Positions 1 through 64,000 of a stretch of 64,000 nt of DNA are shown here, one piece after another. This DNA is from Synechococcus sp. UW140. Its GTDB lineage: Bacteria; Cyanobacteriota; Cyanobacteriia; PCC-6307; Cyanobiaceae. The stretch lies in the NCBI RefSeq assembly GCF_900474295.1, contig NZ_UCOB01000028.1, forward strand, positions 62,001 through 126,000, in the 5' to 3' direction. Both the position numbers and the translations under genes were made by a program. The notes under the pieces are model-generated. The model made no database searches, was not told where the DNA came from, and saw only the letters and a list, made by a program, of their open reading frames with translations. Positions within the stretch are counted from its first letter, which is position 1, and the number at the start of each line of letters is the position of its first letter.

Positions 1-63
1 ACCTGCACCGCTGGTGTCGGCTAGAGAAAACCACTCGAAATAGACACCGGATTTGGTACTCAT
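1..63 (-). CDS. Partial CDS at left edge, unknown product
   Basis: An ATG at position 63 on the minus strand opens a reading frame that runs to the window edge without a stop. Its 21 visible residues begin MSTKSGVYFEWF. No family is recognised. The upstream sequence has no strong Shine-Dalgarno motif. The call rests only on the open frame and plausible amino-acid composition, so it could be chance. Confidence 0.4.
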   Translation of the reverse strand, partial: MSTKSGVYFEWFSLADTSGAG

Positions 64-835
64 GAGAGATCGCTGAAGAACGGATGCCTTTCTTTTCCTT
101 CGGCTTGCTTAAAAGAGGGGCAGCAAAGCATCGCTGGCTTAATCCCATCACATGCCAAAGGGCTATGCCTTTCGCAGCTCTGGGGTGCGACGCCAGACAG
201 GGGGGGCTATCGGCACTTCAACCGCTCAATCAATCAAGACCAGTTCTTCAGCCGATGGCTACACCGAGAGTGGTTCAACGCGATCAGATCACAACGGGAA
301 TGAGCCTGTGCCTCAGCTGTGGTGACCAAAAAGGAGCAAGAACAGAAAAAACATGACCATCAACAGCAGTAACCACATAGACAACGTGCGCCGTTGGAGG
401 CACCGACAGTTTGCCAGCGTCTCAGCAAGCATTCCTGAAATCAGCAGGCATGGAAGCAGACATAGACTTCACGCAAGCCAGCTCCATCCGGATCTGCTGA
501 GCAATGGGAGGCTGGCGCACGACGCTGAACGCCTCTACCTCTAAAAGCCTTACACCCTGCCGAAAAAGGCCAACAACAGCCCTTGCACCACTGAAGGGAG
601 CTGGCATGAGAACCAATCCCACCGATTACCTGACAAGACCAAATCACTATGTATCGCTGCTATACAACATCAGCAATGGTGCGTTGCCTGGCCGAGGATG
701 TAATCGCTTTCAGCAGACAATCTACGCGAGCATGAATCCAAGCGCAGCTTGGGCACTCACCCATTGTTTTCAGCGGAGAAACCACCCAACCATGCCACGG
801 TATTGCAATAGTCTAAACAGCCAAGATCAATTGCC
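64..835. other. Gene-poor stretch without recognisable gene
   Basis: About 770 bases lie between the partial gene at the left edge and the EVE-domain gene. Several short open frames of 60 to 111 codons occur on both strands, but they overlap each other, look like no known family and have no convincing ribosome binding site. No tRNA-like T-loop or clear terminator was seen. It may be decayed coding sequence or a long regulatory region. Confidence 0.5.
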
Positions 836-1306
836 ATGACTGATATTTCATACTGGCTGATGAAAAGCGAGCCGGACGTTTATGGGATCCACGACCTAAA
901 ACGCGAACAAACCACCCTTTGGGATGGAATTCGCAATTACCAGGCTCGCAACTTCATGCGCACCATGGCGATCGGTGATCACGTCTTTTTCTATCATTCC
1001 AATTGCAAACCTCCAGGCATTGTCGGCCTGATGGAGGTCTGCGAACTGGGCATCGTTGACCCCACCCAATTCGACAGCAATTCGAAGTATCACGATTCTG
1101 CATCCAAACAAGACTCTCCCCGCTGGGACTGCGTGCGGCTCCGCTATCTCGGAGAATTCAAGACGATGCTCAGCCTGGATGCCCTCAAGCAGACCTACAG
1201 CCCTGAAGAACTGACCGTTGTCAGACGCGGCAACAGGTTGTCGATCCTGCCAGTGAGTTCTGCAATTGCGATCGATCTACTCAAGCGTCTCGGTCCTCTC
1301 CAATAA
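836..1306 (+). CDS. EVE domain-containing protein
   Basis: This 156-residue protein matches the small EVE family, related to human thymocyte nuclear protein THYN1. EVE is a PUA-like fold thought to bind modified bases in nucleic acids. The N-terminal segment YWLMKSEPDVYGIHDL and the following LWDGIRNYQARNFMR are family hallmarks, followed by GDHVFFYHSNC and GIVGLMEV. The single domain fills the whole protein, as usual for bacterial members. The ATG start leaves only two to three residues before the conserved core. The gene ends 13 bases before a membrane protein gene on the same strand, so the two may be co-transcribed. The substrate cannot be told from sequence. Confidence 0.9.
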   Translation: MTDISYWLMKSEPDVYGIHDLKREQTTLWDGIRNYQARNFMRTMAIGDHVFFYHSNCKPPGIVGLMEVCELGIVDPTQFDSNSKYHDSASKQDSPRWDCVRLRYLGEFKTMLSLDALKQTYSPEELTVVRRGNRLSILPVSSAIAIDLLKRLGPLQ

Positions 1307-1319
1307 GAGATAGGCCGTC

Positions 1320-2060
1320 ATGCCCCCGGAACGTCTTCCACTCAGCACAGTTCTGCCGCGCGCCTGGATTGGCTTCTGCAGCGCACCCTGGCCCTGTGTC
1401 GGCCTGGCGGCTTTGGCTCTGATCAGCGCCTTTGGCCTAGGAAGCCTGGCCCAGGAGCTTCACACCAGTGGACATGCCTGGGTTCGGCACCTCGGAGACC
1501 TGTTCTGGGTGCTCTCCATGTTAGCTCCGCTTGTGCCGCTTCTCGCGCTTCTGCAGCTTGCCGACACGCTGCTACCCAGTGCAGGCCCAGACGAACACGA
1601 CAGTCCGCAGACCAGGGAGCGCATCCCCTGGCTGCTGCGTCAATCCTTGGCACTCGTGCTGATTGAAGCCTTGATCCTGTTTGGCGGCATCACGGCGATT
1701 CGAAGTGTCTTTAGCACCCTGATCGCTCACAGCGGCGTGCTCGCAGCATTGAGTGCGCTGATTGGCAGCGTTGCTCTAATCGCCTGGACCTTCGCACAGT
1801 GCTTGGCCCTGCCCCTCCTGATTCATCACGGCTATCGACCCCTGGCTGCAATGGAACACAGCCGCAAACTTGTGCAGCAGAACCGGCTGAAGGTTTTGGC
1901 TCTCGTCGGCCTGATCTTGGGTATCAACCTGGTTGGACTGATGGGGGCCTGCCTGGGCCTGATTCTCAGCCTCCCGTTCAGTGCCCTCATTCTGATGGCC
2001 AGTTGCCGAACTCAAGCGCCCTGGAGCAAGGACTGGCGACGAAACATATTGCCCACGTAG
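1320..2060 (+). CDS. Conserved hypothetical membrane protein
   Basis: A 246-residue protein with about five or six hydrophobic segments, roughly at residues 25-45, 60-85, 110-135, 140-170 and 190-230, so almost certainly an integral membrane protein. No catalytic motif is visible, and I do not recognise a named family with certainty. It follows the EVE-domain gene by 13 bases. Its last 49 bases overlap the 3' end of the convergent DUF2811 gene. The long uninterrupted frame and strong hydrophobic periodicity support a real gene. Function unknown; a glycerophosphoryl diester phosphodiesterase-like membrane domain or other multi-span family would need a profile search. Confidence 0.75.
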   Translation: MPPERLPLSTVLPRAWIGFCSAPWPCVGLAALALISAFGLGSLAQELHTSGHAWVRHLGDLFWVLSMLAPLVPLLALLQLADTLLPSAGPDEHDSPQTRERIPWLLRQSLALVLIEALILFGGITAIRSVFSTLIAHSGVLAALSALIGSVALIAWTFAQCLALPLLIHHGYRPLAAMEHSRKLVQQNRLKVLALVGLILGINLVGLMGACLGLILSLPFSALILMASCRTQAPWSKDWRRNILPT

Positions 2061-2266
2061 AGACGGGTGATCTCGCGAGATTCCACTCCGTTCTGGACCA
2101 GAAAGCCAGCGAGAGCTGCCTGAATCAATCGGTACTGGTCCCAATTGGGGTAGCGCTCGATGAAGCTGGTCATGGCCTGCTGCAGAGGCTCCGGCAGCTC
2201 AGCATGGAAGCTCACCATTGCTTCAGTGACCTCATCCACCAAAGCGGCGGAGACCCGAGTTTCCAT
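2012..2266 (-). CDS. DUF2811 domain-containing protein
   Basis: An 84-residue protein starting at the ATG of METRVSAALVDEV. The sequence closely fits cyanobacterial DUF2811 proteins, with the segments FHAELPEPLQQAM, FIERYPNWDQYRL and ALAGFLVQNG. These small soluble alpha-helical proteins have no known function. A longer frame runs upstream to 2347 with another ATG, but those 27 residues are not family-like, so the internal start is preferred. The 3' end overlaps the convergent membrane protein gene by 49 bases. Confidence 0.8.
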   Translation of the reverse strand: METRVSAALVDEVTEAMVSFHAELPEPLQQAMTSFIERYPNWDQYRLIQAALAGFLVQNGVESREITRLYVGNMFRRQSLLQGA

Positions 2267-2507
2267 GCAAGGAAGAATGGCCTGTTCCTGATCCACTGAC
2301 TGCACGTGCTGCATCCTGAAGCCCTCGAACGCTAACCAGTTCTCCACATTCGTCAGCCAACGTCAAGGACGCGCGAACAAGGGAGTCGCATCCAATCTCC
2401 GAATAAGACACAAGGCCTGAACCCCTTTCAGAGCAAGCGATGCAAAACCTGCATGAAATCCTGAACCGACCAGGACGCCGTCAAGGCCTAGACCCGACGA
2501 CCAGCGC

Positions 2508-2561
2508 TTTTCCACAGAACCCCCCCCAGGAGAACGATCCAGACCGCAAGCGTGTGGAAAA
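2508..2561. promoter_or_regulatory. Pair of inverted DnaA-box-like sites
   Basis: The 9-mer TTTTCCACA occurs at 2508-2516, and its exact reverse complement TGTGGAAAA at 2553-2561, in a 266-base noncoding gap between DUF1818 and DUF2811. TTTTCCACA is the DnaA box described for Synechococcus elongatus. A weaker copy (TTCTCCACA) lies at 2341-2349. Two boxes alone do not make an origin; they may regulate a nearby gene or titrate DnaA. Confidence 0.45.
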
Positions 2562-2613
2562 CCTGTGAAAGGACGTCGTGAATTCTGGGAAAAATCACAC
2601 AAAGCGCTATTGA

Positions 2614-3000
2614 TCAGCCCTGCTTATTCCCGGATGTGTCCCAGGCCGTTCTCATCGCAGCCACAAAGGCCTGGGCAGCCGGCGCAGGCCAATGCCCCTC
2701 AACGCCACGGCCGGTCCATGCCCCTTGAAGCACGACATGCAAACTCCAGTTCTCCCTGCTTCCTTCAAGACATCCCCACCAGGGCTCAAGCTCCATCTCC
2801 AGCTCGATGGACTCTTCAGACATCAACTGGGTTTGAAGTGCTTGATGCTGATCGGTGAGTTCACACAGCAGTGCTATCAGCACCTGACTCTCCTTCTGCG
2901 TGAGCTCAAAGGCCCATCCCTCTCCACCAATCAAGGCAGGGAAATCAGCACGGGATAGATCCCGGGCCAAGCGCCAGCCTGGGCCCTCCTGCTGAATCAT
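2614..3000 (-). CDS. DUF1818 family protein
   Basis: A 128-residue protein that matches cyanobacterial DUF1818: the N-terminus reads [15 protein letters not shown] and [16 protein letters not shown], followed by helical sequence and WSLHVVLQG near residue 84. It has no membrane segment and no known catalytic residues. Its start overlaps the stop of rpoZ by four bases (ATGA), so translation of the two is probably coupled and they share a transcript. The link with the RNA polymerase omega gene is conserved in my recollection of picocyanobacteria, but the role is not known. Confidence 0.85.
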
Positions 3001-3224
3001 CCAGGCAGCAAGTCAGGCTGATCTTGCTCATCGCTGAGCTCAACAATGGCTCTCTGCACGGGCTTGACACTGGATTCCTCAAGCAGTCCATCGAAATCAT
3101 CAAAACGACGCTGCTTGGCACGGAATGCAATCCGGACGGTCGTGAGATAACGGTTGCTGGACTGACGAATCAGGCTTTCACCGCGCTTGGCCAGATCCTG
3201 GGAATCCACACCGGCACTGATCAC
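2997..3224 (-). CDS. rpoZ: RNA polymerase omega subunit
   Basis: A 75-residue protein that fits cyanobacterial RpoZ. The core reads [16 protein letters not shown], then [16 protein letters not shown], and corresponds to the omega motif that wraps the C-terminal tail of beta prime and helps polymerase assembly. It ends in an acidic tail, as in marine Synechococcus. It is the middle gene of a minus-strand run: a 94-residue hypothetical protein, rpoZ, then DUF1818 with a four-base overlap. The length is usual for the group. Confidence 0.9.
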
Positions 3225-3250
3225 GTTTGTCCACGCAAGGTTTTCCCATC

Positions 3251-3535
3251 TTAGGTGAGGAGGTCACTATGAAACGGCACATGCATTGGGTAGGTGCGCT
3301 GCAGGCTGCCTGGCACCTTCAAAACGATCTGACGTCCCAGCCCCATGGCCGCTAGTGGACGGCGCAGCAGAGCCAGTAGAGCGCTGACCTCCTCCAAATG
3401 GCGGGCATCCACGCACTCCACCCGGATACTCCCCCAGCTACGGGACAACTTGCAGTCACGCAAGGGTTCCAACTGAGCCTCCAGTTGAGGTTCCTCCCGA
3501 TAAAAGGACCACACGAGCCGCTGCAAGCGATCCAT
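3251..3535 (-). CDS. Conserved hypothetical protein upstream of rpoZ
   Basis: A 94-residue soluble protein that starts [19 protein letters not shown] do not recognise a family. It lies 26 bases upstream of rpoZ on the same strand and is divergent from the Hsp70-like gene 39 bases away. The sequence is rich in Leu and Arg with a predicted alternating strand and helix pattern ([21 protein letters not shown]). Position and uninterrupted frame support a real gene in the rpoZ operon. Function unknown. Confidence 0.65.
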
Positions 3536-3574
3536 TCAGATTCCCCGTAACCTCGTCCTCTCACCAACCTGCCA

Positions 3575-5206
3575 ATGGCGGTGGACCAGGCCCCTACGGA
3601 CGAACAAAACCTTCAGGTTTCCGAAAACGCAGGCACCCTTGCCATCGACCTTGGGAGCACCACCACGGTGGTCGCGTTCCAAGGTCCTCAGACTCCTGAC
3701 CCAAAACTATTGGAGCTTGAGTCGATCACCCGTTCCCCAGGCCAGGTGCCGAGCCTGATCTGGGCGCAAAGCCAGGAAGACCCGAATCCCCTAGTCGGAC
3801 GTCAGGTCCTGGATGCCGGCCTTGGAGACAGTGATGCCCCTCAACTGCTGCGTGATTTCAAACGGGCGATTGGGGCACCAGCACCTCTCGATTCCAACCA
3901 GACCAGCCTGAGCGCAGAGGCAGCGGCGGAATCACTGTTACTGCAAATCTGGAAACGGCTACCGACTGATCTGCACATCAAGCGTCTCGTGCTGACGGCG
4001 CCAGTGGAGCACTACCGGGGCTATCGCCAATGGCTTCTCCAGGCCAGTCAAGCCCTGCCCATCGACGAGGTGGCCCTGGTGGACGAACCCACCGCAGCAG
4101 CTCTTGGGGCCGGCCTCGCACCAGGCAGCCGGCTGCTCGTGGTGGACATGGGTGGAAGCACCATCGACCTTTCCATCGTGGCTCTGGAGGGAGGAGAAGG
4201 GCGGGCAGCCCCTCTCGCCCAGTTGCTTCGTTTTGGAGGCCAGAGTCTCGACAACAGTCGCCAGACCCTTCGCTGCGCTCGGGTACTGGGGAAAGCAGGT
4301 CTTCAGCTTGGGGGGCGAGATCTCGACCACTGGATCGTGGAATATCTCCACCCATCTGCGGATCCAACCAGCATCAGCAAGCCCACCCCAGCGGTTCTGA
4401 ACGCAGCTGAACGGCTGAAATGCCGCCTGAGTGACCCGACACTGGCAGACAGAACCGTACTCACGGAATTCGCGGCAGCCGACGACGGCTCACAGCACGA
4501 GTTGCGCCTCAGCCGCCATCAGCTAGAGACCTTGCTTGTGGAACGAGGCGTTCTCGAGGTCCTCGATGATCTGCTGGAGCAAACGCTCGCCGGAGCCCGA
4601 CAGCATTCGTGCCAACTCGAAGATCTGCAGGGCGTCCTACCCGTCGGTGGCGGTGCCCAGCTACCTCTGCTTCGGGATTGGCTCAGCAAGCGCACCCGAC
4701 CGGTGCCTCTGCTGAGTGCGCCCCCTGTGGAGGCTGTTGCCAAAGGCGCCCTCAGCCTGACGCCTGGGGTTCGCGTGCGCGATGTGCTGCACCGGGGGGT
4801 GTCTCTGCGCTGCTGGGACCGGCGCAGCGGGACCCATCACTGGCACCCACTATTTGTCGCCGGACAGACCTGGCCATCGGAATCTCCCCTCACGCTTGTG
4901 CTTGCTGCCGGTCGGGAGGATCAGAGCAGCATCGAGCTGGTGCTCGGAGAGCCCGACAACAAGGCACGCCATGACGTGGTGTTCCGGAACGGATTGCCCA
5001 CTGTTCAGGAGCACCAGGGCACGCCCGAAATCAAAGCCTGGGATCAGCCCGTCAGCAGCATTGCGCTGGATGAGCCTGGATCTCCCGGTCAAGACTGCTT
5101 GAAACTGCACTTCCGTCTCGATGATGCTGCCGATCTGCTGATGGACGGAGAAGACCTCCGCACCGGGGCAGCGATTGAACCGAGAAAGCTGGGACGCGTG
5201 CGCTGA
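3575..5206 (+). CDS. Hsp70 family protein (DnaK-like)
   Basis: A 543-residue protein with an Hsp70-type actin-fold ATPase domain. The phosphate-1 loop AIDLGSTTTVVAF is at residues 23-35, the region VALVDEPTAAALGAGL near 165-180 and the phosphate-2 motif LLVVDMGGSTIDLSIV near 187-202 are intact, and LPVGGGAQLPLL gives the adenosine motif near 350. The C-terminal part, about 170 residues, is shorter than and unlike the substrate-binding domain plus lid of DnaK (about 630 residues in total), so this is a divergent Hsp70, not the main chaperone. It is divergent from the rpoZ operon and followed by a membrane-anchored protein gene. A chaperone role is inferred from the family only. Confidence 0.85.
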   Translation: MAVDQAPTDEQNLQVSENAGTLAIDLGSTTTVVAFQGPQTPDPKLLELESITRSPGQVPSLIWAQSQEDPNPLVGRQVLDAGLGDSDAPQLLRDFKRAIGAPAPLDSNQTSLSAEAAAESLLLQIWKRLPTDLHIKRLVLTAPVEHYRGYRQWLLQASQALPIDEVALVDEPTAAALGAGLAPGSRLLVVDMGGSTIDLSIVALEGGEGRAAPLAQLLRFGGQSLDNSRQTLRCARVLGKAGLQLGGRDLDHWIVEYLHPSADPTSISKPTPAVLNAAERLKCRLSDPTLADRTVLTEFAAADDGSQHELRLSRHQLETLLVERGVLEVLDDLLEQTLAGARQHSCQLEDLQGVLPVGGGAQLPLLRDWLSKRTRPVPLLSAPPVEAVAKGALSLTPGVRVRDVLHRGVSLRCWDRRSGTHHWHPLFVAGQTWPSESPLTLVLAAGREDQSSIELVLGEPDNKARHDVVFRNGLPTVQEHQGTPEIKAWDQPVSSIALDEPGSPGQDCLKLHFRLDDAADLLMDGEDLRTGAAIEPRKLGRVR

Positions 5207-5229
5207 ACATCTCTGACCTGGGGATCAGG

Positions 5230-5252
5230 GCGGTGGACCGTCCGTCCACCGC
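5230..5252. repeat. Perfect inverted repeat (hairpin) between genes
   Basis: GCGGTGGAC at 5230-5238 and GTCCACCGC at 5244-5252 form a perfect 9-bp stem with a 5-base loop, 23 bases after the Hsp70-like gene. No T-tract follows on either strand. It may be a weak terminator, an mRNA-stabilising stem or a protein-binding site. Confidence 0.5.
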
Positions 5253-5309
5253 AACGTGAGAAGCGGTGGTCATCTCCATAGAAAGAAGTGATCTTTTGCC
5301 TCCACCTCC

Positions 5310-6158
5310 TTGGCGCTCCGACGCCACTGGCTCCCGCGCTACTGGCTTGGGCTCACCCTGGGCGGAGTGGCCATGCTCTGCGGCCTGGCGTACTGGTGGG
5401 AACGTCAGCTCCCCGCACGCCTGTCCAATGCGCTCCTTGAGGGCGACAACATGGCCTGCTTGCGTTACAGCGAACAGCTTGCAGCCCTGCGCTGGCTGGG
5501 TCAGAAAGTACCTGAGGAGCAAGCCCTATGCCGAAGACGTGCCGCTCAAGAAGCTTGGGACACAGGGCGCCAGGCCGAAGCTCTCCAGCTCCAAGAACAG
5601 CTGGTCAATTCCGCTGTCGGCTCCAGTGAGAACCAACGCACCGATCGTCAGCGCCTAACGCGCTGGCGCAAGCACCTGCAACGCACAGCACTGGAGGCAT
5701 TCCGGGATGGTGACATCGAGGCGGCCCTTGAGCTGCTGGCACCGATGGAAACCAGCATCCGCTCCAGAGGCGACCGACTCAGCGACAGCATCCGCGAGAC
5801 CTGGAACCGCAATCAACTCGACCACCAACGCCTTGCTGATCTGGTGGAGAAACAACGCTGGTGGGAAGCTCTCGCAGTTCTCAACAGACTGGATCACCCC
5901 TGGTGGCAGAGCCGATCAGAACCCTTACGAGCAAAGGTCGAAGCAGCGATCGATGCGCTCAAAGACCATGAGGAGCACCACAACCATGGCGACCTTCCTG
6001 CCCACAGCGTGTCCCAAGCGGATCTGGACCGTGCCGTGAAAGCAAGAATCGCGGAAGGACTCGAGCCCTGGCAGGCATTCCAGGCTGGCTGCGGTGATGT
6101 GGGCGGTCATGTTGAAGAAGAAGGCCCAGAAAGTCTTTGCAAGAGGAACAGCCCCTAA
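5310..6158 (+). CDS. Hypothetical protein with N-terminal membrane anchor
   Basis: A 282-residue protein with one hydrophobic segment near residues 11-29 (YWLGLTLGGVAMLCGLAYWW) followed by a largely helical, charged domain with repeated Ala/Leu/Glu patterns that resemble TPR-like helical repeats. The first available start is a TTG, since a stop codon lies in frame seven codons upstream. It follows the Hsp70-like gene by 103 bases on the same strand, so a chaperone-associated role is possible but unproven. No enzyme motif is seen. Confidence 0.65.
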   Translation: MALRRHWLPRYWLGLTLGGVAMLCGLAYWWERQLPARLSNALLEGDNMACLRYSEQLAALRWLGQKVPEEQALCRRRAAQEAWDTGRQAEALQLQEQLVNSAVGSSENQRTDRQRLTRWRKHLQRTALEAFRDGDIEAALELLAPMETSIRSRGDRLSDSIRETWNRNQLDHQRLADLVEKQRWWEALAVLNRLDHPWWQSRSEPLRAKVEAAIDALKDHEEHHNHGDLPAHSVSQADLDRAVKARIAEGLEPWQAFQAGCGDVGGHVEEEGPESLCKRNSP

Positions 6159-6179
6159 GGGCGTGGCACGCATGACAAA

Positions 6180-6425
6180 ATGCCGCCAGGAACGCAATGG
6201 CTCATGCAACCCGGAGACAAAGTTGTCGTGTCAGCCAACGTTGTGGTCTTCAACCACCCTCAGCACAGGGGGGAGGCCTTCGACATGCAAGGCACTAGCG
6301 GTGAAGTGGTGAGCGTTCTGAATGAATGGAAAGGCCGACCGATCAGCCCGACCTTGCCTGTGATCGTCGCCTTCGGTCGCTACAAGGCCCATTTCCGCAG
6401 CGATGAGCTCAGCGTCGCTGACTGA
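6180..6425 (+). CDS. ftrV: Ferredoxin-thioredoxin reductase variable chain
   Basis: The protein matches FtrV, the small non-catalytic subunit of ferredoxin-thioredoxin reductase, which passes electrons from photosystem I via ferredoxin to thioredoxin. Visible family features are QPGDKVVVSANVVVFNHP, the GEAFDMQGTSGEVV loop, EWKGRPISPTLPVIV and the C-terminal FGRYKAHFRSDEL. As expected for this SH3-like subunit there are no catalytic cysteines. The 81-residue frame starts at 6180; an internal ATG at 6204 (MQPGDKV) would give 73 residues, closer to typical family length, and may be the true start. The catalytic chain gene is not in the window. Confidence 0.88.
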   Translation: MPPGTQWLMQPGDKVVVSANVVVFNHPQHRGEAFDMQGTSGEVVSVLNEWKGRPISPTLPVIVAFGRYKAHFRSDELSVAD

Positions 6426-6502
6426 GGTCATCAAAGAGCGACAGATCTGCGCTGACAAAGTGAGCGGTTGGATGGTGCATGCCTTTTTGTCATCAATGCA
6501 TT

Positions 6503-7054
6503 TCATTGCTCCCGACGCAAATACACACCCTCTTCACCATCCAGATCCTGAAGGCGCAGCTCGATGGTTTCGCTCCGTCGTGTAGGCACGTGACGGCCAC
6601 AAAAATCAGGCTGAATTGGTAGCTCGCGGTGACCACGGTCCACCATCACCAACAGCATGACCCGGCGGGGGCGCCCCCACGCCTGAAGCGCCTCCAGAGC
6701 AGCACGGATGGTGCGACCCGTGAAAATCACGTCGTCGACCAGCAGCACATCCCGCCCTTCCACGCTGATCGGCAGATCAGTGGCCTGAACCATGCGTGTG
6801 CCAACACGCTGCAGATCATCCCGGTGGAAGGTGGGATCAAGCGTTCCCTGGGCCAGCGGATACCCGCCCATCGTCTCAAGCTGCTTGGCCAGCACGCGGG
6901 CAAGCTGCACCCCTCGGGTGGGGATGCCCAGCAGTAACAACGCTTCGCCGTCCTCAACGGTTTCCAGCACTTGGCTGGACAGACGCTGCAGCGTCCGCGT
7001 CAGATCCTGGGCAGAGAGGAGTTCAATCCGCTCGGATCCTGCAGGAGCAGTCAT
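6503..7054 (-). CDS. pyrR: PyrR: pyr regulator / uracil phosphoribosyltransferase
   Basis: A 183-residue protein of the PyrR family. The PRPP-binding motif DVLLVDDVIFTGRTIRAAL is at residues 102-120, and GIPTRGVQLARVL near 43-55 forms the PRPP loop. PyrR in Firmicutes binds pyr mRNA in response to UMP and also has uracil phosphoribosyltransferase activity. In cyanobacteria it may act mainly as the enzyme; no pyr operon leader is in this window. The gene is convergent with ftrV and divergent from gpmI, with a shared upstream gap of about 100 bases. Confidence 0.93.
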   Translation of the reverse strand: MTAPAGSERIELLSAQDLTRTLQRLSSQVLETVEDGEALLLLGIPTRGVQLARVLAKQLETMGGYPLAQGTLDPTFHRDDLQRVGTRMVQATDLPISVEGRDVLLVDDVIFTGRTIRAALEALQAWGRPRRVMLLVMVDRGHRELPIQPDFCGRHVPTRRSETIELRLQDLDGEEGVYLRREQ

Positions 7055-7152
7055 GACTCTGTCGCCGAGGCCACTCAGTTTATGAGCGTTGGCGTGAGCA
7101 AAACCTGACCGACCCCAGAGCAGCCATCGCGATCGGGGCCTCTGGAGGTAAC

Positions 7153-8823
7153 TTGAATATGGAGAAGCTCTTAAGAACGAATAGCCGCGGAGTGAGCGTG
7201 ACGATTAGCAGTGATAAAGCCATCAATCGCAGCATCCCAGTCGCGCCGGTGGTTCTGGCCATCCTCGACGGCTGGGGACATCGGGAGACAGAGACCCATA
7301 ACGCCATCCGTAGCGCTGCAACGCCTGTGATGGATGCCCTCTGGCATGCGTATCCCCACAGTCTGATTCAAGCCAGCGGTGCTCACGTGGGCCTTCCTGC
7401 CAACCAGATGGGCAATTCCGAGGTGGGGCATCTCACGATCGGGGCAGGCCGGATCATCCGCCAAGAGTTGGTTCGCATCACGGAAACGGTCCGCAATGGT
7501 GAGCTGAGCCAGACCCCTGCCCTGGCCCAGCTGGCTGAGTCGCTGCGCAGCAGCGGTGGCACGCTCCATCTGCTGGGGCTGTGCTCCGACGGCGGGGTCC
7601 ACAGCCATGTGGATCACCTCTGTGGCCTCTTGCAATGGGCAGCGGACGCGGGCATCAGCCGGGTCGCCATTCATGCGATCACCGATGGCCGCGACACACC
7701 CACCGAAAGCGCCCCCCGTTACATCCAGCAGGTGCGCAAAGCGATCAAAAGCAGCGGCATTGGCGAGATCGCCAGCCTGTGTGGACGCTATTGGGCCATG
7801 GATCGCGACCACCGTTGGGAACGGACCGCCAAGGCCTACACCTTGTTCACCGACCCGGCGGTCGACATCAGCGACAGCGATGTGGAGGCGGCCCTGGCCG
7901 CCAGCTATGCAGAAGGCATTACCGATGAATTCCTCGAACCTGTTCGGCTAAGCGACACCTTCCTGCGGGATGGCGATGGGCTGGTGATGTTCAACTTCCG
8001 TCCCGACCGTGCTCGCCAGCTGGTCCAGGCCCTCACAGTCCCATCCTTCGAAGGGTTCGAACGAGCCAATCAACCCAAATTGGAGGTGGTGACATTCACC
8101 CAGTACGAAGCCGGGCTCCCTGTTGCCGTGGCCTTCCCCCCTGAATCCCTTGACCATCTCCTTGGACAAGTGGTTGCTGAACATGGTCTCAAGCAATACC
8201 GGACGGCAGAAACGGAGAAATATCCCCATGTGACCTATTTCCTGAACGGCGGCATCGAACAGCCTCTAGAGGGAGAAGAACGCCATTTGGTGCCGTCACC
8301 ACGAGTGGCCACCTACGACGAAGCCCCTGCCATGTCGGCTGACATCCTTACCAACAGCTGCATTGCAGCGATCGAGAAGGGTGAATACTCGTTGGTGGTG
8401 ATCAACTACGCCAATCCGGACATGGTCGGCCACACGGGCGTGATGACAGCAGCCACAGAAGCCATACAAACCGTTGATCACTGCATCGGCCGCCTGCTTG
8501 ATGCGGTGGGTCGCATGGGAGGCACCCTGCTGATCACTGCGGATCACGGCAATGCAGAGCTCATGCAGGGCCCTGACGGTCAGGCCTGGACCGCACACAC
8601 CACGAACCCTGTGCCCGTGATTCTGGTGGAAGGCGAGAAGCGCAAGGTCGCAGGGATGGGCAATTCGATCAATCTCCGCGACGACGGCGGCCTGGCCGAT
8701 ATCGCGCCAACCCTGCTCCAGCTGCTAGAGCTTCCGAAGCCGGAAGCCATGTCAGGATCCAGCCTGATCGAAGCGGTCGAAGCCGGGTCTGCCTTCAGTG
8801 CCAGACTTCCCCAACCGGTCTAA
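7153..8823 (+). CDS. gpmI: Phosphoglycerate mutase, cofactor-independent
   Basis: GpmI interconverts 3- and 2-phosphoglycerate in glycolysis and uses two manganese ions. The N-terminal metal motif [10 protein letters not shown], the catalytic-serine motif [15 protein letters not shown], the DGRDTPTES loop and the C-terminal ADHGNAE metal motif are all present. The longest frame starts with a TTG at 7153. An ATG at 7159 lies 10 bases after a GGAGG at 7144-7148, so it is the better start. A GTG at 7192 would give about 543 residues, the usual cyanobacterial length. Family similarity begins clearly at about residue 30. Divergent from pyrR; followed by secG after 24 bases, possibly co-transcribed. 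Confidence 0.95.
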
Positions 8824-8847
8824 TTCATCACCCCTATTTCTGTAGAT

Positions 8848-9078
8848 ATGCTCACTTCCATTCTCTCCTGGGTCTGGATAGGCAGTGGACTCATTCTCAT
8901 CCTTCTGGTGTTACTGCACAGTCCCAAGGGCGATGGCATGGGTGGTCTTGCCGCTAGCGGCAGCTCAATGTTTACGAGTGCAAGTAGCGCAGAATCCACG
9001 CTCAACCGCATCACATGGACCTTCCTTGCAATTTTTCTAACTCTGGCCGTGATCCTCAGCGCGGGCTGGCTCAGCTAA
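8848..9078 (+). CDS. secG: Preprotein translocase subunit SecG
   Basis: A 76-residue protein with two hydrophobic helices, near residues 3-23 and 55-74, joined by the conserved loop LLHSPKGDGMGGLAASG, which is the SecG signature. SecG is the small accessory subunit of the SecYEG channel and helps SecA-driven export. The position directly after gpmI on the same strand with a 24-base gap suggests a shared transcript. A weak 7-bp hairpin (TATTCCC, ACA loop, GGGAATA at 9164-9180) about 90 bases downstream could end the transcript. Confidence 0.92.
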   Translation: MLTSILSWVWIGSGLILILLVLLHSPKGDGMGGLAASGSSMFTSASSAESTLNRITWTFLAIFLTLAVILSAGWLS

Positions 9079-9497
9079 TGCTCAATTCATTGATACATTC
9101 AAGGCTCTAAATCAAAAATAGTCAATACGTCACTGAACTAGGCAAGCATCGTAGGCATGGCCTTATTCCCACAGGGAATATTTGCATGATTACTTGCAGC
9201 ACCCCAACTCTTTCTCAACCTGCAAAGGAGAGCAGACACTGGGCCCACTGCAATAGGGGAAACTTAATTCATCATGTTCCAGGAGCTGGGAAGGCAGATC
9301 ATTCTTGCCCTATGCAGAGGAATCCTGCTCTTTCAAGGCCGGAGACTGGCTCCAATCCTTCAGCATTGGGCAATGCCTGCTAGCAGCTGGGATCTTCTTT
9401 GAATCATCCAGTTCTATTATTAGCGACTACCAAAATTGGAGAAAGCGAAGGCAGCCTTACCGGTAAAAATGCATCCAACCGTTTTCAAGGAGTAATC
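9079..9497. other. AT-rich intergenic stretch
   Basis: About 420 bases after secG with lower GC than the neighbours. It holds the small hairpin at 9164-9180 and an unconvincing 65-codon frame at 9186-9383 that resembles nothing known. No tRNA is visible. A small RNA is possible but cannot be shown by eye. Confidence 0.4.
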
Positions 9498-9854
9498 CTA
9501 TTTGGATTGATTGGGCTCCTGCAATCCTGACCGGATAAATGCAACGGACTTCTGCACCCTCTCGATTTCATAGTCCGTCTTAACCTTCTGCTTCTCCAAC
9601 ACCTCCACCCTCTTGAGGAGATCTTCAAGCAACTTGTTCTGGAGGGATTCGACCTGAACCTGCCTCTTTTTGGCATCAGGCACTGGAACAGACGAGACAG
9701 CAGCATCCAGCACTGCACCACCCGTTTCCAGATAAACCTCTGCCAACCTCTCCAGCACCTTTGTGTATTGCTTTCCCTGTTGCTTACAGAGACCCCTAAA
9801 CCGGTTCAGAGTGTCCGGAGAAAAGTTGGCAGCAAAGGCACCTGGCCTTGACAT
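9498..9854 (-). CDS. Hypothetical protein with C-terminal coiled coil
   Basis: A 118-residue protein starting at the ATG of MSRPGAFAANFS; a longer frame uses an upstream TTG at 9878. The first half (FSPDTLNRFRGLCKQQGKQYTKVLERLAEVYLETGG) looks like a ribbon-helix-helix-like DNA-binding unit: a short strand, then two helices, with a pattern seen in plasmid and phage regulators. The second half (about 55-105) is a strongly charged heptad-like coiled coil (LLEDLLKRVEVLEKQKVKTDYEIERVQK). No close family is recognised. It stands alone in an AT-richer interval, as expected for a recently acquired regulator. Function inferred only. Confidence 0.6.
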   Translation of the reverse strand: MSRPGAFAANFSPDTLNRFRGLCKQQGKQYTKVLERLAEVYLETGGAVLDAAVSSVPVPDAKKRQVQVESLQNKLLEDLLKRVEVLEKQKVKTDYEIERVQKSVAFIRSGLQEPNQSK

Positions 9855-10397
9855 AGAAGGGCAAAGGTATTGATACAACTATATCGGTGTTGTAGAAGCT
9901 AGGGGGGCCAATTTGCCCCCTCCGGACTCCAGCCGCGCCAGCCACTTGACGACGATTGCTTCCGGAAGTCACTGAAGGAACAGGTCAATGTCCTCCTTTT
10001 TGTGGAGACCCCTAATCCATGGGGCGCGTTTCCCCTGGGTTGAGACTTCAAAAGAACAATGAATCGCTCCATTGGAACGGCCACCGAAGGCTCGTTCGGC
10101 GCACAACAAGACAAGCAGAGGCAGATCCTGCAAACCATCCAGCAAACAGGCACCAGCCCTTGTACAGGCATGCATAGACATACCTATACAAACTGTCCAA
10201 TCTTGGCATTGCAGACGCAACCCAGCCAACCACTGGACCCCACCAATCCATCCATCTACCTGACGCAATCTGCATTGCTGCACCTATATCCACCTATGCG
10301 ACTGATGCCGCACAATGCTCCACACAAAACATCCAGCAGTGCTGATAGGGACTCAACAAGGAACATGTTCCACGCAACCCGAAACGGGCAGGCAATC
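9855..10397. other. Noncoding stretch before groEL terminator
   Basis: About 540 bases without a supported gene. It holds a 6-bp hairpin (GGGGGC at 9903-9908 with GCCCCC at 9915-9920) close to the start of the coiled-coil gene. Several overlapping short frames on both strands lack similarity and ribosome binding sites. Base composition is poorer in GC than the flanking operons. Confidence 0.4.
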
Positions 10398-10420
10398 AAA
10401 AAGGGGCACCAAAGTGCCCC
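10398..10420 (-). terminator. Rho-independent terminator of groESL
   Basis: Read on the minus strand, GGGGCAC and GTGCCCC (10403-10409 and 10414-10420) form a 7-bp GC-rich stem with a 4-base loop, followed by a run of five T (10402-10398). It lies 63 bases after the groEL stop codon. Confidence 0.8.
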
Positions 10421-10482
10421 CAAAAGCGTGTCTGTGACGTCACTGAAGCGTTCGGGAGGACATGAACCCTCCCAGAAACTCA

Positions 10483-12186
<1,704 letters not shown>

Positions 12187-12218
12187 TCAGCCGGGTCGAA
12201 ACGACGCGATGGACTTGA

Positions 12219-14230
<2,012 letters not shown>

Positions 14231-14238
14231 TTCGTGAA

Positions 14239-14263
14239 TAGGGACATCATTTTGATGTCCCTA
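14239..14263 (+). promoter_or_regulatory. Hairpin between atpD and atpC
   Basis: TAGGGACATCA and TGATGTCCCTA form a perfect 11-bp stem with a 3-base loop (14250-14252), eight bases after the atpD stop. It is followed by a pyrimidine-rich stretch (TCTTCTTCTTTTATGG), not a pure T-run. It looks like a partial terminator or processing signal that could lower atpC expression relative to atpD. Confidence 0.65.
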
Positions 14264-14308
14264 TCTTCTTCTTTTATGGCTTTTTTCGCTCCCACGTTCT
14301 GACTTCCC

Positions 14309-14710
14309 ATGTCCCTCACCCTTCGCGTGCTGGCGCCCGACCAGAGCGTGTTTGATGGTTCCGCTGATGAGGTCATCCTCCCCAGCACCACAGGCCAACT
14401 TGGCATCCTCCCCGGCCACGTTTCTCTCTTGGCCGCTCTTGATGTTGGTGTACTACGCGTACGTACTAACAACGACTGGCAGTCCATCGCTCTGATGGGC
14501 GGTTTTGCAGAAGTTGAAGCTGACGATGTCACAGTTCTGGTCAACGCTGCCGAGCTAGGAAGCAGCATCGACACCAATAAAGCCGCGACTGAACTGGAAT
14601 CAGCGCGGGCCAATGTCACCCGCCTGGAAGGCCAGCCCTCCACACCGGAAAAAGTCAAAGCTCAGCAATCGCTTGATCGTGCTCGTGCACGCATGCAAGC
14701 CAGCAAGTAA
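14309..14710 (+). CDS. atpC: ATP synthase F1 subunit epsilon
   Basis: A 133-residue epsilon subunit, which links the rotor to the c-ring and inhibits ATP hydrolysis. The N-terminal beta-sandwich holds LTLRVLAPDQSVFDGSADEV and the classic LPGHVSLLAAL motif, and the C-terminal two-helix part follows from about residue 88. It lies 78 bases after atpD with a strong hairpin between. A Rho-independent terminator lies 36 bases downstream. Confidence 0.97.
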   Translation: MSLTLRVLAPDQSVFDGSADEVILPSTTGQLGILPGHVSLLAALDVGVLRVRTNNDWQSIALMGGFAEVEADDVTVLVNAAELGSSIDTNKAATELESARANVTRLEGQPSTPEKVKAQQSLDRARARMQASK

Positions 14711-14746
14711 TCAAGACTGCAGGGTCCAACCCCGCAACACAGAAGG

Positions 14747-14775
14747 CCGGAGAGATCAAACTCTCCGGTTTTTTT
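14747..14775 (+). terminator. Rho-independent terminator of atpDC
   Basis: CCGGAGAG at 14747-14754 pairs with CTCTCCGG at 14761-14768 across a six-base loop, followed by seven T (14769-14775). It ends the atpD-atpC transcript. Confidence 0.92.
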
Positions 14776-14955
14776 GTGCCTGGAGAACAGATCGCGTTCG
14801 TCGCCACCTCTCCATCCTCACAGCTGGCCTGATCAGGCCCAACCACTGCTTGGTACCAGCCAAGATCAAGCAACAGCCCGAACAATCCCTACCAGCGGCA
14901 AGGCTCCAAACGCTGCCATAGGGAAGCAACCGGCCACCGGCGAGGACCATGAGGC

Positions 14956-14984
14956 AAAAAAAACGACCCGGCTCAGCAGGTCGT
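14956..14984 (-). terminator. Rho-independent terminator of PSRP-3 gene
   Basis: On the minus strand ACGACC (14984-14979) pairs with GGTCGT (14968-14963), followed by a run of eight T (14963-14956). It lies 26 bases after the stop of the PSRP-3 gene. Confidence 0.75.
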
Positions 14985-15009
14985 CGAAAATCCAAGGCTG
15001 AAAGCCAAA

Positions 15010-16394
<1,385 letters not shown>

Positions 16395-16398
<4 letters not shown>

Positions 16399-17552
16399 TT
16401 GCCACGCTTAGGAAGGAATGGGCACTGCTGCTCGGACTCCTCACCCTGGTTGTGATTGAGGCCAGTGAGCTGCTGACGTGGCTGCTTGATCAATCCGCGA
16501 GTCTGGTACTGGGGGGGCTCAGCCTGCTGAGTCTGCTTGTGCTCGCGCTGGCACGTCGGATCGCGAGCCAAGCGGATCATCTCGCTGAAGCCCTTGGAGA
16601 ACCGCTGGGCACGCTTGTTCTCACCGCTTCGGTGATCGTGATCGAACTGGCGCTCGTCTCCAGCACGATGCTCACAGGCGAGAGCAACCCAACCCTTGCC
16701 AGGGATTCGATGTTCTCGGTGCTGATGATCGTGCTCACCGGCGTGAAGGGAATCACCCTGATCCTGGCGTCGCGCTTCCAAAAGCAAGGCCGTGACACAC
16801 CCATGCAGCCTGAAGACCTGGCAGCGATCAACCAGAGCGGCGCCTCCGCTTACATCAACCTGATCACCACAATGAGCGTGCTGGTTCTGGTCTTGCCCAA
16901 TTTCAGCCAGGACAGTCTCGATGCGAACTACTCCCTCCCGATTAACTGGCTGCTCGCGCTGGTGTCGATTGGGCTCTATGGAATCTTTCTGCGCTTGCAG
17001 GTGGGCAGTTATCGCAATTTGTTTCTAGACACACCTGAACAACTGGCGCTCAGCCAGGGACGGGAAGCAAACGCCGAAGAGCATCAGCCATCAGGCGAAG
17101 TCCAGGAAAGCGTGCGCCGTCATGGCGTCTTGATGGCCAGCGGTCTTTTGGTGTTGGTTCTGCTCGCGGAGTCCATGGGCAGCCTGATCGAAACCGGCAT
17201 TACAGACCTGGGCTTACCCAGCTCCCTGGGGGGACTTTTGGTTGGACTGCTGGTGGTGGCGCCTGAAGCACTGAATGCCTTCCAGGCCGCCGGCCGTGGC
17301 GAGCTGCAACGCTCACTGAATACGCTCTATGGGTCCTCACTTTCCACCCTCTGTCTCACCGTGCCAGCGGTCCTGCTGATAGGTGAATGGACTGGAACGG
17401 AAGTGATTCTCGGCCTTGAGCCACTCGAATCGGTGCTGCTGGTACTAACCCTTGTGCTGGTGCGCCCAATGAGCGGGCGAGTGAATGAGCTGGATGGGCT
17501 CATGCTGCTCACCGTGGGAGTGGTATGGATCGCCTTACAGCTCGTGGGGTAA
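16395..17552 (+). CDS. Ca2+/H+ (cation/proton) antiporter, ChaA/CaCA type
   Basis: A 385-residue membrane protein with about eleven hydrophobic segments, which fits the calcium/cation exchanger superfamily. The paired alpha-repeat motifs are visible: ASVIVIELALVSSTML near residues 76-91 in the first half and LLVGLLVVAPEALNAFQAA near 280-300 in the second. These acidic residues bind the ion. It is expected in the cytoplasmic or thylakoid membrane to expel Ca2+ or Na+ in exchange for protons. The GTG start overlaps the stop of the HAD gene (GTGA), so the two are translationally coupled. Cation choice cannot be read from the sequence. Confidence 0.88.
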
Positions 17553-17559
17553 GGGAGAT

Positions 17560-18936
17560 TCACCCCTCAATATCGACAGTCTCCTTGAGCGCCGCGGCCG
17601 TGAGCACCTCATGGCCGCAGGCCACCTCGGAACAATCACGCACCGCCACATCGTCCTCAATACGGATACCGATGCCCTTCCAACGCTCCTCGATGGCGGG
17701 CTGGCCTTCAGGAACAGGCAAACGGTCGCTCACATACAGCCCAGGCTCCACTGTCAGCACCATGCCCGGGCTGAGACTCACCGGATGCTCACCCAAGCGG
17801 TAGGCACCCACATCGTGCACATCAAGGCCCAGCCAGTGACCTGTTCGATGCATGTAGAGATGGCGGTAGGCGCCCTGCTCAATCACGCCATCGGCATTCC
17901 CAGCAAGCAGCCCCAAATCCAGCAGGCCCTCGACAAGCACGCGCAGAGCCGTGGCATGCACCTCTTCGGCGCTGCCGCCAGGCTTCACCGCGGCAATCGC
18001 AGCGTTCTGAGCGTCCAGAACCAGCTGATAAAGAGCCCGTTGCTCACCACTGAAGCGCCCATTGATCGGGAAGGTGCGCGTGATGTCTCCGTTGTAGTAG
18101 TCACTGATCGAGCAGCCTGCATCGATCAATAGCAAGTCGCCATCTCGCAACACGGCACTGTTGGCGATGTAATGGAGCACGCAGGCGTTATCTCCACCGG
18201 CCACGATCGATCCGTAAGCAGGCCCCCGCGCACCAGAGGCGAGGAAGTGCTGCTCGATCACAGCTTGGATCTGCCGTTCACTTCCACCGGGTGCCGCCGC
18301 CTGGCGCGCCAGTTCATGGGCCTCGGCTGAGATCCCACAGGCCTTCCGCAGGCGTTCGAGCTCCTCAGGGGTCTTCTGCAGACGAAGACGATGCAGCAGC
18401 GGGCAGGGGGCCACCAGGGCCAGGGCAGCCGATCCGACGCGAGGCTGGCGATCCAGCTGGCCAGCCCAGGCCTTGAGCACCAATGGCTCCACTCTCGGAT
18501 GGTGACCGACGCGAAAGGCAATGCCCTCCGCGCCCTGGAGATAGTCCGGCAGCAAGGTGGATAAATCCGCCAGGGGATGGGCAATATCCACCCCGAAATG
18601 GTGAACAACGCCCTCGGTTCCCCAGCGTCTCCCGGTCCAAACTTCGGCGCCGGGTTCACGCGGCTGAACGAACAAGACGTAGCGCTCGCCCTCTGGGCGA
18701 TGGGGCAGCAGCAGCGCCACGGCATCGGGCTCATCGAAACCGGTCAGGTACCAGAAGTCACTGTTCTGACGGAACGGCCATTCACAGTCGGCATGGTGGG
18801 TGACCAGCGGTGCAGCAGGGATGACGGCCGCGGCTCCACCGAGCAGCTCGAGGAAGCGCTGGCGCCGCTCGGCGTGGCAGTGCTGATCGATCACGGCGGA
18901 GACAGAGCGACAGGGAACCGTCAGGATGGCAGGCAA
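17560..18936 (-). CDS. pepP: Xaa-Pro aminopeptidase (M24B family)
   Basis: A 458-residue metallopeptidase that removes the N-terminal residue before a proline. The creatinase-like N-terminal domain (HADCEWPFRQNSDFWYLTGF) is followed by the pita-bread catalytic domain. The five dimetal ligands are visible: Asp in LLIDAGC, Asp in NGDITRTFP, His in MHRTGHWLGLDVHD, Glu in LTVEPGLY and Glu in GIRIEDDVAV. The longest frame begins with a TTG at 18936; a GTG at 18894 (VIDQHCHAERR) is an alternative. It is convergent with the antiporter and divergent from the CNNM-like gene. Confidence 0.94.
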   Translation of the reverse strand: MPAILTVPCRSVSAVIDQHCHAERRQRFLELLGGAAAVIPAAPLVTHHADCEWPFRQNSDFWYLTGFDEPDAVALLLPHRPEGERYVLFVQPREPGAEVWTGRRWGTEGVVHHFGVDIAHPLADLSTLLPDYLQGAEGIAFRVGHHPRVEPLVLKAWAGQLDRQPRVGSAALALVAPCPLLHRLRLQKTPEELERLRKACGISAEAHELARQAAAPGGSERQIQAVIEQHFLASGARGPAYGSIVAGGDNACVLHYIANSAVLRDGDLLLIDAGCSISDYYNGDITRTFPINGRFSGEQRALYQLVLDAQNAAIAAVKPGGSAEEVHATALRVLVEGLLDLGLLAGNADGVIEQGAYRHLYMHRTGHWLGLDVHDVGAYRLGEHPVSLSPGMVLTVEPGLYVSDRLPVPEGQPAIEERWKGIGIRIEDDVAVRDCSEVACGHEVLTAAALKETVDIEG

Positions 18937-18947
18937 AGCGTCCCGGC

Positions 18948-19964
18948 ATGAGCTCCGATCTACTGATCCTGGTGTTGATGGTGGTGGTAGTTCTCGCCGG
19001 GTCCGCCCTCTGCTCGGGTGTCGAAGCCGCTCTGCTCTCCGTCAACCCCGTGCGCCTGCACGAACTGGCCAGTCGCACCAAGCCCCTTGCAGGTGCTCGC
19101 ACCCTGGCCCGCCTACGGCAACGCCTGGGGCGCACCCTGTCGGTGCTGGTGATCGCCAACAACGCCTTCAACATCTTTGGCAGCATGATGTTGGGCGGGT
19201 ATGCCGCCTGGGTGTTCCAGCAGCACGACTTCAGCGAGGTCGCTTTACCGCTGTTTTCTGTAGCACTCACAGTGCTGGTGATTCTCCTTGGCGAGATCCT
19301 GCCCAAGGCCCTCGGCACACGCTTAGCCCTGCCGGTAGCCCTCAGCAGTGCACCAGTGCTGCAAGCCCTTGGGGTGCTGATGCGGCCACTGGTGCTGCTG
19401 CTCGAACGGCTACTTCCTGCAATCACAGAAGAGAACGAGATCAGCACCGACGAGAACGAGATCCGGCTCCTTGCACGCCTGGGATCCCAGAAGGGGCAGA
19501 TCGAAGCCGATGAAGCGGCGATGATCGCCAAGGTGTTTCAGCTCAATGACCTCACTGCCCGTGAGCTGATGACCCCGCGGGTGGCGGCCCCAACCCTGGC
19601 CGGCAGCGCGAGCCTGCATCAACTACGCCAACAGTTGGTCGATAATTCCTCTCCATGGTGGGTAGTCCTGGGCAAGGAAGTCGACAACGTGTTGGGCGTC
19701 GCTAGCCGTGAGAATCTGCTCACCGCTCTGCTGGAACACAAAGGTCATCTCAGCGCCTTCGACCTGGCAGAACCAGTCGAATTTGTTCCCGAAATGATCC
19801 GGGTTGACCGTTTGCTCACAAGCTTTCGACGCGACAACAGCGGGGTGCGGGTGGTTGTGGATGAATTCGGTGGCTTTGTAGGGGTGATCGGAGCCGATTC
19901 CGTCCTGGCTGTGCTGGCCGGCTGGTGGCGCAAATCCTCAGCAACCACCGGAGCGACACCGTGA
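18948..19964 (+). CDS. CNNM/CorB-like membrane protein (DUF21 + CBS)
   Basis: A 338-residue protein of the hemolysin C / CorB family. The DUF21 membrane domain covers about residues 1-165, with LCSGVEAALLSVNPVRL, IANNAFNIFGSMMLGGYA and ILLGEILPKALGTR as family motifs. A linker with the ELMTPR motif (about 206-211) leads to a CBS-pair region. Some family members export magnesium; others have unknown roles. The usual C-terminal CorC/HlyC transporter-associated domain seems to be missing. It overlaps the next gene (GTPase) by four bases (GTGA), so it belongs to a run with the GTPase, nadD, nadE and ald. Confidence 0.88.
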   Translation: MSSDLLILVLMVVVVLAGSALCSGVEAALLSVNPVRLHELASRTKPLAGARTLARLRQRLGRTLSVLVIANNAFNIFGSMMLGGYAAWVFQQHDFSEVALPLFSVALTVLVILLGEILPKALGTRLALPVALSSAPVLQALGVLMRPLVLLLERLLPAITEENEISTDENEIRLLARLGSQKGQIEADEAAMIAKVFQLNDLTARELMTPRVAAPTLAGSASLHQLRQQLVDNSSPWWVVLGKEVDNVLGVASRENLLTALLEHKGHLSAFDLAEPVEFVPEMIRVDRLLTSFRRDNSGVRVVVDEFGGFVGVIGADSVLAVLAGWWRKSSATTGATP

Positions 19965-21307
19965 GGGACGTGTCGCCACCCACGCTGGAGCATGCCCTGG
20001 AGCTGCTGCATCGCTGGCGCAGTGAACTCAGCCTCAGCGGCAGAGAACGCAGCACGCTGGCCGGAAGCATGACCCACCTTGACCGGCAGATGCAAAGGCT
20101 GCGCGATCGCCGTCTTCGCGTGGCCGTTTTCGGCAGAGTGGGGGTAGGCAAGTCAAGTCTGGTCAATGCTCTCGCTGGGGAGGCGCTGCTCGCCACCGAC
20201 GTTGCCCATGGCTGCACGCGCCTCCAGAAAGCAGTGGCCTGGCCACAGACAATCCCAGGTCTGCAGGGGGTGGAACTGGTGGACACCCCTGGAATCGACG
20301 AAGTCTCTGCTGAAGCGCGAGCCCGCTTAGCCGCGCGTGTTGCTCTGCAATCGGATCTGGTGCTGCTGGTGCTCGATGCCGACATCAGTCGAGTCGAACT
20401 CGACGCCCTCGACAGCCTTGTGGCAAGCGGCAAACCGGTGCTGCCAGTTCTGAATCGGAGCGATTGCTGGTCTGAACCGGAACGCCTCAGCCTGCTGGCC
20501 AGCATTCGGCGGCGCATCAGTGACCACTGCGGTTCCACTGCTGGCCTGAGTCTGCGCTCACCAGTGGCGGTGGCCGCTGCACCACGACAGGCCATTCTTC
20601 TCCAAGACGGTCGGGTCAGAGGCCATCGGCAACCGGCACGCGTCGATGCACTGCATCAGGTTCTGGTCCAGCTTCTCAGCGCGCAAGGGGCACCGCTTCT
20701 TGCCCTCAATGCCCTACGGCAAGCCGACAGACTGCAACGACAGATCGAACAAGGGCGTTTGCAACGCAGACGCCGTGATGCCCAAAGTCTGATTGGTCGC
20801 TTTGCCGCACTCAAGGCCACAGGAGTGGCAGCCAACCCACTAGTGATTGTCGATCTAGCCGGTGGACTGGCCTGCGACACCGCCTTGGTGATGCAGCTTT
20901 GCCAGCTCTATGAGCTGCCGATGGGAGGCCCAGCGGCCCGGCGCCTGCTCCAACGACTCTCAGGCCACAACGCCCTGATCGGTGGCGCACAACTGGGCAT
21001 TCAGGCCGCACTGGCCGGCATCCGCCAGCTGCTCTTGGCAGCGGTGCCGTTCACAGCAGGCCTGAGTCTCGCCCCGGCAGCCCCCGTGGCCATCGCCCAG
21101 GCAGCCCTGGCAGTTCATACCACCCGCCGGACGGGCCGACTCACGGCCCGCTGGCTGTTGGAACAACAGGGACGCGGACGCCGCAGTCAACCGGTGCCAG
21201 CCTCCCTCCTGCGTCACCTGGCAGGCAGCGATCCAAACTTGCGCCTCTTGTTGAACGACTGGCCCCATCACAGCCAGCGGAAAAGCATCGCGGATGTGCT
21301 GCCATGA
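19961..21307 (+). CDS. GTPase of the Era/DUF697-like group
   Basis: Starting at the GTG that overlaps the previous stop, the protein has 448 residues. The G1 P-loop FGRVGVGKSSLVNAL is at residues 57-71, G3 is VDTPGIDE near 107, and G4 reads NRSD, not the canonical NKxD. A hydrophobic C-terminal region (about 300-400) with Ala/Gly-rich helices resembles the DUF697 domain of membrane-linked GTPases. It overlaps both neighbours by four bases (CorB-like gene and nadD). The role is unknown; a membrane-associated regulatory GTPase is an inference. Confidence 0.85.
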   Translation: MRDVSPPTLEHALELLHRWRSELSLSGRERSTLAGSMTHLDRQMQRLRDRRLRVAVFGRVGVGKSSLVNALAGEALLATDVAHGCTRLQKAVAWPQTIPGLQGVELVDTPGIDEVSAEARARLAARVALQSDLVLLVLDADISRVELDALDSLVASGKPVLPVLNRSDCWSEPERLSLLASIRRRISDHCGSTAGLSLRSPVAVAAAPRQAILLQDGRVRGHRQPARVDALHQVLVQLLSAQGAPLLALNALRQADRLQRQIEQGRLQRRRRDAQSLIGRFAALKATGVAANPLVIVDLAGGLACDTALVMQLCQLYELPMGGPAARRLLQRLSGHNALIGGAQLGIQAALAGIRQLLLAAVPFTAGLSLAPAAPVAIAQAALAVHTTRRTGRLTARWLLEQQGRGRRSQPVPASLLRHLAGSDPNLRLLLNDWPHHSQRKSIADVLP

Positions 21308-21891
21308 GTGCCATCGCTCTGCTTGGCACCAGCGCTGATCCACCCACCTGTGGCCATCAGGCCCTGCTTGAGCAATTGCTGGCCCATTTCACTCGCGTTG
21401 TTACCTGGGCCAGTGACAACCCAGGCAAGCAACATGCCCTACCGCTTGCACAGCGAGGCGCACTGCTGCAAGCACTGGTGCAGTCCGTCGGTGATCCGCG
21501 CCTGACACTGGTGCAAGAGCTCAGCAGTCCCTGGGCCATCACCACGCTTGAACGAGCTGAGACCCTCTGGCCTGGCCAGGTGCTTTGCTTCGTCATTGGC
21601 AGCGACCTCATGGATCAGGTCTTGCGTTGGAAAGAGGCCGACGCACTTCTGGCCCGCTGTCGGCTGATCATCGTGCCTAGGGAAGGCTGGCCCGTGAACC
21701 ACACCGCCATCGCCATGCTCCGAAGCCATGGTGCCCAGCTGGATGTGCTCCCACTGCACATACCGGGAACGGCCAGTTCCAACGTCCGACGCGACACTGA
21801 TCCCTCTCAAATCCCAGCAGTACTAAGGCCACTGCTGATGCAGAACAAGTTCTACGGTTTCAACGCAGACTCCGGTTCAGCCGCTCTCTAA
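21304..21891 (+). CDS. nadD: Nicotinate-nucleotide adenylyltransferase
   Basis: NadD makes nicotinate adenine dinucleotide from nicotinate mononucleotide and ATP, the step before NAD synthetase. The 195-residue protein begins with the nucleotidyltransferase motif LLGTSADPPTCGHQALL (residues 6-22), with GH intact, and has FVIGSDLMDQVLRWKEADALL in the middle and the TASSNVRRDTDPSQIP end motif, a form of the ISSTxxR signature. The ATG overlaps the GTPase stop by four bases, and nadE follows after six bases, so the two late NAD steps are coupled. Confidence 0.93.
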   Translation: MSAIALLGTSADPPTCGHQALLEQLLAHFTRVVTWASDNPGKQHALPLAQRGALLQALVQSVGDPRLTLVQELSSPWAITTLERAETLWPGQVLCFVIGSDLMDQVLRWKEADALLARCRLIIVPREGWPVNHTAIAMLRSHGAQLDVLPLHIPGTASSNVRRDTDPSQIPAVLRPLLMQNKFYGFNADSGSAAL

Positions 21892-21897
21892 AGGTCC

Positions 21898-23640
21898 ATG
21901 CGCATCGCCCTGGCCCAGCTCAACCCCCTCGTCGGTGACCTGGCCGGCAATGCCAACAAGATCCTTCAGTCCTGCCGTCAAGCCAGCAGACTTCAGGCGG
22001 ACCTGGTTGTCACGCCAGAGCTGGGCTTGTGGGGATATCCGCCACGAGATCTGCTGCTCAACCGTTCTCGCGTCGCCCAGCAGCAGTCGGTGATGGAGCG
22101 ACTCAGCCTTGATCTCGATGCACTCTCACCGGCCCTAGGTGTCCTGGTTGGACTGGTAGATCCTGCCGAGGATGGCCAGCAACCACGACTGTTCAATGCC
22201 GTCGCTCTGATCCGCGGCGGGCAATGGAAGGTGGTGGGGCGAAAGCAATTGCTGCCCAGCTACGACGTCTTTGATGAAAGCCGCTATTTCCGCCCGGCCA
22301 GCGCCCCGTCCAGTTTTAACTTCAAAGTTGACAACCGTGATTGGCAGCTTGGACTGAGCCTCTGTGAAGACCTCTGGGTCGATCCAGGCCTGCATAGGGA
22401 GCGACTATGCGGGCCCGATCCAATCGGAGCCCTTGCCGAGCAAGAGATCGATCTCCTGCTCAATCTCTCCGCTTCCCCTTTCGGGCGACACAAGCAGGCA
22501 GTCCGACATCAGCTGGCCCAACAGGCAGCCTCTCGCCTGGATTGCCCAGTGGTCTATGTCAACCAGGTAGGAGGAAACGACGAATTGGTGTTCGATGGCG
22601 CCAGCTTCGTGATGGTTCCCGCCACAGCTGATCCATACACACAAACGTCTGCAGGCAGCGGCACACCGCTTGGGCTGGCCCTGCAGCTACCCAGCTACAG
22701 CGAAGAGCTAGCCGTATGGGAAGCCGTCACCACCCCCGACCAAGCACAGGCAACAACGGCGATGCCGGTGGAAGAGAGCCTATTCCGCGCCCTTGTTCTC
22801 GGGGTATGCGACTACGCCGGAAAATGCGGATTCGACCAAGCCCTGCTGGGCCTGAGTGGAGGCATTGATTCGGCTTTGGTGGCAGTCATCGCAGCGGCGG
22901 CTCTGGGTCCCGACCAGGTGGAAGGACTCCTGATGCCATCTCCCTGGAGCTCAAAGGGGTCGATCGAGGATGCGGAAGCCCTTGCAAAGCGCCTGGGACT
23001 CCGCACTCACACCGTGCCGATTTCCGCCTTGATGGCCAGCTTCGATGCCAGCCTCACACCGGTGATGCAAGAGGCACCCGCGAATGTGACCGCCGAAAAT
23101 CTGCAATCACGCATCCGCGGCACCCTGCTGATGGCCGTAGCCAATCAGCAGGGCCAGCTGCTGCTCTCTACAGGCAATAAATCGGAGCTTGCCGTGGGCT
23201 ACTGCACTCTGTACGGCGATATGAACGGTGGACTGGCCGTGATCGGTGACCTCTACAAATCGACCGTGTTTGCACTCTGCGACTGGCTGGACAGCAACGC
23301 AGCCTTGGCATGCCGTGAAGACCTCAATCTGCCGGGAGGAGGGGAACTGGTGGGCCGAGTGATCCGCGAAAAACCACCGAGTGCTGAACTCAGGCCGGAG
23401 CAAAAAGATAGTGATTCCCTTCCGGATTACGCCGTGCTCGATCCGCTGCTGCGCGATCTGATCGAGGAGCGCTGCGGCCGGGAAGAACTGCTGGAGCGAG
23501 GCCATTCGGCAGAGGAGGTCGACAGGGTGCAACGACTGTTCCGCCGTGCTGAGTTCAAACGCCGCCAGGCAGCGCCTTTGCTAAAGGTGAGCAGCCAGGC
23601 ATTCGGGACCGGATGGAGGCTGCCGATCGCAGCCAGCTGA
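21898..23640 (+). CDS. nadE: NAD+ synthase, glutamine-hydrolysing
   Basis: A 580-residue two-domain enzyme that converts deamido-NAD to NAD using glutamine. The N-terminal nitrilase-like glutaminase domain has the catalytic triad Glu41 (VVTPELGLWG), Lys117 (GRKQLLPSYDVFDE) and Cys156 (LGLSLCEDLW). The C-terminal synthetase domain has the PP-loop LSGGIDSALVAVI at residues 319-331 and the later STGNKSELAVGYCTLYGD segment. Length and order are typical for the group. It follows nadD by six bases. Confidence 0.96.
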   Translation: MRIALAQLNPLVGDLAGNANKILQSCRQASRLQADLVVTPELGLWGYPPRDLLLNRSRVAQQQSVMERLSLDLDALSPALGVLVGLVDPAEDGQQPRLFNAVALIRGGQWKVVGRKQLLPSYDVFDESRYFRPASAPSSFNFKVDNRDWQLGLSLCEDLWVDPGLHRERLCGPDPIGALAEQEIDLLLNLSASPFGRHKQAVRHQLAQQAASRLDCPVVYVNQVGGNDELVFDGASFVMVPATADPYTQTSAGSGTPLGLALQLPSYSEELAVWEAVTTPDQAQATTAMPVEESLFRALVLGVCDYAGKCGFDQALLGLSGGIDSALVAVIAAAALGPDQVEGLLMPSPWSSKGSIEDAEALAKRLGLRTHTVPISALMASFDASLTPVMQEAPANVTAENLQSRIRGTLLMAVANQQGQLLLSTGNKSELAVGYCTLYGDMNGGLAVIGDLYKSTVFALCDWLDSNAALACREDLNLPGGGELVGRVIREKPPSAELRPEQKDSDSLPDYAVLDPLLRDLIEERCGREELLERGHSAEEVDRVQRLFRRAEFKRRQAAPLLKVSSQAFGTGWRLPIAAS

Positions 23641-23668
23641 GCCAGATTGAGGGCACTTCCACGCAACC

Positions 23669-24808
23669 ATGGTCCACTCCGTCCTGACGGCGCCGATGGC
23701 CACGATCGGCGTGCCAAGCGAAATCAAAGTCGATGAGCAACGGGTCGCGCTGACTCCAGATGCAGTACGAGAACTGGTGACTCAGGGGCTTGAGGTGCGG
23801 GTCCAGAGTGGTGCTGGCTCGGGTGCTGGCCTCAGCGACGCTGACTTTGCAGCCGCCGGAGCAAGGGTTGTGACCAGGGAGGAAGCCTGGGCAGCCCATT
23901 TGATCGTGAAGGTGAAGGAACCACAGGAGGAGGAATTCGACTTTCTCCGCGACGACATGGTTCTATTCACTTATCTCCACCTTGCCGCCTATCCGAAAGT
24001 TGGAGAGGCGCTCTTAGAGGCGGGGACCACAGGTGTGGCCTACGAAACGGTGCAGCTGGAGAACGGCAGCCTCCCGCTGCTGGCCCCGATGAGTGAAATC
24101 GCCGGGCGACTGGCAGCACAGGTGGGAGCCCATTTGCTGGAACGCCCCCATGGTGGCCGTGGTGTGCTGATCGGAGGATGCACAGGCGCGCGACCGGCAC
24201 GGGTTGTGGTGCTGGGGGCCGGCACCGTGGGCTGGAACGCGGCGAGGCTGGCGGCCGCCATGGATGCGGAAGTGATGCTGCTGGATCGCTCTCCCGAACG
24301 GCTTCGGAGCCTGGAGGCCGATCGGCGCGGTCGCCTGATGAGCGTGGTCAGTAGTCGCGGCCTGTTGGAGCGGCTCGTGCCCAGCGCCGATCTCCTCATT
24401 GGGGCTGTGCTCACGCCAGGTGGTCGGGCACCGACGCTTGTGGACGAAGAGATGGTCAAGCAGATGAAGCCGAATTCGGTGATTGTTGATGTAGCGATCG
24501 ACCAGGGCGGCTGCGTGGCAACCAGCAGGGAAACCACCCACACCAACCCAACCGTAAAAATCCATGGAGTGCAGCACTATGCCGTCGGCAACATGCCTGG
24601 AGCCGTGCCGTTTACGTCCACGGAAGCCCTAGTGAGCGTCACTCTGCCTTACATCATTGGAATCGCCGGACGCGGCCTTGAAGAAGCTGTGACGGAACGA
24701 CCTGAGCTTCTGTCAGGCCTGAATACTGTGCAGGGGGCGGTCTGTCATCCCAGCGTGGCGAAGGCCCTGGGAGTGCAGCCACGTCACCCGATGGCATGCC
24801 TGCGCTGA
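23669..24808 (+). CDS. ald: Alanine dehydrogenase
   Basis: Ald catalyses reversible NAD-dependent deamination of alanine to pyruvate and ammonia. The N-terminal domain has IGVPSEIKVDEQRVALTP and KVKEPQEEEF, and the Rossmann motif VVLGAGTVGWNAARLA lies near residue 180. VDVAIDQGGC near 275 is the catalytic-region signature. The 379-residue frame starts at 23669; the ATG at 23696 (MATIGVPSE) would give 370 residues, closer to the usual family length. It lies 28 bases after nadE, so it may read through from the NAD operon that supplies its cofactor. A 213-base gap before the export operon holds no gene, only an 11-base direct repeat (AGCACACTGCA) near 24894-24922. Confidence 0.96.
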   Translation: MVHSVLTAPMATIGVPSEIKVDEQRVALTPDAVRELVTQGLEVRVQSGAGSGAGLSDADFAAAGARVVTREEAWAAHLIVKVKEPQEEEFDFLRDDMVLFTYLHLAAYPKVGEALLEAGTTGVAYETVQLENGSLPLLAPMSEIAGRLAAQVGAHLLERPHGGRGVLIGGCTGARPARVVVLGAGTVGWNAARLAAAMDAEVMLLDRSPERLRSLEADRRGRLMSVVSSRGLLERLVPSADLLIGAVLTPGGRAPTLVDEEMVKQMKPNSVIVDVAIDQGGCVATSRETTHTNPTVKIHGVQHYAVGNMPGAVPFTSTEALVSVTLPYIIGIAGRGLEEAVTERPELLSGLNTVQGAVCHPSVAKALGVQPRHPMACLR

Positions 24809-25021
24809 GAATGAACTTGAGAGGCCGAGAATCTAAAACTCGATCTTTCACTTCCAGTTAGACAAAAAATCCAAACTCGGCGACCAATCCCAGAAGCACA
24901 CTGCACTGGTAAGCACACTGCATTCACGCAACTCAGAAGGAAACTTTGAGCGAATTCCAGAAAAGAATAAACACAACCACTCAATTGACATAATTCAAAC
25001 AACCATCCATGGCTTGAAACA

Positions 25022-27187
25022 TTAGTGACTGGCCAACATGCGCTTCAGATAGCCGTGGTCTTTGAGCACATTCCAGCTACCCGCCTCAGCCTGCTTTCCC
25101 TTTTCGAGGATCACGATCTGATCGGCACCTCGAATAGTGGAGAGCCTGTGGGCAATACTGATACGGGTGATTCCAAGAGAATTGACCACCTCAGTAATGT
25201 GCTGCTGGGAGCGATTATCAAGCGCACTGGTGGCCTCATCAAGAATCAAGACTTTGGGGTTAGTGATCAGCGCTCTGGCGATAGCGATACGCTGCACCTG
25301 ACCTCCAGAGACATTGCCGCCAGAATCACTCAAGAGAGTTTCCAACTGCATCGGCATGGCCCGAATCTCATCAGCAACAGCAGCACGTTCAAGCACCTCC
25401 CATATCCGCTCCTCACTATATTGAATACCTCCAGATACCACGTCATAGATCGAACCCGCATTCAAGCGCGCGGTCTGCATCACGACCCCCAGCTGACGCC
25501 GATAGGTACGAATTGCGAGCTGAGTTATAGGGATGCCATCAACAAGAACCTCACCGCCCTGAGGCAAAGTGAAACCAAGCAACATACGAACGAGCGTTGT
25601 CTTTCCACACCCACTAGGCCCCGTAATCGCAGTATGCAGACCAGAGGGAATCTCAAACGAGAGATTATCAAATAGAAGACCAACACTACCCGGGAATTCA
25701 TAAGCAATGCGCTGAAGTCGAAACTCACCACGCAACTGATGATGCAAGGCATCCGGCTGAAACCCTTGCTCCACATCGGCATACATCACAGGCTCCGCCC
25801 TCTTCCAGAGCACAGCCGCCCTCCCTGCAGTATTAGCGAGAAGATTCACAGCATTGGTGATAGATCCATTAAAACTCACAAAAGCTGCGTTAAATGAAAT
25901 AAAATCAACAACAGTCTGATTTACATCAAGTCCCCCAGGCGAGGAAAGAATTCGACAAGCAATCACCGCAAACAAAAACAGCGACGCAATCGGGCCCACA
26001 AGAGTGCCATACTGCTCAATCGCATCTCCATAAACGTTGTTTCTCAACTGCAAAAGGGCGTAGCGGCTCACCTCACGCAGCCAGCGAAGCAAAAGAAATG
26101 GCTCAGCTCCAGCACTACGAATCTGAGGCATCCCCATCACCGACTGAAGAGAAAAATTAGTGATCTCGGCACCAGCCTCAAGCAAAGGCAATTGCAAACG
26201 AATCGACCGAAAAGTGATCAGCAGAATACAAGCCAAAGCAACAAGCGTGAACAACGAGGCCCATAGCGCAAGCTCTCTATCGTAAACAAACATCAGCACA
26301 AAATAACTAGAAGAAAACAGGGATGAGATCAATGTCGCCAGCACACCACTACCAAGCAACTGACGAAGCTGACTAATTGAATTCACCCTAGAAGCGAGAT
26401 CACCTGTTGAGTATCGGCTAATAAAACTCATCGGCAGACGCATCAGCCTGTCCCAGACAGCAGACTGGAGGCGAAGATCAGCGACGCTCTCCAGCCGCAA
26501 CATCATCAGGTTCTGAAGAAATGAAGTAGCAATCGAACCAATAACAATCAACACCACAACTACGACACCCTCGACGAGCAACTGCTGATCATTTTGAGGC
26601 AGAATCTGGCTCACCAAGGTATTGGTAAGCATGGGAATAGAGAGATTAAACAACATCACAACTCCCGAGGTGATCACCAGCGCTAAAACAGCAGCCAGGT
26701 CTGGTGAAAAGGCAAAGCCGAGCACAGACAAGGGTCCGCTCACAACCGGGGGTAAAGATGGATAAATCTCATAGGCCTCATCCATCAGAATGACTCCCTG
26801 ATCAGCAGGAAAATGCGCCTGCTGATGGGCGCTGTAAATCCAGTTCTCACCCCCCTTCCTATACAAAGCCATGGGCTGATGATGATCAGCTCCAAACACG
26901 ATCATCAAAGGAAATTCATTGTCGTTTGTGGCATCAAGATCCCAATGATTGGTGCTCAGATCACGTGGTGCTGTGATACGACGGTGGTGAATATCGTTGT
27001 AGTCCAAAAGCTGCACCAACCCACCCCCAGGCAGAGGCTCCAAGTGCTGGTCTCGACGGCCCAGCCGTGCCATGCAGAATCCCAACAAGCGCAGTTCTGG
27101 GTATTGATCCTGCTCAGATGGGGAACTGAATAGAAGCTCCTCCTCTAAAGCACGGGCGGCGATTAAAGCCTGATGCGATTCATTCAT
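25022..27187 (-). CDS. NHLM-type peptide export ABC transporter, ATPase/permease
   Basis: A 721-residue half-transporter. A non-peptidase N-terminal domain (about 1-150) precedes a six-helix membrane domain (about 155-440) and a C-terminal ABC ATPase. Walker A GPSGCGKTTLVRMLLG, the signature NVSGGQVQRIAIARAL, Walker B VLILDEATSALD and the switch His in ISIAHRLSTI are all intact. The form fits the second ABC protein of NHLM bacteriocin export systems (as TIGR03797), which lacks the C39 peptidase. It is the last gene of a four-gene operon, two bases after the peptidase-type transporter. The region is AT-richer than the flanks. The exported peptide is not in this window. Confidence 0.88.
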   Translation of the reverse strand: MNESHQALIAARALEEELLFSSPSEQDQYPELRLLGFCMARLGRRDQHLEPLPGGGLVQLLDYNDIHHRRITAPRDLSTNHWDLDATNDNEFPLMIVFGADHHQPMALYRKGGENWIYSAHQQAHFPADQGVILMDEAYEIYPSLPPVVSGPLSVLGFAFSPDLAAVLALVITSGVVMLFNLSIPMLTNTLVSQILPQNDQQLLVEGVVVVVLIVIGSIATSFLQNLMMLRLESVADLRLQSAVWDRLMRLPMSFISRYSTGDLASRVNSISQLRQLLGSGVLATLISSLFSSSYFVLMFVYDRELALWASLFTLVALACILLITFRSIRLQLPLLEAGAEITNFSLQSVMGMPQIRSAGAEPFLLLRWLREVSRYALLQLRNNVYGDAIEQYGTLVGPIASLFLFAVIACRILSSPGGLDVNQTVVDFISFNAAFVSFNGSITNAVNLLANTAGRAAVLWKRAEPVMYADVEQGFQPDALHHQLRGEFRLQRIAYEFPGSVGLLFDNLSFEIPSGLHTAITGPSGCGKTTLVRMLLGFTLPQGGEVLVDGIPITQLAIRTYRRQLGVVMQTARLNAGSIYDVVSGGIQYSEERIWEVLERAAVADEIRAMPMQLETLLSDSGGNVSGGQVQRIAIARALITNPKVLILDEATSALDNRSQQHITEVVNSLGITRISIAHRLSTIRGADQIVILEKGKQAEAGSWNVLKDHGYLKRMLASH

Positions 27188-27189
27188 AC

Positions 27190-29436
27190 CTAACCGTCAA
27201 GCGCCTCTGACTGGAACCGCTCCTGATCAACAAGAGCATGAAAAGCACCGCGTTTTGCCAGCAACTGATCAGGTGAACCATGCTCCAGCACAGCACCATT
27301 CTTCATCACAAGAACTTGATCACTGCGAAGAGCCGCATCAAGGCGATGGGCAACATTCACGACCGTAATTCCACGCATTTTGATCGCATCGAGCACCTTG
27401 GACTGAGTAACGTTATCGAGGGCACTGGTAGCCTCATCAAACAAGAGAATTGATGGTTGACGCACTAAGGCTCGGCAGATTTCAAGACGTTGCCGCTCAC
27501 CCCCACTGAGGTCACTACCATTGTCGTGAAGTCGACGCTGAAATGCTTCAGGGTGGCTATTAATTGTGTCGAGAATTTGCGAATCCTTGGCAGCATTTTC
27601 CAACTGGTTGAGAGCGTAACCAGGACGCCAGAGCGTGATGTTGTCACGAACAGTGGCATTAAAAACGAAGACCTGCTGAGGCACATAAGCAAGACTTTTC
27701 CGCATCACCCCATTGCCGTGGTCAAGCCATGGCATGCCATCAAAAAATAGCTCACCTGCCGAGGGCTGATATAAACCGGCAAGGAGACGAATCAACGTGG
27801 TCTTGCCAGATCCACTACCACCAACAATGGCCAGTTGCGTGCCAGCCGGAACCGTTAGATCCAGGTCCCGGATAAATGGCTCCGAAACGCGGTCAAAGGC
27901 AAAGGTCAAGCCACGCAGCTCGATCAAACCGCTTAGTCGCAAAGGAGAGCGATCAGACTCGGGCTGAGCCAAGGTAGACGCCGAATCAACACCTAAAGCC
28001 AAATCTGGAGAACTAATTTGGAAGCTATTGACAAGAGGATCATCTTCATTTTTATGCAGATCTTCAAGACGGCCAAGATTACCGATCAGACGCTGAAGCA
28101 CAGAATTGAGCTGAGGAAGCGACGAAATTGGAGCAGTCAGTTGTGCCTGAAGGAACTGAAATGCCACAAGAGTACCCAGAGATATTTTGCCTGCAATAAT
28201 CAAAAAACCACCGGCAGCAATAATCAGTACGTTCAGCAGGAAGGTGCTACCACTAGCCGCTATCGAAGAAAGCGTCGTCTGAATGCCAAGCATCTGATTC
28301 TGAATCACAACATTGCCAAAGCTCCCCTGCCACTGGCTCAGAAAATCAAACTCCAGGCCAGATGCCTTTAGCGTTTCAATATTATTAATTCCTTGAAGGC
28401 CTTTACCTTCTGCCTTCCCTTGCTCAATCGCAAGCTTGCGATTTGCATCATAGCGCTGCTCGGTAAGGAACCAGTTCAGAAGCAAATTAGAAAGCATGAC
28501 CACCAACACCATCAATGCAAGCCAAGCCGAAACAGCAAAAGCAATCAACAGCACTAGGAGCCCAATCCAAAGCTCAACAAGAAAGCGCAATAGACGCGAC
28601 ACAACGACTTGCGTGGTCTCCATCCCAAGGAGCATTCTTCCTGCAATTTCCCCTTGAAAGCGTGCCTGATAGAAACCATAAGTAACCTGAAAAAGCTTTC
28701 GAAAGAGATCAGCAGCAAGCCGCTTCGACAACAACAATTCCATGCGCCTTAGAATCACAAACTGGATACTTAGCAGCGCCAACCAACCAAGGACTGACAA
28801 CAACAAAAGCCAGACAATTGGAACCCCAAAATAAAGGCGTTGATTCTGGAGGAAGCTATCAATAAAAGTCGACGTTAATCCAGCGACAAGTAGAGCAATC
28901 ACAGCCTGAGCAGTGGCCACGATCAACAACTGAACCAAAGAGGCTCGGTAGGGCCAAAGCGTGCTGAACAACCCGAGCAGAGGAGAACGTTCATCACCTC
29001 CAGCGGAAAAATCAGGACCTGGCTCGAACTCCAGAACCACGCCGGTGAAGCTATCGAGAAACTCCTCCATCAAGACCCGTACTTGGCCCTCTGCCGGATC
29101 ACTCAGGAAGACGTGATGGCCTTTAAAGCCCTCAACCACAAGGAAGTGATTAAATCCCCAGAACACAACACAAGGGAACCGGCCGTTGTCTCGCAACTGC
29201 TCACCAGAACAGCGATAGGCCCTGGTCTTGAGGCCATAACGCCTAGCCGCAATCAACAGCTGCTTGGCATTGGAACCATCTCGGTTCACACCACAAGCCA
29301 AGCGAAGCTCACTGAGGTCAACCATTCGACCGAAATAGCCAAGAATGGTGGCCAGGGAAGCAGCACCACATTCAGCAGCCTCGTATTGAAGACGCGTTCG
29401 GGCTTTGACTCGATGACGCTCAAGTTTTCTCGTCAT
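27190..29436 (-). CDS. NHLM-type ABC transporter with C39 peptidase
   Basis: A 748-residue peptidase-containing ABC transporter (TIGR03796-like). The N-terminal C39 domain keeps the catalytic Cys23 (EAAECGAASLATILGYFG), His97 (FNHFLVVEG) and Asp113 (LSDPAEG), so it should cleave leader peptides after a double-glycine-type site while exporting the core. A six-span membrane domain covers about 165-440. The ATPase has Walker A IVGGSGSGKTTLIRLL, signature LSGGERQRLEICRAL and Walker B ILLFDEATSALD. Its start overlaps the adaptor gene stop by four bases. All catalytic residues are present, so a substrate with a cleavable leader should exist elsewhere in the genome. Confidence 0.93.
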   Translation of the reverse strand: MTRKLERHRVKARTRLQYEAAECGAASLATILGYFGRMVDLSELRLACGVNRDGSNAKQLLIAARRYGLKTRAYRCSGEQLRDNGRFPCVVFWGFNHFLVVEGFKGHHVFLSDPAEGQVRVLMEEFLDSFTGVVLEFEPGPDFSAGGDERSPLLGLFSTLWPYRASLVQLLIVATAQAVIALLVAGLTSTFIDSFLQNQRLYFGVPIVWLLLLSVLGWLALLSIQFVILRRMELLLSKRLAADLFRKLFQVTYGFYQARFQGEIAGRMLLGMETTQVVVSRLLRFLVELWIGLLVLLIAFAVSAWLALMVLVVMLSNLLLNWFLTEQRYDANRKLAIEQGKAEGKGLQGINNIETLKASGLEFDFLSQWQGSFGNVVIQNQMLGIQTTLSSIAASGSTFLLNVLIIAAGGFLIIAGKISLGTLVAFQFLQAQLTAPISSLPQLNSVLQRLIGNLGRLEDLHKNEDDPLVNSFQISSPDLALGVDSASTLAQPESDRSPLRLSGLIELRGLTFAFDRVSEPFIRDLDLTVPAGTQLAIVGGSGSGKTTLIRLLAGLYQPSAGELFFDGMPWLDHGNGVMRKSLAYVPQQVFVFNATVRDNITLWRPGYALNQLENAAKDSQILDTINSHPEAFQRRLHDNGSDLSGGERQRLEICRALVRQPSILLFDEATSALDNVTQSKVLDAIKMRGITVVNVAHRLDAALRSDQVLVMKNGAVLEHGSPDQLLAKRGAFHALVDQERFQSEALDG

Positions 29437-30854
29437 GATCTGCCTGCATTCGGCTGCCGAGAGGATGGTGTTCCTGGAGAGGAGCCTGGATCAGGCTGAT
29501 CAGGTGGAGCGATTCCAAAAAAGCTGCGAATTGCAGGTAGAACCAGAGCAATCGGCGCCACACGTCGGGTTGTGATTTCCACGTTGAGGCGATCTCCAGG
29601 CGAGGGAGGGAAGGGGAGTTCGGAATTCGAACTCCACTGGTAGCCCCCACTGTTGGTCACATCACTCGCCCCGGAGCGCTGAAGCGCAAGGATGGCAAGC
29701 GTGGGGGAGGGATGCCTTGAGACAATGATTTGGGCCATCGCCTTCACACCAATACGAGCAGTGACCTCATCAACACCACTGGGCAAATTGGCCATCGACA
29801 CCACACGACCTTTAATTCCGCCCACTTCCGATCGTTTGTAACCAGAGGGAGTGGCCAGTGCTTCCATCCCAGGGAAGACCTGGGCCCTCTGCTTACTACT
29901 GAGGAACACAGGCACCATCACCGGCTGGTCCAGCTGATTATCACTCAGCTCCATCAACACTTTTCCACGTACAACGCTTTCACCATCGTTAGGGATAAGA
30001 CTCGAAAGATAGACATCCTTTGGGGCATAGATCAACTGCTGACTAATCACATTGGCCAACTCACCCTTGAGCTTCTGATAGGCCTGATCTCGCCGAGACG
30101 AGATCCGAATCAATTCAGTGTCATTACTATGGATTTGAGACATAGTATTAGCCACTTGCGATTGCTGATTAAGAATAGTTTGCCGATTCACATAACCTTG
30201 AGAAGCCAACTCCTTCATGTTTTCAAGATAAGAAAAACGGCTTTCATACTCCCTCTTCAGGATGTCTTGCTTGGAGGAAATATTTGCTTCCTCCTGCTCA
30301 GAATTGCTAATCACCCGCTGCAACTGATCAATCGCGCTACTCAAGCGCTCTAACTCTGCCGACGAGTGCACCCAGATCAACAAACGGCCTTTAGGAACAG
30401 CTAGACCCTTAAATTTCTGCTCTAGAATCCTGGCAAATCTACGTGATGAAGTCATACGGGCACCGTCAGCTGAAACTGACATACCAGACTGGCTAGCCTG
30501 ATAAATCTCACGTGCCAGACTGGCCACATCCTGATCGCTGAACTGATCGGGTGAATGCATGAAACGTCGAGCCTTATCATGCCAAGCCCTGTGTGGCTTG
30601 TTGAACATGTAGACAGCGGCTCCATCCGTGGCACTCAGGCTGGAATTAATCGTGCTCACAGGAAGCAACACCCCAGTTCCCTGCACACTCACAGGGATGC
30701 GCGCCAACGTGGCCCACAGACTGCCTGAAATCGCAATCAAAGCGCCGAGCGCCAGGGTTGCACGCAATGGAGGGGTCAATAGTGTGACGGGCCCATCACG
30801 GTCACCGACGTGATGTCGCTTCTGAAGAGCTCGTTGACTGAAGAGTTTTGTCAT
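29433..30854 (-). CDS. HlyD-like membrane fusion protein of NHLM export
   Basis: A 473-residue periplasmic adaptor. One membrane span near residues 30-52 (LRATLALGALIAISGSLWATLA) follows a short cytoplasmic segment. Then come a barrel-sandwich part (VQGTGVLLPV), a long coiled-coil stretch (about 165-290) and a C-terminal beta part. This fits the HlyD family adaptor of NHLM systems (TIGR03794-like), which joins inner-membrane ABC transporters to TolC. It overlaps the tolC-like gene upstream and the transporter downstream by four bases each, so the subunits are translationally coupled. The C-terminus is Pro/Ser-rich. Confidence 0.9.
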   Translation of the reverse strand: MTKLFSQRALQKRHHVGDRDGPVTLLTPPLRATLALGALIAISGSLWATLARIPVSVQGTGVLLPVSTINSSLSATDGAAVYMFNKPHRAWHDKARRFMHSPDQFSDQDVASLAREIYQASQSGMSVSADGARMTSSRRFARILEQKFKGLAVPKGRLLIWVHSSAELERLSSAIDQLQRVISNSEQEEANISSKQDILKREYESRFSYLENMKELASQGYVNRQTILNQQSQVANTMSQIHSNDTELIRISSRRDQAYQKLKGELANVISQQLIYAPKDVYLSSLIPNDGESVVRGKVLMELSDNQLDQPVMVPVFLSSKQRAQVFPGMEALATPSGYKRSEVGGIKGRVVSMANLPSGVDEVTARIGVKAMAQIIVSRHPSPTLAILALQRSGASDVTNSGGYQWSSNSELPFPPSPGDRLNVEITTRRVAPIALVLPAIRSFFGIAPPDQPDPGSSPGTPSSRQPNAGRS

Positions 30855-32533
30855 GGCGAAGGGTTCTGGCGAATCGCATCGACGCGTTGATCAAGATGCT
30901 CCTCCACTCCACTAGGCCATGTTGCTGAGTAGCGATACAGCTCAGCAATGGAATTGTTATACGCCAGCACAGACGCAGAGACCTGCTTTGCAGCAGTTGA
31001 GAGCTGGGAAATCGTTTGGACAACACTGGTGATATCACCGACTCCAACAGAGAAGCGTACCCGAGAAGCTTCTTGAGAAATTTGTGCACTTTTATAGCCC
31101 TGGCTTGCACTCGCAATGGCTACTTTTGAAGTCTGCATTTGACCGTAACTCGAACGGACTTCAGCCACGATCTGGTTTTCCGTTTTGAACTTTTGGGCCA
31201 TGTAGCCACGACTTCGAGAGAACGAAGACTGTGCGTTAGCAGCTTTAATGCCACCATCAAAAACCTGCCAAGTAAAGCCTATGCCAGCACCCGCGTTCCA
31301 GAGACGCGTCGTTTCGTAACCGAGGCCAGGATCTTTCGAGGTCGGAACAGAATATCCATTCAGCCCCTGCAAAGAGCCCGAACCAACGAACTGGAATACA
31401 GGAAGATAACTACGCAGCTCCGAAACACCGTTCCATTGGGCTGATTCTGAAGCAGCAAGATTGGCAAGGATTTCTTCGCGCTTACGCAGGGCATCACGGA
31501 TGGTGACATCCAGTGGTTTCTCCCAGCCCCCTTGAGGAGCCGCCTTCTCACTAGGAAGCGCAAGTGTGTCGGGGGGCAGAGCCATCAGATCCGCCAACTT
31601 GGCTGTTTGATCAATATAGTTACGCGTATAGGAGATCAAATCACTCAACAGCAAGAATAACTGCGAGCGAGTTTTCTCCACATCCAATACCGTCACCATA
31701 CCGATCCCTTTTTTAGCTTCGAGAACCTCCAACTGACGTCGATTAATAGCATAAATTTGCTGGAAGCTATCCATCAGCTGCTCACTACTTTGAATCGCAA
31801 AATAGGCCTTCTGAAGGTCTAGCACCAAACCTCTGGCACTCACCGAGAACAAATATTTTTGCTCGTCCAATGATGCTGAAGCAGAATTAATAACAGGCTG
31901 TCGCTTAGGATCAATGAAGCTCCAGCTAGCAGAGACAGCGGGGTAAACCTGAAACCTCTGACTTGTAAGAGCAATTTTCCTCGACGTAGATCTTGACAAT
32001 TCACCAGCCATTGGAACATCTTCATACACCTCATCATCAACAGAACGTGCATATCTATTTTTCACATATGTGTCCCATTCGTAATTCGCGAAAGGGCTAC
32101 CATTGAGCTGGAGCTTGGGATACCACTGACGTTGGGCAGCGATCAACGCCCACTCCTGATCTTGGATCGCCGTGAACGCCATCTCCAACTGTGGATTGAG
32201 CCGAACTCCTTCAGCGATGACCTGTTCAAGCGTCACCGCCACCCCATTCGCACGGATGGCCTCCTGAAGACGCTCCAACTCCTTGACAAGCTGATCAGGA
32301 CTGACCAGGACTGCCTCATGTGAACGAGCACTACCTCCAGATACGCGTTCAGGCATAACCGGGACCTGCTGTGCTGCGCCAGCACCGAAAGGAGCGATGA
32401 CGACAGCGCTCACCAGAATGGCAACAGCTCCCAGCTGCGAAGTTCGAACTGCTTTTATCAGTCGCCTGTAACTTTCCAGAAATTTAGCTTCAAAAAAATA
32501 GATTTCCAGCCCTAAACGACCAATGCGACACAC
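30851..32533 (-). CDS. TolC family outer-membrane efflux protein
   Basis: A 560-residue TolC-like protein, first in the export operon. An N-terminal hydrophobic segment (about 38-55) ending near APFGAGAAQQVP acts as a signal peptide. Paired outer-membrane-factor domains follow, with long helices containing NPQLEMAFTAIQDQEWALIAAQRQWYP-like motifs and VSARGLVLDLQKAYF; the second half repeats the pattern (AQSSFSRSRGYMAQK, VGDITSVVQTISQLS). With the adaptor and two ABC proteins it makes a complete route from cytoplasm to outside. It overlaps the HlyD-like gene by four bases. The region is AT-richer than the neighbouring genes. Confidence 0.88.
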   Translation of the reverse strand: MCRIGRLGLEIYFFEAKFLESYRRLIKAVRTSQLGAVAILVSAVVIAPFGAGAAQQVPVMPERVSGGSARSHEAVLVSPDQLVKELERLQEAIRANGVAVTLEQVIAEGVRLNPQLEMAFTAIQDQEWALIAAQRQWYPKLQLNGSPFANYEWDTYVKNRYARSVDDEVYEDVPMAGELSRSTSRKIALTSQRFQVYPAVSASWSFIDPKRQPVINSASASLDEQKYLFSVSARGLVLDLQKAYFAIQSSEQLMDSFQQIYAINRRQLEVLEAKKGIGMVTVLDVEKTRSQLFLLLSDLISYTRNYIDQTAKLADLMALPPDTLALPSEKAAPQGGWEKPLDVTIRDALRKREEILANLAASESAQWNGVSELRSYLPVFQFVGSGSLQGLNGYSVPTSKDPGLGYETTRLWNAGAGIGFTWQVFDGGIKAANAQSSFSRSRGYMAQKFKTENQIVAEVRSSYGQMQTSKVAIASASQGYKSAQISQEASRVRFSVGVGDITSVVQTISQLSTAAKQVSASVLAYNNSIAELYRYSATWPSGVEEHLDQRVDAIRQNPSP

Positions 32534-32580
32534 GCCGGTGCGCCCTCGGGTTTGGCCATCAATAGAACAAACAATTAGAC

Positions 32581-33030
32581 CTAAAACACTTCAAAAGAAA
32601 GGGGACGAACATAGAGCCATGCCCCCTCGGGGAGCCTGTCATGGCGCTCAAACAATGATGTTTCCTTGAGGGTTCTACGTTGCCCAGCTTCTTTGAAATC
32701 CGCTTCAAAGCAAACCGAACCGGTCAGATCGCCACTTCCCCCTCCCTGCACCGCTTGGATGCGAAGTTCCACCCATCGTATCTGGCGGCAATTCAAGCGA
32801 AGGTCTCGCCGCTGTCGCACCGGTGAATTCTCGCGGTCGAGATGGGTCTTGATCAAGTAATCCACCTCCCCTCTCGCAAAGGCGCTGTAGCGAGAACGCA
32901 TCAACTGCTCAGCCGTATCCGCCATCACCAAACCCTGATGCAAGGGTGCGCAACAAACGGCATAGTGCTGACCACTGCCACAGGGGCATGGAACAGCGCT
33001 GTCTTCAGCAACTAAGAATCCTCGTCCCAC
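32581..33030 (-). CDS. YchJ family SEC-C motif protein
   Basis: A 149-residue protein of the YchJ (UPF0225) family. The SEC-C zinc motif CPCGSGQHYAVCC (Cys15, Cys17, Cys26, Cys27) opens the protein, followed by TAEQLMRSRYSAFARGEVDYLIKT, the NTF2-like domain hallmark. The start codon is GTG directly adjacent to the stop of the DUF3326 gene, so the genes share an operon. Function unknown; the family is linked to metal binding. Confidence 0.9.
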   Translation of the reverse strand: MGRGFLVAEDSAVPCPCGSGQHYAVCCAPLHQGLVMADTAEQLMRSRYSAFARGEVDYLIKTHLDRENSPVRQRRDLRLNCRQIRWVELRIQAVQGGGSGDLTGSVCFEADFKEAGQRRTLKETSLFERHDRLPEGAWLYVRPLSFEVF

Positions 33031-34110
33031 CTAGAGCAGCTCCTGCAACCCAGGCAGAGGGCGCTGGAGAGAGGCTGGGCTGACCCCTTCCCGCAGCGCC
33101 AGCACCAGTCCTGCCGCCTCTGCATAGGAAACTGCAGGTAGCAATGGGGCGTAAGACTGCAGGCCGAGAGCTTGCGCCGTCACCGTCAACAACGAGGGAT
33201 TGACCACCGTGATCAAAGGGATGTTCTGCTCTAGGCAAGCGAGCACCGGTTCTCCCCCAAGCGCATCTGCAGGCACCACAAGAGCACCCAGATGCTCAAC
33301 GCTCAGATCCGAATGGTGGGCCGAGGCCTCCGCAGAGAGCAGAGTTGGGGCCCGGCTCAGCCCCACCAAGACGCAGGCCAAAAAGGTGTAACCCAGCTCT
33401 TCAGCAGCGGCTCTTGGATCAAGCTCAGGCTCGAGAGGCAGTGGTGACAAGGCAGGAGCATGGGCACAGGGAATCTGAAGGTGACGCACCAGAAGATGGC
33501 TGATCACCGCCTCCGCACCGGCAAGAGCATCCACACCACTGCCGTGCCGATAGGCCGCCAGTGCCTCACTATCAGGGTCCTCAGGGAAACGTGTCACAAC
33601 GGCAATAGCCGTGGCACCAGCCGCCTTGAGCTGATCGCCGGCACGCAGCAAGGCATCGGGACGTTCCGGCGTGCCCGAGCTGATGCCGCTGTCCCCAAGC
33701 TCCAGGTGCACCCCCAGGGACACATCACTCGTCACCACCGGTCCAATCTCCAGACCAAGACTGGCGCGACAAGCATCGGCCACCTGGAGGTGCCGATGCC
33801 GCAACTCAGGTTCAATGGCCGCATCCAGCAACAAGCCAATCCGCTGCCCCCGAACCGGCCGCAACCGCCAGTCCCCAACAGTGAATCGGTCGATCGCATA
33901 GCCCTCCACATAGTGGATGCGGGGATCGCTCCAGTACAGCGCCGCGCCGTTCATCACATTGGGATGGGTGATCAGGCAACCACTAGCAGCGGCCAACAGC
34001 CGTGCACTAGGAAGCGCATCCCCGGCGAAACCACCGATCTGACAGCCGATGCCAGTGGGCACCAGCAGCAGTGTGGGGAACGGTGCGGCACATCGGTCAG
34101 GCCCGCTCAT
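33031..34110 (-). CDS. DUF3326 domain-containing protein
   Basis: A 359-residue soluble protein that fits the cyanobacterial and plant-associated DUF3326 family. Recognisable segments are LLLVPTGIGCQIGGFAGDALP at the N-terminus, LITHPNVMNGA, HYVEGYAIDRF, and GSGVDALAGAEAVISH in the middle. No known catalytic motif can be named. Its start overlaps the stop of the 70-residue upstream gene by four bases, and the YchJ gene follows without a gap. The unit of ferredoxin, 70-residue protein, DUF3326 and YchJ suggests a shared role, perhaps related to redox or metal handling, which is inference only. Confidence 0.85.
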   Translation of the reverse strand: MSGPDRCAAPFPTLLLVPTGIGCQIGGFAGDALPSARLLAAASGCLITHPNVMNGAALYWSDPRIHYVEGYAIDRFTVGDWRLRPVRGQRIGLLLDAAIEPELRHRHLQVADACRASLGLEIGPVVTSDVSLGVHLELGDSGISSGTPERPDALLRAGDQLKAAGATAIAVVTRFPEDPDSEALAAYRHGSGVDALAGAEAVISHLLVRHLQIPCAHAPALSPLPLEPELDPRAAAEELGYTFLACVLVGLSRAPTLLSAEASAHHSDLSVEHLGALVVPADALGGEPVLACLEQNIPLITVVNPSLLTVTAQALGLQSYAPLLPAVSYAEAAGLVLALREGVSPASLQRPLPGLQELL

Positions 34111-34319
34111 TGGATCAAGACAGCCTCGACTTGCAAGGCCAGTACAGCACTGGCATCAGTCGTGCCAGCAGTCGTGCCAGCAGTGCGGTGAACACTGGTG
34201 ATAGCCCAACGCAAGGGCTCCCCCTCATCGTGGAGCTGGCCCAGAACCCAAGCATGCAAACCGGAAGGTGGAAGGTCTGCAGGGCAGGCCAGCAGTAATC
34301 GCCGAGAGGCGAGTTTCAC
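34107..34319 (-). CDS. Small conserved hypothetical protein
   Basis: A 70-residue protein that starts MKLASRRLLLACPADLPPSGLHAWVLGQL and contains a short internal repeat (AGTTAGTTD). It is not recognised as a family member. It overlaps the ferredoxin stop and the DUF3326 start by four bases each, which strongly supports translation. No membrane segment or metal motif is seen. Confidence 0.7.
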   Translation of the reverse strand: MKLASRRLLLACPADLPPSGLHAWVLGQLHDEGEPLRWAITSVHRTAGTTAGTTDASAVLALQVEAVLIQ

Positions 34320-34651
34320 TTCTGATATTGACCAAATTGCGCTTCATAGAGAGCGTCCTCTTGGCCCGCCACAATTTTGAGGTCTGAGCGAGGGAACGAA
34401 ACACAGAGGAGGGCAAAACCGTCGTTGCGCAGCTCCTCCTTCACCCCCATGGCATCGGGCTGATGCACTTCACCCTGCGTGATGCGCGCAGCGCAGGTGG
34501 TGCAGACACCAGCACAGCAAGAGCTGGGAATCATCACCCCGGCATGCTCTGCCGCTGATAGCACGGTCTGATCTTCAGCACACTGGAAAACATGCTGCTG
34601 ACCATCCAGATCAATGCTGATGGCATAGCTCGTGCCAGTCGTGTTGCTCAT
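34316..34651 (-). CDS. 2Fe-2S ferredoxin (plant type)
   Basis: A 111-residue 2Fe-2S ferredoxin. The cluster ligands are Cys45, Cys50, Cys53 and Cys83 (PSSCCAGVCTTCAARI and ALLCVSFPRSD), with the canonical spacing of 4, 2 and 29 residues. The sequence is diverged from the main photosynthetic PetF and has a longer N-terminus, so it is probably a specialised ferredoxin. It is first of a four-gene minus-strand operon with a 70-residue protein, DUF3326 and YchJ. The 5' region has stable hairpins (see the entry at 34813-34843). Confidence 0.92.
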   Translation of the reverse strand: MSNTTGTSYAISIDLDGQQHVFQCAEDQTVLSAAEHAGVMIPSSCCAGVCTTCAARITQGEVHQPDAMGVKEELRNDGFALLCVSFPRSDLKIVAGQEDALYEAQFGQYQK

Positions 34652-34812
34652 CCTTCCAGGAACGCACCAGAAAGTTCATCCTCTCAGGGCAAGGGACGAT
34701 TTCGCCCCTTCTCTTGCATCAGAGCCGTGAGAGATGCGCATTGGGATGACGAGAACAGTCAGCCGACTCAGCCGAGTCTCCCCCACAGAGGGCAGCCAAC
34801 TGTGGTGATCCG

Positions 34813-34843
34813 CAGGCCGTGATCTCAGCTGCGATCACGCCTG
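34813..34843 (-). promoter_or_regulatory. Stable hairpin upstream of the ferredoxin gene
   Basis: The sequence from 34813 to 34843 folds into an 11-bp stem with one bulged base and an eight-base loop (core CGTGATC with GATCACG). It lies about 160 bases upstream of the ferredoxin start in a 307-base gap. A smaller stem-loop (GCCC, CTCG loop, GGGC) is at 34870-34881. No T-run follows. It could be a leader structure or part of a small RNA. Confidence 0.4.
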
Positions 34844-34958
34844 AGTGTGCTGGAGACCAATCCTTGAAAGCCCCTCGGGGCAAGACCATCTCCTGCAAAA
34901 CACAAGACTCCAAATTGATGATCGAGACAGGCGCCAGTCTCCGAAACTGGAATTCGAC

Positions 34959-34988
34959 AAAAAAAGCCGGTCCCGTCAGGAACCGGCT
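34959..34988 (-). terminator. Rho-independent terminator of the ATP synthase operon
   Basis: On the minus strand AGCCGGT (34988-34982) pairs with ACCGGCT (34971-34965), with an inner GG/CC pair, followed by seven T (34965-34959). It lies 28 bases after the atpG stop codon and ends the long operon. Confidence 0.85.
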
Positions 34989-35015
34989 GAAGAAGAGGTG
35001 AGAAGCAATCAGCGA

Positions 35016-35966
35016 TTAGCCGGCTGCTGCGGCACCACCAACCACTTCAAGAATTTCCTGAGTAATGGCTGCCTGACGCGCTTTGTTGTAATCCAGAGTC
35101 AGTTCCTTGGCGAGTGCCTTGGCGTTGTCACTGGCGTTGTTCATCGCCGTCATTCGACTGGCCAATTCAGACGCTGCCGATTCCTGCAGAGAGCGCAGAA
35201 GCTGGTTCTGGAGGTAAAGGGGCAGCAAGGCATTCAGCAACTGATCAGGAGTTTGCTCAAACACAATGTCCGAAGGAATCTTCGGTTCAGTGTTGGCTGG
35301 TGCGGCACCAGATTCAACAGTGAGGCGCCCCTCTTTCGTCGTGAGACGGAAAATCTCATCGTCCGGATCGGCAATGTCTTGAGGGTCAAGCGGAAGGAGT
35401 GTCTGCACAACCGGCTTGCAGCTCACCAGGTTGATGAACTTGGTGTAGATAATCTCCACACGATCGGTGCTCCCCGAGAGGAACTCAGCAAACAACTCAT
35501 TCGCGATTGAGCCGGCTTCTTCAGCGGTTGGGACCTGCTCAAGACCAGTAAATGTGGCCTGAGTTGGATAGTTGCGGTTCGTGAAATAGGTGATCGCCTT
35601 GCGGCCAATCAGAACCACATCAACCTTAAAACCCTTGGCCTTAAGTTCATTAAAACGCTGTTCGGTGCGCTTGATGATGTTGGTGTTGTAGCCACCGCAG
35701 AGACCACGATCGCCGGTGACAGCCACAAGAGTGATGGTGTCGACAGCTCGCTGCTCCAGCAGAGGAGCGTCAGCGTCCTCAAAGCGCATTCGTGACTGCA
35801 GATTTTCCAGCAGACGAGCGAGTCGATCCGCGAAAGGACGACTTCGCAACACCTGTTCCTGGGCTCGACGGACCTTTGCCGCCGCCACGAGACGCATGGC
35901 CTCAGTGATCTTGCGTGTGTTTTTGACCGATTTGATCCGGTCTCTGATCTCCTTGAGATTCGCCAT
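35016..35966 (-). CDS. atpG: ATP synthase F1 subunit gamma
   Basis: The central rotor shaft of F1, 316 residues. The N-terminal [36 protein letters not shown] and C-terminal helix [39 protein letters not shown] are highly conserved. The cyanobacterial insertion of about 35 residues near 195-230 is present, and the two regulatory cysteines of plant gamma are absent, as in other cyanobacteria. Last gene of the operon, 13 bases after atpA, followed by a terminator. Confidence 0.98.
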
Positions 35967-35979
35967 GAGTGAAAACCTC

Positions 35980-37512
<1,533 letters not shown>

Positions 37513-37558
37513 CTAGGAAGGGTGGTGAGTAGAGGAGCAGGAAGGGGTGGAGGAGAAC

Positions 37559-38107
37559 TCAGCTCGTCTTGGCAAGTGCCAGACCGAGGCGGCGAACCTG
37601 ACCAGCGAGGCTGGCATCAATGACCTGGGAACCCAGGTTGACAACAAAGCCGCCAATCAAAGAAGGATCAACGCTCAGATCCATCTCGACAGATCCTTTG
37701 CCGAGCATCGCCTGAACCTTTTGGGTCAGGGCTGCCTGCTGGGTTTCGGAAAGCGCTTGGGCCGTGGCCACCTTGGCCAAGGAGATCTGGCGGGACTGCC
37801 GATAGAGATCGAGGTACCGATTGAGAACCGCGTCAAAGGCAACAAGACGCTGGCGATCAGCGAGAACCTTGAGCAGATTCAGCAAAGAAGGCTGGATCTG
37901 TTCTGAAAGCAGAGTGGAGAGCACCTGCTTCTTTGCATCAGGCTCAAGCACTGGTGAGGTCATTGCTTCCCTGAAATCAGAGGAAGTTGACCAGATCGAA
38001 AGCAGCTGCTTGCACTGATCAGCCACATCATCCGACTCCTTGCGGGCATCGGTGACCTGAAGCAAAGCTTGCGCGTAAGGGGTGGCCAGTGAATTCAGTA
38101 AGGGCAT
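37559..38107 (-). CDS. atpH: ATP synthase F1 subunit delta
   Basis: A 182-residue delta (OSCP) subunit that links F1 to the peripheral stalk. [21 protein letters not shown] starts the helical N-domain, and the C-terminal GSVEMDLSVDPSLIGGFVVNLGSQVIDASL motif is the family signature. Its start and the stop of atpF overlap by one base at 38107, so translation is likely coupled. Confidence 0.97.
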   Translation of the reverse strand: MPLLNSLATPYAQALLQVTDARKESDDVADQCKQLLSIWSTSSDFREAMTSPVLEPDAKKQVLSTLLSEQIQPSLLNLLKVLADRQRLVAFDAVLNRYLDLYRQSRQISLAKVATAQALSETQQAALTQKVQAMLGKGSVEMDLSVDPSLIGGFVVNLGSQVIDASLAGQVRRLGLALAKTS

Positions 38108-38628
38108 CAGGCATCCTCCAGGTTCGAGATGGAGGCATCGATCAGTTGAGACTGCGTCTTCTCATCGAGCCGTCCGGGCAGGTCGGCCAAGACCTTGTCA
38201 ATCGCGGCAAGAGCAGCCTGACGACGAAGCTCTTCGGTCAGGCGAGCACCCTCAGCGTTGAGATCAGCAAGGGCATCTTGTTTGAGTGCCGCCATGGCCT
38301 CGATGGTGCGCTTTTCACCATCAGAACGAATGGCCTCAGCTCGGGCTTTACCATCAGCGCGAATTTTTTCTGCTTTTTGCTGGGCCGAAGCAAGCTCACC
38401 CTGAGCTTTGCTCAGCTCAGTAGTGGCGGCCTTTAAGCGAGCTTCAGCGTCATCCAGTTCCTTAAGAATGGACTGACGACGGCGATCAAGCATGTCGCCA
38501 AGAAATCCCTTGAGGAAATAGACAAGAACCCCGATCACGATCACGAGGTTGATCAGATTCGTCTCAAGAGGATTGAGGTTGATCGAGAAGCCACCCTCAG
38601 TGGCGAGCACGGTGAGGAAAGACATCAT
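38107..38628 (-). CDS. atpF: ATP synthase F0 subunit b
   Basis: A 173-residue peripheral-stalk subunit. The membrane span near residues 25-45 ([23 protein letters not shown]) is followed by a long charged helix that forms the stalk coiled coil. It is paired with the diverged b' gene directly upstream, with a four-base overlap. Photosynthetic bacteria use a b/b' heterodimer, not the b homodimer of E. coli. Confidence 0.96.
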
Positions 38629-39092
38629 GAAACGGCCAGCAGACGTTGAATGATCTGAGAGCTGAGCTGATCAACCTTGGCCATCAGCTTGGACTGAGCT
38701 GCTTCTCGTTGCTCTTCAATCTCACGGCGAGCCTTCTCACGAGTGCGGTTCGCCTCGGTCTCAGCCGTGGTTATCGCATCGCGATAAAGCTTATCGACTT
38801 CCTGCTCAGCTTCGACAATCGCAGTTTGAGCAGACTGGCGAGCACCACGCAGTTGTTCAGTGAGATCAGCTTCCAGACGCTCAACTTGCGCAAGCTTCTG
38901 CTTGGCATCAGCAAGACTGGTGGAAATGTAGCCCTCACGTTCTTCAACGACCTTGCCGACCGGACGGAAGAAGAGGGAATTAAGCAGGAAGGTAAGGAGA
39001 ACCACCTGAACTGCCATAAGAGGCAAGGTGGCATCGAGGTCGAAAAGACCTCCCTCCGGAACCGCCGCTTCAGCGAGCAGAAGCCAGGTCAT
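38625..39092 (-). CDS. atpF': ATP synthase F0 subunit b'
   Basis: A 155-residue b' subunit. The membrane segment near residues 20-42 ([34 protein letters not shown]) and the long charged helix match cyanobacterial b' (also called atpG or atpX). The start lies 94 bases after atpE, and its stop overlaps the atpF start by four bases. Confidence 0.95.
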
Positions 39093-39186
39093 GGAAGAGG
39101 AGCGCTAGGAAAAAGCGAAAGAATGCAGAGCAGGTTTCAAAGAGGGAGGAGCGATGCTTCAAGAGACATCGCTCCTCGCACCTGCA

Positions 39187-39516
<330 letters not shown>

Positions 39517-39575
39517 TCAAGAGAGAGCGGGCCCGGGTATAAGCGCCGGACCTACGCGCAGATGTGTATAGCAGA

Positions 39576-39592
39576 TCGCCTTGAAAAGGCGA
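39576..39592 (-). promoter_or_regulatory. Hairpin between atpB and atpE
   Basis: TCGCCTT and AAGGCGA form a perfect 7-bp stem with a three-base loop, 16 bases after the atpB stop. There is no T-run, so it is more likely an mRNA processing or stability element than a terminator. Confidence 0.5.
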
Positions 39593-39607
39593 ATAGCGAA
39601 TGTGTGA

Positions 39608-40333
39608 CTAGTGCGACTCGTGCAGACCTTCTCCGATATAGAAGGCGGCAAGAGTTGCAAAAATCAGAGCCTGGATTGCACTGGTAAAGAGTCCCAGCAG
39701 CATCACAGGGAGAGGAACAATCAACGGAACGAGATAAACAAGCACTCCAACGGCAAGTTCATCGGCCAAGATGTTCCCGAAAAGACGGAAGGAGAGAGAA
39801 AGAGGCTTCGTGAATTCCTCGATAATTTTGAACGGGAGCATGATCGGAGTCGGCTCCACGTAAAGCTCGAAGAACCGCAGTCCTTTACGGCTGAGACCCG
39901 CATAGAAATATGCAAGGGACACGAGCAAGGCCATCGCCACAGTCGTGTTGATATCAGCTGTTGGAGCCCCGAGTTCACCCTCAGGAAGCTCAATAATCTT
40001 CCAAGGGATCAGTGCACCACCCCAATTGCTGACGAAGATAAAGAGGAAAAGGGTTCCGATGAACGGAAGCCAATCGCGATAGTACTTCTCACCAATCTGA
40101 TCACGTGCAAGATCACGCAAGTAATCCCACATGAACTCGAGGAGGTTTTGCACACCCCGGGGATCACGATCTAGCTTTCGGGTGCCGACCACCACAAGAG
40201 CGAGCAAGGCACCGATCAGGATCCAGGAACTAAGGAAAACCTGGCCATGAAGATTGAGGTTGCCGATCTGCCAATACAGATGATGGCCAACCTCCAGTTC
40301 GGCGAACGGCAGTGATAAAGGCAGCAAAGCCAT
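39608..40333 (-). CDS. atpB: ATP synthase F0 subunit a
   Basis: A 241-residue membrane subunit that forms the proton half-channels beside the c-ring. The conserved Arg lies in [26 protein letters not shown] near residues 187-212, with the last helices [18 protein letters not shown] near the C-terminus. Named atpI in the plastid convention. It follows atp1 by 24 bases. Confidence 0.97.
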
Positions 40334-40357
40334 GAATGCAGGAGGGGGTGCGCGGAC

Positions 40358-40693
40358 TCAGCCGTCAATGACGGTCTGAAGAATCAGGGCGGGCTTGTAG
40401 AGGAGAAAACCCACAAAGGCTGGGAGGAGATCAAGCTGGGGGAATCGAGCGGCAGAGACGATCAGAACAATCGGCACGACCAACTGAAAACGACCAACTT
40501 GACGGGACCCTCCGCCGAGCCGGGCCACGCTGCGGGAGAGCAGGCGCAAGTAGAGAACTCCTGCGCAGGCTCCGACCAACAGGCTGCGGGCCACCAAGAG
40601 ATCGAATCGCCAAGCTGCGACAAGAGTCGCAACAAGAGACACCATCAAGGTGGCCAGCATCAGGCGTCGCTGCAGGCGTGCGTAGTCCTCCAT
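40358..40693 (-). CDS. atp1: ATP synthase operon protein Atp1 (AtpI/UncI type)
   Basis: A small membrane protein at the head of the operon, with about four hydrophobic segments. It is not part of the mature enzyme; family members are thought to help assemble the c-ring or to aid Mg2+ uptake. The ATG at 40693 (MEDYARLQRRLMLATLMV) gives 111 residues. A frame open back to 40840 adds 49 residues that are not family-like and would overlap the upstream methyltransferase gene, so the shorter form is preferred. Confidence 0.85.
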   Translation of the reverse strand: MEDYARLQRRLMLATLMVSLVATLVAAWRFDLLVARSLLVGACAGVLYLRLLSRSVARLGGGSRQVGRFQLVVPIVLIVSAARFPQLDLLPAFVGFLLYKPALILQTVIDG

Positions 40694-40797
40694 ACCGTTA
40701 TCGGAAGGGGCGTTCGCCTCGTCCGAATGAGTGGAAGTCGCAGCCTGCAAACAACACTTGAGAAAGCGCGCGGAATCTATCACGCGAGACGCCCAAC

Positions 40798-42000
40798 TCA
40801 GCCTGAACCAGGCTTCAACAGCAGCAGGCGCCGCCTGCAAAGGTCTCGCGCGACTTCAACGACTTCAGCTCCGATCCCGAGAGATTTCAGCGATATCCCT
40901 GGGTGCTGCTCGACGGCTTGTAGCAGCGCGAGAGACGGCTCATCGAGACTGATCGGCTCGAGATCTGTGCCGAGCAGACTCGCCGAAGGCCAGCCCCAGA
41001 GACAGGGCTGAAGCTCTCCATAGGCATCAAGCAATGCCTGGTCATCCCCCCAGGTCTCGACCTGCACAGGCTGGGCGCTGACAAAGAATTCGAAATGACT
41101 GATGTCTGGATCGAGTTGCTCGATCAATGCCCATTGCTGGGGCAATGGGAGGGAGCAAGCCCTCTGAAGCAGTTCGCCATCCAGCAAACGAGCTGGATCC
41201 CAGACAGCAGGATTGGAAAATCCTGCGAAGTGAAGCCCGGAGGCTTCGATGAAACCCATCAGTCGCTCGAGGTCGTAGCTGGTCTCCTGAGGATGGAGAT
41301 ACATATCAGCGAAATTCGCGTCAGCAGCACAATCAACTGACCAGCGCTGTTCATGGTGGCGCCGCAGGCGATTGTTCTGAGGAAGCGTCTCGAACAATTC
41401 ACGTCCCAGACGCAAGCCCTCAGCTCCTGTGCCCACCTCCAGGAGATTCAGTGCTCTCTGGGTTCGATGAATTTCCCAACGTCCGGCATCCGCATAAAGG
41501 AACAGATGCAAAAGCCCTTGGGGCGCGAGCAACTGAGCCAAGGACGTCAACCCGGCCTCAGGGGCATCGAGATGATGAAGGACACCCACGGAATTGATGT
41601 AATCAAAAGGCCCTTCGCCCTGAAGATCCAGCAGGCTCCGTTGTTCCTGCCTTAATGAGGTGACCTGATCTGCCCCACCAGAACGACGGAGGCGTTCACG
41701 GGCAACCTCGAGAGCACCTGCACTGATATCCACAGCAAGCACATCAGCACCTGGATTGAGATGGCAGAGGTAATCAGTGCTGACTCCGGTGCCGCAACCG
41801 GCATCGAGAATGTGCCAGGGCCTTCCCCCAGTCGGCTCGGGCTGAAGTTCACCATGCACAGCTGCATGCACGCTGCGTAGGCACCAGCGCCAGTTGTATC
41901 CGGGCGGAGGACCATCCTGCACAGGATCACCCGGATAGGGGAAACGGTCATAGAAGGCGCTGACGACAGGGGTGGCGGCGTCTGTTGAGTGCTCAGGCAT
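40798..42000 (-). CDS. Class I SAM-dependent methyltransferase
   Basis: A 400-residue protein with a Rossmann-type methyltransferase domain. SAM motif I is WHILDAGCGTGVSTDYL at about residues 62-78, the motif II acidic strand is VLAVDIS near 92, and NSVGVLHHLDAPEAGL near 135-150 is the post-motif typical of methyltransferase type 11/12. The N-terminal VVSAFYDRFPYPGDPVQDGPPPGYNW is a hallmark seen in a cyanobacterial family. A C-terminal 160-residue region has no clear assignment. It is divergent from apcE across 165 bases. The substrate is unknown; it is not BioC by its context. Confidence 0.88.
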   Translation of the reverse strand: MPEHSTDAATPVVSAFYDRFPYPGDPVQDGPPPGYNWRWCLRSVHAAVHGELQPEPTGGRPWHILDAGCGTGVSTDYLCHLNPGADVLAVDISAGALEVARERLRRSGGADQVTSLRQEQRSLLDLQGEGPFDYINSVGVLHHLDAPEAGLTSLAQLLAPQGLLHLFLYADAGRWEIHRTQRALNLLEVGTGAEGLRLGRELFETLPQNNRLRRHHEQRWSVDCAADANFADMYLHPQETSYDLERLMGFIEASGLHFAGFSNPAVWDPARLLDGELLQRACSLPLPQQWALIEQLDPDISHFEFFVSAQPVQVETWGDDQALLDAYGELQPCLWGWPSASLLGTDLEPISLDEPSLALLQAVEQHPGISLKSLGIGAEVVEVARDLCRRRLLLLKPGSG

Positions 42001-42165
42001 CGGCTTGGGTGCTGGGCGGTGAAGTGCAGGGTCGACGGGCCGAGCATTTCACGGGCGATGGCCACCAAAGCGACCAGCACCGACCCCCTGCAAACATTTG
42101 TTCATGCAGGCCGGGAAGGCCATGAAGCGAGCCGTAATCTGGCTCGATCTGGCTTGCTTTCGTTC

Positions 42166-45100
42166 ATGACCGTGACCGCCAGCAGCGGCAGCCCAAGGGT
42201 GACGCCCCAGCTCTTCGACACACTGCCGCTGTCCAGCGTGCGTCAGGCCGAACAGCAGGACCGCTTTCCTGATGGTGGCGAGCTCAACAACCTGATTACC
42301 TTTTTCCGGAGTGGTCAGGATCGGATTGAGGCATCAAGGGTTCTAGCTGACAACGCCGAAGCCATCGTGGCCAGGGCAGCCAATAAGATCTTTGCCGGAG
42401 GGACGCCTCTCTCCTTTCTGGAAGCACCGCTCAGCAGAGGGGAAGTACAGCTCCGAGACGGCACGGTGCTTGCATCCGACCAAGCAGCGTTCCAAGCGTC
42501 AATCGAGACTTTTACAGGAGCCAGTGCGGCAACAGGCGGTGGCAATGCCTTTACCCGCCTTCTGCGGGGAAGTAGCGAAGATGCTGACGTTCGAGTCGTT
42601 CTCCCGACCGGTTTCGCTCCGATCAGCGTGGCCAAATATGGCCCCGAACGCATGCGCAAATCGGTGCGTGACCTCGGCTGGTTCCTCCGTTATGTGGGCT
42701 ATGCCCTCGTGGCAGGAGACCCAAGCATTCTTTCGGTCAATACCCGCGGACTTCGCGACGTTCTTGAGAGGGGATGTTCGCTTGCTGCCACCAATGTGGC
42801 GCTCCAGGAGATGCGTGCTGCAGCCGCCAGCTTGCTGCGCGATCGGCCAGAAGCACGTGCGATGGCCGTTCAGTGTTTCAACGTGCTGCTCCAAGAGCTC
42901 GCCATCGCGACGCCCTCAAGCCGACAGAAACTAGGCAGTTCAGAACGTCAAGGTCTTCAATTACCAGCGATCTATGCCCTCGCTTCACAGGGCAAATCCC
43001 CTCGTTACAGCATCAAGCTGGGGATGAGTGGGGCTGAGCGTCAGGAAATCGTACGTGCCGCTTACCGCCAGGTTTTTGAACGCGATATCGCCAAGGGTTA
43101 TTCCCAGGCACCTTGTGGCCAAGAAGCCTCTCAGTTAGTCCAGGGCAAAATCTCTATGCGCGAATTCATTCGCGCCCTTGGGCGATGCAAGGAATACCGT
43201 CAGCAATTCCACGACAGGTTTGTGAACAGCCGAGTTGTTGAACTCGCTTATCGTCACTTCCTGGGCCGAGGGGTTAGCTCCCTCGAGGAATTCAAAACCT
43301 CATTTGCCATCCTCAGCGACCAAGGCCTCAATGGTCTGATTGATGTGCTTGTGAACTCCCGTGAGTACGCACAGACCTTTGGAGAAGAGACAGTTCCATT
43401 CCTGCGTGACCTTGGCGAAGAGGCCCAAGAAAGTGCTGGGTGGGGCTCGAACCGGAAGCTTTTCCGCTTCAGCGCACCTTTCGAGGGAGCTCCCCAATAC
43501 GTCACCCTTTACGCCTCTTATCGACAGCCTTTCGCTGATCAACACGTCTACGGAGGTGGGAATGATCCGATTGGCAATCAGTACGGTGCGATTTTCCCGA
43601 GTGGCACTGCTTCCGTAGCCACACGCCCAGCGCCCTATGGCTACGACAGCCGACGGCTGCTAGTCAGCAACGGGCTGGCCTCTCCAGGCCAGATGGACAG
43701 CGCTCAGTTCCGAAGCAGCCGTCCCCGCAAAGTCGGTCCCCGTGTGGTCCGACTTCAGCAGATCGCTACCGGCGGAGCAGCGCGTCCTCGGCGGGGTGGT
43801 TTGCCCAGCGTTCGAAATACGGAAGCCAGTACGCAATCGGTGATCAACGCTGTCTATGTGCAGGTTCTCGGCAATGCCGGCTATGCGGGTGAACGGGTCT
43901 CATCAGACGAAGCACGTCTAGAGAACGGCGACATTTCCCTGCGCGACTTTGTGCGGAGTGTTGCCCGTTCTGATGCCTTCCGGCGTCGCTACTGGAGCGG
44001 CCTCTACATCGCCAAGGCCATCGAGGTCATGCATCGTCGCCTCCTGGGCCGACCAACATTTGGTCGTTGGGAGATCGATGCTCTGTTTGATGTCGCGGCT
44101 CGCCAAGGCTTCTACGGTCTGATTGATGCCTTTATCAACAGCAAGGAATACTGCGATTGCTTCGGGGAAGACACCGCTCCCTATGAACGCTTCATCACCC
44201 CAGCCGATCTCAATACGCGGCGGGTTCCAACATGGAAGCAAGCCATCAATCTCGAAGCTCTTGCTTCTGGTACAAAGTCAGAGAGGCCTGAGGCCCAAAT
44301 CGTCGAGAGGCTCAAGACCAGCGGCGATCTCACACAGCGAAACATCCAGGGGGCCGGAGGTCCGATCAAATGGGAACAATCCTCATCCATTAACAATCGG
44401 AATAACGAGCAACTAACGTCGTTTGCTCTCACCAAGCAATTCAACAAAACGACTAAAGCAAAAACTCCATCCTGGCAAGCCAAGGTTGAGTTCAGAGGAA
44501 TCGTTAATCCCGAGATTCCTGGAGAAAAAATTCTTCAGGCCCTAAGGCGTAATGACATCAATGGCTTTGCAGCACGCGTTGGTCTGCAAACTTCGATTGA
44601 ATTAAAGCCACCATTTACGGAGGAAGCTCTTTCCTCCGTCATCGATGAAACCTATAGACAACTCCTCAATCGCATCCCATTCGATGACGAACGCTTAGTT
44701 GAAGCAGAGTCTCAACTCAGAAACCAGACAATCCCCCTTGTTGGTTTTATTGAAGCTGTTGCCCTGAGTGACACGTTCCAGAATCGTCTGAGCGCAATGG
44801 CTCCATTAAGAGCCGCTGCTGCAGTCAGCCTCGCCATTCTTGGTCGCGCTTCAACTCCTGGAGAAGCGGCTGAATTCGTTCAGACCAGAGCAGCCAATGG
44901 CCAACCCGCAGCCATTCGCAAGGTCTTCGAACGGCGCGAGGCCGATGATGCCAACCGCCTCCTCCAAATCAAACTTCCTTCCACGGATGGGCGGCAAAGC
45001 TTCAGAGAGCTGCAAACCACCAGGCAAGACAGCCTGCCAAGACCGATTGCTCCGGTGACACCGCCCATCTTCGAGGAAGATGGTGAAGCCAAAACAACCG

Positions 45101-45708
45101 CCCGCTTCAATGCGGTCAAGACCCAGGCCATTCAAGCGACTGCAGCACCTCTGCCTCCCTTAGCCAGAGCACTTGAGAGCAAAGACACCACAGGATTCCA
45201 ACGCAAAGCAGGGATCCCAACACCGATCCTTCTCAGTCCTCCCTTTAGCGAGGATGAATTAAGCGTTGCCATTGATGCGACCTATCGCCAACTCATCAAC
45301 CGCATCCCATTAGATAACGAGCGATTGACGAGCGCTGAATCACTGCTTCGCAATCAAGATCTGGACATTTCAGGCTTTGTTGAAGCAGTCGCCATGAGCG
45401 ATCTCTTCCAACAACGCCTCTCGAGCATGGCGCCCCTTCGCGCCGCATCAGCAGCCGCACTAGCCCTGCTAGGACGAGCAGCCACCCCTGCGGAAGTCGC
45501 CGAGTTCTTAAAGATTCGCGCTGGGTCTGGACAACCAGAAGCGGTCCGCTCGCTTCTGATGGCTGCAGAGTCCCTCTCCACAAATGAAGTCCCTCGCGTC
45601 CAAGGGATGGAGACAACTCCAGGCCAATCGCAATCAACAGTGATTCGCACAGCATCACTGTATCGAGGCAATTCAGCACTCAATCCCCCAAAAGATTCAG
45701 CGATCTAG
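42166..45708 (+). CDS. apcE: Phycobilisome core-membrane linker LCM
   Basis: ApcE holds the allophycocyanin core together, anchors it to the thylakoid and is the terminal energy emitter. The N-terminal phycobilin domain (about 1-240) has the chromophore Cys204 in LRDVLERGCSLAATNVALQEM. Linker repeats follow: REP1 about 287-408, REP2 about 554-672, REP3 about 815-911 and REP4 about 1026-1125. REP3 and REP4 are close to each other and differ from the first two, as if tandemly duplicated. At 1180 residues it is larger than the LCM of many marine Synechococcus. The ATG at 42166 (MTVTASSGSPRVTPQL) is chosen; a frame open back to 41989 adds 59 unrelated residues. It is followed by a terminator and then apcABC. 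Confidence 0.96.
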   Translation: MTVTASSGSPRVTPQLFDTLPLSSVRQAEQQDRFPDGGELNNLITFFRSGQDRIEASRVLADNAEAIVARAANKIFAGGTPLSFLEAPLSRGEVQLRDGTVLASDQAAFQASIETFTGASAATGGGNAFTRLLRGSSEDADVRVVLPTGFAPISVAKYGPERMRKSVRDLGWFLRYVGYALVAGDPSILSVNTRGLRDVLERGCSLAATNVALQEMRAAAASLLRDRPEARAMAVQCFNVLLQELAIATPSSRQKLGSSERQGLQLPAIYALASQGKSPRYSIKLGMSGAERQEIVRAAYRQVFERDIAKGYSQAPCGQEASQLVQGKISMREFIRALGRCKEYRQQFHDRFVNSRVVELAYRHFLGRGVSSLEEFKTSFAILSDQGLNGLIDVLVNSREYAQTFGEETVPFLRDLGEEAQESAGWGSNRKLFRFSAPFEGAPQYVTLYASYRQPFADQHVYGGGNDPIGNQYGAIFPSGTASVATRPAPYGYDSRRLLVSNGLASPGQMDSAQFRSSRPRKVGPRVVRLQQIATGGAARPRRGGLPSVRNTEASTQSVINAVYVQVLGNAGYAGERVSSDEARLENGDISLRDFVRSVARSDAFRRRYWSGLYIAKAIEVMHRRLLGRPTFGRWEIDALFDVAARQGFYGLIDAFINSKEYCDCFGEDTAPYERFITPADLNTRRVPTWKQAINLEALASGTKSERPEAQIVERLKTSGDLTQRNIQGAGGPIKWEQSSSINNRNNEQLTSFALTKQFNKTTKAKTPSWQAKVEFRGIVNPEIPGEKILQALRRNDINGFAARVGLQTSIELKPPFTEEALSSVIDETYRQLLNRIPFDDERLVEAESQLRNQTIPLVGFIEAVALSDTFQNRLSAMAPLRAAAAVSLAILGRASTPGEAAEFVQTRAANGQPAAIRKVFERREADDANRLLQIKLPSTDGRQSFRELQTTRQDSLPRPIAPVTPPIFEEDGEAKTTARFNAVKTQAIQATAAPLPPLARALESKDTTGFQRKAGIPTPILLSPPFSEDELSVAIDATYRQLINRIPLDNERLTSAESLLRNQDLDISGFVEAVAMSDLFQQRLSSMAPLRAASAAALALLGRAATPAEVAEFLKIRAGSGQPEAVRSLLMAAESLSTNEVPRVQGMETTPGQSQSTVIRTASLYRGNSALNPPKDSAI

Positions 45709-45748
45709 ATTAACAACAGTCTCCAAAACAAAGACCTCTAAAAACATT

Positions 45749-45779
45749 AGCCCGCAATACGCGGGCTTGTTTTCTTTGG
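45749..45779 (+). terminator. Rho-independent terminator of apcE
   Basis: AGCCCGC (45749-45755) pairs with GCGGGCT (45761-45767) across a five-base loop, followed by a T-rich tail (TGTTTTCTTT). It lies 40 bases after the apcE stop. Confidence 0.8.
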
Positions 45780-46026
45780 CTGTTAAACACAATGTGACAA
45801 AAAGAGGCGGACCTTTCAATAGCAGAAAATAACAAACGCGAAACAGCAGAAACGCTGCGCTGCAACCGATTTGGGCCCGCACCGCCCATGAAGAACTGTT
45901 AACGAGTCCTAATAAGTGCAAGCCGCTAGCCGCACAATGATTGGGCGGTCAGCCAAAATGATCGCGTAAACCTTTCACCGGATCTCGGCCTCCTACGGGC
46001 GGTCGCTTGTTTCGAGGCAGAACTGC
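45780..46026 (+). promoter_or_regulatory. apcA: Upstream region of the apcABC operon
   Basis: About 250 bases between the apcE terminator and the apcA start, with no gene. Highly expressed phycobilisome genes usually have a strong promoter and a long leader here. A possible -10-like TAATAA lies at about 45910, but no clear -35 partner could be assigned. Confidence 0.5.
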
Positions 46027-46512
46027 ATGAGCATCGTCTCCAACTCGATCATCAACGCGGACGCCGAAGCCCGCTATCTGAGCCCTGGCGAACTCGACCA
46101 GATCAAGGCTTTCGTTAACGGCGGCGAACGACGCCTGCGTGTTGCCCAGGTTCTCTGTGAGAGCCGAGAGCGCATCGTCAAGCAGGCTGGTGGTCAGCTT
46201 TTCCAGAAGCGCCCAGATGTCATCTCCCCTGGCGGCAATGCTTACGGTCAGGAAATGACCGCGACCTGCCTGCGGGACATGGATTACTACCTCCGCTTGG
46301 TGACATACGGCATCGTCGCTGGTGACATCACCCCAATCGAAGAGATTGGCGTGATTGGCGCCAAGGAGCTCTATCGATCCCTAGGCACCCCCCTCGAAGC
46401 CCTCGCAGATTCCGTGCGTGAAATGAAGACCGTCGCCATGGGCCTGCTGACCGGCGCAGACGCAGAGGAAGCCGGTTTCTACTTCGACTACGTGGTGGGC
46501 GCCCTCGCCTGA
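46027..46512 (+). CDS. apcA: Allophycocyanin alpha subunit
   Basis: A 161-residue biliprotein of the phycobilisome core. It starts [23 protein letters not shown], and Cys81 in [24 protein letters not shown] is the phycocyanobilin attachment site. The sequence is full length with no frameshift. apcB follows after 41 bases, so apcA, apcB and apcC form one operon. Confidence 0.98.
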
Positions 46513-46553
46513 TCCCCTGTCCCTCCTACTGACAACGCTCTTCCTACGGATCC

Positions 46554-47042
46554 ATGCAAGACGCCATCACCAACGTCATCAATAAGTCCGACGTCCAGGG
46601 CCTCTACCTGGACACGGCTTCGATGACCAGCCTTGAGTCCTATTTCTCCAGTGGTGAGCTACGCGTTCGTGCCGCAGCCACCATCAGCTCTAACGCTTCC
46701 GGCATCATCCGTGATGCCGTCGCCAAGGCACTGCTGTACTCGGACATCACCCGTCCAGGCGGCAACATGTACACCACCCGCCGCTACGCAGCGTGCATCC
46801 GCGATCTGGATTACTACCTGCGCTACTCCACCTACGCCATGCTGGCCGGTGACACCTCCATCCTTGATGAGCGTGTTCTCAACGGTCTGAAGGAGACTTA
46901 CAACTCCCTGGGTGTTCCCATCGGCGCAACCGTTCAGGCCATCCAGGCCATGAAGGAAGTTGTTGCCACACTCGTCGGTGCAGATGCTGGCAAGGAAATG
47001 GGCGTTTACCTGGATTACATCTGCTCTGGTCTCGGCAACTGA
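46554..47042 (+). CDS. apcB: Allophycocyanin beta subunit
   Basis: A 162-residue beta subunit that pairs with ApcA in the core trimers. Cys81 ([19 protein letters not shown]) binds the bilin and Asn71 in [12 protein letters not shown] is the site that is methylated in this family. It lies 41 bases after apcA and five bases before apcC. Confidence 0.98.
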
Positions 47043-47047
47043 GAACC

Positions 47048-47248
47048 ATGCGGTTGTTCAAAGTTACGGCCTGTATACCCAGCCCTGAGAAAGTGCGCAC
47101 GCAACGCGAGTTGCAAAACACTTTTTTCACCAAGTGGGTGCCCTACGACAGCTGGTTCGCTGAACAACAGCGAATCCAGAAGCAAGGTGGACGAATCATC
47201 AAGGTTGAGCTCTGCACAGGTGGCCGTCAGGTCAACGTGGGCAACTGA
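47048..47248 (+). CDS. apcC: Phycobilisome core linker LC (7.8 kDa)
   Basis: A 66-residue core linker that caps allophycocyanin trimers. MRLFKVTACIPSPEKVRTQRELQNTFFTKWVPYD and the final IIKVELCTGGRQVNVGN match ApcC over the full length. It is the last gene of the operon, with a strong terminator 28 bases downstream. Confidence 0.98.
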   Translation: MRLFKVTACIPSPEKVRTQRELQNTFFTKWVPYDSWFAEQQRIQKQGGRIIKVELCTGGRQVNVGN

Positions 47249-47275
47249 GAGTCACCACCAAACCAATCCGTTTCC

Positions 47276-47304
47276 AAGCCCGGTCACAGACCGGGCTTTT
47301 TTTT
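47276..47304 (+). terminator. Rho-independent terminator of apcABC
   Basis: AAGCCCGGTC (47276-47285) and GACCGGGCTT (47289-47298) form a perfect 10-bp stem with a three-base loop, ending in eight T (47297-47304). A very strong intrinsic terminator. Confidence 0.95.
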
Positions 47305-47361
47305 GCTCCCATACCTTGGCAAACACGGTTTAAAACGGCTGAATGGACTGAATCAGATCCT

Positions 47362-48636
47362 GTGTCTTTGTCCCGCAAAAGCTTGAACTCCCGACGGAGG
47401 GCTTCCTCGCGACAGGCTCGGATCAGCGCCGCAGCAGATGCTGTGCCAAAGGGCAGCAGCATCTGGACACGCATGCTGCCCCTTGATTGGTCTCTCTGGC
47501 CTGCCGAAGCGCGCCTGCTACTCACTCTCACGCTGATCTGGAGCCTTGCAGGTCTTCTGATCCTGGGTTCTGCCAGTTGGTGGGTTGCCAGTCGTGAGAT
47601 GGGAGAGGGGGCCTATTACCTCAAAAGACAAGTGATCTGGATGCTCGCAAGCTGGGGCCTCCTCAGTCTTGCTGTCAGCACCGACCTACGACGTTGGATG
47701 AAAGTGGCCGGCCCGGCTGTATGGATCGGCTGTCTACTGGTGGCCGCCACGCTTCTTTTTGGGGACCCTGTGAATGGCGCTAGCCGCTGGCTACCGATCG
47801 GCCCGATGCAGATTCAGCCATCGGAACTGGTGAAACCCTTCGTGGTACTGCAGGCAGCCAACTTATTTGCGCACTGGAAACGCAGTGGTGTGGATCAAAA
47901 GTTGCTCTGGCTAGGCAGCTTCGGGGCTCTGATACTGCTGATTCTCAAACAACCGAATCTGAGTACAGCGGCTCTGACGGGACTCCTGCTCTGGCTCATG
48001 GCTTTTTCTGCCGGCCTTCGTCTTCGCAGCCTGTTTGGAACAGCACTGGTCGGAGCAGCACTCGGGTTCAGCAGCATCATGATCAACGAATACCAGCGGC
48101 TGAGGGTGGTCTCATTCCTCAACCCATGGCAAGACCCCCAGGGAGATGGCTACCAACTGGTCCAGAGCCTTCTGGCGATCGGTTCCGGAGGCATCCTCGG
48201 CCAAGGCTTCGGACTGTCCACCCAGAAACTGCAGTATCTGCCCATTCAGAGCACCGATTTCATCTTCGCTGTCTATGCCGAAGAATTCGGATTCATCGGA
48301 TCAGTGATGCTGCTGCTGTTTTTGATGCTGGTGGCATTTCTTGGGTTGCGCGTTGCCCTGCGGTGCCGCAGCAATCAGGCGAGACTCACCGCCATCGGCT
48401 GCACCACCCTCTTGATCGGCCAATCCTTGATGAATCTTGCCGTTGCTTCTGGTGCCATGCCGACAACGGGGCTGCCATTACCGATGGTGAGTTACGGCGG
48501 CAACTCTCTGCTCTCAAGCCTTCTCGTGGCGGGCCTTCTAATCCGCTGTTCGCTTGAATCCACCAGTCTCGTGGGGGGACGCCGACCGAGGCGACAGAAC
48601 GAACGTTCTAATCAGCACCTGGCGCCAAGTCGATAG
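47362..48636 (+). CDS. ftsW: SEDS family protein FtsW/RodA
   Basis: A 424-residue glycosyltransferase of the SEDS family that polymerises peptidoglycan at the septum. About ten membrane segments follow a basic N-terminal tail of about 45 residues. Family signatures are NGASRWLPIGPMQIQPSELVK near residues 137-157, LQYLPIQSTDFIFAVYAEEFGFIGS near 288-312 and GLPLPMVSYGGNSLLS near 372-387. The start is a GTG; a later start at MLPLDWSLWP would remove the basic tail. The FtsW rather than RodA assignment rests on the overall pattern. ccdA and ccs1 follow on the same strand. Confidence 0.88.
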   Translation: MSLSRKSLNSRRRASSRQARISAAADAVPKGSSIWTRMLPLDWSLWPAEARLLLTLTLIWSLAGLLILGSASWWVASREMGEGAYYLKRQVIWMLASWGLLSLAVSTDLRRWMKVAGPAVWIGCLLVAATLLFGDPVNGASRWLPIGPMQIQPSELVKPFVVLQAANLFAHWKRSGVDQKLLWLGSFGALILLILKQPNLSTAALTGLLLWLMAFSAGLRLRSLFGTALVGAALGFSSIMINEYQRLRVVSFLNPWQDPQGDGYQLVQSLLAIGSGGILGQGFGLSTQKLQYLPIQSTDFIFAVYAEEFGFIGSVMLLLFLMLVAFLGLRVALRCRSNQARLTAIGCTTLLIGQSLMNLAVASGAMPTTGLPLPMVSYGGNSLLSSLLVAGLLIRCSLESTSLVGGRRPRRQNERSNQHLAPSR

Positions 48637-48707
48637 GGTGATCCATCAAGCGCACTCCGGATGCTCCGGCAGCGACCATTCACGTTTCCCTCCTGGCGAT
48701 TGCATCC

Positions 48708-49412
48708 CTGGATCTGGCGGATCTGGCGCGCAGCAGTGAGCAGCTGCTCACCCAGGCGCTCAATCAGCCCGGCCCCCTCACCATCGGGCTTGTCTTCGTG
48801 GGCGGTGCCCTCACCAGCCTGGGGCCTTGTTCGCTCTCCTTGCTTCCGGTGACCCTTGCCTATCTTGCTGGCTTCAAGGGCCAGCAGCCAGGCTGGCAAC
48901 GCAGCCTGCTGTTTTGCTCGGGCATCGTGGGCGCCTTGGTCGTGCTGGGCAGCCTCAGCGGACTGGTCGGCCGCATTTATGGCCAGGTACCGGATGTGGT
49001 GCCAAGCCTCGTCGGCCTGCTGGCTGTGGTGATGGGACTCAATTTGCTTGGCCTGGTTCGGCTCCCCCTTCCTTCGGGCCCGGATCCGATGCGCTGGACC
49101 GAACGGGTACCAGCCCCCCTGGCACCGATCGCAGCCGGACTCGCCTTCGGCTTGGCAGCTTCGCCCTGCACAACGCCTGTGCTGGCGGTATTGCTGGGCT
49201 GGATTGCCACGAGCGGCAGACCACTCGTGGGAGTGCTGATGCTCACAAGCTTCGGGATCGGCCAAGTTCTGCCCTTACTTATCGCCGGCAGTGCTGCCGC
49301 CAGTGTGCCCAAGCTGCTGGCCTTGAGACCGATCGGCCGATGGGTTCCACCCATCAGTGGTGTTGTGTTGATCTGCACTGGCATGCTCACCCTTCTGGCC
49401 CGCTGGAGCTGA
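48708..49412 (+). CDS. ccdA: Cytochrome c biogenesis protein CcdA
   Basis: CcdA (DsbD family) passes electrons across the membrane to keep apocytochrome c thiols reduced in system II maturation. Six or so membrane helices are present, with the paired redox cysteines in TSLGPCSLSLLPVTLAYLAG and AASPCTTPVLAVLLGW. The first ATG, GTG or TTG in frame is a GTG at 48798, inside the first helix. In-frame sequence continues upstream (DLADLARSSEQLLTQAL, then LTIGLVFVGGAL) and looks family-like, so a CTG at 48708 (given here) or an ATT at 48699 may be the true start. ccs1 follows after three bases, forming the usual ccdA-ccs1 pair. Confidence 0.9.
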   Translation: MDLADLARSSEQLLTQALNQPGPLTIGLVFVGGALTSLGPCSLSLLPVTLAYLAGFKGQQPGWQRSLLFCSGIVGALVVLGSLSGLVGRIYGQVPDVVPSLVGLLAVVMGLNLLGLVRLPLPSGPDPMRWTERVPAPLAPIAAGLAFGLAASPCTTPVLAVLLGWIATSGRPLVGVLMLTSFGIGQVLPLLIAGSAAASVPKLLALRPIGRWVPPISGVVLICTGMLTLLARWS

Positions 49413-49415
49413 TCG

Positions 49416-50711
49416 ATGACCCTGCTCCGACGCCTGGCAGCCCTGCTCTCCGACCTGCGGCTGGCTATCCTTCTCCTTCTGCTCATTGCCAGCGCCAGCG
49501 CCATCGGCACCATCCTTCCCCAGGGGGAAGACCCTGCTCTCTATCTGGAGCGATTCAATGCCGACCCATGGCTGGGAGTGATCAACGGCGAGCGCATGCT
49601 GCAATTGCAGCTGGATCATGTCTATTCGAGTGGTTGGTTCCTAGGCCTCCTTGGCTGGCTCGGCGTTGCGCTCATGCTCTGCAGCTGGCGCCGTCAATGG
49701 CCTGCACTGCAATCCGCCCTGCGCTGGATCGACTACCGCGAACCCCGACAACTCAGCAAACTTGCGCTCGCCGAAACGCTGAGCAGCCCTGACCCGAAGA
49801 AGGGAATCACCAATCTGGCGACGAGCTTGCGAGCGCAGGGATGGCAGGTTCAGGAACAGCAAGGTCGGCTGGCAGCCCGGCGTGGGGTGGTGGGCCGCGT
49901 AGGGCCTCTATTGGTGCATACCGGGATGGTGCTGCTGATGCTCGGGGCGGCCTGGGGTTCCCTCGGAGGCAATCGACTGGAACGATTTCTGGCGCCAGGC
50001 CGCAGCCTTGACCTTCTGGACAGGTCTGGGAACAGCCAGCTCACACTCACGCTCGATCAATTCACGATTGAACGTGACCCGGCTGGACGCACCGAACAGT
50101 TTCGTTCGCAACTCTCGCTGCAACCCCCAGGGGACAACGAGGCGGTTTTCAAAGAAATCAGTGTCAATCACCCGCTGCGATATCGCGGCATGACCGTTTA
50201 TCAAGCGGATTGGTCCCTCGCCACAATCACAGTTCAGCTGGGCAGAAGCCCCCTGCTGCAACTACCGCTGCAGACCTTTCCTGAGCTCGGCGACCAGCTC
50301 TGGGGCCTGGTCCTACCAACCCGCCCAGATGGGAGCGAACCTGTGCTCCTGACCCTAGGAAGCGAAGCTGGGCCGGTACAGGTGTTCGGCGAGGGGGGCG
50401 AGCTGATCACCAACCTGCGCCCAGGTGGTTCCTCCGTCGAAGTCAATGGGCTGCCCTTGAGGGTGGTCGAGGTGATGCCTGCGAGCGGACTATTGCTGAA
50501 ACGCGACCCTGGCGTGCCCCTGGTTTACTCCGGCTTCGCCATCACCCTTCTGGGGGGAGGTTTGAGTCTGGTAGCCACCCGTCAACTTTGGGCAGTGGAA
50601 GACCCCGAGCATCAGAAATTACACATCGCCGGCCTTTGCAACCGCAATCTGAGCGGCTTTGCTCAGGAGTTCCCAACTCTGCTTAGCAGGGCTGACGAAA
50701 TCCATGCGTGA
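49416..50711 (+). CDS. ccs1: Cytochrome c biogenesis protein Ccs1 (ResB)
   Basis: A 431-residue ResB-family protein that works with CcsA to deliver heme to thylakoid-lumen cytochromes. The N-terminal [37 protein letters not shown] is a family hallmark. Membrane helices lie near 15-35, 68-90, 155-175 and 370-395, with a large lumenal domain between about 180 and 365. It is linked to ccdA by a three-base gap. Its 3' end overlaps the convergent queF gene by 29 bases. Confidence 0.95.
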
Positions 50712-51093
50712 CACGCACAACCGTGTGCACATTGCCTCTGGGATTGAAATCAGCTTCGAGCTGCATCCAAACCGGCTCACAGGCCACCACAAGATCATCC
50801 AGGATCCGATTGGCTACTTCCTCATGGGAAATCGTCCGGTTGCGGTAACTATTGATATAGAGCTTGATCGCCTTGAGCTCAACCACTTTCGGCCCCGGTT
50901 GATAGAGCAACCGGAGCACAGCGAAGTCGGGATACCCCGAAAAGGGACACAGGCAAGTGAACTCTGGCAGTTCGATCGAGACCTCGTAGGGCCGTCCTGG
51001 GCGAGGGTTCTCGAAGCAGATCAGTTCTGCATCGGCAATCGACCTCTCGCCATATAGAGGCGTGCGCGTGGCATCAGGGGCGACTTGGCTCAC
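50683..51093 (-). CDS. queF: NADPH-dependent preQ0 reductase
   Basis: QueF reduces the nitrile of preQ0 to the amine preQ1 in queuosine synthesis. The catalytic Cys49 and Asp56 lie in [14 protein letters not shown], and the QueF motif [14 protein letters not shown] is at about residues 72-85. At 136 residues it is the short, single-domain (YkvM-type) form. The C-terminus ends QPC. The 3' end overlaps ccs1 by 29 bases tail to tail. Confidence 0.96.
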
Positions 51094-51369
51094 AGGTCGG
51101 CAACAGACAGGTCGAACACTAAGGCTCAGGGCCAGCCCTCCGCCACCGCATTCCTTCAGGAAATATCCATGAAGGAATGATCAAATGTTCACCATGAACA
51201 GCAGCATCTAGATAAAATGATAAAGAAGGACAAAACGTTGAGCTCCAGCGGTGCTTTGCACCGACCCAACAGCAGGAAGTAGCCAGTCCGCAAGGCGAAG
51301 CAACGCTCCTTCTATCGAAGCGGACCCGGCCAAAGCCGGGACAAGGTTCATCCCTTCGAGTTGCCCACC
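51094..51369 (+). promoter_or_regulatory. Structured leader upstream of the DUF4278 gene
   Basis: The 276-base gap has two stem-loops: ATTCCTTCA with TGAAGGAAT (51150-51178, 11-base loop) and CCCGGC with GCCGGG (51325-51340, four-base loop). The second lies 30 bases upstream of the DUF4278 ATG. No known riboswitch class is recognised. It may hold a promoter for queF on the other strand. Confidence 0.45.
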
Positions 51370-51588
51370 ATGACCACTCAACTGCGCACCTATCGCGGGA
51401 TCCAGTACGACCCCAGCAAGCACGAACAGGCCAGCAGCGCCCAGGTTGATCACACCTACCGTGGCCTCCACTATGAAGCTCCTCTGCGACACGAGGCTGC
51501 GGCGCCCGATCCACGCGTAGAGCTCCATTACCGAGGCAGGGCGTATCACCATCGCCGCCAAGAGGCCCAGAGGAGCTTGGACTCCTGA
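51370..51588 (+). CDS. DUF4278 domain-containing protein
   Basis: A 72-residue protein made of three short repeats of the form YRGxxY: LRTYRGIQYD, HTYRGLHYE and LHYRGRAYHH. This is the DUF4278 pattern, common in cyanobacteria. It is highly basic at the end. The ATG at 51370 starts three residues before the first repeat. No function is known. It lies downstream of a structured leader. Confidence 0.85.
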   Translation: MTTQLRTYRGIQYDPSKHEQASSAQVDHTYRGLHYEAPLRHEAAAPDPRVELHYRGRAYHHRRQEAQRSLDS

Positions 51589-51714
51589 ATCAGTAGCAGC
51601 CAGCACAATCATCTCTCCGAGGCTGAGTCCTAATGGACGAAACCAGAGAGACCTTTTCAATTCATCCTGCAATATCTTCCGGTGCAGGCTCTACCGAAAG
51701 CAGGCCGTTTCTGA

Positions 51715-52089
<375 letters not shown>

Positions 52090-52115
52090 CGAGACGTCCA
52101 CCCGCTCGGATGACT

Positions 52116-52976
52116 TCATTCAGCCTTCGCCAGGGTGGTAGTCACCACTCTGGCGATGTCTGTGTCATCGACCTCCGTCACAGCTTGACCCTTGCGTGGA
52201 CCAGACAACCAGACCAGATCAGGGCGCCCGGCGCGCAACCAGAGCAGATATTCGTGATTTCCGGCCGGTCCGGTAATGGGCGAGCCAACGAGTCCGTAAG
52301 CCTGCCAAGCGAGACCCGATGCAGCCTGAATCACTCCACGCAAAGCATCGCGATGGGCCCCAGGATCTCTGACGACTCCTCCCTTCCCCACCCGTTCACG
52401 ACCCACTTCAAACTGGGGTTTCACCAGCAGCACGGCTTCGGCCTCCGAGGGGGTGAGCAAGGCCTGAATCGCTGGCATCACCAGACCTAGCGAAATGAAA
52501 GAGACATCCGCTACCGCAAAGTCGGGGCGGGGATCATCAGGTCCATACATCTCTTCGGGAGTGAGCCTGCGCAGATTGGTGCGTTCTCGCAGCACCACCC
52601 TGGGGTCGGTGCGCAGGCTCCAGGCCGTCTGTCCATAGCCCACATCAATTCCATAGACCCGACGCGCACCGTGCTGCAAAAGGCAATCGGTGAATCCACC
52701 GGTGGAGATCCCACCATCCAGACAAACGCGACCCTCCACTGTTAAAGGGAACACCTCGAGCCCCTTCAGCAATTTCTCTCCTCCACGGGAGACAAAACGT
52801 GGGGGTTGCTCCACAGTCACCTTGAGATCCGCGGCTACCTGCTGGCCAGGCTTATCCAGCAGCAGACCGCTTCCATCACGAACCTTGCCTGCACGAATCA
52901 ACAGCTGAGCCTGCTGCCTGGTTGGCACCAGGCCCAGCGTCAGCAAATGCTGGTCCAAACGGGTCTTGTGTGCCAT
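52116..52976 (-). CDS. tlyA: TlyA family rRNA methyltransferase / hemolysin-like
   Basis: A 286-residue protein with an S4 RNA-binding domain (about 1-60: TRLDQHLLTLGLVPTRQQAQLLIRAGKV) and an FtsJ-type methyltransferase domain (CLDGGISTGGFTDCLLQHGARRVYGIDVGYGQ near 85-115, VADVSFISLGLV near 150). TlyA methylates ribose in 16S and 23S rRNA. The ATG at 52976 (MAHKTRLDQ) is preferred over an upstream in-frame start at 53009. It is convergent with glnB. Confidence 0.93.
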   Translation of the reverse strand: MAHKTRLDQHLLTLGLVPTRQQAQLLIRAGKVRDGSGLLLDKPGQQVAADLKVTVEQPPRFVSRGGEKLLKGLEVFPLTVEGRVCLDGGISTGGFTDCLLQHGARRVYGIDVGYGQTAWSLRTDPRVVLRERTNLRRLTPEEMYGPDDPRPDFAVADVSFISLGLVMPAIQALLTPSEAEAVLLVKPQFEVGRERVGKGGVVRDPGAHRDALRGVIQAASGLAWQAYGLVGSPITGPAGNHEYLLWLRAGRPDLVWLSGPRKGQAVTEVDDTDIARVVTTTLAKAE

Positions 52977-53075
52977 TTCTTCATAAAAGCAGAGGGAAAA
53001 ACCGAACAAATCCGGGGGGTAAGCCCAAAGCCTGGATGACCTCCGGGAAGATCAACCCAATCCGCCCATCGGGAC

Positions 53076-53339
53076 GTGTCAGCTAGTCAGCCTCCCCGCA
53101 GCCATCGCCACGGCCGAAACCGGGCTGAACGCGTTCTCAGCGCCGTCTCTCCAGCCCCAAAGCACGACGTGTTCGAACTGCTGCACCCCGGTAGTTTCGT
53201 GACCCTCGATAACCATCCCTCAGACCTTCCTCCGTTTCAGGTCATCCACTGCCGTGGCGGTCGTTGCCTAGTGCGGCAGCAGGCCTGGGGCCAGCATGTG
53301 CAATGGGAAGTGGAGCACCAGCGGCTGCATTCAGCCTGA
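53076..53339 (+). CDS. Conserved hypothetical protein
   Basis: An 87-residue basic protein. The N-terminal part (about 1-30) is Arg/Ser-rich, and the rest (DVFELLHPGSFVTLDNHPSDLPPFQVIHCRGGRC) looks like a folded domain with no known motif. It starts with GTG and lies 43 bases before purB on the same strand. The protein-like composition and position support a real gene; function unknown. Confidence 0.6.
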   Translation: MSASQPPRSHRHGRNRAERVLSAVSPAPKHDVFELLHPGSFVTLDNHPSDLPPFQVIHCRGGRCLVRQQAWGQHVQWEVEHQRLHSA

Positions 53340-53382
53340 AGGCAGGGCCATACATTGGTGACGTCGTTGCCACGCGCTGGCC

Positions 53383-54678
53383 TTGATCGAGAGATACACC
53401 CTGCCCGAAATGGGCAACCTCTGGACTGATAGAGCCAAATACCAGAGCTGGCTCGACGTTGAAGTTGCCGCTTGTGAAGCGAACTGCAGTCTGGGACGCG
53501 TGCCTAAGGACGCGATGGAGGAGATCCGGACAAAGGCCGCCTTCGAGCCGGAGCGGATCCTCGAGATCGAGGCGGAGGTTCGTCACGATGTGATTGCCTT
53601 CCTCACGAATGTGAACGAACACGTGGGTGATGCAGGACGCTTCATTCATGTCGGCATGACCAGCAGCGACGTGCTGGATACCGGCGTTGCCTTGCAGCTC
53701 AAGGCATCGGTTGGATTGCTTCGAAAGGAACTGGCCGATCTGGATGACGCGATCGCCAAGCTGGCGACCGACCACAAGGCCACCGTGATGATCGGTCGCT
53801 CCCACGCCATTCATGGCGAACCGATCACCTTTGGTTTCAAACTGGCTGGCTGGCTAGCGGAAACCCGCCGCAACACAGAGCGTCTTGAGCGACTTGAGCG
53901 TGATGTTGCCGTAGGCCAGATCAGCGGTGCCATGGGCACCTACGCCAATACCGACCCTGAGGTGGAACGCCTGACTTGCGAGCGGCTGGGCCTCACGCCA
54001 GACACCGCCAGCACTCAGGTGATCTCACGCGATCGCCATGCCGATTACGTGCAGACACTCGCACTGGTCGGAGCTTCTCTCGACCGATTCGCCACCGAGA
54101 TCCGCAACCTGCAACGCACTGACGTGCTTGAGGTGGAGGAGAGCTTCGCCAAGGGACAGAAAGGCAGTTCAGCCATGCCTCACAAGCGCAATCCGATCCG
54201 CAGCGAGCGGATCAGTGGTCTGGCGCGCGTGCTGCGCAGCTACGTGGTGGCAGCACTGGAAAACGTGGCTCTCTGGCATGAACGCGACATCAGTCACAGT
54301 TCCACCGAACGCATGATGCTGCCCGACTGTTCTGTCACCCTTCACTTCATGCTCAGAGAGATGACCGCCGTCGTCTCCCAACTGGGGGTTTATCCCGACA
54401 ACATGCGCCGCAATATGAATGTCTACGGCGGCGTGGTGTTTAGCCAGCGGGTCCTGCTTGGATTAGTCGATGCCGGCATGAGCCGTGAGGATGCGTACCG
54501 GGTGGTGCAACGCAATGCCCATACAGCCTGGAACGCAGACGGTGGTGATTTCCGCGGCAATTTAGAAGCCGACCCCGATGTGACCGACAAGCTCAATCCA
54601 GAACAACTAGCAGCCTGCTTCAGCACCGATTTACACCAGGCGAACCTAGGGGTGATCTGGTCACGGCTGGGGCTCTGA
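53383..54678 (+). CDS. purB: Adenylosuccinate lyase
   Basis: PurB removes fumarate from SAICAR and from adenylosuccinate in purine synthesis. The 431-residue protein starts with TTG (MIERYTLPEMGNLWTD). The superfamily signature GSSAMPHKRNPIRSER lies near residues 264-280, and MTSSDVLDTGVALQL and SHAIHGEPITFGFKLAGW carry catalytic residues. Fumarate released here is a substrate of the fumarase encoded just downstream. Confidence 0.97.
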   Translation: MIERYTLPEMGNLWTDRAKYQSWLDVEVAACEANCSLGRVPKDAMEEIRTKAAFEPERILEIEAEVRHDVIAFLTNVNEHVGDAGRFIHVGMTSSDVLDTGVALQLKASVGLLRKELADLDDAIAKLATDHKATVMIGRSHAIHGEPITFGFKLAGWLAETRRNTERLERLERDVAVGQISGAMGTYANTDPEVERLTCERLGLTPDTASTQVISRDRHADYVQTLALVGASLDRFATEIRNLQRTDVLEVEESFAKGQKGSSAMPHKRNPIRSERISGLARVLRSYVVAALENVALWHERDISHSSTERMMLPDCSVTLHFMLREMTAVVSQLGVYPDNMRRNMNVYGGVVFSQRVLLGLVDAGMSREDAYRVVQRNAHTAWNADGGDFRGNLEADPDVTDKLNPEQLAACFSTDLHQANLGVIWSRLGL

Positions 54679-54693
54679 TCACCCGCGTAGCCG

Positions 54694-54795
54694 ATGTTCT
54701 GGACCCCCTATGCCGACTGGATCTACGTGGTCGTTAGCCTCTCAGGCTTAGCGGCTGTGACCTGGCTGGTGCTGCGGCCTGGACCGGACAACTGA
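54694..54795 (+). CDS. Putative 33-aa single-span membrane protein
   Basis: A short open frame between purB and fumC encodes 33 residues that begin MFWTPYADWIY and end RPGPDN. The middle (VVVSLSGLAAVTWLVL) is a clear membrane helix with a positively charged residue after it. It starts 15 bases after the purB stop. There is no strong ribosome binding site. It resembles the tiny subunits of photosynthetic complexes in size and layout, but it does not match PetN, PetL, PetG or PsbN as I recall them. Confidence 0.5.
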   Translation: MFWTPYADWIYVVVSLSGLAAVTWLVLRPGPDN

Positions 54796-54878
54796 CCAAC
54801 AGCACGAGTCGGTCGTCCAAGCCCTGCTGGCAGGATGAAGACGTGTGCAAGTGCGTCGCAGCGAGGCGAGACGAACTG

Positions 54879-56276
54879 ATGGTGGCAGCGACACGGGTCG
54901 AAACCGACAGCATGGGGCCTGTTGAAGTACCTGCTGAAGCCCTCTGGGGCGCTCAAACCCAACGCTCTCTGCAGAACTTCGACATTGCAGCCGACAGGAT
55001 GCCAACTGAACTGATCCATGCCCTGGCAAGGATCAAGCAAGTGGCAGCCATCGTGAACACCAAACTTGGAGTCCTGGACGAAGCGAAACGCGATTTCATT
55101 GTTGAGGCTGCTGCCGCCATTGCAGAAGGCCAACACGACGATCAATTTCCTCTTCGCGTCTGGCAGACCGGCAGCGGAACCCAGACCAACATGAACCTCA
55201 ACGAGGTGATCAGCAATCTGGCAGCACGCACCTCAGGCGAAGAGCTCGGCAGCCATCAACCAGTCCATCCCAATGACCACGTCAACAGGTCGCAATCCAC
55301 CAACGACGCTTTCCCAGCAGCGATTCACGTCGCCGCAGCTGATGGGATCTGCCATCGTCTATTGCCTGAACTACAACTGCTGAGCCAAACCTTCGCGGCC
55401 AAAGCTGAGGCCTGGGGAAGCATCGTGAAGATCGGCCGCACGCACCTCCAGGACGCGGTACCTCTCACCTTGGGGCAAGAGGCCTCCGCATGGCGGGATC
55501 AGATCAACACTGCTTCTGTGCGCATCAACGCCTGTCTGAATGAAGTGCTGTTGCTGCCCCTCGGGGGCACCGCCGTAGGCACAGGCCTCAACGCCCCCGA
55601 TGGCTATGCGGACCAAGCCGCCGCGGAATTAGCCCGACTGATGGGGTTGCCTTTCAGCTCCGCACCGAACAAATTCGCCGTGATGGCGAGCCATGACGGT
55701 CTGGTGAACGCCATGGGTCAGCTGCGACTGCTGGCTGTGAGCCTGCTCAAGATCGCCAACGACATCCGCCTGCTTGCCTGCGGACCCCGCGCCGGCCTGG
55801 CGGAACTGCATCTCCCAGAAAACGAGCCCGGGAGCTCGATCATGCCTGGCAAGGTGAACCCCACGCAGTGTGAATCCATGGCGATGGTGTGCACCCAGGT
55901 GATCGGTCTGGATGCAGCGGTGGCCATGGCAGGAGCCGGTGGCCATCTGCAAATGAACGTCTATAAACCACTGATCGGCTTCAACCTGCTGCAGGCCATC
56001 ACATTGCTAACGGATGCCAGCCGCTGCTTCCGGGTCGCCATGGTGGAAGGGATGACGCCCAACCACACCCGAATCCAGCGCGACGTTGAGCAGTCGCTGA
56101 TGCTGGTGACCCCCTTGGCACCAGTGATTGGCTACGACAAAGCCAGCGCTATCGCTAAATATGCCCATGAACAGGGCTCAAGCTTGCGCGATGCAGCTCT
56201 AGAGCTCGGCTATGTGAGCGCCGAAGAGTTCGATCGCATCGTCGATCCGGCCGCCATGACCATTCCCCACGGCTAA
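54879..56276 (+). CDS. fumC: Fumarate hydratase class II
   Basis: FumC converts fumarate to malate. The ATG at 54879 (MVAATRVETDSMGPVEVPAEALWGAQTQRS) gives 465 residues, almost the length of E. coli FumC; a start at 54843 would add 12 residues. Signatures are WQTGSGTQTNMNLNEVI near residues 99-115 and GSSIMPGKVNPTQCE near 317-331. It lies after purB and the small membrane ORF on the same strand, and it is convergent with the helicase gene. Confidence 0.96.
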   Translation: MVAATRVETDSMGPVEVPAEALWGAQTQRSLQNFDIAADRMPTELIHALARIKQVAAIVNTKLGVLDEAKRDFIVEAAAAIAEGQHDDQFPLRVWQTGSGTQTNMNLNEVISNLAARTSGEELGSHQPVHPNDHVNRSQSTNDAFPAAIHVAAADGICHRLLPELQLLSQTFAAKAEAWGSIVKIGRTHLQDAVPLTLGQEASAWRDQINTASVRINACLNEVLLLPLGGTAVGTGLNAPDGYADQAAAELARLMGLPFSSAPNKFAVMASHDGLVNAMGQLRLLAVSLLKIANDIRLLACGPRAGLAELHLPENEPGSSIMPGKVNPTQCESMAMVCTQVIGLDAAVAMAGAGGHLQMNVYKPLIGFNLLQAITLLTDASRCFRVAMVEGMTPNHTRIQRDVEQSLMLVTPLAPVIGYDKASAIAKYAHEQGSSLRDAALELGYVSAEEFDRIVDPAAMTIPHG

Positions 56277-56288
56277 GGGGCACTCTGG

Positions 56289-59057
56289 TCAAGCTGCCCG
56301 TTCAGTAGCCGGATTGAGTCCCTCACCTGTCTTGAGCAGATCCTCCGCTTCAGCCACCGGGAAGCGATTAATCGCCCTCAGCGCCTGACGAGCATGACTG
56401 CGCAGCTGCTCGCTGATCGCTTCGCAGTAGGGCACCTGGGCCAGCAGATCCACCGTTCGCCGCATGATCCGCACCACATCGCCCTCATCCAAAGAGGTGT
56501 TAGCGATCAGGTCATTCCAGGCGCAGCCATTGGCCCACGCCTCGACGAGCCCCATCAGCTCCGGCTCCCACCACACAGGCACCACCACGTTGAAGCGTTC
56601 CTGGGCCCGCAACAGTTCGCGGCGAAGGCCCATCAGATCATGCAAAGCCTCCTCAGCCCGCGGTGGGGGCGGGAAACCACTCCATAGATCCGGCCGGTTC
56701 ACTTCAGTGCTGATCGCCTCAAACACTGCTGCCAACTCTTGTGGCGGCAGATCATCCAGATGGCCGCTCATCAGGGCGAGGCCAAGCCAGAGCTCGTTAT
56801 CACCCCGAAGGGCTGCAACGGTTCGGCCAATCTCCGTGGGCTGAAGATCGTCAAGGCAACCAAAGTGCTGAAGGATCTCGATCAGGGCAAGGAAGGTGTC
56901 CCAGTGGCGATTGGCCCGATGATGCAAGAGCTGCTGGCGTTCGCCGATCTCGATCTCTAACTCCTCCATGCGCCGGCGATGCTTCTTGAGCTGACGCCGA
57001 TCACCCCAGCGGTGAGCGGGATGTGCCTCGAGATTCTCCTCCAACTCTTTCACCAGCCTCGCCTGGGAGAGCACCTCACCAGCCAAGTCGTATTGGGGCG
57101 TCGTCATGTCATGGCGTTGGGCCATATGCGCCACTGCCAGAGCAAGTCCACCGCTCTGCTGGTCACCATGACGCAACTCGCCAGCGCGATGAAGGTCGGG
57201 AGCGATGACACTGTCGACCTGGAGGCAGCTGAGCTCGGCATGCAGACTGACGACCGCCTGACAGGGCAACAACAGCCAGACATTGTCGTGCGTGAGGCAG
57301 AGCAGCAGCGGAAACTGACCAGGGCCATCGAGCTTGTCAACAATCACCGCTGGGGTGACGCCACCGCGCAGTTGCGGGGCCTTCAGACTCACTAGCGTTC
57401 CGGTACTGGCGAACTGAAGCGCCAGGGTGAGTTCATTGGCCAAGGTCTCCTCAGCCTGCTGCTGGAGGATGCGCAGCAGCCTCCTCTCCTCGCGCAGGCG
57501 GCCACGCCGTTTCTCATAATCCTCAAAGTCTTCCCAAGGCACGTCTCCTGAAATGCCCTGCAGCTGGCCGAGCTGAAGACGCAACTGATTGAGGATCTCC
57601 TCCTCCTCCACCAAGTCGAGGCTTGCCAGATAGCGCCCGAAGCTGCGCTCGACCAATTCCCGCGCCTTGGAGAGGTCATGGCGGGCGAGCAGATTGAGCA
57701 CCATGCCATAGCTGGGGGTGAACTGACTCACCAGCGGATCCGCAGGGCTGGTTGCCAACTGCCCCGCCTCACGGACCCCCTCAAAACGGCTCTGCACGGT
57801 GACGACATAGCCCTTGGAGTCGAGGCCACGACGCCCCGCACGACCAGCCATCTGCAGAAATTCACTAGCCATCAAGGGGCGATGACCCCGTTCAGTGCGC
57901 TTTGACAACGAAGCGATCACCGTGCTTCTGGCAGGCATATTGATGCCGGCAGCCAGGGTTTCGGTGGCGAACACCACCTTCACCAATCCCTGCTGAAACA
58001 GCTCTTCAATCAGCTCTTTCCAGGCCGGAAGCACGCCGGCATGGTGCGCAGCAATCCCTCTTAGCAGGGCATCGGCATGGAGCCCATCACGCACGGCCTC
58101 CGGATTGGCGAGGGTATAGGCCCGTAAACGCGCAGCGATCCTGGCTTGTTCTTCCGTCGAGACGAGGCACTGCACACCGAGATCGCGAACCGCCTTATCG
58201 CATCCGCGCCGGCTGAAGATGAAATAGATCGCCGGAAGCATGTCCCGCTCTGCCATCTGGGCAACCACGAAACTGATCGGTGGCGGTTCTGGCTGCGGTG
58301 GTTTTGGGGAGCGCCCCTTGCGCTTGTGACCTTTGGGAGCACGCCACACCTTGCAGTTGGGATGCAAACCAGTACCGGCTTCATTCAGCAGAGGATGCAA
58401 TCCCTTGGCACTGCAGAAGCTGAACTGGAGCGGCACCGGACGGAAATCGCTCAGGACCAGCCTGGTGGGCCCGTGAACTCGCTCAATCCAATCGGTGAGT
58501 TGGCCTGCGTTGGCGACCGTGGCTGACAGCGCCACCAACTGGACCGATGGCGGGCAATGGATGATCGATTCCTCCCAAACAGTGCCGCGCTGAGAGTCAT
58601 TCATGTAGTGGCACTCGTCGAGGACCACAGCCTCAACATCAGCGAGAGGGTCGTTGCCCTTGTCCACTTCCGCATAGAGCATGTTGCGGAAAATCTCGGT
58701 GGTCATCACCACGACCCGGGCGTCGCGATTGACGCTCAAATCACCGGTCATCAGGCCAACATTGTCTTGACCAAACTGCTCGCGGAAATCCCGTAATTTC
58801 TGATTGGACAGTGCTTTCAACGGGGTGGTGTAAAACACCTTCTGACCATGCGCGATCGCGCGGTGAATTGCATATTCACCCACCAAGGTCTTTCCAGAAC
58901 CGGTGGGAGCACTCACCACCACCGACTGTCCCTGATTGAGGGCATCGATCGCTTCAAGCTGGAAGTCATCCAGTGCGAAGGGAAACAGCTGCTCGAGGTC
59001 AATCACCCCATTGATTGCAGACTGCGCAGAGGGTGAATCATGATCAGCCATGGCCAA
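56289..59057 (-). CDS. Ski2/Mtr4-like DEAD/DEAH-box RNA helicase
   Basis: A 922-residue superfamily 2 helicase. Walker A SAPTGSGKTLVGEYAIH is at residues 49-65, the DExH box VLDECHYMND near 144-153, LSATVANAGQLTDWI is motif III, and ETLAAGINMPARSTVI and QMAGRAGRRGLDSKGYVV are motifs V and VI. A DSHCT-type C-terminal domain follows (about 740-900). The combination fits Ski2/Mtr4 relatives, which unwind RNA for turnover or ribosome assembly. Such helicases are common in cyanobacteria. The start may be the second Met (MADHDSPS). It is divergent from bioF across about 50 bases. Confidence 0.93.
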   Translation of the reverse strand: MAMADHDSPSAQSAINGVIDLEQLFPFALDDFQLEAIDALNQGQSVVVSAPTGSGKTLVGEYAIHRAIAHGQKVFYTTPLKALSNQKLRDFREQFGQDNVGLMTGDLSVNRDARVVVMTTEIFRNMLYAEVDKGNDPLADVEAVVLDECHYMNDSQRGTVWEESIIHCPPSVQLVALSATVANAGQLTDWIERVHGPTRLVLSDFRPVPLQFSFCSAKGLHPLLNEAGTGLHPNCKVWRAPKGHKRKGRSPKPPQPEPPPISFVVAQMAERDMLPAIYFIFSRRGCDKAVRDLGVQCLVSTEEQARIAARLRAYTLANPEAVRDGLHADALLRGIAAHHAGVLPAWKELIEELFQQGLVKVVFATETLAAGINMPARSTVIASLSKRTERGHRPLMASEFLQMAGRAGRRGLDSKGYVVTVQSRFEGVREAGQLATSPADPLVSQFTPSYGMVLNLLARHDLSKARELVERSFGRYLASLDLVEEEEILNQLRLQLGQLQGISGDVPWEDFEDYEKRRGRLREERRLLRILQQQAEETLANELTLALQFASTGTLVSLKAPQLRGGVTPAVIVDKLDGPGQFPLLLCLTHDNVWLLLPCQAVVSLHAELSCLQVDSVIAPDLHRAGELRHGDQQSGGLALAVAHMAQRHDMTTPQYDLAGEVLSQARLVKELEENLEAHPAHRWGDRRQLKKHRRRMEELEIEIGERQQLLHHRANRHWDTFLALIEILQHFGCLDDLQPTEIGRTVAALRGDNELWLGLALMSGHLDDLPPQELAAVFEAISTEVNRPDLWSGFPPPPRAEEALHDLMGLRRELLRAQERFNVVVPVWWEPELMGLVEAWANGCAWNDLIANTSLDEGDVVRIMRRTVDLLAQVPYCEAISEQLRSHARQALRAINRFPVAEAEDLLKTGEGLNPATERAA

Positions 59058-59110
59058 GATCCTAGGGAGGCCATGGCCTCACACCGACAGGCGTGATCCA
59101 AAGTGAATCG

Positions 59111-60277
59111 ATGGCCAGCATCCCGCCCGCTCGCCGCCGCAGCCTGCGCACCTGGGTGCCCAAGCCCGGATCGGATCGCCTGCGACCCTCCGGCACCCAC
59201 CCCTCCCATGAGGGTCTGCTTGATCTGGCTAGCAATGATTATCTCAATCTGGCCCGACATCCCCTGCTGCAACAGGCCGCCTGGCAGGCCATCAAGGATC
59301 AAGGTGTGGGCGCCGGTGGTTCGCGTTTGGTGAGCGGCAGCCGTCCGGTCCATGAGGAGCTGGAAGCCGCTCTGGGGTCCTGGTTGGGCTGGAAACGGGC
59401 TTTTCTCTTTCCCAGTGGATTTCAAGCAAACCTGGCGGCGGTGACAGCGCTCACGGATCGACACACCACGGTGCTGGCCGACCGGCTGATCCATCACTCC
59501 CTACTGGTGGGTGTTCAAGCGAACGGTGCCCGGCTCAAGCGGTTCGCCCATAACCACCTTGGAGATCTCAGTCTTCAGCTCGAGAACATTCGCAGGGCAC
59601 GGCCATCCCAGCCGATCCTGGTGATCACCGAAAGTCTCTTCAGCATGGAGGGAACAAGCCCGGATCTGACGAGCATGGTGGCGCTCTGCATGGCCCATGA
59701 CGCAAAACTGCTCGTCGATGAAGCCCACGCCCTCGGAATCCTTGGCCCCAGGGGACAAGGATTGGCTGCAACCATTGCCACGCCCAGTGATGGCATCCAT
59801 CACGGCGTCACGATGGTGAGCGGCACCTTCGGTAAGGCATTTGGCAGTGGTGGCGCCTTTCTCGCTTGTGATGAAGATCTGGGCGAGCAACTGCTGCAAA
59901 GCAGCGGCGCTTTCCGTTACACCACAGCCCTGGCACCCCCACTCGCCGCTGCAGCCCTGGAGGCACTCCACCTCATCCAGGCTCACCCCCATTGGGGCAG
60001 CGAGTTGGTGGAGCGGGCGGAGCAGTGGCGCGATCGCATCGCGACTGCAGGCTGGCCAAGGCCAAGGGGTCGTGGCCCGATCATGCCCTTGCTTGTGGGC
60101 GATGACCAAACCGCCCTGAATCTTCAGCAACAGCTGGAACAGGCAGGCCTACTCAGCATTGCCATTCGTCCCCCCACGGTGCCGGAGGGCAGTGCAAGGC
60201 TGCGCCTGGTGCTGCATCGGCAGCAGAGCGATGACACCTTGGAACTCTTGCTGCACTGCCTTGCGAAGGCTCAATGA
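59111..60277 (+). CDS. bioF: 8-amino-7-oxononanoate synthase
   Basis: BioF condenses pimeloyl-ACP with alanine, the first ring-forming step of biotin synthesis. The PLP enzyme fold is visible: GAGGSRLVSGSRPVHEELE, LLVDEAHALGILGPRGQG and VSGTFGKAFGSGGAFLAC, where the Lys holds PLP. The ATG at 59111 gives 388 residues; an upstream GTG at 59093 adds six. bioK follows after 30 bases. Confidence 0.95.
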   Translation: MASIPPARRRSLRTWVPKPGSDRLRPSGTHPSHEGLLDLASNDYLNLARHPLLQQAAWQAIKDQGVGAGGSRLVSGSRPVHEELEAALGSWLGWKRAFLFPSGFQANLAAVTALTDRHTTVLADRLIHHSLLVGVQANGARLKRFAHNHLGDLSLQLENIRRARPSQPILVITESLFSMEGTSPDLTSMVALCMAHDAKLLVDEAHALGILGPRGQGLAATIATPSDGIHHGVTMVSGTFGKAFGSGGAFLACDEDLGEQLLQSSGAFRYTTALAPPLAAAALEALHLIQAHPHWGSELVERAEQWRDRIATAGWPRPRGRGPIMPLLVGDDQTALNLQQQLEQAGLLSIAIRPPTVPEGSARLRLVLHRQQSDDTLELLLHCLAKAQ

Positions 60278-60307
60278 CGACCGCCCCATGACCGCAATCA
60301 CACTGCG

Positions 60308-61033
60308 ATGAAACAAGTCATCGCCATGCATGGTTGGAGCGGCGACAGCCGTGCATGGCGCCCTTGGCAGCGCCGCTTCCAACGCCATGGCTGGGCGTGG
60401 CAGAACGGAGAGAGGGGTTACGGGTCCCGTCCACCCTTCATGCCCACCTGGGACAGCGATCGAAGTCCGGTCAAACAACAGCGACGCGTCATCATCGGCC
60501 ACTCTCTTGGTCCCCACCTGCTGCCCGAACCGGTGCTCAGAGCTTCAACCGACGTGGTGCTGCTGGCCTGCTTCAGCCGTTTTGTGCCTGTAGGACGAGC
60601 CGGACGAGCGCTGCATACAGGGCTAATCGGCATGGGCCACTGCATCGGCACAGACCAAGAAACGACGATGCTGCACAGCTTTCTCAACCGGGCTGCAACC
60701 CCCGCATCTGCAAGCGGCCTACCAGCAAGCCCTGCACACGAGGGGTTGTCGACTGCAGGTCGACAACGACTGCGTGAGGATCTGATCCAGCTCAGTGGCA
60801 CAGCATCGCTTCCCTCTGGTCTTCCCACCGGTGCCCGGGTGCTGGTGGTGAATGCAGGTGCAGACGCCATTGTGGTGGCCGAAGCACGCCGCCAACTGCT
60901 GGACGATCTACAGAACCATCTCCAACACAAACCCAGCATCTGGACGCTGGAGGGCAGTGGCCATGCCTTGCTCGTACCCGATCTGCTGTTGCGCGTGCAG
61001 GACTGGCTTGAACACTCCGGAGCAGCGCCATGA
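60308..61033 (+). CDS. bioK: Pimeloyl-ACP methyl ester esterase, BioK-like
   Basis: An alpha/beta hydrolase of 241 residues. The nucleophile Ser66 lies in VIIGHSLGPHLL; the likely acid is Asp in NAGADAIVV and the base is His in EGSGHALLVPD. Its position between bioF and bioD matches BioK, the esterase described for marine picocyanobacteria that releases pimeloyl-ACP from its methyl ester in place of BioH. Its 3' end overlaps bioD by four bases, so translation is coupled. Confidence 0.85.
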   Translation: MKQVIAMHGWSGDSRAWRPWQRRFQRHGWAWQNGERGYGSRPPFMPTWDSDRSPVKQQRRVIIGHSLGPHLLPEPVLRASTDVVLLACFSRFVPVGRAGRALHTGLIGMGHCIGTDQETTMLHSFLNRAATPASASGLPASPAHEGLSTAGRQRLREDLIQLSGTASLPSGLPTGARVLVVNAGADAIVVAEARRQLLDDLQNHLQHKPSIWTLEGSGHALLVPDLLLRVQDWLEHSGAAP

Positions 61034-61704
61034 CATCCACCATCTCTGAACAATCCCCCCTCCAGCTGGTGGTCTGTGGAACAGACACCGACGTCGGCAA
61101 GACCGTGGTGAGTGCCTTATTGGTGCAAGGGCTGGGGGCGAGCTACTGGAAACCGGTGCAAAGTGGTCTGAGCGAAGGCGGTGACCGTCAGCGTGTGATC
61201 AAGCTGCTGACCCTGCCCGAGCAGCGCTGGATTCCGGAGGCCTATATCTTCCAAGCACCCGTCTCACCTCACTGGGCGGCGGAACGCGAAGGCAAGCGGA
61301 TCAATCCAGCCCATCTCCGTCTGCCATCTGTGACCTCGCCACTGGTCGTGGAATGTGCGGGAGGGCTGCTGGTGCCACTCACTCGCGACTGGTTGCAAAT
61401 CGATCAGCTACAACGCTGGCGACTGCCCATCGTGCTTGTGGCACGCAGCGGCCTGGGCACCCTCAATCACACCCTGCTCAGCCTCGAGGCCTTAAAGAGC
61501 CGGGACATTCCGGTACTGGGACTGATTCTTAACGGCCACCTGCATGCCGACAACCCACGCACCCTGGAGCAGCTCGGGAAGGTGCCTGTACTCGCACAGC
61601 TGCCACCTCTGGATCCGCTGAATGCAGAGACCCTGCAAAGTCAGTGGCAACAGCAGAATCTCGGTCCTAAGTTCAAAGCACTACTCACCCAAGCAAGCAA
61701 CTGA
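61030..61704 (+). CDS. bioD: Dethiobiotin synthase
   Basis: BioD closes the ureido ring from diaminopelargonate, CO2 and ATP. The P-loop VVCGTDTDVGKTVVSALL is at residues 14-31, and VECAGGLLVPLTRDW near 108-122 and LVARSGLGTLNHTLLSLEAL near 138-157 are family motifs. At 224 residues it has usual length. It overlaps bioK by four bases. A bioC or bioA gene is not found next to it in this window. Confidence 0.95.
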   Translation: MTSTISEQSPLQLVVCGTDTDVGKTVVSALLVQGLGASYWKPVQSGLSEGGDRQRVIKLLTLPEQRWIPEAYIFQAPVSPHWAAEREGKRINPAHLRLPSVTSPLVVECAGGLLVPLTRDWLQIDQLQRWRLPIVLVARSGLGTLNHTLLSLEALKSRDIPVLGLILNGHLHADNPRTLEQLGKVPVLAQLPPLDPLNAETLQSQWQQQNLGPKFKALLTQASN

Positions 61705-61706
61705 GC

Positions 61707-61862
61707 ATGAGCCGCCGTCAGACATGGGCAACCTTGGCCGTCATCCTGCTCTGCGGAGGCATCCTGGTGCTGTTCACTGATGTGGAGTTGAATCTGGTGC
61801 GCTGGGTCAACTGCGGGCCTCTCTCCACCGGACCAGAAGAGCGCAGTGAAGTCTGTCGCTAA
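61707..61862 (+). CDS. Small conserved membrane protein downstream of bioD
   Basis: An ATG three bases after the bioD stop opens a 51-residue frame that begins MSRRQTWATLAVILLC and ends GPEERSEVCR. Residues 6-24 form one hydrophobic helix, followed by a polar tail with two cysteines (NCGPLS and EVCR). The close position and basic-in topology suggest a true gene in the bio transcript. I recall similar short proteins in other cyanobacteria but cannot confirm it. Confidence 0.6.
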   Translation: MSRRQTWATLAVILLCGGILVLFTDVELNLVRWVNCGPLSTGPEERSEVCR

Positions 61863-61974
61863 TGCAGCCACAGATCTGGTGATACCAAAGGCCACCTTGT
61901 GACCCATTCATGCTCATCCAATCGAGCTGGTTGGAGGATCAACGGCTGCGCTCGCGACTGATCTTGGCAAGCGA

Positions 61975-62241
61975 TCAGGGACCTGCCCGCATGGCAGCTT
62001 CGACATCCAATCGGGACAGTCCGTAGGGGAAGCTGCGTTGGCTGGCCATCCCAGTCTGTTCCCAGGTCACCAGAAGGTCTTCCTGGTCCAAACGGATCTG
62101 CGCGGACCACGTGGGTTGTTGCCAATGCCAAAGGCAAGGGTCCGACTCCATGCGTACGGCACCGAGTCCCTTGAGCCATTCTTCAAGTGAGCGGAGTGAA
62201 TGGCGATTCAGTGGTGTCTGGCCCGGCGGCAGTGGGGTCAT
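61975..62241 (-). CDS. DUF3143 domain-containing protein
   Basis: An 88-residue protein that matches cyanobacterial DUF3143: TPLNRHSLRSLEEWLKGLGA, the Trp-rich CLWHWQQPTWSAQIRLDQEDLLVTW and the closing FPYGLSRLDVEAAMRAGP. It starts inside the 3' end of the J-domain gene (59-base overlap), so the two are coupled. No catalytic residues are evident. Confidence 0.85.
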   Translation of the reverse strand: MTPLPPGQTPLNRHSLRSLEEWLKGLGAVRMESDPCLWHWQQPTWSAQIRLDQEDLLVTWEQTGMASQRSFPYGLSRLDVEAAMRAGP

Positions 62242-62746
62242 CGCTGCGAACCTTGATCAAAGGCTGACCCGAAGTCTGATCTGCCACCAACCAACTGGGT
62301 TGCACCTGGAGTTCCAAGCCTCGGGCCCAGGCGCCACCAATGCCCAGCAACAGGCAGAAGATCAAAGCAAGCAGCAACAGCAATAGTGCCCACCATTCCC
62401 CCCCGGAAAGAGGGCGACGCTCACCGACACGACCCCAGCCATCAGAACTCGCCAGAGGTGTCGGTTGAGCCAGCTCGGCTGCTGGTTTCTGTTGAAGGCA
62501 CTGCTGCGCCAAGGTCGCGTCATAGGCAGCCCGCCGGTTGGGATCCTGCAACTGCTCATAGGCTTCGCGCAACAACCGGAACTGACGCGCCGCCTCAGCG
62601 GCTGGGAGGCTGGTGGTATCAGGATGGAGCGCCTTGCTTCGGCTTCGGAAGGCCTGGTGCAATGTGCGGCCATCGGCTTCTGGCCTTATTCCAAGACGTT
62701 CGTAATGACTCGGTGGGGTGCTCACACTCCGATCTGCAGAGGCCAC
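62183..62746 (-). CDS. J-domain membrane protein
   Basis: A 187-residue protein with an N-terminal J domain (about 14-75) that carries the HPD motif at residues 41-43 (SKALHPDTTSLP) and the helix EAARQFRLLREAYEQLQDPNRRAAYD. A single membrane helix lies near 120-140 (WWALLLLLLALIFCLLLGIGG), followed by a short tail. J proteins activate Hsp70 partners, so it may bring an Hsp70 to a membrane. It is translationally linked to the DUF3143 gene. Divergent from rsmG with 52 bases between. Confidence 0.88.
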   Translation of the reverse strand: MASADRSVSTPPSHYERLGIRPEADGRTLHQAFRSRSKALHPDTTSLPAAEAARQFRLLREAYEQLQDPNRRAAYDATLAQQCLQQKPAAELAQPTPLASSDGWGRVGERRPLSGGEWWALLLLLLALIFCLLLGIGGAWARGLELQVQPSWLVADQTSGQPLIKVRSDDPTAAGPDTTESPFTPLT

Positions 62747-62798
62747 ATCGAAGCGGGAGGCCTAGCGTCATTCTAGGAAGACTTGTCCTGCGGGCTCC

Positions 62799-63551
62799 AT
62801 GCCGTCCCCGTCCCTTTTTAGTGTTCCTGGTCCTGAACTTTGGAACGCCTTGGGCTGGGCTCCGAACGAGGTGCAGCTCATCCAGTTCCAGACCTTACAG
62901 AGCGAACTGGTCGGCTGGAATTCCCGCGTCAACCTGACACGGCTATTGGAGGGAGAAGACTTTTGGGTTTCGCAGATCATTGACAGTCTCTGGCCCCTGC
63001 ATCAGGAACTGGAAACTGCGACAGCTCCTCGCCGCTGTATCGATGTGGGCACTGGTGGAGGCTTCCCGGGGCTGGCAGTCGCCATTGCCCTGCCGGGAGC
63101 CGAACTCACTCTGGTGGATTCGGTAGGCCGCAAAACCACCGCAGTACTGGCCATGGCAGAGGCGATTGGCATCCAAGACAGAATCAGCGTGCGCACCGAG
63201 CGCGTGGAGCTGACAGGCCGCGATCCTTCCTGCCGCGGCCGCTTTGACCTGGCCATGGCTCGCGCCGTAGCGGCAGCCCCTGTGGTAGCCGAATACCTGG
63301 TGCCGCTGCTGCGCAACGAGGGCGAGGCACTGCTTTATCGCGGCCGCTGGAGCGCTGATGATCAGCAGGAGCTGGAACAAGCCGTGGCCCCACTCAAGGC
63401 TCGGATCAGAGCTCGTGATGCTATGGAACTGCCAGCGGGAAAAGGTATGCGCCATCTGTTGCGCCTGCAAGCGACCGGCCCATGTCCGAGAACCTATCCC
63501 CGGGCGGTAGGACTTCCCGCCAAGCTCCCCCTTGGTGCCAACAGCGGTTGA
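62799..63551 (+). CDS. rsmG: 16S rRNA (guanine-N7) methyltransferase
   Basis: RsmG (GidB) methylates G527 of 16S rRNA. The SAM-binding CIDVGTGGGFPGLAVAIALP near residues 79-98, LVDSVGRKTTAVLAMAEAIG and MARAVAAAPVVAEYLVPLLR are family motifs. NSRVNLTRLLEGEDFW lies at the start of the helical N-domain. At 250 residues it is slightly longer than in E. coli. The ATG at 62799 leaves a short N-terminal tail. Confidence 0.95.
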   Translation: MPSPSLFSVPGPELWNALGWAPNEVQLIQFQTLQSELVGWNSRVNLTRLLEGEDFWVSQIIDSLWPLHQELETATAPRRCIDVGTGGGFPGLAVAIALPGAELTLVDSVGRKTTAVLAMAEAIGIQDRISVRTERVELTGRDPSCRGRFDLAMARAVAAAPVVAEYLVPLLRNEGEALLYRGRWSADDQQELEQAVAPLKARIRARDAMELPAGKGMRHLLRLQATGPCPRTYPRAVGLPAKLPLGANSG

Positions 63552-63570
63552 AGACGGGGAGGGCAATGCA

Positions 63571-64000
63571 TCAGATCTGCGCCAGCCGCTGCTGCGCGCA
63601 TCCGCCGACCCGTTGCCGTAACCCCCGCAACAGGGTTGGGATCTGATCAGCCCAGGGGCTCTCGGTGAGTGCAGCTCTCAAGCAGGCTTCACTCACATCC
63701 CGATCGAGCAGGTCGGCATTCGCCCCAGGGAACCAATGGGACCCGTGACCCAGCAGGCCGTAGCGGGCTTTGGCATAGCCCTCTAAGCCCCAGGCTTCTA
63801 CCAAACCGTGCAACCAGAGCAACACAGGCAGGTTGATCTGGCCAGGCGTGTCTTCCCAACTCGGCAATCCGGCTTGCCAGGTCTCACACCAGGCATCTCC
63901 GAGAGCCATGCGGGCTGCAGATTGGAGCCGCTCAATGATCGGCAGGATCAAAGCAGGAGCCTGATCAAGCAAGGCAACCGCCTCTAGATGCAAATCAAGA
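63571..64000 (-). CDS. Hypothetical protein, probably continues beyond the window
   Basis: At least 140 residues, rich in Leu, Ala and Trp, with EVALLDQAPALILP-like helices and the segment GHGSHWFPGANADLLDRDV. A TTG start at 63993 is possible, but the frame stays open to the window edge, so the true start may lie outside. No family is recognised. Convergent with rsmG after 19 bases. Confidence 0.6.
   Translation of the reverse strand, partial: LDLHLEAVALLDQAPALILPIIERLQSAARMALGDAWCETWQAGLPSWEDTPGQINLPVLLWLHGLVEAWGLEGYAKARYGLLGHGSHWFPGANADLLDRDVSEACLRAALTESPWADQIPTLLRGLRQRVGGCAQQRLAQI

What the first reader, a model, noticed from the sequence alone, without database searches (positions are those of the whole stretch)
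25022..32533. Orphan NHLM-type peptide export operon without a visible precursor
Four minus-strand genes encode a complete trans-envelope exporter: TolC-like, HlyD-like adaptor, a C39 peptidase ABC transporter with Cys23, His97 and Asp113 intact, and a second ABC protein. Overlaps of four bases join the first three, and two bases separate the last. NHLM systems (established knowledge) export RiPP-like peptides with nitrile-hydratase-like or Nif11-like leaders. No precursor or modification enzyme (LanM or other) lies in this window. The active protease implies that a leader-bearing substrate exists elsewhere in the genome, so the peptide product may be unknown.
Basis: partly seen in the sequence, partly recalled or inferred. 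Interest (0 to 1): 0.75.

Follow-up and report, generated by a model that had tools for sequence, protein, structure and literature searches.

The report
Lanthipeptide exporter without its modifying enzyme
This marine cyanobacterium has kept the export machine of a prochlorosin (ring-shaped peptide) system but has no gene for the ring-forming enzyme; the only two matching peptides found in its genome have no cysteine and nearly the same 12-residue end, so the machine may now secrete a plain linear peptide.

Summary
The four-gene operon is real and exactly as described. It is not strictly NHLM: the three NHLM profiles are the best hits but fall below their cut-offs, as do the ABC proteins of its LanM-linked orthologs. 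It is the exporter of a prochlorosin-type class II lanthipeptide system. Of 16 Cyanobiaceae genomes with an ortholog (at least 55% identity), 14 encode LanM, 11 of them beside the exporter. One relative has the cassette at the same chromosomal site, with lanM filling the place that is a 213-bp spacer here. No LanM was found anywhere in this 99.98%-complete draft genome. The 'missing' precursors exist: two strong ProcA/Nif11 leaders ending in GG, one 314 bp outside the window edge, the other at a locus whose counterparts in two lanM+ relatives encode Cys-rich prochlorosins. Both cores lack cysteine and nearly match (RAFSWGVGNSGL, RAYGNGVGNSGL), while the leaders are only 45% identical. This inverts the prochlorosin pattern of conserved leader and variable core; no other of 492 within-genome pairs does so. 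Best reading: a lanthipeptide system that lost its synthetase and may now secrete a linear peptide. Export and function are inferred. LanM-less procA strains were noted before, so this is a variant of a known system.

The parts
30851..32533 (-). TolC-like outer membrane channel (GTG start as called; true start may be internal)
   Evidence: Pfam OEP 138.5 bits; orthologs 42-55% identical in the same place of the operon
29433..30854 (-). HlyD-like periplasmic adaptor
   Evidence: TIGR03794 85.5 bits, below its cut-off of 156.2; orthologs 40-69% identical
27190..29436 (-). C39 peptidase-permease-ATPase (LanT/PCAT type), Gln17 Cys23 His97 Asp113 intact
   Evidence: Peptidase_C39 108 bits; catalytic sites aligned in 16 proteins; full-length match to PCAT1 4ry2 and ComA 8hf7
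25022..27187 (-). Second ABC permease-ATPase without peptidase
   Evidence: TIGR03797 best hit, 534.5 bits, below its cut-off of 709.4; Walker A, signature and Walker B present
24809..25021 (.). 213-bp spacer where lanM lies in relative G190 (plus strand, 3,180 bp); no LanM remnant found
   Evidence: Synteny with L087; blastn and blastx of the spacer

Best explanation
The operon is the export half (TolC, HlyD, C39-ABC 'LanT', second ABC) of a prochlorosin-type class II lanthipeptide cassette from which lanM has been lost (inferred from synteny and phylogeny). The machine is intact at the sequence level (shown). Its most likely substrates are the two ProcA/Nif11-leader peptides found elsewhere in the genome, at C3:61450-61686 and C8:79493-79735 (inferred from leader family and co-occurrence). 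The C39 domain would cut after Gly-Gly and the complex would release RA[FY]xxGVGNSGL as a linear, unmodified 12-mer outside the cell (inferred, not shown). The two near-identical cores suggest that the peptide itself is under selection, for example as a signal or bacteriocin-like agent; that role is speculative.
For: LanM in 14 of 16 genomes with an ortholog, adjacent in 11 (Fisher 1e-17). Same site with lanM in G190. No LanM in this genome by two models and no YcaO. Tree nests this exporter among lanM-linked ones. Two strong ProcA leaders with Val-4, Leu-7, Leu-12, the residues bound by the C39 domain of LahT (PMC6363468). The C8 precursor is syntenic with Cys-rich procA genes of UW105 and G190. 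Cys-free cores 7/9 in LanM-less against 11/73 in lanM+ genomes. Core 75% and leader 45% identical, the only such pair of 492, with equal synonymous divergence in leader and core.
Against: No expression, cleavage or secretion data. The genome is a draft. The two precursors are not next to the operon and another C39 exporter (contig 24) could serve them. The time of lanM loss is unknown, so retained constraint after the loss is not shown. The shared core rests on two genes in one genome and the test was made after seeing it. Cys-free ProcA-type peptides also occur in LanM-less genomes with no C39-ABC match (G050), so Cys loss alone does not show function.
Confidence: 0.6

Rival explanations
1. 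Decaying remnant. LanM was lost, the system no longer has a function, and the exporter and the two Cys-free precursors are relics not yet disrupted.
For: Only two strong precursors are left against 6 to over 150 in lanM+ relatives. Other LanM-less genomes hold a few Cys-free ProcA-type relics, some with broken or partial leaders.
Against: All four exporter genes are intact with every catalytic motif; no consistent acceleration in relative-rate tests; the core is better conserved than the leader between the two precursors.
Confidence: 0.22
2. The operon exports something other than the two GVGNSGL peptides, for example another GG peptide of the genome, while the two peptides leave through the contig-24 NHLM exporter.
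For: Contig 24 encodes an NHLM ABC1 above cut-off with an intact ECGAAS site, and C39 domains can be substrate tolerant (PMC6363468).
Against: Contig 24 has its own precursor of another leader type beside it. In the genus, ProcA leaders with E of 1e-30 or better occur in the genomes with an ortholog of this exporter, and otherwise only in G139, which has a more distant (42%) C39 exporter.
Confidence: 0.13
3. LanM exists but lies in an assembly gap, so this is an ordinary prochlorosin system with unlinked lanM.
For: 35 contigs; lanM is unlinked to the exporter in G047, G134 and G246.
Against: 99.98% completeness; no LanM candidate at all; the usual lanM place beside the operon lies inside a continuous contig and is empty; only two strong ProcA genes remain, both without cysteine.
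Confidence: 0.05

Closest known systems
Prochlorosin/synechococsin system (ProcA/SyncA, ProcM/SyncM, C39 exporter) of marine picocyanobacteria (PMC10783134)
   Same: ProcA/Nif11 leaders ending in GG scattered over the genome; orthologous TolC-HlyD-C39 ABC-ABC operon; same chromosomal site as a lanM-bearing cassette in G190.
   Different: No LanM; only two strong precursors; cores without cysteine and nearly identical to each other, with divergent leaders.
Cyanobacterial bacteriocin clusters with HlyD and C39 ABC transporters (PMC3140520)
   Same: Same components; lanM genes distant from transport genes are already described there.
   Different: There lanM is elsewhere in the genome (MIT9313); here none was found.
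NHLM exporters (TIGR03794/03796/03797)
   Same: Same gene content and best profile hits; Nif11-type leaders.
   Different: All three proteins score below the curated cut-offs; a true NHLM ABC1 sits on contig 24 of the same genome.
AMS/PCAT peptidase-containing exporters PCAT1, LahT, ComA
   Same: C39 + permease + ATPase by full-length sequence match (4ry2, 8hf7); leader residues -4, -7, -12 fit LahT recognition (PMC6363468). ComA exports an unmodified signal peptide (general knowledge).
   Different: Type I assembly with TolC, HlyD and a second ABC half-transporter; no cognate sensor was looked for.

Membership tests
NHLM export system | ABC1 above the TIGR03796 cut-off (853.3) | tested here: not met
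   686.6 bits; lanM-linked orthologs 684-706, contig-24 protein 973.9
NHLM export system | ABC2 above TIGR03797 (709.4) and HlyD above TIGR03794 (156.2) | tested here: not met
   534.5 and 85.5 bits
Prochlorosin / class II lanthipeptide system | LanM synthetase in the genome | tested here: not met
   TIGR03897 and PF13575: no match in this genome; PF13575 found LanM in 20 of the 300 genomes searched
Prochlorosin / class II lanthipeptide system | ProcA-type Nif11 leader ending in GG | tested here: met
   Two precursors at E about 1e-30
Prochlorosin / class II lanthipeptide system | Core with Cys and Ser/Thr able to form lanthionine | tested here: not met
   No Cys in either core
Prochlorosin / class II lanthipeptide system | C39 exporter orthologous to lanM-linked ones | tested here: met
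   Orthology, tree and shared site
AMS/PCAT (C39-ABC) exporter | C39 catalytic Gln, Cys, His, Asp and ABC motifs | tested here: met
AMS/PCAT (C39-ABC) exporter | Cleaves its leader after GG and exports the core | not testable with these tools
   Needs biochemistry; leader residues -4, -7, -12 fit
Type I secretion system | ABC protein, adaptor and TolC-like channel | tested here: met
   Pfam and NCBIfam hits; the adaptor hit is weak

The most novel reading that the evidence does not exclude
A lanthipeptide system has been converted into a linear-peptide secretion system: after losing its synthetase the lineage kept the exporter and settled on one Cys-free core (GVGNSGL end) on two leaders, used as a secreted signal or effector. 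The Cys-free bias of ProcA-type peptides in LanM-less genomes would be a general consequence.
Probability: 0.3. Interest if true: 0.65.

Novelty: new variant of a known kind. Interest (0 to 1): 0.45.

Why it matters
The role of prochlorosins is unknown, and so is what their exporter handles apart from LanM products. This strain looks like a natural lanM-less genome with an intact exporter and only two strong candidate substrates. That reduces a combinatorial problem (up to more than a hundred peptides in a relative) to two short linear 12-mers that can be synthesised and sought in spent medium. It would test directly whether secretion, rather than cyclisation, is the part kept by selection. 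The Cys-free bias in LanM-less genomes is a general prediction that can be checked across picocyanobacteria.

Tried and rejected
Strict NHLM assignment: rejected on profile cut-offs. Plain multidrug or toxin type I secretion: TIGR01846, TIGR03375 and MsbA models score far lower than TIGR03796/97 and none reaches its cut-off. YcaO as another modifier: none in the genome. LanM remnant in the 213-bp spacer: none by blastn or blastx. Cassette remnant at UW105's empty ald site: none. GVGNSGL core in other genomes: none in the other 299 Cyanobiaceae or in other loci fetched. TIGR03898 search: uninformative, nothing rang in the controls. PMC5502607 (cited in PMC10783134) is not held. Promoter and terminator scan: no more sites than chance, uninformative. 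Recent gene conversion of the core: not supported, since synonymous agreement is equal in leader and core, but the numbers are small.

Full report
OBSERVATION. The four minus-strand genes are present with the stated coordinates, overlaps and catalytic residues. The host is a picocyanobacterium: the genome is 2.70 Mb in 35 contigs, 99.98% complete, and the window is contig 3, 62001-126000. Its closest held relative by the neighbouring alanine dehydrogenase (ald) is G110, 99% identical. G110's contig of 378,165 bases has the same length as the UW105 contig NZ_UCNN01000030.1, so I take G110 to be Synechococcus sp. UW105.

WHAT KIND OF EXPORTER. Against NCBIfam the best hits of the ABC and HlyD proteins are the three NHLM models, but all are below their curated cut-offs: 686.6/853.3, 534.5/709.4 and 85.5/156.2 bits. 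The C39-ABC proteins linked to lanM in UW105, G190 and G148 score the same way (684-706 bits), while another exporter in this genome (contig 24) scores 973.9 and is a true NHLM ABC1. So the operon belongs to a group beside NHLM that goes with LanM. By sequence its C39-ABC protein matches PCAT1 and ComA over its full length.

CO-OCCURRENCE WITH LANM. Of 300 Cyanobiaceae genomes, 16 hold an ortholog of the C39-ABC protein at 55% identity or more. LanM (PF13575) is in 20 of the 300, including 14 of these 16 (Fisher 1e-17). The exceptions are this genome and G175, an 86%-complete assembly. In 11 genomes lanM lies beside the exporter. The neighbour gene in L020, L022 and L025 has both LanM domains, and L021 shows its LANC_like end; UW105's scores 763 bits against TIGR03897.

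THE EMPTY LANM PLACE. In G190 the cassette sits between ald and the YchJ/SEC-C gene, the same site as here, with lanM (3,180 bp, plus strand) between ald and the second ABC gene. In the window that space is 213 bp with no detectable LanM remnant. In 17 other genus members inspected the site downstream of ald lacks the cassette; one contig (G304) ends within the site. UW105 keeps its lanM cassette elsewhere and has an empty ald site without remnant. In a maximum-likelihood tree of HlyD+ABC1+ABC2 this genome is sister to UW105 (98/96), then G190, nested among lanM-linked lineages. Loss of lanM is therefore the simplest history (inference). Ald is 99% identical to UW105 but the two ABC proteins only 79-81%, so the cassette has its own history (transfer or differential loss). 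The date of lanM loss is unknown, and it may have happened in a donor.

THE PRECURSORS. TIGR03798 finds 14 Nif11-type hits at E below 1e-3 in this genome. A profile of 12 ProcA leaders finds only two strong ones, about 1e-30, plus three generic Nif11 proteins. They are C3:61450-61686 (MASQNF...HVAGG|RAYGNGVGNSGL), which ends 314 bp outside the window, and C8:79493-79735 (MSESQL...AVTGG|RAFSWGVGNSGL). LanM+ relatives of the genus hold 6 to 150 or more such genes. At the C8 locus UW105 and G190 carry a syntenic procA with cores AVSEFCTAQDCVSVQRC and EKTNFYCSNWNHTCAWNC; the upstream region and leader align, the core does not. At the C3 locus the gene is absent from UW105 and G190.

THE CORES. In the sampled lanM+ genomes 11 of 73 cores lack Cys. 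In LanM-less genomes of the genus 7 of 9 do (G000 2/2, G050 2/2, G177 2/2, G139 1/2, G120 0/1) (Fisher 2e-4, or 0.003 without this genome). Genes within a genome are not independent, so the p-value is indicative only. Among 492 within-genome pairs only this genome's pair has core identity of 60% or more with leader identity of 60% or less (75% against 45%; medians over all pairs are 20% and 76%). Identical amino acids use identical codons at the same rate in leader (16/29) and core (5/9), so the shared core is not obviously a recent copy, and constraint on the core is the simpler reading; the numbers are small. The GVGNSGL-stop pattern occurs twice in this genome and in none of the other 299.

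MECHANISM. [quoted passage not shown] Inferred: the C39 domain cleaves after GG, and the two ABC proteins with HlyD and TolC release a linear 12-mer. Speculative: a signalling or antagonistic role. Relative-rate tests show no consistent acceleration of the exporter proteins, which argues against long decay but cannot be dated to the loss of lanM.

KNOWN AND NEW. Prochlorosins, their scattered precursors and nearby TolC/HlyD/C39-ABC genes are known, and 9 of 12 procA-bearing strains in one survey had LanM, so LanM-less strains had been counted (PMC10783134). lanM genes distant from exporter clusters are also known (PMC3140520). In the papers I could read I found no description of a lanM-less genome with an intact exporter and two Cys-free precursors sharing one core, nor of the Cys-free bias; the literature search covered open papers only.

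Noticed in passing
L082 3474-10620 (G000 contig 27): A third exporter operon (TolC, HlyD, C39-like ABC, second ABC) whose C39 domain has Ser in place of the catalytic Cys (AESGAV); probably a peptidase-dead exporter.
   Followed up: partly
L081 12-332 and 2706-9775 (G000 contig 24); also L015 and L019: A true NHLM ABC1 (973.9 bits) beside a precursor of another leader type ending in AIAGG with a Cys-containing core; similar leaders occur at L015 and L019.
   Followed up: partly
L112, L185 (G050); L113, L186 (G177); L103 (G139): Other LanM-less genomes of the genus also keep one or two ProcA-type peptides, mostly without cysteine.
   Followed up: partly
L145 3229-13610 (G139): A more distant C39 exporter followed by a ThiF/MoeB-like gene, possibly a different peptide-modification system in a LanM-less genome.
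   Followed up: no
L090 5230-6249 (G175): The second ABC gene appears truncated or frameshifted in this metagenome assembly, and no LanM was found there.
   Followed up: no
window 34652-35015: A conserved gene of about 233 aa found beside atpG in many relatives (L087 18449-19150 and others) is absent here and from UW105.
   Followed up: no
window 24809-25021 and 32534-32580: The ald to YchJ/SEC-C interval differs between genomes: empty in most, this cassette in two, a 487-aa gene in three others; it may be an insertion hotspot.
   Followed up: partly

Follow-up and report, generated by a model that had tools for sequence, protein, structure and literature searches.

The number of linker repeats (REPs) in ApcE, the core-membrane linker (LCM), is used as a predictor of core cylinder number, as was done in 2007 for marine Synechococcus and in 2023 for thermophiles. 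Four repeats in the ApcE of the marine Synechococcus strains CC9311 and RS9916 were published in 2007 by Six et al. (PMC2246261), who proposed from them a larger, five-cylinder core or extra half-cylinders. In the same paper, the accepted picture of the marine Synechococcus core is tricylindrical, and the LCM of RS9916 is the slowest LCM band on gels. Here we describe an apcE gene with four repeats in a window of 64,000 nucleotides (the whole stretch of DNA analysed) and compare its third and fourth repeats with those of core and rod linkers.

Results

The apcE gene of the window (42166..45708, forward strand, as are all features below) is an open frame of 1180 aa that matches PF00502 once and PF00427 over four stretches, the latter totalling 374.8 bits. 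The N-terminal, phycobiliprotein-like bilin domain (42166..42900; PF00502, 82.7 bits, best stretch residues 157-245) includes a Cys at residue 204 that we take to be the candidate chromophore Cys. REP1 (43030..43407) and REP2 (43819..44190) reach 131 and 130.5 bits with PF00427 and are of core type, given that REP1 scores 232 bits with the coreR1 HMM (runner-up 115) and REP2 scores 207 bits with coreR2 (runner-up 93). REP3 (44617..44949; PF00427 match 44620-44940) and REP4 (45247..45594; PF00427 match 45247-45573) score far below these, at 62.3 and 69.9 bits, and their matches end about 13 positions before the end of the profile; both nevertheless exceed the PF00427 cut-off of 28.7 bits, and the bilin domain and four linker repeats of the preliminary description are thus borne out. 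The gene heads an apcE-apcA-apcB-apcC cluster, the order apcE-A-B-C being that of marine Synechococcus (PMC10053587). Its neighbours apcA (46027..46512) and apcB (46554..47042), both from the ORF list, and apcC (47048..47248) were named by recognition and gene order, without a family search. With PF00502, a core-type REP1 and REP2, and clustering with apcA, apcB and apcC, the window ApcE is an LCM.

Over 111 aa, REP3 and REP4 share 59.5% identity, compared to 26.7-32.3% for the remaining REP pairs that align over their full length; the pair of REP1 and REP4 aligns over only 63 aa (20.6%) and that of REP1 and REP3 over only 24 aa. The relationship is also visible in the DNA, where positions 44640..44696 and 45270..45326 are 81% identical over 57 nt and are spaced by 630 nt, or 210 codons. 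A tandem duplication had been suggested in the preliminary description, which proposed a check for duplicated DNA near 44600 and 45240 and whose residue ranges and 211-residue spacing differ from ours by no more than a few residues at the repeat starts. Judged by sequence comparison, a third repeat specific to the Cyanobiaceae has been duplicated in tandem to give REP3 and REP4. The family to which the window belongs (f1 in our comparison) includes named strains of marine Synechococcus and Cyanobium and is taken as the Cyanobiaceae.

We compared the third and fourth repeats of 27 Cyanobiaceae ApcE, a hand-picked spread from 90 loci, with HMMs of core and rod linkers. The rod-linker HMM was best for 36/36 of these repeats, with and without the tail that follows the domain, and for 12/12 third and fourth repeats of eight control ApcE. 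The core HMM was best for 48/48 held-out divergent core REPs and for 16/16 Cyanobiaceae REP1 and REP2, and the rod HMM for 11/11 Cyanobiaceae phycoerythrin rod linkers. In the window, the rod HMM gave 41 bits for REP3 as domain only (40 with tail) and 51 for REP4 (62 with tail), while the core HMMs gave at most 38 bits for either. With the domain alone, profile-profile comparison gave CpcC a modest lead over coreR4 (95 vs 78; 135 vs 123).

The tail following the last repeat points the same way. A rod-linker-type tail RVQGMETTPGQSQSTVIRTASLYRGNSALN was recognised by PDB search and tail comparison at 45595..45684; in the window it is kept after REP4 only, the REP3 tail having been lost. The Cyanobiaceae tail profile matched rod-linker tails with a probability of 93.8% (E 1.8e-7) and every core and CpcG-like tail with a probability below 1%, and the profile of REP4 tails from four-repeat proteins matched rod tails at 88% (E 2.8e-6). 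Among Cyanobiaceae last-repeat tails, 63/66 outscored the best of 158 core tails against the rod type; tail-only scoring with a small rod set was weak (median 2.5 bits, at least 5 bits in 17/92). Core tails of the FPTLPAANFPNT / FPTLPAGNYLGS type after REP3 or REP4 were found in 0/78 Cyanobiaceae ApcE with at least three REPs vs 35/43 elsewhere. The spacer between REP2 and REP3 is 99-196 aa in 78/78 such Cyanobiaceae proteins (142-143 aa in the window) and 73-80 aa in 43/43 outside the family.

In a PDB search with the C-terminal part of ApcE, the top matches were CpcN and the multi-repeat linkers Glr1262/Glr2806, with alignments that extend into the tail; a CpcD-like domain (PF01383) was absent from the ApcE Pfam matches. 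When residues 691-1180 were modelled with AlphaFold on a shallow alignment of 16 rows, the mean pLDDT was 49.6, with helical bundles at REP3 and REP4 partly reaching 70-83. Foldseek placed Glr1262 best for this low-confidence model with several ApcE chains close behind, a result too weak to discriminate between the rod and core types.

In trees that included the tails, the Cyanobiaceae repeats were nested in the rod-linker clade (support 99/92), and joining them to core REP3 (loss 85.0 log units, p-AU 3e-34), to core REP4 (86.8, p-AU 1e-56) or to both (59.7, p-AU 1e-5) was rejected. Without the tail they still fell among rod linkers, although with support of only 90/86, and orthology with core REP3 or REP4 was not rejected (losses 12.8-13.7, p-AU 0.10-0.14). 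A wide tree built without rod linkers left the Cyanobiaceae repeats unplaced, and neither their grouping with core REP3 (p 0.47) nor that with core REP4 (p 0.19) was rejected there. The branch leading to the Cyanobiaceae third and fourth repeats is long (about one change per site), and their placement may be subject to long-branch effects.

These results bear on whether the window protein is an ordinary four-repeat LCM, in which REP3 and REP4 would be fast-evolving orthologues of core REP3 and REP4 (or a duplicated core REP3) in a Nostoc-type pentacylindrical core. Such an interpretation is in print (Six et al. 2007, PMC2246261), it accounts for four PF00427 repeats, as in Nostoc, and the domain-only trees do not reject it. 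We consider it distinctly improbable, however, given that trees with tails reject it, that tail type, spacer length and the HMM contest favour rod linkers, and that the core tail motif is missing from all 78 family members noted above. For the Cyanobiaceae third and fourth repeats as a whole, core orthology is rejected by trees once the tail is included, and the domain alone only leans towards rod linkers. REP3 and REP4 of the window look more like rod linkers of the CpcC/CpcN kind than like core REP3 and REP4.

Four repeats are not shared by all relatives: among 31 genomes of the genus, ApcE has four REPs in eight and three in 22, and one (G144) was too fragmented to count. In the close relative G129, ApcE is 98% identical to that of the window. 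Two-REP calls in the Cyanobiaceae numbered 10 of 88 loci (L009-L096), and we limited the two-repeat count to the 6/10 in which the gene is complete and is not followed by a third repeat. We discarded G107 and G084, where a third repeat is present in the next open frame (a broken gene or an assembly error), and G111 and G074, where apcE runs off the contig end. In a tree of N-terminal sequences, the nearest ApcE outside the Cyanobiaceae (families f10 and f11) have two REPs, so the simplest history would be that a rod-type repeat was gained in the Cyanobiaceae and then underwent several losses or duplications.

The four-repeat form occurs in the marine lineage that holds the window (group A) and in a second marine lineage (group B). 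Up to REP2, group B was closer to its species sisters than to group A in 17/17 windows of the alignment, whereas after REP2 it was nearer to group A in 8/8 comparable windows. Ten flanking genes and rpoB placed group B with its three-repeat sisters; ApcE N-termini, like the flanking genes and rpoB, track the species, and the C-terminal half departs. The identity drop and maximum chi-square in group B relatives place a recombination breakpoint zone at 44017..44235, with most estimates at residues 618-690, which cover the end of REP2 and the start of the following arm. The maximum chi-square was 134, equalled in 0/1000 permutations, and its breakpoint estimates span residues 550-687. Duplication within group B's own line was rejected (p-AU 1.6e-5), and tests for a single event in groups A and B versus two independent events gave p 0.15-0.42. 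The spacer motif NRLLQIKL, 3' of REP3 (44953..44976), is exact in 6/8 four-repeat ApcE of the genus and in 0 other Cyanobiaceae ApcE with at least three REPs, and from this we lean towards a single duplication shared by groups A and B.

The same pattern could have arisen without transfer if the four-repeat 3' half were an old allelic polymorphism sorted differently among lineages. Four- and three-repeat forms do interleave among the close relatives of group B; however, the C-terminus of its three-repeat sisters agrees with the species tree, while that of group B groups with group A, and the polymorphism would need to last through several species splits. We regard this as quite unlikely and favour exchange by recombination.

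The window genome also contains a putative CA4-A island (G000:C23), with fciA-fciB-fciC, an mpeZ-like lyase and unk10 named by order and length; this is the gene order described for the CA4-A island (PMC3877281). Intact FciA was found in 7/8 four-repeat vs 5/22 three-repeat genomes of the genus (Fisher p 0.0025, uncorrected for relatedness), a count that leaves out G144, which is fragmented and without FciA. The four-repeat genome without FciA (G134) is 93% complete. We considered that four repeats might be tied to chromatic acclimation as a rule, a link that the 2007 work had not settled, and rejected this, given that FciA was present in 0/6 four-repeat genomes outside the genus and in five of the three-repeat genomes. 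Four repeats are thus not a requirement for the island, and the two are not strictly coupled.

Discussion

Our preferred explanation, which we hold to be probable as a whole, is that a rod-type third repeat was gained and duplicated, that the four-repeat 3' half was transferred, and that the extra repeats provide extra hexamer positions. The ancestor would have been a two-repeat ApcE, like the nearest relatives outside the family, to whose C-terminus a rod-linker PF00427 domain and its tail were fused without a CpcD-like cap domain. Several lines would afterwards have lost the added repeat and a few, that of the window among them, would have duplicated it, and the four-repeat 3' half would have been exchanged between at least two marine lineages (A and B) by recombination breaking near the end of REP2. 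If every PF00427 repeat fills the cavity of a single phycobiliprotein hexamer and there are two ApcE copies per phycobilisome, an ApcE would gain one hexamer position with each extra repeat, the third position coming from REP3 and a further pair from REP4. The hexamers at REP3 and REP4 could be either allophycocyanin, forming extra cylinders convergent with those of Nostoc, or phycocyanin, placing rod bases on ApcE.

The second option, in which the extra repeats hold phycocyanin rod hexamers in the manner of CpcN/CpcJ or Glr1262, the core is bicylindrical and repeat number counts the rod hexamers on ApcE, is a functional version of our preferred explanation and is compatible with its history. 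It draws on rod-linker ancestry and the tail, and on the two-repeat state of the nearest outside relatives. CpcN, a repeat-only rod-type linker without a CpcD domain, is described as chaining phycocyanin hexamers (PMC10696076), the REPs of Glr1262 are located in phycocyanin hexamers (PMC12525769), and the 705-aa ApcE in PDB 9wg7 belongs to a bicylindrical core according to the entry title. Against it, the long branch means that the hexamer partner of REP3 and REP4 could have changed, and the accepted picture for marine Synechococcus is tricylindrical (PMC2246261). We consider this option rather unlikely. Equally tentative is the wider proposal that picocyanobacteria swapped core REP3 for a rod linker, so that each ApcE copy would hold one (three-repeat) or two (four-repeat) hexamers of rod type, probably of phycocyanin, on a core of two cylinders, and the 3' half of apcE would be an exchangeable antenna-size cassette spreading by recombination among marine Synechococcus. 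Among the PDB matches listed, we recognised none as a Cyanobiaceae phycobilisome structure.

The preliminary description had suggested that four repeats could mean a larger core. The four repeats and their duplication are real, but this reading receives only partial support, as REP3 and REP4 are unlike those of Nostoc-type pentacylindrical cores in tail, spacer and HMM scores. The five-cylinder proposal rests on equating them with REP3 and REP4 of Nostoc, an equivalence that the sequence data speak against, and orthology gives no grounds for it. The relation between repeat and cylinder number may still hold in the Cyanobiaceae by convergence, and repeat counting may mislead on antenna shape across this picocyanobacterial family. 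If third and fourth repeats are rod-type family-wide, the cylinder rule would be without an orthology footing in the Cyanobiaceae, and the core shape of these very abundant phototrophs would become directly testable. It would also mean that a domain shifted from rod linkers into the core linker and that the 3' half of an antenna-core gene was exchanged between lineages, contrary to the view of 2007, in which evolution of the core went along with that of the core genome and only the rods evolved independently.

In comparison with known systems, the ApcE of CC9311 and RS9916 likewise has four repeats; in its passages on these linkers, the paper of Six et al. (PMC2246261) counts the repeats and does not state a rod type for the third and fourth or a movement of the 3' half. 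The LCM of the pentacylindrical phycobilisomes of Anabaena/Nostoc PCC 7120 (7eyd) and Thermosynechococcus vulcanus (7vea) has the same bilin domain, REP1 and REP2, four PF00427 domains and a similar length. Throughout the families sampled outside the Cyanobiaceae, however, REP3 and REP4 are of core type with other tails and the shorter spacer, in contrast to the rod type and longer spacer of the window. The two-repeat ApcE of Synechococcus elongatus PCC 7942 (9wg7) has the same REP1-REP2 part and lacks a third repeat. CpcC, CpcN of Anthocerotibacter and Glr1262/Glr2806 of Gloeobacter have in common with the window the PF00427 type and an RGF-QPGQ-FNR-LYRGYA kind of tail, and CpcN is, like the window ApcE, without a CpcD-like domain (PMC10696076). 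Unlike in any of these rod linkers, the rod-type domains of the window are fused to a core-membrane linker.

Duplication of the last repeat of ApcE and its distribution

The core-membrane linker ApcE (LCM) of the window is an open frame of 1180 aa at 42166-45708, 3' of which lie ORFs that we take, by recognition, to be apcA, apcB and apcC. Pfam placed in it a phycobiliprotein domain and four PF00427 repeats: REP1 (43030-43407, 131 bits), REP2 (43819-44190, ~131 bits), REP3 (44620-44940, 62 bits) and REP4 (45247-45573, 70 bits). The preliminary description had proposed that REP3 and REP4 are a tandem duplication, which was borne out: they were 59.5% identical over 111 aa, against 27-32% for the remaining pairs with a full-length alignment, and apcE contains a 57-nt DNA repeat (81% identity) with a period of 630 nt, exactly 210 codons. 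At the threshold used, ApcE was found in 62 of the 121 Cyanobiaceae genomes searched, with four repeats in 9, three in 43, two in 6 and a number that could not be called in 4. Within the genus of the window (n=31), eight genomes had four repeats, 22 had three and one was fragmented. The eight form group A (the window's genome, G129 and G125) and group B (G121, G101, G034, G133 and G134). Beyond the genus, G119 and the genomes of five relatives of Candidatus Synechococcus spongiarum also had four repeats, as did the ApcE at locus L183.

Sharing of the apcE 3' half between two groups

Group B clustered with the three-repeat genomes G075, G142 and G145 (and G126), and group A stood apart, by the ApcE N terminus, by ten flanking genes compared across 23 genomes, and by rpoB from 30 genomes (G126 absent). 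In the REP3/REP4 tree, all 16 such repeats of both groups and the third repeat of genome G138 made up one clade (support 100/97; 92/56 in a smaller tree), and a duplication inside B's own line was rejected (loss 41.6, p-AU 1.6e-5). Identity between group B and its three-repeat sisters was 78-99% in all windows to residue 695 and 11-64% beyond it. Maximum chi-square located the break at residues 550-687 (values 67-152, 20 comparisons). For the one comparison tested by permutation the value was 134, and none of 1000 permutations exceeded 27. These results point to transfer of the 3' half between the groups, the rival explanation being that they share it as an old polymorphism. Three- and four-repeat alleles are intermixed between closely related members of the B clade, so that either recombination inside the clade or more than one transfer is needed as well.

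Relationship to chromatic acclimation

Six et al. raised the question, in a passage of PMC2246261, of whether an extended LCM is confined to chromatic adapters. The window's genome carries a complete CA4-A type island (L235:3094-8044, contig C23), a type described in part of PMC3877281, with an mpeZ-like lyase, fciC, fciA, fciB, unk10 and unk14, named by order and length. Intact FciA was present in 7/8 four-repeat versus 5/22 three-repeat genomes of the genus, and in none of the six four-repeat genomes beyond it. The association is loose and may reflect common ancestry. G075, a three-repeat sister of group B, carries a broken fciA remnant with two stop codons (C1:2255465-2255869).

Probable rod-type character of the third and fourth repeats

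When ApcE residues 781-1180 were searched against PDB sequences, the rod-type multi-repeat linkers CpcN, Glr1262 and Glr2806 ranked above every ApcE because of the tails C-terminal of their repeats, into which the alignments extend. In other cyanobacteria, the tail after core REP3 is like RFPTLPAANFPNT and that after core REP4 is RFPTLPAGNYLGS; rod linkers have RGF-QPGQ-FNRMFRLYRGYANSD, and the third repeat of Cyanobiaceae is followed by LRGLRTAPGQPLTTVNRTAALYAGNAGL or marine forms of it. For 27 Cyanobiaceae ApcE picked by hand, rod-linker HMMs gave the best score to 36/36 third and fourth repeats, whether or not the tail was included. In controls, core models were best for all 48 divergent core repeats held out from 12 ApcE, and the best model was the correct one in 48/48 with the tail and 46/48 without it; Cyanobiaceae REP1/REP2 went to core models (16/16), and Cyanobiaceae phycoerythrin rod linkers (11/11) and third/fourth repeats (12/12) to rod models. 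When 56 repeats were placed in a tree together with their tails, those of Cyanobiaceae fell inside the rod linkers (99/92), and constraining them to join core REP3 or REP4, or the two at once, was rejected. Compared as profiles, the tails alone matched rod tails, chosen by an earlier rod-tail HMM, at 93.8% probability and all others at <=1%; the Cyanobiaceae tails were chosen by a loose VP anchor, which omitted 12/78. Last-repeat tails of Cyanobiaceae outscored the best of 158 core tails in 63/66 cases, and the REP2-REP3 spacer measured 99-196 aa in 78 Cyanobiaceae versus 73-80 aa in 43 others. Without the tail, the repeats still fell among rod linkers (90/86), with core orthology not rejected (p-AU 0.10-0.14) and smaller profile margins. 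Because of this weaker tail-less signal, a weak initial tail test with ten rod linkers only, and a long branch that calls for caution over placement, we consider a rod-linker origin of these repeats probable, rather than certain, from sequence.

History of the repeats

The two-repeat ApcE of families f10 and f11 were nearest to Cyanobiaceae in the N-terminal tree (99 SH-aLRT). The f11 protein, trimmed, is 705 aa, as is a PDB ApcE of two-repeat length whose entry title gives a bicylindrical core from S. elongatus PCC 7942. The genuine two-repeat genes, the complete apcE of G018, G045, G054, G068, G083 and G096, are nested at about four places among three-repeat Cyanobiaceae and probably reflect repeated loss of the third repeat. 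The simplest reading is that the Cyanobiaceae ancestor would have had a two-repeat ApcE, which would then have gained a rod-type repeat that was later lost in some lines and duplicated in others.

Loci L092, L094, L199, L204 and relatives, of the spongiarum group, encode four-repeat ApcE with a less diverged, rod-linker-type REP3. Its domain alone scored 155-163 bits with phycoerythrin rod-linker models and <=109 with core models, and it shares 48% identity with a rod linker from the same genome; as judged from these scores, it is a further rod-type domain, apparently recruited separately from the family's third repeat. Loci L091 (G119) and L183 belong to genus g25 or close to it; their REP3/REP4 cluster with the third repeat of RCC307-like genomes, and their four-repeat ApcE is probably an independent duplication in that line. 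A rod-linker block is amplified in G137, of the window's genus (C1:533386-546279; loci L325, L332, L339 and L343), with five equally scoring PF00427 frames of 311 aa at ~2437-base spacing and a sixth of 409 aa.

Comparison with known phycobilisomes

In the main text of the open-licence papers covered, we found no mention that the third repeat of Cyanobiaceae derives from rod linkers or that the apcE 3' half is mobile. Marine Synechococcus with four repeats, and the idea of a half-cylinder, were already known (passages of PMC2246261), and repeat count was again read as cylinder count in 2023 for thermophiles (part of PMC10053587). By analogy, REP3 and REP4 of the window would very likely hold one hexamer each, which may be of either allophycocyanin or phycocyanin, since PF00427 repeats plug hexamers in known structures: according to sections of the structural reports, core REP3 plugs the B-cylinder hexamer and core REP4 the C-cylinder hexamer (PMC9205905, PMC8448738), and the repeats of CpcN (PMC10696076) and Glr1262 (PMC12525769) sit in phycocyanin hexamers.
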